Virus record (IMG/VR): IMGVR_UViG_3300020410_001297
Coordinates: 1 to 21,950 of that record
From: a virus
DNA length: 21,950 nt
Strand: one strand, 5' to 3'
The translations under genes and the position numbers were made by a program. Below the pieces are notes generated by a model that did not search any database, was not told the origin of the DNA, and saw only the letters and a program-made list of their open reading frames with translations. Each line of letters begins with the position of its first letter. Position 1 is the stretch's first letter. Below, in pieces: positions 1 to 21,950 of this stretch.

Positions 1-1
1 T

Positions 2-1459
2 ACCCGCCGGCGCCTGGCGTTGAGTATCAGCTCACCGCTGGAGCGCAAGTATCCCGGCGGACAGGCACACCCAACCGGCACCACGGCGAACAACTTGAGC
101 GGCGAGCCAAAGGCCAGTGTGTTGTCTACGCAGGTGGCGGACGCCTCTCGCTACGCCGGCATTAGCGCGTTGGCCCAGCCGGTAACAGCAGGCGACCTGA
201 CGCTGAATGTGGAGTCGGTGTATGCCCACCTGGTACCCAGCGCGACGCGTGAGAGCGCGCTGGTCAATCAGCTGGGCGGTGCGCGCAAGCGTTACACCGT
301 GGCCTCCAGCCCGAACGCCCGCACGGTAGCGCTCGCTTTTGTGCAGGTCACTGCGGGCCAGAGCAGGGCGTTTCTGACAACGGGTGCGGCTCTGCAGTCG
401 GTTTCACTCAGCATTGCCAGCGGCGTGTATGCCGACAACGGCCAGGGCGAGCTGACCCACCGCAGCGGCACTAACAGCTTCACGCGTATCACTGTTGATT
501 ATGAGACCGGCGAGGTCAACGCCTACCGGCCAACCACGTTCACCGGCACGGCCAATGCCTCCTATGTGCCGGCGGCGTCGATCACCGGGCAGTCCATCAC
601 CGGTGAGGTTGAGATCACGCTGGGCAGCCGCGGCTTTGCCTACACCTTGAATCTGGCAGATGCCAAGCCGCGCCCTGGCACGTTGTCGGTCAGCTTTATG
701 GCCTTGGGCAAGTGGTATGAGCTGCGTGACCTGGGCAACGGCGAGCTGGCCGGGGAGGGCAGCGGCACCGTGGACTTTGCCAGTGGCGCTGTGAGCATCA
801 GCCTCAACGCCCTGCCGGATGTGGGTACCAGCCTGGTGTATGCCTACGTGGGGCAGATTGACGACAACCTGCAAACCCACGTTGGCGCAGGCGCGGCCCC
901 GCTTATCCGGGTAGAGCACCAGCTACCGCATGAGGGTATCGAGCCCGGCACGCTTGCCGTGACGGTGATGATTGCGGGCGTTGAGCAGGGCATGACTGAC
1001 AACGGCGATGGCACGCTGTCTGGCGATGCCGGCACCGGCACCGTGGCTTATGGCAGCGGTCAGGTCTCGCTGTTGCTGGTGGCCACTCCCGATAGCGGTA
1101 GCGCAGTTGGGTTTGTGTACGACCAGGCGGCGTTCGATGTAGACACACCGCTTACTGCCTTGCCCGACGCTGGTGGTGTTGTCAGTGGTGTGATTCCGGG
1201 TGCCCCTCTCAAACCGGGCAGCGTCAACGTGCGCTGGCAGTCCACGCGCCAGGCGCAGGTGCCGTCACAGGCTGGGCCGGATGGCGGCACCTACAGTGGC
1301 GTGCAGATGGTTGAGCATGAAGCCAATGACGATGGCGCCGGCAACTGGATTGGCTTCAGCGGCAGCGTCAACTACAGCACTGGGGCGTTCAGCCTGCAGG
1401 TAGAGCAGCTCTACGACTACGTGGAGCACGAAGTGCAATACGACATGGTAGAGGTATAA
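2..1459 (+). CDS. Phage tail/virion protein with repeated beta modules (5' partial)
   Basis: The frame is open from the window edge; the first possible start (TTG at 20) has no Shine-Dalgarno, so the gene probably begins upstream. The product is Gly/Thr/Val-rich and predicted to be mostly beta strand. Three copies of a module of about 90 residues begin near residues 217, 308 and 397 (counted from the TTG). Each opens with a PGTL or PGSV strand and runs through an acidic D-x-GNG/GDG turn to a GTVDF/GTVAY/GSVNY-SG strand. The same module recurs in the next gene. It lies 2 nt upstream of the 1462 gene in a same-strand late cluster that leads to the lysis genes, so a structural role near the tail tip or baseplate is inferred from position. 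I do not recognise the exact family. Confidence 0.75.
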   Translation, partial: TRRRLALSISSPLERKYPGGQAHPTGTTANNLSGEPKASVLSTQVADASRYAGISALAQPVTAGDLTLNVESVYAHLVPSATRESALVNQLGGARKRYTVASSPNARTVALAFVQVTAGQSRAFLTTGAALQSVSLSIASGVYADNGQGELTHRSGTNSFTRITVDYETGEVNAYRPTTFTGTANASYVPAASITGQSITGEVEITLGSRGFAYTLNLADAKPRPGTLSVSFMALGKWYELRDLGNGELAGEGSGTVDFASGAVSISLNALPDVGTSLVYAYVGQIDDNLQTHVGAGAAPLIRVEHQLPHEGIEPGTLAVTVMIAGVEQGMTDNGDGTLSGDAGTGTVAYGSGQVSLLLVATPDSGSAVGFVYDQAAFDVDTPLTALPDAGGVVSGVIPGAPLKPGSVNVRWQSTRQAQVPSQAGPDGGTYSGVQMVEHEANDDGAGNWIGFSGSVNYSTGAFSLQVEQLYDYVEHEVQYDMVEV

Positions 1460-1461
1460 CA

Positions 1462-3033
1462 ATGGGCGTTGTCGCGGGTAAACGATACAAGAGCACGCCG
1501 CGCACGGTGACCACCGTTGTGCCGCGTCAGGAGGTGTTCGGCGGCACCCTCATGGTGCGCGCCCAAGAGGCCGGCGCCAGTTACGACAGCCAGACGCACT
1601 CGGTCAACACGCCGGCGCTGGAGCTGCACCTGTTGCCGGGCGTGGCTGACCCCATCGTGCCGGGCAGCCTGGTGGTGCAATGGGGCGGCGAGACCTACAT
1701 CGATCGTGCTGGTGTGCTGTTCCGCGCGGTCAATACCAGCACCAACGCCGGTGCGGCAGTGGGCACGGTGGACTACGCTGGTCGCAAGGCCACGCTATCG
1801 AGCTACCCGGCTGGCATCAGTGCTGGCGTTACGCGGGTAGCCTGCCTGACCAGCAGTGCCGGATTCAGCACCACCGAGCTGGTGTTTCGCACACCCGGTG
1901 CGCCGCTGCGCCCGGCCAGCTTGCAGATCACCGTGGTGCGTGCAGACACCGCAGAGATAGTGACGGCCACCGCTGACCTGAATGGCAATGTGGTGGGCGG
2001 CATCATCAATGGCACGGTGGATATCCAGACCGGCATTGTGCGGTTGCGCTTTACCACGGACCCGCTGGATGTCACTGGTGCTGCCAGCGTCCCCGTCATC
2101 GCGTCACTGGTCTCCTACAACGCCGTGGTGCAGACCAGCCTGCCTATGTCGGCAGAACTGCTGGGGCTGGACCCTGTGCGCCTGCCGGCGGATGGCCGTG
2201 TGCCGATCTACCGAGAGGGTGATGTGCTCGTCGTCCATCACACGGCTGAGCAGGAGGTCACGCCGGCAGCGGGGCAGACGGTAGTTCTGGACCGCGCCTA
2301 TCAGGCAGTCATTGAGGTGGTGGATGCTGCTGGGGTGCTGATGGACCCCGCGCAATACAGCACAGATCGGGAGCTGGGCTCGCTCACCTGGGCCAACCCG
2401 GTGCTGCTGGAAGATGCCGAAGGCAACCCGCTGGTCAGCCCGCTGTACATCCGTGACCGCGTGGAGCACATGACCGTGTGCTCAGAGGTGCAGATCACTG
2501 GCGCGCTGGGCATCGGCTCCCCCGTGCCCTGGGATCTGCCCGCCGGCGAAACGCGAGTCAGCAGCGCGGTGACCTGGGGCGATCTGCAGGCCCGTGTATT
2601 TCGCTGGTTCACCCAGCAAACCTGGAACACCGGCGCCCCCAACTGGGGTGACGAGCCCAGCGGCAACAGCACCACCGCTCAATACAACCTGCTGAACTGG
2701 CCTGTTGTGATCACCAACCAGGGTGCGATTGCCGGGAAGTGGGCGCTGGTGTTTACCGGGGCCACTACCTTCAACGTCGTTGAGCAGCAGCTCGGCGTGA
2801 TCAGCACGGGCACGCTTGCCAACGACTGCGCGCCCATCAATCCGGCCACCGGCACGCCTTACTTCACGATCCGCAAGGAAGGCTGGGGCACGGGCTGGGC
2901 TGCTGGCAACGCGGTGCGCTTCAACACTGATGCCTGCCTGGGGCCGATGTGGGTGGTGCGCACGGTGTTGAGTGGCCAAGGCACCGTCGAGGACGATCAG
3001 TTTAATTTGCAGGTTCGCGGCGACGCGGACTGA
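1462..3033 (+). CDS. Phage tail/virion structural protein, paralogous modules to upstream gene
   Basis: A 523-residue product. The ATG at 1462 has GAGG about 7 nt upstream and follows the previous stop by 2 nt, which implies translational coupling. The N-terminal half carries further copies of the strand pattern seen upstream: PGSLVVQW near residue 65 with a GTVDY strand, and PASLQITV near residue 150 with a GTVDIQTG strand. A middle segment (about 235-340) is richer in charged residues. The C-terminal part (about 365-520) is rich in Trp, Asn and Thr, consistent with a globular beta domain. There is no signal peptide or membrane segment. Context makes it a tail or baseplate component; its exact role is unknown. 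It and its upstream neighbour probably arose by module duplication. Confidence 0.75.
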   Translation: MGVVAGKRYKSTPRTVTTVVPRQEVFGGTLMVRAQEAGASYDSQTHSVNTPALELHLLPGVADPIVPGSLVVQWGGETYIDRAGVLFRAVNTSTNAGAAVGTVDYAGRKATLSSYPAGISAGVTRVACLTSSAGFSTTELVFRTPGAPLRPASLQITVVRADTAEIVTATADLNGNVVGGIINGTVDIQTGIVRLRFTTDPLDVTGAASVPVIASLVSYNAVVQTSLPMSAELLGLDPVRLPADGRVPIYREGDVLVVHHTAEQEVTPAAGQTVVLDRAYQAVIEVVDAAGVLMDPAQYSTDRELGSLTWANPVLLEDAEGNPLVSPLYIRDRVEHMTVCSEVQITGALGIGSPVPWDLPAGETRVSSAVTWGDLQARVFRWFTQQTWNTGAPNWGDEPSGNSTTAQYNLLNWPVVITNQGAIAGKWALVFTGATTFNVVEQQLGVISTGTLANDCAPINPATGTPYFTIRKEGWGTGWAAGNAVRFNTDACLGPMWVVRTVLSGQGTVEDDQFNLQVRGDAD

Positions 3034-3054
3034 TGCACAGCGTGAGGTGGAAGT

Positions 3055-4035
3055 ATGGGAGCGCCGCGTTTCTATTCCTGGGATGACACAGGCAGCCCTG
3101 GCCGCAACTTGAGCGGCAACCTGCAGAGCATGCTTAAGCAAATCCTGGTGCCGTGCTTGGTCACTGGCTATGGCTCCAAGCCAGGGGCTGGGTGGACCCT
3201 TGAGCACGAACATGCCAACGGCTTCGCGTTGAGTAATGGGTCGAGCTTTATAAATTTTGTTTCCGACCTGGCTGCATCGTCTCCGTACCCAGCTATGAAT
3301 GGATACGCGATTCACATCTATGTTGCTGAGTCGATGACCGGGACTGATGGGCCTTTCGTCGTTGGAGCGAACGTGTGTTCGGGAGAATACCGTGTCGGTG
3401 GTGTCGACGTATCTCCGTACCGCCGCCACTTGCTGAGCCTATGGCCGATTGAGGCGCAGCTTTCCACCTCGCGGTGGACAGTGGTAGCGGACGATAAAAC
3501 GGCAGTTATATCGGTCACCAGTGCATCAGGCACTGCAAACCAGTATTACCAGACGACGCTGTATTTTGGTGACGTAGACAACGACATGGGAGTGAGTAAC
3601 AGGTTTGTTGCTCTTGGGGGCGACTACGCGAACTACAACGGAAACTCCGGCGTTTATACGCTGTGTGGTGGGTTTACCGCACCGCGCAACCAGGCGACAG
3701 GCGTTGCCGAGTTTATCGCTACGCAGGCTCAGCCCTTCCTGAACAACCGCACTCAGTACATTAATTCTGGGTTGGCTGGTCAGGTGCCAGGGCGAGTGCA
3801 GTTGCAGCAGCCCAGACTGGCGGTAGGTGACGGCTATGCGGGGCGTCTGCGAGGTGTCGTGTATGACGACGTTTTGGCTCTGCACGGTTGGGCCGCCTAT
3901 GCAAAAGCACTGGGCTTCTCCGGTAGCGATTTTACCGACTCAGGGAAGGTCGTGAACGTTGATGGAGCCAACTACGCCCACGCCCAGGGTTACCACGGTG
4001 GGTTTCTTATGACTGATAACGTGGCGTTTTGGTGA
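3055..4035 (+). CDS. Phage virion structural protein with CLVTGYGSKP motif
   Basis: A 326-residue product. The ATG at 3055 is preceded by GAGGTGG with 4 nt spacing. The N-terminus (FYSWDDTGSPG, then a short linker and CLVTGYGSKPGAGW at about residues 35-48) resembles a widespread group of tailed-phage virion proteins that share a CLVTGYGSK-x-x-AGW signature; this is from memory and was not searched. The remainder is rich in Tyr, Gly and Asn, as expected of a beta-rich surface protein. The DNA reads less GC-rich and with more relaxed codon use than the two genes before it (for example the stretches around 3245-3265 and 3495-3515), which suggests a cassette exchanged between phages. It is the third gene of the tail cluster; a fibre, decoration or tail-tip role is possible. 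Confidence 0.7.
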   Translation: MGAPRFYSWDDTGSPGRNLSGNLQSMLKQILVPCLVTGYGSKPGAGWTLEHEHANGFALSNGSSFINFVSDLAASSPYPAMNGYAIHIYVAESMTGTDGPFVVGANVCSGEYRVGGVDVSPYRRHLLSLWPIEAQLSTSRWTVVADDKTAVISVTSASGTANQYYQTTLYFGDVDNDMGVSNRFVALGGDYANYNGNSGVYTLCGGFTAPRNQATGVAEFIATQAQPFLNNRTQYINSGLAGQVPGRVQLQQPRLAVGDGYAGRLRGVVYDDVLALHGWAAYAKALGFSGSDFTDSGKVVNVDGANYAHAQGYHGGFLMTDNVAFW

Positions 4036-4039
4036 TCCT

Positions 4040-4804
4040 ATGGCGTTTGTTGCGGTTTACTCTCCGGCCAGTTTGGGCTTCGTGGCGCCGCCTCTGCGCG
4101 AGCTTGTGGTCAACGCCACGCGCGATGGCGAAGAAACGCCTGACTACAAAGAAGCGGTGCTCTGGGCGAGCGTCCATGATCGGCGCCCGCTTGTGTTCTT
4201 TTCATTGCGTGATGGGCTTACAGCTACTGAGCGCGTCGTTGCGTCGGCGGTTGATGGTATTAGGGCAGTGATGCTTTACGATTTTGATGCCAAGCCCTAC
4301 GCGGCGGTGCGTACGCCTGATATCGCAGGTGATGTGGTGTTTGCTATTGACCTGAATGATGGCACGGGTAGTTCCGGGCCTTCTGGCAATCCGGCCTTGG
4401 TGCCTGCCGTGGTGCGGGTAGATAGTCAAATCCAGTCCAGAGAGATTGTGGCGTTAGAGAAGACGACGACAGGGGAGTGGCGCGTCGCAGGGTTTGAGGA
4501 AATTGGTAGTGATGACCTCAACATGCGTGTGTCGGGTGGGCTGGTTTATGCCCTCGGCCTGGATGACTACGGCATGCCCTATCAATCTGGCCTGGCTGTC
4601 ACCGTAGGCCAGCGCATCCGCCCCTCGGTGTTCCGGGGCTGGTTGTATGACGTCACCGAGGCTGGCACCTTGCCGGAGTCTGAGCCGGCCTGGTGGCCGA
4701 TTGAGGGCGATAACCCGCCCCGCCTAGCGGGCACTGCACGCCTGCAGGCCGTGCGCTACTACCGCCCCTTGGCCCACGGCCCTATCACCGTTGAGATGAC
4801 CTGA
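4040..4804 (+). CDS. Phage tail-region structural protein
   Basis: A 254-residue product. ATG at 4040, 4 nt after the previous stop, with GGTGA overlapping that stop as the ribosome site. It is soluble, with no membrane segments; the mix of short strands and acidic turns matches the surrounding tail proteins. The C-terminal third (about 185-254) is rich in Arg, Trp and Pro and ends in a segment with ARLQAVRYYRPLAHGPITVEM. The next gene starts directly after its stop, so it sits in the same operon and is presumably needed in similar amounts for tail assembly. I cannot assign a family; tail-tip or baseplate accessory is inferred only from position between virion genes and the large hub-like protein. 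Confidence 0.65.
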   Translation: MAFVAVYSPASLGFVAPPLRELVVNATRDGEETPDYKEAVLWASVHDRRPLVFFSLRDGLTATERVVASAVDGIRAVMLYDFDAKPYAAVRTPDIAGDVVFAIDLNDGTGSSGPSGNPALVPAVVRVDSQIQSREIVALEKTTTGEWRVAGFEEIGSDDLNMRVSGGLVYALGLDDYGMPYQSGLAVTVGQRIRPSVFRGWLYDVTEAGTLPESEPAWWPIEGDNPPRLAGTARLQAVRYYRPLAHGPITVEMT

Positions 4805-6565
4805 ATGCTGATAACCGATATCCGCGCCGGCTGGAGCCGAGCGCGGCGCCTTCGTGTGCCTGCTGCCCGCTCAGCTTGGGGTAGCATGGCGGTCGCGCAG
4901 GTTGCTTGCTCTGGCAACTGGGGGCGGGCGGATGCCTTGGAGGGCGGCGCGGCGCTGCAATGGGCAGGGCATGAAGCAAAGGACGATGCCTCAGTGTTGG
5001 CCTGGGGAGGCAGTCAGGCACGCGATGACGCTGCCGGGCTGCCGTTCGGCGATGTGCCCGCGCTGGATCTGCGTCTGGGTGGAAGTTGGGACCAAAGCAT
5101 CCAACGTGTGGACTTGCGGATCATCGTGGCTTACAACCCGGCGCCGGCGCGCAAGGATGCGGAGGCCGCCCCCCGGTACCACCGTGTGGATGAACACGGC
5201 CCCCGCTACGATGCCGCCCTGGAGCGGGACCGCAGCCTGTATGTGCCCGGCACGCTGCTGGCGTTCAACTTTGCCGGCGGCAGATATACCCCTGCGAGCA
5301 CGCCGGGTGTGTTCTTTGACTTTCGCTATGTGCCGCCGGCGCGGGTTATTCAGCCGGTAGACAGTTCGACCGCGCTGCAGGTCAGCAGCGCGCGCCAGAT
5401 TGGCCGGTTCCTGCAACTGCTGTGGGGGCGCGCCAGAGCGCTGGACCCAGTGCCCACCGGCGTTGAATACCCCGATTACGATGGCCCCGTTACGGTCATC
5501 GAACCACCGCCGGCAGAGCCGGATATTCTGGAGACCTACATGATCGCCAACAGCGTCAGCGTTGTGGTGCTGCCCGACCGTGTGCCGCTGGACGCAACAA
5601 ACCTGCGCCTTGGGTTGGATATCGACAGCTTCGCCTGGACGCTCTCGGCCAATTTGTTCGGGCGCACGTCGCTTAACCAGGTGCGGCCAGACGCCGGTGG
5701 CCCAAAAACGGTAGAGGTCACCATTAATGGCCACGCCTGGGTGTTCCTGATTGAGCGCTACAGCGGCGCTGGTCAGCTGGGCAAAGAAACCTACACCGTC
5801 ACCGGGGTAAGCCGCACGCAGCTGCTGGCCGCGCCCTATGCGCCAACCCGCAGTCAGGTGAACACGGCAGCGATCAACGCCGAGCTGGCGGCCAGTAATG
5901 AGCTGCTCAACACTGGCTTTACCCTTAACTGGGATAGCTACACCCTCGGCCCGCCAGACTGGACCCTGCCCGCTGGCGCGTTCAGCTACCAGAGCCAGAC
6001 GCCAATGCAGGTGATCGCTTCACTGGCCGAGACGGCAGGCGGCGTTGTCAGCCCCGCGATGGCCAGTGATGAGCTGACCATCTTGCCGCGCTACCGTGCG
6101 CCGGTCTGGCAGTGGTCCAGCGCGGTGATGGATCGCATCATTCCTGCAGCTATCGTCAGCGACTGGGGCAGCGAATGGCAGCCGCAACCGGATTGGAACG
6201 GCTGCTATGTCAGTGGCACCAACTACGGCGTATCGGTCGATGTGCGCCGGGCCGGTACCGCAGGCGACAACCCCGCGCCGGACGTGTTCACCGACTGGAT
6301 GACCGGCACCGACCCGGCCCGCAGCAGAGGCATTGCCGAGATCTGCAAGGGCGGCAACCAGGAGATTGTTACCCTGAACCTGCCGCTGTTTCCGGCAGAG
6401 ACTGCGCCAGGTCTGGTCACGCCAGCGCAGCTGTGTGAAGTACGCGACGTTGATGAAACCTGGCGCGGCCTTTGTCTGAGCACAGAGATTACCGCAGAGG
6501 GCATCGGCGCGAGCCGAGTGAAGCAAACGCTGCGATTAGAGCGGCATCACGCGGAGGGCGCGTAG
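4805..6565 (+). CDS. Large tail hub/tip-like phage protein
   Basis: A 586-residue product whose ATG directly follows the previous TGA. It has two parts. Residues 1-about 240 hold Trp/Ala-rich segments (AWGSMAVAQVACSGNWG, ALQWAGHEAKDD, VLAWGGSQARDD) that look like repeats of a short strand motif, followed by RVDLRIIVAYNPAP. Residues about 245-586 run from a short Pro-rich linker (EPPPAEPDI) through a domain resembling distal-tail or hub proteins of siphophages that combine a VTINGHAWVFLIE strand with a receptor-like C-terminus. Its length and place as the last big gene before a tiny protein and the lysis cassette fit a tail hub or central tip protein. The family assignment is an inference; a profile search against baseplate hub models would settle it. 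Confidence 0.65.
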   Translation: MLITDIRAGWSRARRLRVPAARSAWGSMAVAQVACSGNWGRADALEGGAALQWAGHEAKDDASVLAWGGSQARDDAAGLPFGDVPALDLRLGGSWDQSIQRVDLRIIVAYNPAPARKDAEAAPRYHRVDEHGPRYDAALERDRSLYVPGTLLAFNFAGGRYTPASTPGVFFDFRYVPPARVIQPVDSSTALQVSSARQIGRFLQLLWGRARALDPVPTGVEYPDYDGPVTVIEPPPAEPDILETYMIANSVSVVVLPDRVPLDATNLRLGLDIDSFAWTLSANLFGRTSLNQVRPDAGGPKTVEVTINGHAWVFLIERYSGAGQLGKETYTVTGVSRTQLLAAPYAPTRSQVNTAAINAELAASNELLNTGFTLNWDSYTLGPPDWTLPAGAFSYQSQTPMQVIASLAETAGGVVSPAMASDELTILPRYRAPVWQWSSAVMDRIIPAAIVSDWGSEWQPQPDWNGCYVSGTNYGVSVDVRRAGTAGDNPAPDVFTDWMTGTDPARSRGIAEICKGGNQEIVTLNLPLFPAETAPGLVTPAQLCEVRDVDETWRGLCLSTEITAEGIGASRVKQTLRLERHHAEGA

Positions 6566-6801
6566 TGGCAACGGTAAACCCTTGGAAGCGCTTCATCGGC
6601 CTGCTGCCAGGCGGCAGCCGCACAGTCGGCACCGTGGCTAGCGTCAACAACGTAACCGGTACCAGCACCGTCACTCTGCGCAATGGCGTTCAGGTGGTAG
6701 TGCAGGGCACTGGCGTGGGAGTAGGACAAAAGGCGTTCATCACAGACGGCAGCATCACCGGCCAAGCGCCAAGCCTGCCGCAGTACGACATTGAGGTATA
6801 G
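6565..6801 (+). CDS. Small tail-associated phage protein
   Basis: A 78-residue product. The start is chosen as GTG at 6565, which shares its G with the TAG stop of the hub-like gene (TAGTG), a typical coupled junction. The open frame continues upstream, but that part would lie wholly inside the previous gene in another frame. The protein (MATVNPWKRFIGLLPGG, then TVASVNNVTGTSTVTLRNG and VVVQGTGVGVGQKAFI) is predicted to be a small OB-like beta barrel with an appended turn, similar to small proteins often found after phage tail-tip genes. It is the last gene of the tail operon before an intergenic terminator. Role unknown; assembly factor or tip plug is possible. Confidence 0.65.
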   Translation: MATVNPWKRFIGLLPGGSRTVGTVASVNNVTGTSTVTLRNGVQVVVQGTGVGVGQKAFITDGSITGQAPSLPQYDIEV

Positions 6802-6937
6802 CGGGGAGGGTTGCCGGTACTACAAAACCCGGCGGTACTTCGGTACATGCCCACATCCGTGTAGAGCCAGCCGATAGTGCCTGCCCGCGCCGACACTGTC
6901 GCTGGCAAAAAACAGCAAATGATAACCCCATCACAAC

Positions 6938-6959
6938 AGCCGCCGCAGGGCGGCTTTTC
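6938..6959 (+). terminator. Intrinsic terminator between tail and lysis genes
   Basis: AGCCGCC and GGCGGCT form a perfect 7-bp stem around a GCAG loop, followed by TTTCC with four T counting the stem end. It lies in the 172-bp gap (6802-6973) between the tail operon and the endolysin gene. The rest of the gap holds an imperfect inverted repeat around 6813-6846 (CCGGTAC and GTACTTCGG) and no gene I can support. Confidence 0.6.
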
Positions 6960-6973
6960 CTATCGAGGTTCCA

Positions 6974-7465
6974 ATGGATTTTGATGAAGCCTTTGACCGG
7001 CTGATCGGTCATGAGGGCGGGTACGTCAATCACCCCGCTGACCCGGGCGGTGCCACCAACTTCGGTATCACTGAGCGGGTGGCTCGGGCGCATGGGTACC
7101 TGGATGACATGCGGCAGCTGACGCGCAGTCAGGCCAAAGAGATTTACCGGGTCGCCTATTGGGGTCGAGCGCGGGCCGACGAATATGACGGCGCTATCGG
7201 ATTCCAGCTGTTCGATGCGGCGGTGAATCACGGCATTGAGAACGCGGTGCGGTTCCTGCAGCGCGCAGTTGATGTTGCCGATGACGGTGACGTGGGCAGC
7301 ATCACGCTCAATGCGGTGCGAGCAATGGCCGTCACGGATGTGCTGATGCGCTTCAACGCCGAGCGCCTGCAGTTCTACACCAAGCTCTCCACTTGGCCGC
7401 AGTTTGGCAAGGGCTGGGCGCGGCGGGTGGTTGGCAACCTACGTTATGGAGCGGTCGACGCATGA
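6974..7465 (+). CDS. Phage endolysin, GH108 N-acetylmuramidase
   Basis: A 163-residue lysozyme that cleaves the peptidoglycan glycan chain at lysis. ATG at 6974, preceded by CGAGGT with about 6 nt spacing. The N-terminus carries the glycoside hydrolase 108 signature: HEGGYVNHPADPGGATNFGI at residues 13-32, in which Glu14 of EGGY is the expected catalytic acid. The C-terminal half (QLFDAAVNHG around residue 78, then a stretch ending ARRVVGNLRYG) fits the peptidoglycan-binding domain that accompanies this family. There is no signal peptide or transmembrane anchor, so export would need a holin; none is recognisable nearby. Its stop overlaps the start of the spanin gene (ATGA), forming a lysis cassette. 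Confidence 0.9.
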   Translation: MDFDEAFDRLIGHEGGYVNHPADPGGATNFGITERVARAHGYLDDMRQLTRSQAKEIYRVAYWGRARADEYDGAIGFQLFDAAVNHGIENAVRFLQRAVDVADDGDVGSITLNAVRAMAVTDVLMRFNAERLQFYTKLSTWPQFGKGWARRVVGNLRYGAVDA

Positions 7466-8010
7466 TGGGCTTACCTGGCAAGTACAAGCTGGCAGCGCAG
7501 ATTGGCTTCACCGTCTTGCTGCTGATCGGCCTGGTCGGGTCGGGCTTCTGGGCTGGCTGGAGCTGGAGTGGTGCAAATGGTCGAGCTGACGTTGCTGCCG
7601 CTGAGAAGCTGCACTCGGACACGCTGGGCGAGATTGCCCGAGCCGGGGCGCAGCAGCTGCGGCAGCAGCAGGAACTATACGTTGCCCAGCAAGCACGCCT
7701 GCAGGCGCTCGACACGAAGCACTACCAGGAGCTGGAAGATGCAAAAGCTGAAAACGAAAGCCTGCGTCGCAGTTACAGTGATGCTGATAATGAGCGCCGC
7801 CGGCTGCGCATCGAAGTCAAAGTCGCCCGAGCTGACGCTCGTGTCGCCGGAGCCCTTGCCGACTCCGGCGCCTGCAGCATGGGCGATGTCGCCACCCTCG
7901 AACTCAGTGGAGCAGCTGGACAAGCTGTTTGGGATATCCGAGCAGGAATGATCGAGGATAGGGAGAAGCTGGTTTATTTGCAGGGTTATGCGAGGGAGTG
8001 CAGAAAGTAG
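7462..8010 (+). CDS. Rz-like inner-membrane spanin
   Basis: A 182-residue i-spanin that helps fuse inner and outer membranes in the last step of lysis. The start is the ATG at 7462, in a four-base overlap (ATGA) with the endolysin stop; the open frame extends 69 nt further up but only inside the endolysin gene. Residues about 11-36 form one transmembrane helix (IGFTVLLLIGLVGSGFWAGW). Residues about 40-125 are a periplasmic coiled coil containing the Rz-family stretch LDTKHYQELEDAKAENESLR. The C-terminus continues with the family's conserved ending near LVYLQGYARECR. A complete Rz1 gene is embedded in the +1 frame. Confidence is high from the combination of family pattern, position and embedded partner. 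Confidence 0.88.
   Translation: MMGLPGKYKLAAQIGFTVLLLIGLVGSGFWAGWSWSGANGRADVAAAEKLHSDTLGEIARAGAQQLRQQQELYVAQQARLQALDTKHYQELEDAKAENESLRRSYSDADNERRRLRIEVKVARADARVAGALADSGACSMGDVATLELSGAAGQAVWDIRAGMIEDREKLVYLQGYARECRK
7739..7951 (+). CDS. Rz1-like outer-membrane lipoprotein spanin embedded in Rz
   Basis: A 70-residue o-spanin encoded entirely within the Rz gene in a different frame. ATG at 7739 opens MQKLKTKACVAVTVMLIMSA, a basic n-region plus hydrophobic core, followed by the lipobox SAAGC, so Cys23 would be acylated after signal peptidase II cleavage. The mature part is short and Pro-rich (LVSPEPLPTPAPAAW), as usual for Rz1. It is expected to sit in the outer membrane and bind the periplasmic C-terminus of Rz. 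An alternative upstream start in the same frame (7568) would add about 57 residues before the signal sequence and is unlikely. Nested Rz/Rz1 arrangement is well known in lambdoid and many Pseudomonas phages. Confidence 0.85.
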   Translation: MQKLKTKACVAVTVMLIMSAAGCASKSKSPELTLVSPEPLPTPAPAAWAMSPPSNSVEQLDKLFGISEQE

Positions 8011-8033
8011 AAGCCCTGTTAGGTGGGCTTCTA
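8008..8033. terminator. Bidirectional hairpin terminator between convergent genes
   Basis: TAGAAGCCC (8008-8016) and GGGCTTCTA (8025-8033) form a perfect 9-bp stem with an 8-nt loop. The left arm starts at the Rz stop codon and the right arm ends 13 nt before the stop of the leftward 8046 gene, so it can serve both. The T-tract is weak on both sides. Confidence 0.55.
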
Positions 8034-8045
8034 TTCATATGCTGG

Positions 8046-8522
8046 TTAGTCTGGGTACTGCATATCAATGCTTCTTTCAATAAGGCCGTATACGGCCTCT
8101 GCTACTGCTTGATAGCTTTCCGGTCCTGTGATTTGGATGTGTTCCTCGAGCTCGTCTCCAGGCTGGATGCTGACAAATAAGTCCTTGTCGTCGTAGCTGG
8201 CTTCGAAATTGATGATCACTTTGCGTTTTGGGTACGCGTTGGGTGCGGTCTCAATTGCAACTGCTATGTTAAACGGGACTAGTCCATCTTCTCCGGAGAG
8301 TTGGAATGGGCGGAGGGTTTCAAAATCTCCGGCGCTGTAAAGTCCTAGAGAGACATAGCGCTCTGCCTTGCCTTGTAGCTCGAAGGCTTTTGACGGCAGC
8401 TCAAGGTAGTCCTCAACTGCTTTGACGGTGGAGCCAGCGGCTTCTTGCAGAGGGGTCCAGTAGGCATTCTCTCGCTCTACCCGTGCCCTCTCAATGCTTC
8501 TCAGTTGTTCGTATCTAGACAT
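8046..8522 (-). CDS. Hypothetical protein, unknown prophage accessory gene
   Basis: A 158-residue soluble protein. I start it at the second ATG (8522, MSRYEQLRSIERARVERENAY), because GGAG lies 6 nt upstream of it; the ATG at 8534 has no such site and the GGAG would lie inside its coding region. The first 50 residues are charged and helical (RARVERENAYWTPLQEAAG); the rest mixes strands (KRKVIINFEASYDD, LFVSIQPGD) with an acidic C-terminus ending SIDMQYPD. No signal peptide, membrane segment or motif I recognise. It lies 71 nt downstream of the predicted original end of the interrupted secreted-protein gene on the same strand, so the two probably formed one operon before the IS inserted. Likely a prophage moron; function unknown. 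Confidence 0.65.
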   Translation of the reverse strand: MSRYEQLRSIERARVERENAYWTPLQEAAGSTVKAVEDYLELPSKAFELQGKAERYVSLGLYSAGDFETLRPFQLSGEDGLVPFNIAVAIETAPNAYPKRKVIINFEASYDDKDLFVSIQPGDELEEHIQITGPESYQAVAEAVYGLIERSIDMQYPD

Positions 8523-8685
8523 GGTGATCTCCATTGGCGTTTGCTTGGACTACTGGTTCATCGGGACTTCTGGCGCGGCTGGGTATCGCTCACTTATGGC
8601 AGCGTGGAAATTTGGCTACCGTATCTGTCTTCCAGCATCCACGCGCGGTTTAGTCGAGTAGACCTGTTGTTGATATTGCCGAGGT

Positions 8686-8711
8686 GAACCGCCCCGGGTT
8701 TCGCGGAGGCT
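8686..8711. repeat. IS3 element terminal inverted repeat, orfB end
   Basis: The 26-bp sequence beginning GAACCGCCCCGGGTTTCGCG matches the reverse complement of 9976-10001 without mismatch. It is immediately preceded by the target repeat AGGT at 8682-8685. Confidence 0.9.
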
Positions 8712-8723
8712 GTTTGGTTTAAG

Positions 8724-9635
8724 TCAAGCCGCCACCTTGGAAGCCTGACTGGCTAGTTGCCGATAGTAGTTTGCCTCAGCCTCTGCCGGCGGTATATATC
8801 CGATGGGTTCGAGCAGTCGCTGGTGATTGAACCAATGCACCCATTGGAGCGTGGCCAGTTCCACCTGCTCACGATTGCGCCACGAGCGTCTGTGGATCAC
8901 TTCGGCCTTGTACAGGCCGTTAATCGTCTCAGCCAGGGCATTGTCGTAGCTGTCCCCTTTGCTGCCTACCGACGGCTCCACGCCAGCCTCGGCCAACCGT
9001 TCGCTGTAGCGGATACTGACGTATTGCGACCCGCGATCGCTATGGTGGATCAGATGGCTACCGCGTTCAGGCTGACGTGCGTATAAGGCCTGTTCCAGCG
9101 CATCCAGCACGAAGTCGGTTGTCATCGATGGGCTCACCCGCCAGCCGACAATGCGCCGGGCAAAGACGTCCACAACGAAGGCCACGTACAGCCAGCCTTG
9201 CCAAGTGGAAACATAGGTGAAGTCGGACACCCACAACTGATTCGGTCGGTCGGCTCGGAACTGCCGGTTCACCTTGTCCAGCGGGCACGGAGCCTTGTGG
9301 TCGCTGACTGTGGTGCGGACGATCTTGCCACGCCGGACTCCGCGCAGGCCAAGTCGTCGCATCAACCGCTCGACCGTGCAGCGGGCCACGGCGTCTCCTT
9401 CACGGTTCATCTGCTTCCAAACCTTGTCAGCACCGTAAACTTGCAGGTTCGCGTTCCACACAGCTTCGATCTTTGGCATCAACTTGCTGTCGCGCCGGGC
9501 TCGGTGGCTTTGCAAATCCGGATTTCGACGGCGGGCGGCATACCGGCGATAGGCTGACGGGGCAATCTGCAGCACCGTGCAGATTGGCTCGACCCCAAAA
9601 GCATCCCGGTGTCCATCCACCAGAGCGTAGATCAC
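8724..9635 (-). CDS. IS3-family transposase OrfB (DDE catalytic domain)
   Basis: The catalytic half of the IS3 transposase: an HTH_21-like N-terminus ([16 protein letters not shown], then [12 protein letters not shown]) followed by an rve-type integrase core. The DDE residues are visible in [17 protein letters not shown] and [11 protein letters not shown], and the C-terminus ends with the family's [23 protein letters not shown] at 9635 overlaps the orfA stop (GTGA) and could give a free 303-residue OrfB. The OrfAB fusion would be made by a -1 slip on the T5 run at 9670-9666 (GCG TTT TTC in orfA frame), from which the orfB frame is open. The open frame extends further upstream as a shadow of orfA. 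Confidence 0.88.
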
Positions 9636-9952
9636 TTCAGCCGGCGGTCGAGCTCCGCCTGGGCGAAAAACGCACTGGCCACCTTGAGTATTTCGTTGGC
9701 CCGGCGCAACTCCTTGACCTCGCGCTCGAGCTCTTTGACGCGTTGCGCGTCGGCTGTGCTGACGCCCGGCCGTACGCCGGCATCGACGTCTGCACGCTTG
9801 ACCCATTCCAGCAACGTTTGGGGTACGCAGCCGATCTTGGGTGCAATCGACTCGACCGCCGACCACAGCGAGGGATAGTCGCCGCGATGCTCTTGCACCA
9901 TCCGCACGGCTCGTTCACGGACTTCAGGGGAAAACTTGTTTGTCTTGTTCAT
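9632..9952 (-). CDS. IS3-family transposase OrfA
   Basis: A 106-residue protein that binds the IS ends and regulates transposition. It starts [19 protein letters not shown], the typical opening of IS3/IS911 OrfA, with the helix-turn-helix at about residues 20-55 ([15 protein letters not shown]). A leucine-zipper-like heptad stretch ([20 protein letters not shown]) lies at about 71-90 and promotes multimerisation. The orfA stop overlaps the GTG that could start orfB. The -1 frameshift signal, a run of five T after GCG, lies 32-38 nt before the stop. The gene starts about 24 bp inside the right inverted repeat, so its promoter is presumably formed by that end. Confidence 0.88.
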
Positions 9953-9975
9953 GGCTTCATCTTCTCAGGAGTTGA

Positions 9976-10001
9976 AGCCTCCGCGAAACCCGGGGCGGTT
10001 C
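9976..10001. repeat. IS3 element terminal inverted repeat, orfA end
   Basis: Perfect partner of the repeat at 8686-8711, immediately followed by the target repeat AGGT at 10002-10005. The orfA start codon lies about 24 bp inside it. Confidence 0.9.
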
Positions 10002-10412
10002 AGGTGGTGATTTTGCACCCACACAGAGTCAGGGAAGTCGACCTCTTTCGCCGTGCCGGTTGAGTCGTTGTAATAAATGTCTCGGTCGACGTACTGCTGC
10101 AGGTGCTCTGTGTTACTGAAGAATCGAGCGCGGGTATGAGGGTGTTTGGCGTAGAACGCTTTGGCCATCTGGATGAGCGTGCCTTGCCGTACGCTTTCTG
10201 GCACGACTATCAGGTAGAAGCGCCAAGACTCTTCAGGGAACAGGGATGGAGTAACGGTGTAGTCTCCCCAGACTTCCGCGTTGATGCCGGCCAGTTGAAT
10301 GGGGCCGCGCTCTATGGCGCTGGCAAGGCTGCTGCTTAACGCGAGAACCAGAGTGGTGACCAACATGAAATTCCATTTCATTTGAAGCTCCAAGGAATGT
10401 GGTGAGCATTTG

Positions 10413-10432
10413 GAGGCTATCACAATAGCCTC
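10413..10432. terminator. Hairpin between two leftward genes, possible terminator
   Basis: GAGGCTAT and ATAGCCTC form a perfect 8-bp stem around CACA. It lies between the stop of the leftward SOS-box gene (10449) and the start of the secreted-protein gene (10381). No T-tract follows on the minus strand, so it may instead be a pausing or processing element. Confidence 0.35.
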
Positions 10433-10448
10433 GGTGAGGCATTGGTCT

Positions 10449-10748
10449 TTACAGCATGGGTCTGCATAGCCACGACTGCGCGTACATCACTCCGTCTATT
10501 TCCTCTGTGCCTGTCAGCACCATTGCATTGGCCTGCATTGAATGTAGCTGGCAGTCCAGCAGATCCGGCAGTGGGCCTGCCTCTAATGGGCCGCCGCTAC
10601 CGAGCGTGCGGGCGACGACCGAAGATCGGCCCTGTACGCAGCCCTCGTGCTCAATGCGAACATTGCAACGCAGCCGCTCGCCGCGGTTCAGCTGGTCGGG
10701 TGTGAGCGGCCGCCCCTTCACCCGCATGCGTGTCACGTAGAAAATCAT
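10449..10748 (-). CDS. Small LexA-regulated protein of unknown function
   Basis: A 99-residue soluble protein, ATG at 10748 with AGGTG about 6 nt upstream. It begins MIFYVTRMRVKGRPLTPDQLNRGERL; the rest has scattered Cys residues (at about 28, 37, 66 and 95) but no CxxC pair, and no membrane segment. I do not recognise the family. A perfect LexA box ends 13 bp upstream of the start codon, so its transcription should rise on DNA damage, together with prophage induction. It lies at the extreme right end of the prophage next to the attachment site, a common position for accessory genes expressed apart from the lytic programme. Candidates include an SOS accessory factor, an anti-host or an immunity protein; none can be chosen from sequence. 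Confidence 0.7.
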   Translation of the reverse strand: MIFYVTRMRVKGRPLTPDQLNRGERLRCNVRIEHEGCVQGRSSVVARTLGSGGPLEAGPLPDLLDCQLHSMQANAMVLTGTEEIDGVMYAQSWLCRPML

Positions 10749-10761
10749 GGCTGCACCTTTG

Positions 10762-10777
10762 CTGTATATATATACAG
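10762..10777. promoter_or_regulatory. LexA (SOS) box
   Basis: CTGTATATATATACAG is an exact match to the E. coli/Pseudomonas LexA consensus CTG-N10-CAG, within a perfect 18-bp palindrome (10761-10778, GC ends added). It ends 13 bp upstream of the start codon of the leftward 10449-10748 gene, where it would cover the promoter. No gene starts rightwards within 260 bp. Confidence 0.9.
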
Positions 10778-10785
10778 CTTATTGG

Positions 10786-10849
10786 TGCGTACAATGGTTT
10801 GTGAAGTCCCCGAGATTACTGGCGTTGGCGGGTTGGTGTTGCGTACAAT
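10786..10849 (+). repeat. Direct repeat TGCGTACAAT, two copies
   Basis: TGCGTACAAT occurs at 10786-10795 and 10840-10849, 54 bp apart, just left of the tRNA fragment. Short direct repeats flanking an att core are typical of integrase arm-binding or excisionase sites; this assignment is an inference. Confidence 0.4.
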
Positions 10850-10888
10850 TGTGCCGCGTAAGTATTTGATGTGACGGCTCAATTTGAG

Positions 10889-10936
10889 TGACTTGTAATC
10901 AGTAGGTCCCGAGTTCGACTCTTGGTGCCGGCACCA
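10889..10936 (+). other. tRNA-Thr(TGT) 3' fragment: attachment site (att)
   Basis: The last 48 nt of a threonine tRNA gene. It starts in the anticodon stem (TGACTTGTAATCA, loop with anticodon TGT), continues through a complete T arm (CCGAG TTCGACT CTTGG) and ends with the acceptor strand TGCCGGC, A and an encoded CCA. Upstream, where the 5' half should be, there is no D arm or acceptor strand, so this is not a functional gene. It is the att copy left when an element recombines into the 3' half of the tRNA gene. It is read here as the boundary between the prophage on the left and the integrase-bearing element on the right. Confidence 0.85.
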
Positions 10937-10991
10937 GACAAATCAAGGGCTGCAGCGATGCTGCAGTTTTTGACCCCGCATTCAGATGTTC

Positions 10992-11034
10992 CCGAGGTAC
11001 AGTTTCAGTACAGTCGTACTGATCGCCACCTCGG
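10992..11034 (+). promoter_or_regulatory. Nested inverted repeat overlapping the integrase ribosome site
   Basis: CCGAGGT (10992-10998) and ACCTCGG (11028-11034) form an outer 7-bp stem. Inside it CAGTAC and GTACTG (11006-11021) form a 6-bp stem around AGTC. The right arm runs into the Shine-Dalgarno GGAG (11033-11036) of the integrase gene, so folding of the leader would partly hide it. The inner palindrome could equally be a DNA operator. Confidence 0.5.
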
Positions 11035-11042
11035 AGAACAGC

Positions 11043-12113
11043 ATGGCAACGATCGTCAAAACCCCCTCTGGTACTTGGAAGGCTCTCATCCGCAAACACG
11101 GATGGCCTACCACCTCGAAGACCTTTCGTACAAAACGTGATGCCCTTGACTGGTCCCGGCGTGTCGAGGATGAGATGGTGCGCGGCGTTTATATTCAGCG
11201 CACAGCCTCGGAGCGAATGACGCTCGAGCAGGCACTCAAGCGTTACCTCTCGGAAGTCAGCCCCACCAAAGCTCCCAAAACCCTTATTAGCGAGCAAGGC
11301 AGCGCGAAGAACCTTGTTCGTAGGCTTGGGGGCTATTCCTTAGCAGCCCTGTCTGCAGAGCTGATCTCTGGCTATCGGGATCAGCGTCTATCTGAGACAA
11401 CGCGGCGCAATACACCTGTAAGCAACAACTCGGTTCGCCTTGAGCTGGCGTTGCTCAGTCACATGTTCAATGTCTGTATCAGAGAGTGGGGCGTAGGCCT
11501 CCCGTTCAATCCGGTCCTGAATGTACGAAAGCCTGCGGCGGGAAGGGGGCGGGATAGACGTCTGACGCCTGACGAGGAGCGTCGTCTTTATGCTGCTGTT
11601 GACGCCCATTCGAACCCTCTTCTCGGCTATATCGTCCGGATCGCTATTGAGACCGGAATGCGGTCGTCCGAAATTACTAATCTCAGACGGACGCAGGTAG
11701 ACATTCGGCGCCGAATTGTCACATTAAGCGCGACCAAAAACGGGGAGCGTCGCATAGTGCCGCTTAGCATGGCCGCAACAGCAGTCTTCAAACAGGCACT
11801 CGACCACCCTTATAGACCCATCGATACTGATCTCATTTTTTTTGGGGAGCCGGGTGCAAACGGCCGCAGACGGCCTTATTCCTTCAATAAGACATGGCAA
11901 CAGATTAGAAACAAATTGGGCATGCGCGACCTGCGCTTTCACGATCTGAGGCACGAAGCCGTTAGCCGCTTGGTAGAGGATGGGCTATCGGATCAAGAGG
12001 TGTCTGCCATTAGCGGGCATAGGAGTATGCAAATGGTTAAAAGGTACACCCACCTCCGTGCGGAGGACCTCGTGGAGCGGATCGATTTGCTACGTAAGCA
12101 GCGGCAAATCTAG
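11043..12113 (+). CDS. Tyrosine recombinase integrase (tRNA-Thr site)
   Basis: A 356-residue site-specific recombinase expected to insert the right-hand element at tRNA-Thr. I start it at ATG 11043 (MATIVKTPSG), with GGAG 6 nt upstream; an in-frame ATG at 10986 lies inside the hairpin leader and gives an unlikely N-terminus. Residues 1-about 60 are the small arm-binding domain (TWKALIRKHGWPTTSKTFRTK), about 60-160 the core-binding domain, and about 170-340 the catalytic domain. Catalytic residues visible: Arg207 (ETGMRSSEI), Lys232 (TKNGERR), His300 and Arg303 (HDLRHEAVS), His326 (GHRSM) and nucleophile Tyr335 (KRYTHL). It directly follows the tRNA fragment and reads away from it, the usual island arrangement. 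All catalytic positions are present, so it is probably active. Confidence 0.9.
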   Translation: MATIVKTPSGTWKALIRKHGWPTTSKTFRTKRDALDWSRRVEDEMVRGVYIQRTASERMTLEQALKRYLSEVSPTKAPKTLISEQGSAKNLVRRLGGYSLAALSAELISGYRDQRLSETTRRNTPVSNNSVRLELALLSHMFNVCIREWGVGLPFNPVLNVRKPAAGRGRDRRLTPDEERRLYAAVDAHSNPLLGYIVRIAIETGMRSSEITNLRRTQVDIRRRIVTLSATKNGERRIVPLSMAATAVFKQALDHPYRPIDTDLIFFGEPGANGRRRPYSFNKTWQQIRNKLGMRDLRFHDLRHEAVSRLVEDGLSDQEVSAISGHRSMQMVKRYTHLRAEDLVERIDLLRKQRQI

Positions 12114-12125
12114 AGAAATACAGCC

Positions 12126-12164
12126 ATCTTTCGCATGCGAAAGATTTTATTTTAAGTTTTTTTT
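12126..12164 (+). terminator. Terminator of the integrase gene
   Basis: A perfect 20-bp palindrome ATCTTTCGCATGCGAAAGAT (12126-12145) followed by a very T-rich tract with a run of eight T (12157-12164). It lies 12 bp after the integrase stop. Expected to end int transcription before the repA region. Confidence 0.7.
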
Positions 12165-12166
12165 GA

Positions 12167-12203
12167 GAGGAGCCCCAAAAAAGGGCCGAAAACGGGGCAC
12201 CTC
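12167..12203 (+). other. Stem-loop in the leader between int and the 12247 gene
   Basis: GAGGAGCCCC (12167-12176) pairs with GGGGCACCTC (12194-12203), ten positions with one A-A mismatch, around a 17-nt A-rich loop. It follows the int terminator directly and precedes a second inverted repeat, so the 133-nt gap is almost entirely hairpins. Confidence 0.5.
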
Positions 12204-12214
12204 TTCGCACTTTT

Positions 12215-12246
12215 AGTGAAACACCCGAGAAAATTGGAGTTTCACT
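12215..12246 (+). promoter_or_regulatory. Inverted repeat spanning the ribosome site of the 12247 gene
   Basis: AGTGAAAC (12215-12222) and GTTTCACT (12239-12246) form a perfect 8-bp stem. The right arm touches the ATG at 12247 and the Shine-Dalgarno GGAG (12236-12239) lies at the loop-stem border. Could block translation initiation in RNA or serve as an operator in DNA. Confidence 0.5.
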
Positions 12247-12516
12247 ATGTCTGCGTCGAACACAAGCGAGTTCACATCCCCTGCTGCGAAAATTGAACAG
12301 CATCTTATCAGTACCTATGGACTGCTCCTGACTAGAGAGCACCTGGCCGATGTTCTGAAGCGCAAAGTTTCTGGGCTTAACTGGGAGTTAGCCAGGGCAG
12401 ATAGCAGCCTACGGCAAGTCCTTGAGCCCGCAACACTGCGGCTTGGCCGTCGCACATTCTATCGTGCGCATGATCTCGCGGTTATTCTGGTTGGGAAGTT
12501 GCCCTGCAATGCCTAG
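12247..12516 (+). CDS. Small DNA-binding-like protein upstream of repA
   Basis: An 89-residue protein, ATG at 12247 with GGAG 7 nt upstream inside an inverted repeat. The N-terminal 15 residues are polar and probably disordered. Residues about 25-60 (LLLTREHLADVLKRKVSGLNWELAR) look like a helix-turn-helix, followed by a short wing-like stretch (LEPATLRLGRRTFYRAHDLAVIL) typical of AlpA/Xis-like or plasmid copy-control proteins. Its stop overlaps the repA start by 8 nt, so the two are translationally coupled. It probably controls repA or serves as the element's excisionase; neither is proved, and the family match is weak. Confidence 0.65.
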   Translation: MSASNTSEFTSPAAKIEQHLISTYGLLLTREHLADVLKRKVSGLNWELARADSSLRQVLEPATLRLGRRTFYRAHDLAVILVGKLPCNA

Positions 12517-13528
12517 CCTGAGCGCCGAGGTACTTCTAGATGATGGCTCCAAAGAGGGGGGGGCACTGTCCGCACGAGGCAGGGCTAAGGACGAGCTTCA
12601 AGCTAAGCGTGCTAATAAGGCGGTTGACCAAATTCTTGCGATCCAGGGGCAGAGCGCACAGGAGGCTGACGAGCTGGGTTTTATTGCCCGCCTACTCATT
12701 CAGGCCACTATGCCGCATAGAAAGCCTCTTGGCCACGAGTGGAGCCGAACCAATGGTCACTTGTCTATGCACATGATGGCTCCTTCAGCGGTAGGCTTAC
12801 CATATGGTAGTTATGCTCGCCTGTTGTTGGTGTGGATCACCACGCAGGCCGTCAGAAACAAGTTTCGGATGGAGCACGGCTATATCAGTGAGCAGGACGC
12901 ACTCAGGCTGGAGTTCGGTGAGTCTCTAAGTGGTTTCATGTCGGAGTTAGGTCTGCGGGCTACCGGCGGTGAAAACGGGACTATTACTGCTCTTCGTGAG
13001 CAGATGACTCGGTTATTTAGTACTGCGGTCACTGCCACCGTCACCGAATACCAGGAACATACTGGTCAGGTCGTAAACCGAATAGGCGGCTCTATGGTCG
13101 CCGAGAAGACCGAACTGTGGTGGGACACGAGGCATCCTAGCCAGACTACACTTTGGTGTTCCCATGTAGAGCTGTCCCCAAAATTCTTCACGCTCATAAC
13201 GGAGCGGCCTGTGCCTCTTGATACGCGGGTTCTGCGTTTTATTAAGAAGTCGCCTATGGCTCTGGACGTGTATTGTTGGGCTACCTATCGCGTCAGCTAT
13301 CTAGCTCGGGATACCGTAATTCCGTGGCGTAGCCTGATGACCCAAATCGGCGCAAGCTATGCTAATACTCCCCAGGGCCGCCGCGATTTCAAACGACGGT
13401 TCTTGGATGCACTGGACAAGGTGGGGATGGTTTGGCCGGAATTGGATATCACTCCAACGGATAAGGGGCTGCTACTGAAGCGCTGCGCCCCGCATGTGAG
13501 GCGCAAGGGCGTGCCGCCCCAGGAGTGA
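12509..13528 (+). CDS. repA: Plasmid-type replication initiator RepA (RepA_C-like)
   Basis: A 339-residue product. ATG at 12509 overlaps the preceding gene by 8 nt; the frame is open 87 nt further up but only inside that gene. The middle of the protein carries the plasmid RepA pattern LPYGSYARLLLVWITTQAV, followed by FGESLSGFMSELGL and GTITALREQMTRLFS. A second winged-helix-like part (SPMALDVYCWATYRV, GASYANTPQGRRDFKRRF) follows. These features match RepA_C family initiators, which bind iterons and recruit host DnaA and helicase. The iterons, DnaA-box-like sequences and AT-rich tract begin about 130 bp downstream, strongly supporting the call. It sits after an integrase at a tRNA att site, so this is a chromosomally integrated replicon. 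Confidence 0.85.
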   Translation: MPSLSAEVLLDDGSKEGGALSARGRAKDELQAKRANKAVDQILAIQGQSAQEADELGFIARLLIQATMPHRKPLGHEWSRTNGHLSMHMMAPSAVGLPYGSYARLLLVWITTQAVRNKFRMEHGYISEQDALRLEFGESLSGFMSELGLRATGGENGTITALREQMTRLFSTAVTATVTEYQEHTGQVVNRIGGSMVAEKTELWWDTRHPSQTTLWCSHVELSPKFFTLITERPVPLDTRVLRFIKKSPMALDVYCWATYRVSYLARDTVIPWRSLMTQIGASYANTPQGRRDFKRRFLDALDKVGMVWPELDITPTDKGLLLKRCAPHVRRKGVPPQE

Positions 13529-13542
13529 TATATCCCGCTATG

Positions 13543-13570
13543 AAAACCCAGCAACGGCGCTGGGTTTTTT
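13543..13570 (+). terminator. repA terminator
   Basis: AAACCCAGC and GCTGGGTTT form a 9-bp stem with a 6-nt loop (AACGGC), ending in six T at 13565-13570. It lies 15 bp after the repA stop and is a classical intrinsic terminator. Confidence 0.85.
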
Positions 13571-13655
13571 GTGGCCAGCACCCAAAGGCCAAGTGGTAAT
13601 CGTACTGCTTGCCTTGCCCCATTTTGCTTGTCAACAACCCTGTGGAAACCATCGT

Positions 13656-13755
13656 TTGTCCACGCAGGAACTGTCACGCGCGCGCCACACTTGTCCACGC
13701 AGGAACTGTCACGACCTGCGCAGGAACTGTCACGCCTCGCGCAGGAACTGTCATG
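13656..13755 (+). repeat. Iterons: four copies of a 16-bp RepA-binding-like repeat
   Basis: CGCAGGAACTGTCACG occurs at 13663-13678, 13698-13713 and 13719-13734, and with one change (CATG end) at 13740-13755. Copies 2-4 are spaced exactly 21 bp apart, two helical turns; copies 1 and 2 are 35 bp apart and share an upstream extension TTGTCCA (13656 and 13691). TTGTCCACG in these two copies resembles a DnaA box. The array starts about 130 bp downstream of repA, as in many iteron plasmids, where RepA binds in phase. Confidence 0.85.
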
Positions 13756-13800
13756 CCTCCCCCCGGCTAAGCCCAGTAACCCCGTGGGTTCTCGCGACCC

Positions 13801-13875
13801 TCCTGTATGTTTTCCTGTTTGTTATCCTGTAAAAAAGCTTTTACCTATAGTTAGTCTCCCATTATTGGTGGATAA
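13801..13875 (+). other. Putative replication origin unwinding region
   Basis: Just after the iterons lies an AT-rich stretch with TCCTGT repeated at 13801, 13813 and 13825, exactly 12 bp apart, similar to DNA-unwinding element repeats. GGTGGATAA at 13867-13875 is a reverse DnaA box with one mismatch (TTATCCACC), and TTATCCTGT at 13822 is a weaker one. Together with repA and the iterons this marks a candidate plasmid-type origin. Confidence 0.6.
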
Positions 13876-13984
13876 CTGAGCGGCCGAGCATGGCCGGTTA
13901 TTTAGAGCCTTACGTGATTTGCTTCTGATTCCAAGGCGACTAAATTATCGACTTGAAAAACGCCACGTACACATGTAGAAGTAT

Positions 13985-14230
13985 GGGAGCTGGGTGTTAC
14001 CGCCCAGGTGCTCTTTAAACATGGTTATGAATCGGGCTTGCAGTTGGCGGTCAGGGAACTGACCAGCTCTGGTGTTCTCCAGAGCTACCTTCGCCCCACA
14101 ATCTGTCGTCCCAACCGACGTGCTCAGCGCTGAGGGTCATGTGGCTAACGTCATGTGGTTGTCAGTGAAGTCTTATCGGCTAAGCGACAGTAAAGCGGCG
14201 GACGGCTTATCAATTTTTGATAAGCAGAAC
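13985..14230 (+). ncRNA. Structured gene-free region: candidate retron msr-msd RNA
   Basis: Between the origin and the 84-aa ORF there is about 430 bp with no convincing gene but many stem-loops. In order: GAGCTGGG with CCCAGGTGCTC (13987-14013); GGTCAG GGAA CTGACC (14048-14064 region), a GNRA-capped stem; AGCTCTGG with CCAGAGCT (14065-14087 region); GTCG with CGAC (14105-14119 region); the palindrome CTCAGCGCTGAG (14123-14134); and GCTTATCA with TGATAAGC (14205-14225). A direct repeat GTCATGTGG lies at 14136 and 14150. Retron ncRNAs are multi-hairpin RNAs just upstream of the RT, so this is the best candidate. I could not identify the a1/a2 arms or branching G, and the exact ends are guesses. 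Confidence 0.4.
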
Positions 14231-14315
14231 TGTGGTTTGTAGCGGCATCTTCAAAGTTCCATTCGGCCCGAAGTGCTTGACGGCGGGGCAATTTCGCCCG
14301 TTTGGAGCATTAACC

Positions 14316-14570
14316 ATGAAACATTTGAAGAACGCTGCCGGTCGTACCGATCAGCACATGCACAACATTGAAGATGCCCGCGTCAAAGGTGGGACCGAGC
14401 CTCGCCAGGAGCCGGAACGCAAAAGTGAAAAGTGGCTTAAAAAAGTTGCAAAATTTTCAGCCGCAATTGGCCTCAAACGCTTTGCTGTATGGATCTTGGA
14501 GGACCCTGAATCTGCTTGGGATGAAATCTGCCTCACGGTGGAGAAAGTCCTTGAGGTAATTGCCTCATGA
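14316..14570 (+). CDS. 84-residue hypothetical protein upstream of the reverse transcriptase
   Basis: ATG at 14316 with GGAG about 8 nt upstream; an upstream TTG/ATG start would run into the hairpin region. The first 40 residues are polar and charged (RTDQHMHNIEDARVKGGTEP), probably disordered. The rest (WLKKVAKFSAAIGLKRFAVWILEDPESAWDEI, then LTVEKVLEVIA) is likely helical and amphipathic. I do not recognise it. It sits between the structured region and the RT, 75 nt upstream of the RT start, on the same strand. By position it is a candidate retron effector or cofactor, but it could also be an unrelated small gene, and the coding call itself is moderate. Confidence 0.5.
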   Translation: MKHLKNAAGRTDQHMHNIEDARVKGGTEPRQEPERKSEKWLKKVAKFSAAIGLKRFAVWILEDPESAWDEICLTVEKVLEVIAS

Positions 14571-14598
14571 CGCAACAGACCACATCATTCGAATTCCA

Positions 14599-14627
14599 GT
14601 GAGGCCGATCCATATGATCGGCCTCAC
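14599..14627 (+). other. Perfect 12-bp hairpin before the reverse transcriptase gene
   Basis: GTGAGGCCGATC (14599-14610) and GATCGGCCTCAC (14616-14627) form a perfect 12-bp stem with loop CATAT, ending 18 nt before the RT start. There is no T-run, so termination is unlikely; attenuation, RNA processing or a part of the retron ncRNA are possible. Confidence 0.55.
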
Positions 14628-14645
14628 GTCATTTAGAGATAGGAA

Positions 14646-15632
14646 ATGGATGCCCCGCGTTACCCCTACAAACCCATTTATAGCCTAAAGGCTCTATCTT
14701 TGGCGCTTGGGGAGCCCGTCGAACTGCTTAAGAGCTTGGCAAAGCGCAGTTCGAGCTTATACCGCCATGTCCCGCAAACAAAAAAAGATGGCAGCGTGCG
14801 TGACACCTACGATGCTCATCAACCACTGAAGGCGATCCAGCGCAAAATCGTTGATAAGTTTCTGGCTCGGGTTCGCTACCCAGACTACCTCCACGGGGGA
14901 ATCAAAGATCCGAGCTCCCCCAGGAGCATTTACTCGAATGCCCTGACGCACGGTAAAGCCAAAACCATCCTACTTCAGGACATCAAGGACTTCTTTCCGT
15001 CCATCCGCGTGCAGCATGTAGAGCATATTTTTACCGGACTATTCGGTTTTTCTGAGGAGGTTGCTCAACTGCTGGCGTTACTGACCACCCGCAACGGTGT
15101 CATTCCACAGGGCGCTAGCACCAGCGGGTATCTGGCCAACTTGGTGTTTTGGGATATCGAGCCTACTCTGGTCTCTCGTCTCAACTTGCGTGGACTCAAG
15201 TACTCCCGTTTTGCCGATGACATTACGATTTCCGCAATGATGCCTCTGGACGGTCTAGTGCTTACCGAATTGGTGGGGGCGGTAACGGTTATGCTTGCGA
15301 AGAAGGGTTGCCAACAGAAGCGTTCAAAGCTCCACGTGCGTAAACGGGGGCAAACGATACAGGCGAAAGCGGGCTTTGAGGCTCTTACAATCACCGGCCT
15401 CTCGGTCTTCAATGCGGCACCAAGCCTTACGAAGGCAGAGCGTAAGGCTATCCGCGCAGCGGTAAAACAAGTGGAAGATCAAGCGACCCAAGGCGGCAGT
15501 TGGGGGCAATTGGAACCAACGTTTCGCAGTGTAATGGGACGCGTGGGACGGCTCATTGCCTGCGGCCACCCAGATGGTGAACGTTACAAGCAGCGCCTTA
15601 AATCCGTACAGGAGCATTGCTACAAAAAGTAG
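14646..15632 (+). CDS. Retron-type reverse transcriptase
   Basis: A 328-residue RNA-directed DNA polymerase. ATG at 14646 follows AGATAGGA. Hallmarks seen: KKDGSVRDTYD with LKAIQRKI at about 46-68 (RT1); NALTH at 98-102, the retron NAxxH motif; QDIKDFFPSI at 111-120 with catalytic Asp112; IPQGASTSGYLANLVF at 153-168; FADD at 189-192, the active-site aspartates (YADD box with Phe); and ITG at 249-251, matching the VTG triplet of retron RTs that contacts the msr RNA. A basic C-terminal thumb follows. Length is that of a standalone retron RT, with no fused effector. It would extend cDNA on a structured RNA encoded upstream. The effector could be the 84-aa ORF upstream; the convergent gene downstream is transcribed separately. 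Confidence 0.88.
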   Translation: MDAPRYPYKPIYSLKALSLALGEPVELLKSLAKRSSSLYRHVPQTKKDGSVRDTYDAHQPLKAIQRKIVDKFLARVRYPDYLHGGIKDPSSPRSIYSNALTHGKAKTILLQDIKDFFPSIRVQHVEHIFTGLFGFSEEVAQLLALLTTRNGVIPQGASTSGYLANLVFWDIEPTLVSRLNLRGLKYSRFADDITISAMMPLDGLVLTELVGAVTVMLAKKGCQQKRSKLHVRKRGQTIQAKAGFEALTITGLSVFNAAPSLTKAERKAIRAAVKQVEDQATQGGSWGQLEPTFRSVMGRVGRLIACGHPDGERYKQRLKSVQEHCYKK

Positions 15633-15652
15633 GGGCAGAACAAAGATAGGGG

Positions 15653-16240
15653 TTACGGAATACCGAGGTCCTTGAACGAGGCCGGAGCTGAGGCCCGGTA
15701 TTTTTTAGACCTGCGTTTACTACCTGAACACACAGCCTGATCCCTGGATTTGAACTCACGCGATTTTGTAGCCAGCAGGAGCCGTTGCTCATGCAGCTCG
15801 CTGGACTCAATCCTGAGCCTATTCTGCATGTCAGCCAGAGCGGCCTCTCGCTCATCAAGTTGACGGGTTCGCACTCGAACCGCGGCTTCGGCCGCTGATA
15901 CAGCATCCCTCTCAGCGGATGCTGCAATACCCCGCAGCTCTCGCTCCCTGCGCCTGTAGGCGGCCCCAGTAGTGCGCTCGTAAATCTCGGCGGTTAGGTC
16001 CAGGGCGAGCAAATAGGTGATCAGGACAGTCAGCACCCACAGTGCCCAGAATCTGCCCAGCACGGCCATTACAATGCCGTCCGCTAGCCCAGATATCTGC
16101 GAATAGCCAATCGCTGCGAGTGACAGCAGCAGGACGGTTAGCGCTTGCCCATATTGATCAAATTCGACGAACCAGCGCCTGAGGCGTCGAGGGGGAGTCG
16201 CTGGCTCAGTCATAAACTGATACGAGAGCAATTTCTTCAT
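15653..16240 (-). CDS. Two-TM membrane protein with long coiled coil
   Basis: A 195-residue product. The ATG at 16240 overlaps the recombinase stop by four bases (ATGA), making it the third gene of the operon; a second ATG at 16213 is possible. After a basic N-terminus (PPRRLRRWF) come two hydrophobic segments, about 31-47 (GQALTVLLLSLAAIGYS) and 60-82 (WALWVLTVLITYLLAL). A charged, Ala/Glu/Arg-rich coiled coil (about 93-165) follows, then a basic, Ser-rich tail. This suggests an inner-membrane anchor with a cytoplasmic helical arm. I do not know the family. It converges with the retron RT; some retron effectors are two-TM proteins, but its coupling to the recombinase argues for a role there. 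Confidence 0.7.
   Translation of the reverse strand: MKKLLSYQFMTEPATPPRRLRRWFVEFDQYGQALTVLLLSLAAIGYSQISGLADGIVMAVLGRFWALWVLTVLITYLLALDLTAEIYERTTGAAYRRRERELRGIAASAERDAVSAAEAAVRVRTRQLDEREAALADMQNRLRIESSELHEQRLLLATKSREFKSRDQAVCSGSKRRSKKYRASAPASFKDLGIP
15659..15706 (+). terminator. Terminator of the reverse transcriptase gene
   Basis: AATACCG (15659-15665) and CGGTATT (15696-15702) pair around a loop that contains a smaller GGCC stem, and the right arm runs into six T (15701-15706). It starts 26 bp after the RT stop and lies inside the 3' end of the convergent 15653 gene. Confidence 0.6.
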
Positions 16241-17124
16241 CTGAGATATACCTCTGTAATTTCTGGCCTAAAGTGGCCCATCTCCTGCGAAACAACCCGC
16301 AGCGCCGCATCCCTCATGAGCCCTGAATTTTGCAGCTCGCGCATGCGGGACTGCGCGTATGTGTGTCTGACGCCATGGGCACCAGTTGACCACCCCAGGG
16401 CGCGAGTGGATGCCGAGCTGTATGACTGGCTCCAGGTGTGGCCACCGCCGATATCGTATCGCTGTGCGTAGTGAACCCCTCGATCAGTCACGCTTATCGG
16501 GGTCTGTAGCCGGCGGGCCTCGAGCTTCTCAGCTAGGCCTTGCGGAAGTCGGATCTCTCGCGTGAGCCCCCCCTTGCCCGTGACGGTGTACGGCACACCT
16601 GGCTCTCGACCGGAAAATTTTTCAGGTAGGCTCGGCCGTGGATCTGGCTGTCGCTCGGCTATCGGCCTCAGGGTGAATAACTCATGCGCGCGCAGGCCTG
16701 CTGCGTGTGCGAGCTGCGTCGATAGCGAGTTCCGCACCTGCTGGGCCTGAGCGACTAGCTCCACCTGGGCGCGTGTGTAAGCCCGCGACCCTTGGGCCTG
16801 ATCTAGCTCCGACTTGATGACAGGCAGCCGCTCGCTAGGCTGCAGTGCGCCAGTGGTGCGCAGAAAAATTTGCGCCGCCTGGCGATCCAGGTCGAGAGTT
16901 TTTTGGCCAACGATTTGAGCCCGAGTTTCCAGGTAGGTGATAACCTGGTCACGGGTCATCGCATACAACCCACCCACTATGCGCTCTGCGCGCGCGTAGT
17001 CGGCCGCCCTGACGAGGGCATCACGATAGCCCCTCTGAGTGCCGACGCTGCGTAGCGCGCCGGCACGTTGAACGCGAGCGATGGCCTTAGTGGCCTGAGT
17101 TGAAGACTTCGCGAATTTAGCCAC
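16237..17124 (-). CDS. Second tyrosine recombinase
   Basis: A 295-residue recombinase, unlike the integrase at 11043. It overlaps the upstream HTH-like gene by 8 nt and the downstream membrane-protein gene by 4 nt. Catalytic residues: Arg145 (AAGLRAHELF), Lys184 (VTGKGGLTREI), His250 and Arg253 (HGVRHTYAQSR), His284 (MGHFRPEI) and Tyr293 (EVYLR). The protein ends two residues after the nucleophilic Tyr, so it lacks the C-terminal helix by which most integrases contact their neighbours in the synapse. The N-terminal 130 residues are helical, Ala/Arg-rich and would bind core DNA. It may recombine element sites (resolution, inversion) rather than integrate; a hairpin-rich region lies directly upstream of its operon. 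Confidence 0.82.
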   Translation of the reverse strand: MAKFAKSSTQATKAIARVQRAGALRSVGTQRGYRDALVRAADYARAERIVGGLYAMTRDQVITYLETRAQIVGQKTLDLDRQAAQIFLRTTGALQPSERLPVIKSELDQAQGSRAYTRAQVELVAQAQQVRNSLSTQLAHAAGLRAHELFTLRPIAERQPDPRPSLPEKFSGREPGVPYTVTGKGGLTREIRLPQGLAEKLEARRLQTPISVTDRGVHYAQRYDIGGGHTWSQSYSSASTRALGWSTGAHGVRHTYAQSRMRELQNSGLMRDAALRVVSQEMGHFRPEITEVYLR

Positions 17125-17356
17125 CTGCGCGCCCCCTCAGCCAGCGTGAAACCGTGCTGTGCGTGACGCGTATGCGGCGCTCAGATGCAAGCCAGCGCTG
17201 CAGTTCCGCTGCGGTTGCTCCCGCTCGGTGCAGCTGCAGCAATTCGCCAGCTAAGCGGTCAAGGCGTGAAGTTCGGTAACTTTTTTTCCTGCGGACCTGC
17301 GCCTCAGCGCGCAGCCGTGAGAGTGTGACTTTGGGGTTGAATTCGTCGGTAAGCAT
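17117..17356 (-). CDS. Small HTH-like protein, first gene of recombinase operon
   Basis: A 79-residue basic protein (MLTDEFNPKVTLSRLRAEAQ). ATG at 17356; the leader shows only a weak ribosome site. Residues about 28-75 (TSRLDRLAGELLQLHRAGATAAELQRWLASERRIRVTHSTVSRWLR, quoted in part) contain two helices followed by a recognition-helix-like VTHSTVSRWL, close to the helix-turn-helix of DNA-binding cofactors and recombination directionality factors. Its 3' end overlaps the recombinase gene by 8 nt, so the two are coupled. Probably a regulator or DNA-binding partner of the recombinase. Exact family not recognised. Confidence 0.68.
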   Translation of the reverse strand: MLTDEFNPKVTLSRLRAEAQVRRKKSYRTSRLDRLAGELLQLHRAGATAAELQRWLASERRIRVTHSTVSRWLRGRAGG

Positions 17357-18137
17357 TTAGTTTTCCCATGGGTTTGCCATGAAAAAACGTTACGAGATCA
17401 CCGATGCGTGCGCTACCAAATCGGGGTGTAAAAACGCCTGTAAGAATGACTGATCAACAAGTTGATTCAGCGGTTTCCCTATTCGCCCCTGTTTGCACAA
17501 TTGTGCTGGCTCGGACTGTTCACGCCAATAAATTCCCAGTTTTGATGGTAGCGGTCGCGTCAATTTGGATGCGGTATCGCCGGGTATCTGACTGGGCAGT
17601 GCAGCTGAGCAAAAATTAAATTTGCTCGGCCTGTTCATCATCAGGCTGAATTGCAGGCTGATGGTGATCCTCGGTTTTTCGTGGCGGTGCACGCGCGAAA
17701 ATTAGCTCGCGTTTTGGTACAGGCACAGGATAGCGCGCTGTGTTACTGCGCGCTATCGGCGTTTGAGTGTGTGCGTGGGTTTGTGTGCGTGATAAGCGCA
17801 GAGGCTAGACAGCACGGCTGTGTCAGGCGGGTTTTTGAGCCTGACACAGCCGTGCTACGCACGGAAGCGCGACGTAGTCGCGCTGGGTTGTGCGAGTCGT
17901 ACTCGCACAGCACGTGGTTGGGTCATCCACGTGCGCAAGAAGCGCAAATCCAGTTGTTAGGGGGGTGTTGACACAAAGTCCGTTGCTGCAGAGTAGGGCT
18001 GTCTTGGGAATGGGGCATGTGCTGCAGGGTGCGTATAGGCATCACCTGCAGCACCAAACATCTCGAGACGGATGTTCTCCTGCTGTGTATGAAAATACGC
18101 ATGTTTAACATTTGCGCAACTCGAATGGGGGGTAGAA
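17357..18137. other. Gene-poor 780-bp region rich in inverted repeats
   Basis: No convincing gene: short ORFs in both directions lack ribosome sites and run across hairpins. Contents: a near-palindrome CTGATCAAC/GTTGATTCAG at 17450-17470, a possible operator for the leftward operon; GAGCAAA/TTTGCTC at 17607-17627; a direct repeat CAGGCTGA near 17641-17662; the five-hairpin array described separately; and GTGCTGCAGG/CCTGCAGCAC at 18019-18054. The region separates the leftward recombinase operon from rightward genes, so it must hold both promoters. Confidence 0.6.
17729..17934. repeat. Array of five consecutive perfect inverted repeats
   Basis: Five perfect stems within 206 bp: GATAGCGCGC/GCGCGCTATC (17729-17757, 10 bp); an 18-bp stem beginning AGCACGGCTG with partner 17839-17856 (17811-17856, 10-nt loop); AGCGCGAC/GTCGCGCT (17866-17884, GTA loop); TGTGCGAGT/ACTCGCACA (17889-17909, CGT loop); GCACGTGG/CCACGTGC (17910-17934, 9-nt loop). 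The stems differ in sequence, so they are not copies of one repeat. A direct repeat GTGTGCGTG lies in the gap between the first two. Candidate roles include a structured RNA, a transfer or single-strand origin, or recombination sites for the adjacent recombinase. Confidence 0.8.
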
Positions 18138-18377
18138 ATGGTGTTGTTCGATTTAGCTAACCGGTTCCCAATCTTGGGCGCTCAGTTAAAAATTCTGATG
18201 CGAGACGAGTCGTCAGCGATTGGAGTCATTGTGTGGATAGAGGAGTACCTATCAGACCTTTGTGATGAGGGAATCATAGACTGGCGCCAGCGTCTCGAAT
18301 GCCAAGCTGCAGTGGCCATGTGTATCGGTGCCGGGGAAGCGCATTTCCAGCCGCTTGTGACACCGATAGTGCACTAG
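18138..18377 (+). CDS. Hypothetical protein, 79 residues
   Basis: ATG at 18138 with a strong G-rich ribosome site (GGGGGGTAG) about 5 nt upstream. The protein (MVLFDLANRFPILGAQLKIL, then IGVIVWIEEYLSDLCDEGI and a Cys-containing helix) is predicted to be a compact helical domain; no membrane segment. I do not recognise it. It starts a rightward cluster of small unknown genes (18138-20000) that reads less GC-rich than the prophage part, suggesting foreign cargo. The following gene starts within 30 nt, so both are probably cotranscribed. Confidence 0.6.
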   Translation: MVLFDLANRFPILGAQLKILMRDESSAIGVIVWIEEYLSDLCDEGIIDWRQRLECQAAVAMCIGAGEAHFQPLVTPIVH

Positions 18378-18406
18378 ACAATACGCTTTTGGCCGAGGTT
18401 TACGTG

Positions 18407-18724
18407 ATGCAGAAAAGTAACGCAGTCGCTCTTGATGAACTGGTCGGTCAGTATCCGAGTTACCAGTGGCGCATTTGGACTCGCCGCTTCTGCGAAGAAC
18501 TTGACCAGCATGTTCTATCCGCAAGCTCATTTTTTCTGGATGTGCCGAATGAAATTCTTTACCTCGCTCCCTCCATCGGCGACGGCATGCTCGACGCTCT
18601 CCTTGAGGAACTCAATGCGCGTGCTGGCTGGGACGTGGCAATTCAGAAGTGGCAAGCAACTCGTCTGCTAAAGCAAATGAATGATTTGCCAAAACCGATC
18701 CCAGGATTTGCAGGGCATGGATAG
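18407..18724 (+). CDS. Hypothetical protein, 105 residues
   Basis: I start at ATG 18407 (MQKSNAVALDELVGQYPSYQ), with GAGG 8 nt upstream; a GTG directly before it (18404) is equally placed, and the longer ORF from 18299 would overlap the previous gene. The protein is acidic, with Trp-containing helices (WRIWTRRFCEELDQHVLSAS) and a beta strand (SFFLDVPNEILYLAPS), followed by DGMLDALLEELNARAGWDV. No membrane segment or known motif. It lies 29 nt after the 18138 gene, and a weak hairpin (GGAGC with GCTCC, then TTTTT at 18727-18760) follows it as a possible terminator. Function unknown. Confidence 0.6.
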   Translation: MQKSNAVALDELVGQYPSYQWRIWTRRFCEELDQHVLSASSFFLDVPNEILYLAPSIGDGMLDALLEELNARAGWDVAIQKWQATRLLKQMNDLPKPIPGFAGHG

Positions 18725-18828
18725 GGAGCATCATCACTCGAAAAATGGCTCCGTTTTTACACCCCCTTTCGGATGAACGGGATGTGACTTCCTTGTAGCT
18801 TGGTTTTTCACCCTAACGAGGAAGAGCC

Positions 18829-18867
18829 ATGTCTGACCATGTCAAACTGCAATGCGAATCCCTGTAA
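18829..18867 (+). CDS. 12-codon leader ORF overlapping the next gene
   Basis: ATG at 18829 has the best ribosome site in this region (GAGGAAGAG, about 5 nt spacing) and encodes MSDHVKLQCESL before TAA at 18865. The start codon of the 232-aa gene (18852) lies inside it in another frame and has no ribosome site of its own, so the leader probably drives its translation by termination-reinitiation. The site itself (AGGAAG) can pair with CTTCCT at 18788-18793. The peptide shows no obvious attenuator codon run. Confidence 0.45.
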   Translation: MSDHVKLQCESL

Positions 18868-19550
18868 CCCAAACCTCAGAACGTGCCGGTCAGTCCAAAG
18901 ACTTCAGGCGATCATCTGAGTTGAGAGCTCGATTTAGCGACGTTTACGCACTTTACAAGCGGGGGGATGCGAAGACTGCCTTGGATGAGCTGCAACAAAT
19001 TTTGGAGCATGCAGAATCGGACGATTTACGCCTGGCCGATTGGCTGCTGCTTCCAACGTATCTGCAGTACATGAATCAAACCAAGAAAGCCTGGAAGGTA
19101 ATAAATATTTTGCGCCAACGGCGCCAGGATTGGAGCTCGCAGTGCGAGATAGCGGAGAAAATGTGCAAGATTGCGAGAAGTGCGAATGATCGCAGCCGTC
19201 TTTACGCCGCAATGATGTGGATAAGTTGCTGTGAGGGGTTGGCTAGACTGGAAGAGGTGGATTCTGAGTTCGAATCTCTGGGGTTGACTGAAAAAGAATA
19301 CGTCTCTCTGTGGTTCTCCATCTGTGGTGAGGGCCGTCCGGTAAAGCCAGTAGCTTCGGCTGATAAACACCTCACCCAACACAGCAATAAGCTCTGGATA
19401 CATGCATGCTCAATCGACTTTGAGAGCCTTCACCTGCGTTTACAGAACTATGCGCATAGATTTGGGCTTCCGTTCGATGAGCGGTTAACCGAGGCCCTGA
19501 TTCATTACAGGGCTTTCAAAAAGGGCCTTACGCTTCGAAGACGTGCTTAA
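18852..19550 (+). CDS. Hypothetical helical protein, TPR-like
   Basis: A 232-residue product. ATG at 18852 lacks a ribosome site and sits within a 12-codon leader ORF, which suggests coupled translation. Residues about 20-140 are a run of amphipathic helices (RARFSDVYALYKRGDAKTAL, then LADWLLLPTYLQYMNQTKKA, QCEIAEKMCKIARSANDRSR, YAAMMWISCCEGLARLEEV) spaced like tetratricopeptide-type helical pairs, though the classic TPR consensus is not clear. The C-terminus is Leu/Arg-rich (ALIHYRAFKKGLTLRRRA). Soluble, no catalytic motif. It may be a scaffold or an effector in the accessory cluster; the family is not recognised. Confidence 0.6.
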   Translation: MRIPVTQTSERAGQSKDFRRSSELRARFSDVYALYKRGDAKTALDELQQILEHAESDDLRLADWLLLPTYLQYMNQTKKAWKVINILRQRRQDWSSQCEIAEKMCKIARSANDRSRLYAAMMWISCCEGLARLEEVDSEFESLGLTEKEYVSLWFSICGEGRPVKPVASADKHLTQHSNKLWIHACSIDFESLHLRLQNYAHRFGLPFDERLTEALIHYRAFKKGLTLRRRA

Positions 19551-19619
19551 AATCGTTCGCCGCCATATTGTCCGTGACAGAATTATTGCCTGGCGCTGGT
19601 GACACCGTTTCACTGATTG

Positions 19620-19657
19620 ATGATGACCACTCCAACCAATGAAGGAGTCGTCATCAT
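19620..19657 (+). promoter_or_regulatory. Inverted repeat hiding ribosome site and start codon of the 19656 gene
   Basis: ATGATGACCACTCC (19620-19633) pairs with GGAGTCGTCATCAT (19644-19657), 13 of 14 positions, around a 10-nt loop. The right arm holds the Shine-Dalgarno GGAG and the first two bases of the ATG at 19656. Folding would sequester initiation, so expression may need unfolding by a factor or by cotranslation. Confidence 0.65.
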
Positions 19658-20000
19658 GAATGTATCTAGCAATAAAGTTGTCAAAATCGGCAAGCTCTCG
19701 ATGTCGCGGTCCCAATTTATGGTGGCATGCGCTATCGGGGGCGCGCTGGCTGCAATCCCAGGCGCTCTCGCCTCAAGGTCACAACCTTGGCCTTGTTCAA
19801 ATTTCCTGGAAATCCTCCTGAGCCGACAGCTGCTCAATACTCTGCTGCTTGGGGCGCTGCTCCTAGTCGTATGTGCAGGGCTGACCAGCTTCAAGCCAGC
19901 AGTCGAGATGCGTCGGATTGAGCGGTTAACCTGTCTATTCTGGGGAGCTTACGCAGGGTCCTCACTCGGCCCGCTCCTCAGCGGCATGGGTATGGGGTAG
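19656..20000 (+). CDS. Small membrane protein, 114 residues
   Basis: ATG at 19656 with AAGGAG 8 nt upstream, both within a strong hairpin; an in-frame TTG at 19617 would precede the hairpin and is less likely. After a basic N-terminus (NVSSNKVVKIGKLSMSRS) three hydrophobic segments follow: about 21-42 (FMVACAIGGALAAIPGALA), 60-80 (LLNTLLLGALLLVVCAGLTSF) and 97-114 (LFWGAYAGSSLGPLLSG). A Cys-containing loop lies between the first two. It is an integral inner-membrane protein with Gly-rich helices; a small channel or pore, immunity protein or partner of a neighbour is possible, but no family is recognised. Confidence 0.6.
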   Translation: MNVSSNKVVKIGKLSMSRSQFMVACAIGGALAAIPGALASRSQPWPCSNFLEILLSRQLLNTLLLGALLLVVCAGLTSFKPAVEMRRIERLTCLFWGAYAGSSLGPLLSGMGMG

Positions 20001-20002
20001 TA

Positions 20003-20035
20003 AGTAGTAATAGTAATAATCCTACGATTACTACT
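20003..20035. promoter_or_regulatory. Inverted repeat upstream of the KfrA-like gene
   Basis: AGTAGTAAT (20003-20011) and ATTACTACT (20027-20035) form a perfect 9-bp dyad with a 15-bp spacer, 103 bp before the KfrA-like start. KfrA proteins repress their own genes by binding such dyads, so this is a candidate operator; it could also end transcription of the 19656 gene, whose stop lies 3 bp before it. Confidence 0.45.
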
Positions 20036-20137
20036 GTTGCTGCGTGGTCTCAGCTCATTTGCAAAAGTTACACCGGGTTCGGTGGTGACGTGTTTTGGTT
20101 GACGGTAGCGTGGAGATTCACACCCACATGAGACTGA

Positions 20138-21067
20138 ATGATGACGCTAAGTACCGAAATCCGAGATCGCATTTACACTGCTGCAGACGAGCTGTACGAG
20201 CAGGGCGGAAAGGAGTCTTTTCCGACAGTTGATGCAGTAAGGAAGGCTGCACGTGTGAGTATGAATGATTGCTCAACTGGAATGAAGGATTGGCGGAGAG
20301 CCCAGACTGTTCGCGCTGCGCCTCTGTCCGTGCAGGTGCCGGAAGCTGTCCAACTGATGAGTGGGCAAGCTCTGGCCCAGCTATGGAATCATGCTCAAGA
20401 GCTTGCGAACTCATCTTTACGGGCAGCCGAGGCTGCATGGGAGGGGGAGCGCGGCGAGCTGGAGGTGATGAGGTCTGAGTTGGCAACGGCTTACGAGCTA
20501 CAGGCCGGCGAGTTGGAGTCGTCGCTGGCCGGGCTCGAGTCCGCAAAGGAAGTGGAGCGAGCGCAGGCCCAATTTGTTGAGAACATGGAAGCAGCCTTAG
20601 CGTCGGCTAATGAGGCTGCCGTAGACGCTGAGCAAAAAGCCGCGGAATCTAAACGCCTGGCACGGGAGCTTCGTGCCGAACTGGATCGGGCTCACACAAA
20701 CGCTGACCTTCTGCGCGAGGAAAGGGATCGGGCGGCTAAGCTCGTCAGGGAGGCGGATGAATCAGCGAAGGCTCAGGAAAAAACGCTTGCCGAGCTACGT
20801 ATAGCCATGGCTGCATCTGATCGCGCAACAGCGTTGGCAGAACAAAGAGCCGAGGAAGTCGAACGTCGTGCACTGGAGCTACGAACCGAGCTGGACCGTG
20901 CCCATCTTGATGCAGACAGAATCCGCCAGGAAAGAGATCATGCGGTCTCGTTGGTCAAAGCAGCGGAAGAGGCGAGGGATGTCGCGCGTCAAGAGCTGGC
21001 CTCAGTGCATGAGGAAATCGTATTCCTGCGCGCAGAAGCTAGGGCGCCGGAAACAATTGATTCGTAA
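20138..21067 (+). CDS. KfrA-like DNA-binding protein with long coiled coil
   Basis: A 309-residue product; ATG at 20138 (a second ATG follows at 20141) with only a weak ribosome site. Residues about 8-65 (EIRDRIYTAADELYEQGGKE, SFPTVDAVRKAARVSMN) match the N-terminal DNA-binding domain of KfrA-type plasmid proteins. Residues about 85-300 form an almost continuous Ala/Glu/Arg coiled coil. It contains a visible internal duplication: ELRAELDRAHTNADLLREER at about 177 and ELRTELDRAHLDADRIRQER at about 247, exactly 70 residues (10 heptads) apart. KfrA proteins are plasmid-borne autoregulators linked to stable maintenance. Its position next to hsdM suggests it may also regulate the restriction system. 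Confidence 0.82.
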   Translation: MMTLSTEIRDRIYTAADELYEQGGKESFPTVDAVRKAARVSMNDCSTGMKDWRRAQTVRAAPLSVQVPEAVQLMSGQALAQLWNHAQELANSSLRAAEAAWEGERGELEVMRSELATAYELQAGELESSLAGLESAKEVERAQAQFVENMEAALASANEAAVDAEQKAAESKRLARELRAELDRAHTNADLLREERDRAAKLVREADESAKAQEKTLAELRIAMAASDRATALAEQRAEEVERRALELRTELDRAHLDADRIRQERDHAVSLVKAAEEARDVARQELASVHEEIVFLRAEARAPETIDS

Positions 21068-21217
21068 GGGATCGCTCGCCCTTCCATCAATGCTGCGGTT
21101 ACCTCGAGCAGGGATGCTCCTCAAACCCTTCATTGGGCGCTCTACAGTGCTATTTCTACCATTCGCAAAACTCAGCAGGTAAGCTGCCTCCAGAAGAATA
21201 TTTTCAGGAGCAGTATC

Positions 21218-21950
21218 TTGAACACGGAAAATCACTCCCAAACCGCCGCTTTCCTTTGGTCAGTTGCGGATCTCTTGCGCGGCGACTTCAAGCAATCACA
21301 GTATGGTCGAATCATCCTACCTTTCACGCTTCTCCGGCGCATGGAGTGCGTGCTTGAGCCAACGCGGCAGGCGGTAATCCGTGAGGCCAACGCCCAGGAG
21401 GGCCGGCCAGATTTGGTGCGTGAGCAGATGCTGCTGCGCGCTGCGGGTGGGCTGCAGTTTTTCAATGCTTCGCCTCTGTCCCTTGGCACCCTGTCTGATA
21501 CCCAGACTGCCGACGACCTCATGAGCTATGTCCAGGCGTTCAGTAAGGAAGCTCGGGAGATCTTTGATCATTTCCATTTTGAGGATTATGTACAGCAGTT
21601 GGCCTCCGCGGATCTGCTCTATCAGGTAGTACAGCGTTTTGCTGCAACTGATCTGAGTCCGGCGCGCATCAGCAACTTTGGGATGGGCATTGTTTTTGAG
21701 GAGCTGATCCGTAAATTTGCGGAAAGCTCGAACGAAACAGCCGGAGAGCACTTTACCCCGCGCGACATCGTTCACCTGACCACCTCCCTGGTGATCACCG
21801 GTCAGGACGACAAGCTCAAACCCAATAGCATCGTGACTATCTACGACCCAACAGCGGGCACGGGTGGTTTCCTGTCCGAGGGCGAGGAGTACATCCAGTC
21901 CATCAGCGACAAGGTCACCGTCTCACTGTTTGGCCAGGAGCTTAACCCCG
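21218..21950 (+). CDS. hsdM: Type I restriction-modification DNA methyltransferase HsdM (3' partial)
   Basis: The start is TTG at 21218, with a strong AGGAG 7 nt upstream and the typical HsdM N-terminus ([40 protein letters not shown]). The gene runs to the window end with no stop. Residues about 1-160 form the helical N-terminal HsdM domain. [16 protein letters not shown] near 177-192 opens the methyltransferase domain, and [10 protein letters not shown] at 210-219 is AdoMet-binding motif I of N6-adenine methyltransferases. Motif IV (NPPF) lies beyond the window. HsdM methylates host DNA together with HsdS; hsdS and hsdR are expected downstream. 150 bp with no gene separate it from the KfrA-like gene. 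Confidence 0.92.

What the first reader, a model, noticed from the sequence alone, without database searches (positions are those of the whole stretch)
17729..17934. Five back-to-back perfect inverted repeats in a gene-free stretch
Five perfect stems (8-18 bp) with short loops fit in 206 bp, a density far above chance, and their sequences differ from one another. They lie next to the recombinase operon and between divergent genes. An attC-like recombination substrate, a transfer or single-strand origin, or a structured RNA could each explain them.
Basis: seen in the sequence. Interest (0 to 1): 0.72.

Follow-up and report, generated by a model that had tools for sequence, protein, structure and literature searches.

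The report
Recombinase with DNA hairpin and RNA
The cluster of DNA hairpins is real and marks the border of a widespread plasmid and genomic-island module in which a site-specific recombinase is paired with a conserved DNA hairpin and a previously uncatalogued, knotted non-coding RNA; what the RNA does is unknown.

Summary
The five perfect stems are present (shuffles: mean 0.05, maximum 1) but are not one kind of thing. The 18-bp stem (17811-17856) belongs to a hairpin, "B", found 510-770 nt (two outliers further) upstream of the same tyrosine recombinase in about 55 gammaproteobacterial plasmids and islands. B has a conserved CGCTATGT/ACATAGCG core and outer arms that change sequence while staying complementary; departures are mismatches rather than G-T pairs, which points to DNA pairing. 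B sits where unrelated DNA is joined: window and its nearest relative are about 93% identical across B and its distal hairpins, then diverge sharply at B's recombinase-side foot. The three small stems are part of that flank; such flanks fold well in many lineages. The 17729 stem is not conserved in that relative.
Between B and the recombinase lies a conserved pseudoknotted RNA (17439-17532, minus; 16 of 17 pairs with two-sided changes, plus a supported pseudoknot) with no Rfam family. Every RNA found in 695 genomes (20 genomes) lies beside this recombinase. Best reading: a site-specific recombination and maintenance module, B being the DNA site and the RNA a regulator. The RNA and the repeated hairpin are shown; the mechanism is inferred. 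Not oriT; attC-like only by analogy.

The parts
17811..17856 (.). Hairpin B: 18-bp perfect arms, core GGCTGTGT/ACACAGCC; homologue of CGCTATGT..ACATAGCG hairpins upstream of the recombinase in relatives
   Evidence: compensatory G-C to A-T change in L129
17866..17934 (.). Three small perfect hairpins (17866-17884, 17889-17909, 17910-17934) in the distal flank; hairpin-rich distal flanks recur in other lineages with unrelated sequence
17729..17757 (.). 10-bp stem in the spacer between B and the RNA; not conserved in the nearest relative, so probably incidental or an operator
18019..18054 (.). Further 10-bp hairpin of the same distal flank (outside the reported range), kept in L129 with one change
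17439..17532 (-). Conserved pseudoknotted RNA domain ('block A'): P1 GGY..RCC, pseudoknot GUCC/GGGC, variable P2, P3, P4, 3' end UUCUUACA
   Evidence: covariance model R1, 74 bits, E 4e-14; covariation on 71 relatives, pseudoknot; no Rfam match
17533..17728 (-). Spacer/leader between B and block A, inferred upstream part of the RNA (RNA-like stems shown only for the Pseudomonas group)
   Evidence: 5' end and promoter not located
17117..17356 (-). Short 79-aa HTH-like ORF, first gene of the operon
   Evidence: weak HTH matches; homologues in L003-L005 and others
16237..17124 (-). Tyrosine recombinase, 295 aa, catalytic R145 K184 H250 R253 H284 Y293 conserved; Xer/IntI-like fold
15653..16240 (-). 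Membrane/coiled-coil protein, third gene of the operon in plasmid-type copies
   Evidence: ORF; same position in L003-L005, L012

Best explanation
The hairpins are the border zone of a compact site-specific recombination module: hairpin-rich flank, hairpin B, spacer, pseudoknotted RNA, short HTH-like ORF, tyrosine recombinase, often followed by a membrane coiled-coil protein. Shown: B, the RNA and the recombinase occur together as one unit; B's arms are kept complementary; B lies at junctions between unrelated DNA; the RNA is a covarying pseudoknotted structure. Inferred: B, extruded as a hairpin or cruciform, is the site where the recombinase (or a partner) acts, one site per plasmid or excised circle, most likely to resolve multimers or otherwise maintain the element, and the RNA controls the operon or the reaction, comparable in logic to ColE1 cer with its Rcd RNA. 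The window copy belongs to an integrative, plasmid-like element that also carries an integrase, RepA, a retron-type reverse transcriptase and KfrA.
For: One B hairpin per recombinase copy, about 55 loci, same side and similar distance. Outer six positions of B: 276/300 Watson-Crick versus 166 when arms are swapped between loci; 1 G-T versus 23 mismatches. Alignment breakpoints fall at B: 12 pairs within 8 bp of the distal foot and 2 independent pairs (window/L129, L015/L043) within 5 bp of the proximal foot. RNA: 93.9% of cells paired, 16/17 pairs with two-sided changes, score 0.64 versus 0.18 shuffled and below 0.09 for slid controls; pseudoknot 98% paired. In 398 Pseudomonadaceae and 297 Pseudoalteromonas-family genomes the RNA occurs in 9 and 11 genomes, every time beside the recombinase. 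In five loci the RNA lies downstream of the recombinase. Small non-mobilizable plasmids dominate.
Against: No recombination at B is observed directly; no resolved dimers, no integration products. Breakpoints at B could reflect replication slippage or homologous exchange at a border of any conserved module; most Alteromonadales and Klebsiella breakpoints lie 50-75 bp outside B. B was not found by pattern in about 20 loci that have the recombinase, and some arms are broken in very close relatives. A promoter between B and the RNA is not better than chance. Two plasmid records (Klebsiella, Vibrio) carry the module in two or three copies, so multimers persist at least sometimes.
Confidence: 0.45

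Rival explanations
1. B and the RNA are both cis-regulatory: the RNA is a 5' leader controlling translation of the short ORF and recombinase, B a regulatory or insulating hairpin, and the recombinase acts at an unrelated site.
For: In most loci the RNA ends 10-20 nt before the start codon of the short ORF, on the same strand.
Against: In L064, L068, L074, L076 and L085 the RNA lies downstream of the recombinase with no common gene behind it. B stays with the far flank rather than with the RNA and operon in window/L129. B departs from pairing by mismatches, not G-T.
Confidence: 0.25
2. B is an attC-like folded single-strand substrate, so the module is an integron-like capture system with the recombinase's own neighbourhood as the platform.
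For: B is a hairpin with variable inner part and conserved box; crossover-like junction at the hairpin foot; Foldseek's first hit is integron integrase IntI4 on attC.
Against: Only one B per locus, no cassette array; attC end boxes absent; bulges sit on either strand; VIA-align ties XerA, XerH, IntI and lambda Int; junctions at the recombinase 3' end occur equally at other backbone genes.
Confidence: 0.12
3. The hairpins are passive: inverted repeats that grow and stay perfect by template switching at a module border, without a function for recombination.
For: Perfect Watson-Crick arms without G-T are what palindrome correction gives; distal hairpins are unrelated between lineages; no match for the small stems outside one relative.
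Against: The CGCTATGT core and 35-36 nt core length are conserved across distant hosts, and the two-sided change in L129 keeps pairing at 93% identity.
Confidence: 0.15

Closest known systems
ColE1 cer site with Rcd RNA (plasmid multimer resolution; from general knowledge)
   Same: Small non-mobilizable plasmids, one recombination site per plasmid, tyrosine recombinase, an RNA next to the site
   Different: Own plasmid-borne recombinase instead of host XerCD; RNA is a different, pseudoknotted, widely conserved family; site is a hairpin with variable arms; module also on chromosomal islands
Integron attC/IntI (PDB 2a3v)
   Same: Tyrosine recombinase fold, hairpin with conserved boxes and variable terminal part
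   Different: No RYYYAAC/GTTRRRY end boxes, no cassette array, no consistent extrahelical bases, extra RNA
XerH/difH and archaeal XerA (single-recombinase Xer systems)
   Same: Single compact tyrosine recombinase, palindromic site, similar Z-scores
   Different: B has about 35-nt core-to-core length and variable complementary arms; RNA and accessory ORFs
Gamma-mobile-trio (GMT) recombinase GmtY islands
   Same: Gammaproteobacterial islands with tyrosine recombinase and cargo
   Different: Only a chance-level match to the GmtY model (E 0.1); different gene set
IS110 bridge RNA systems (from general knowledge)
   Same: Recombinase gene accompanied by a conserved structured RNA in an adjacent non-coding stretch
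   Different: Different recombinase class; no guide-like loops were tested or seen

Membership tests
Integron attC site | Inverse and core boxes RYYYAAC / GTTRRRY at the hairpin base | tested here: not met
   B bases are variable GC-rich arms plus CGCTATGT/ACATAGCG
Integron attC site | Strand-specific extrahelical bases | tested here: not met
   Bulges 3'>5' in 19, symmetric in 18, 5'>3' in 13 of 50; none in the window copy
Integron attC site | Arrays of cassettes each ending in attC | tested here: not met
   One B per locus; no further recombinase-end copies
Conjugative oriT | Relaxase or mobilizable context | tested here: not met
   145 of 159 related plasmids typed non-mobilizable; no relaxase among the window genes scanned
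Known Rfam RNA family | Score above gathering threshold | tested here: not met
   No match on block A in the window or in 12 relatives
Structured RNA (new family) | Covariation above shuffled and slid controls | tested here: met
Tyrosine recombinase | R-K-H-R-H-Y catalytic residues and fold | tested here: met
   Alignment, AlphaFold2 pLDDT 93.7 and fold matches
Plasmid multimer-resolution system | Recombination between two copies of the site converts dimers to monomers | not testable with these tools
   No experimental data; one site per plasmid is compatible
Xer dif site | Two 11-bp arms around a 6-8 bp centre | tested here: inconclusive
   B cores are 35-36 nt end to end in 39 of 50 and 27-28 in 6; crossover point unknown

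The most novel reading that the evidence does not exclude
The RNA is a working part of the recombination reaction: a tyrosine recombinase whose choice or timing of recombination at the DNA hairpin B is set by its own pseudoknotted RNA.
Probability: 0.12. Interest if true: 0.92.

Novelty: new variant of a known kind. Interest (0 to 1): 0.64.

Why it matters
A tyrosine recombinase that travels with its own conserved structured RNA and a DNA hairpin across many gammaproteobacterial hosts is, as far as these searches reach, undescribed. If the RNA controls recombination, it would add RNA to a recombinase class thought to need only DNA and protein; even as a regulator it gives a new RNA family with a clear assay. 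The module is common on small Klebsiella plasmids, where spacers of CRISPR loci on large conjugative plasmids match exactly B and the short ORF, so it also matters for plasmid competition.

Tried and rejected
Integron-like cargo capture at the recombinase 3' end: breakpoints in the last codons looked specific, but the same occurs at the HTH and integrase genes of these islands and no second copies exist. attC membership: see tests. Promoter between B and RNA: looked convincing by eye, but consensus scores equal shuffles (zero hits in the window). Exact 18-mer of the stem in viral contigs: four unrelated contigs without hairpins. Sequence search of solved structures with the recombinase: only TAL-repeat noise. 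B as an element on plasmids without the recombinase: the only two such records among those listed were CRISPR spacers. Literature: five searches found no paper on this module; closed journals were not covered.

Full report
OBSERVATION. The five stems are exact. In dinucleotide shuffles of the same 206 bp the mean is 0.047 stems of at least 8 bp and the maximum 1 in 3000, and no other 206-bp stretch of the record has more than 2. The 481-nt surroundings fold at z about -9 on either strand. The record is an IMG/VR fragment: phage tail and lysin genes on the left, an IS3-family insertion, then a plasmid-like integrative element with an integrase, RepA_C, a retron-type reverse transcriptase, the recombinase operon, the hairpins and KfrA.

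THE OPERON. Facing away from the hairpins on the minus strand lie a 79-aa HTH-like ORF (17117-17356), a 295-aa tyrosine recombinase (16237-17124) and a membrane coiled-coil protein (15653-16240). The same order occurs on small plasmids of Aeromonas and Klebsiella. A scan of one genome for each of 84,980 species kept 80 loci, most of them gammaproteobacterial, and the plasmid collection has 159 records, 145 typed non-mobilizable. The recombinase matches curated families only weakly, but all catalytic residues are conserved and its AlphaFold2 model (pLDDT 93.7) has the tyrosine-recombinase fold. Foldseek ranks integron integrase IntI4 first; a second aligner ties XerA, XerH, IntI and lambda Int, so no closer kinship is claimed.

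HAIRPIN B. In about 55 loci a single long hairpin with a CGCTATGT/ACATAGCG-type core lies mostly 510-770 nt upstream of the recombinase. The window's 18-bp stem is its homologue (GGCTGTGT/ACACAGCC). Using hairpins picked without looking at the outer arms, 276 of 300 outer cells are Watson-Crick, versus 166 when arms are swapped between loci; only 1 is G-T and 23 are mismatches, about 6 of them A-C, which would be wobble on the other strand. RNA stems in the same loci do show G-U pairs. I read B as paired at DNA level (inference). Pectobacterium plasmids with 92-97% identical recombinases have different but fully complementary outer arms. Single-sided broken pairs also occur in some close relatives.

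B AS A BORDER. The nearest relative, an unnamed Pseudomonadaceae genome (L129), matches the window with about 93% identity over 17811-18084 and 89% to 18655; from B's recombinase-side foot towards the recombinase the sequences align only poorly (the RNA is 74% alike), and the recombinases are 63% identical. B itself differs by a compensatory G-C to A-T change and one loop base. A second pair, L015/L043, also ends within 5 bp of that foot, and twelve pairs end within 8 bp of the other foot (pairs inside one clade are not independent). In Alteromonadales and Klebsiella the border is 50-75 bp further out. The 200 nt beyond B fold better than shuffles in many lineages (mean z -2.24, 45% below -2; controls -0.44 and -0.02), so the window's three small stems are one example of a recurring hairpin-rich flank. 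The stem at 17729 is missing in L129.

THE RNA. A block ending in TTCTTACA precedes the short ORF in nearly all loci. A covariance model from 14 sequences finds 71 copies in the 80 sources searched, on the recombinase strand, including the window at 17439-17532. On the 64 distinct rows 93.9% of pair cells are standard, 16 of 17 pairs have two-sided changes, and the covariation score is 0.64 against 0.18 for shuffles and at most 0.08 for slid structures; the alignment was fitted to the structure, which favours it somewhat. A pseudoknot GUCC/GGGC is 98% paired with compensatory GUCA/UGGC forms. No Rfam family matches. Further stems with G-U changes lie upstream in the Pseudomonas group. In five loci the RNA lies downstream of the recombinase with no shared gene behind it, so it is not simply a leader. 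In 398 Pseudomonadaceae genomes the RNA occurs in 9 and in 297 genomes of the Pseudoalteromonas family in 11, each time beside the recombinase; several recombinase-positive genomes without RNA have a broken or distant recombinase. The promoter and 5' end remain unknown: consensus scans are at chance level.

MECHANISM. Best supported: a site-specific recombination/maintenance module with B as the DNA site and the RNA as regulator. Co-occurrence, structure and border position are shown; action at B, multimer resolution and any RNA role are inferred. Rivals are cis-regulation only, an attC-like system, and passive palindromes. attC membership fails on three tested features although the working logic may be similar. 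oriT is not supported.

NOVELTY. Tyrosine recombinases and plasmid resolution sites are known kinds; the fixed pairing with a covarying RNA family and a variable-arm DNA hairpin was not found in the libraries or papers searched. Hence new variant of a known kind, with a small chance of something categorically new.

Noticed in passing
L133 4001-4033 and 4244-4277; L134 4001-4033 (IncFIB/IncHI1B Klebsiella plasmids): CRISPR spacers next to a cas6/helicase (type IV-A-like) locus match hairpin B (33 nt, 100%); in L133 a further spacer matches the end of the short ORF of small Klebsiella plasmids: large conjugative plasmids appear to target this module.
   Followed up: partly
window 14646-15632: Retron-type reverse transcriptase (PADLOC RT_VI, 2e-76) without a recognised msr; probably defence cargo.
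   Followed up: partly
L100 12360-12464, 29595-29697; L099: Plasmid pVaJ360 (56.6 kb) carries three copies of the module about 17 kb apart and Klebsiella pM911-1.3 two, as multimers or assembly multiples.
   Followed up: no
L031, L037, L044, L049, L050 around recombinase, HTH and integrase 3' ends: Cargo junctions in Alteromonadales islands fall within the last codons of backbone genes, changing their C-termini.
   Followed up: partly
window 20081-21152 versus L129: The kfrA segment is absent from the relative (about 1.07 kb replaced by 35 bp); the window's right end enters a gene 90% identical to the start of an ORF in L129 that looks like a type I restriction hsdM.
   Followed up: no
L034 4236-4451 (-): PAGEV RNA (Rfam RF03037) on the same Vibrio plasmid contig as a copy of the module.
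   Followed up: no
G568, G425, G679 (Pseudoalteromonas family): Genomes whose recombinase is a pseudogene or fragment also lack the RNA.
   Followed up: no
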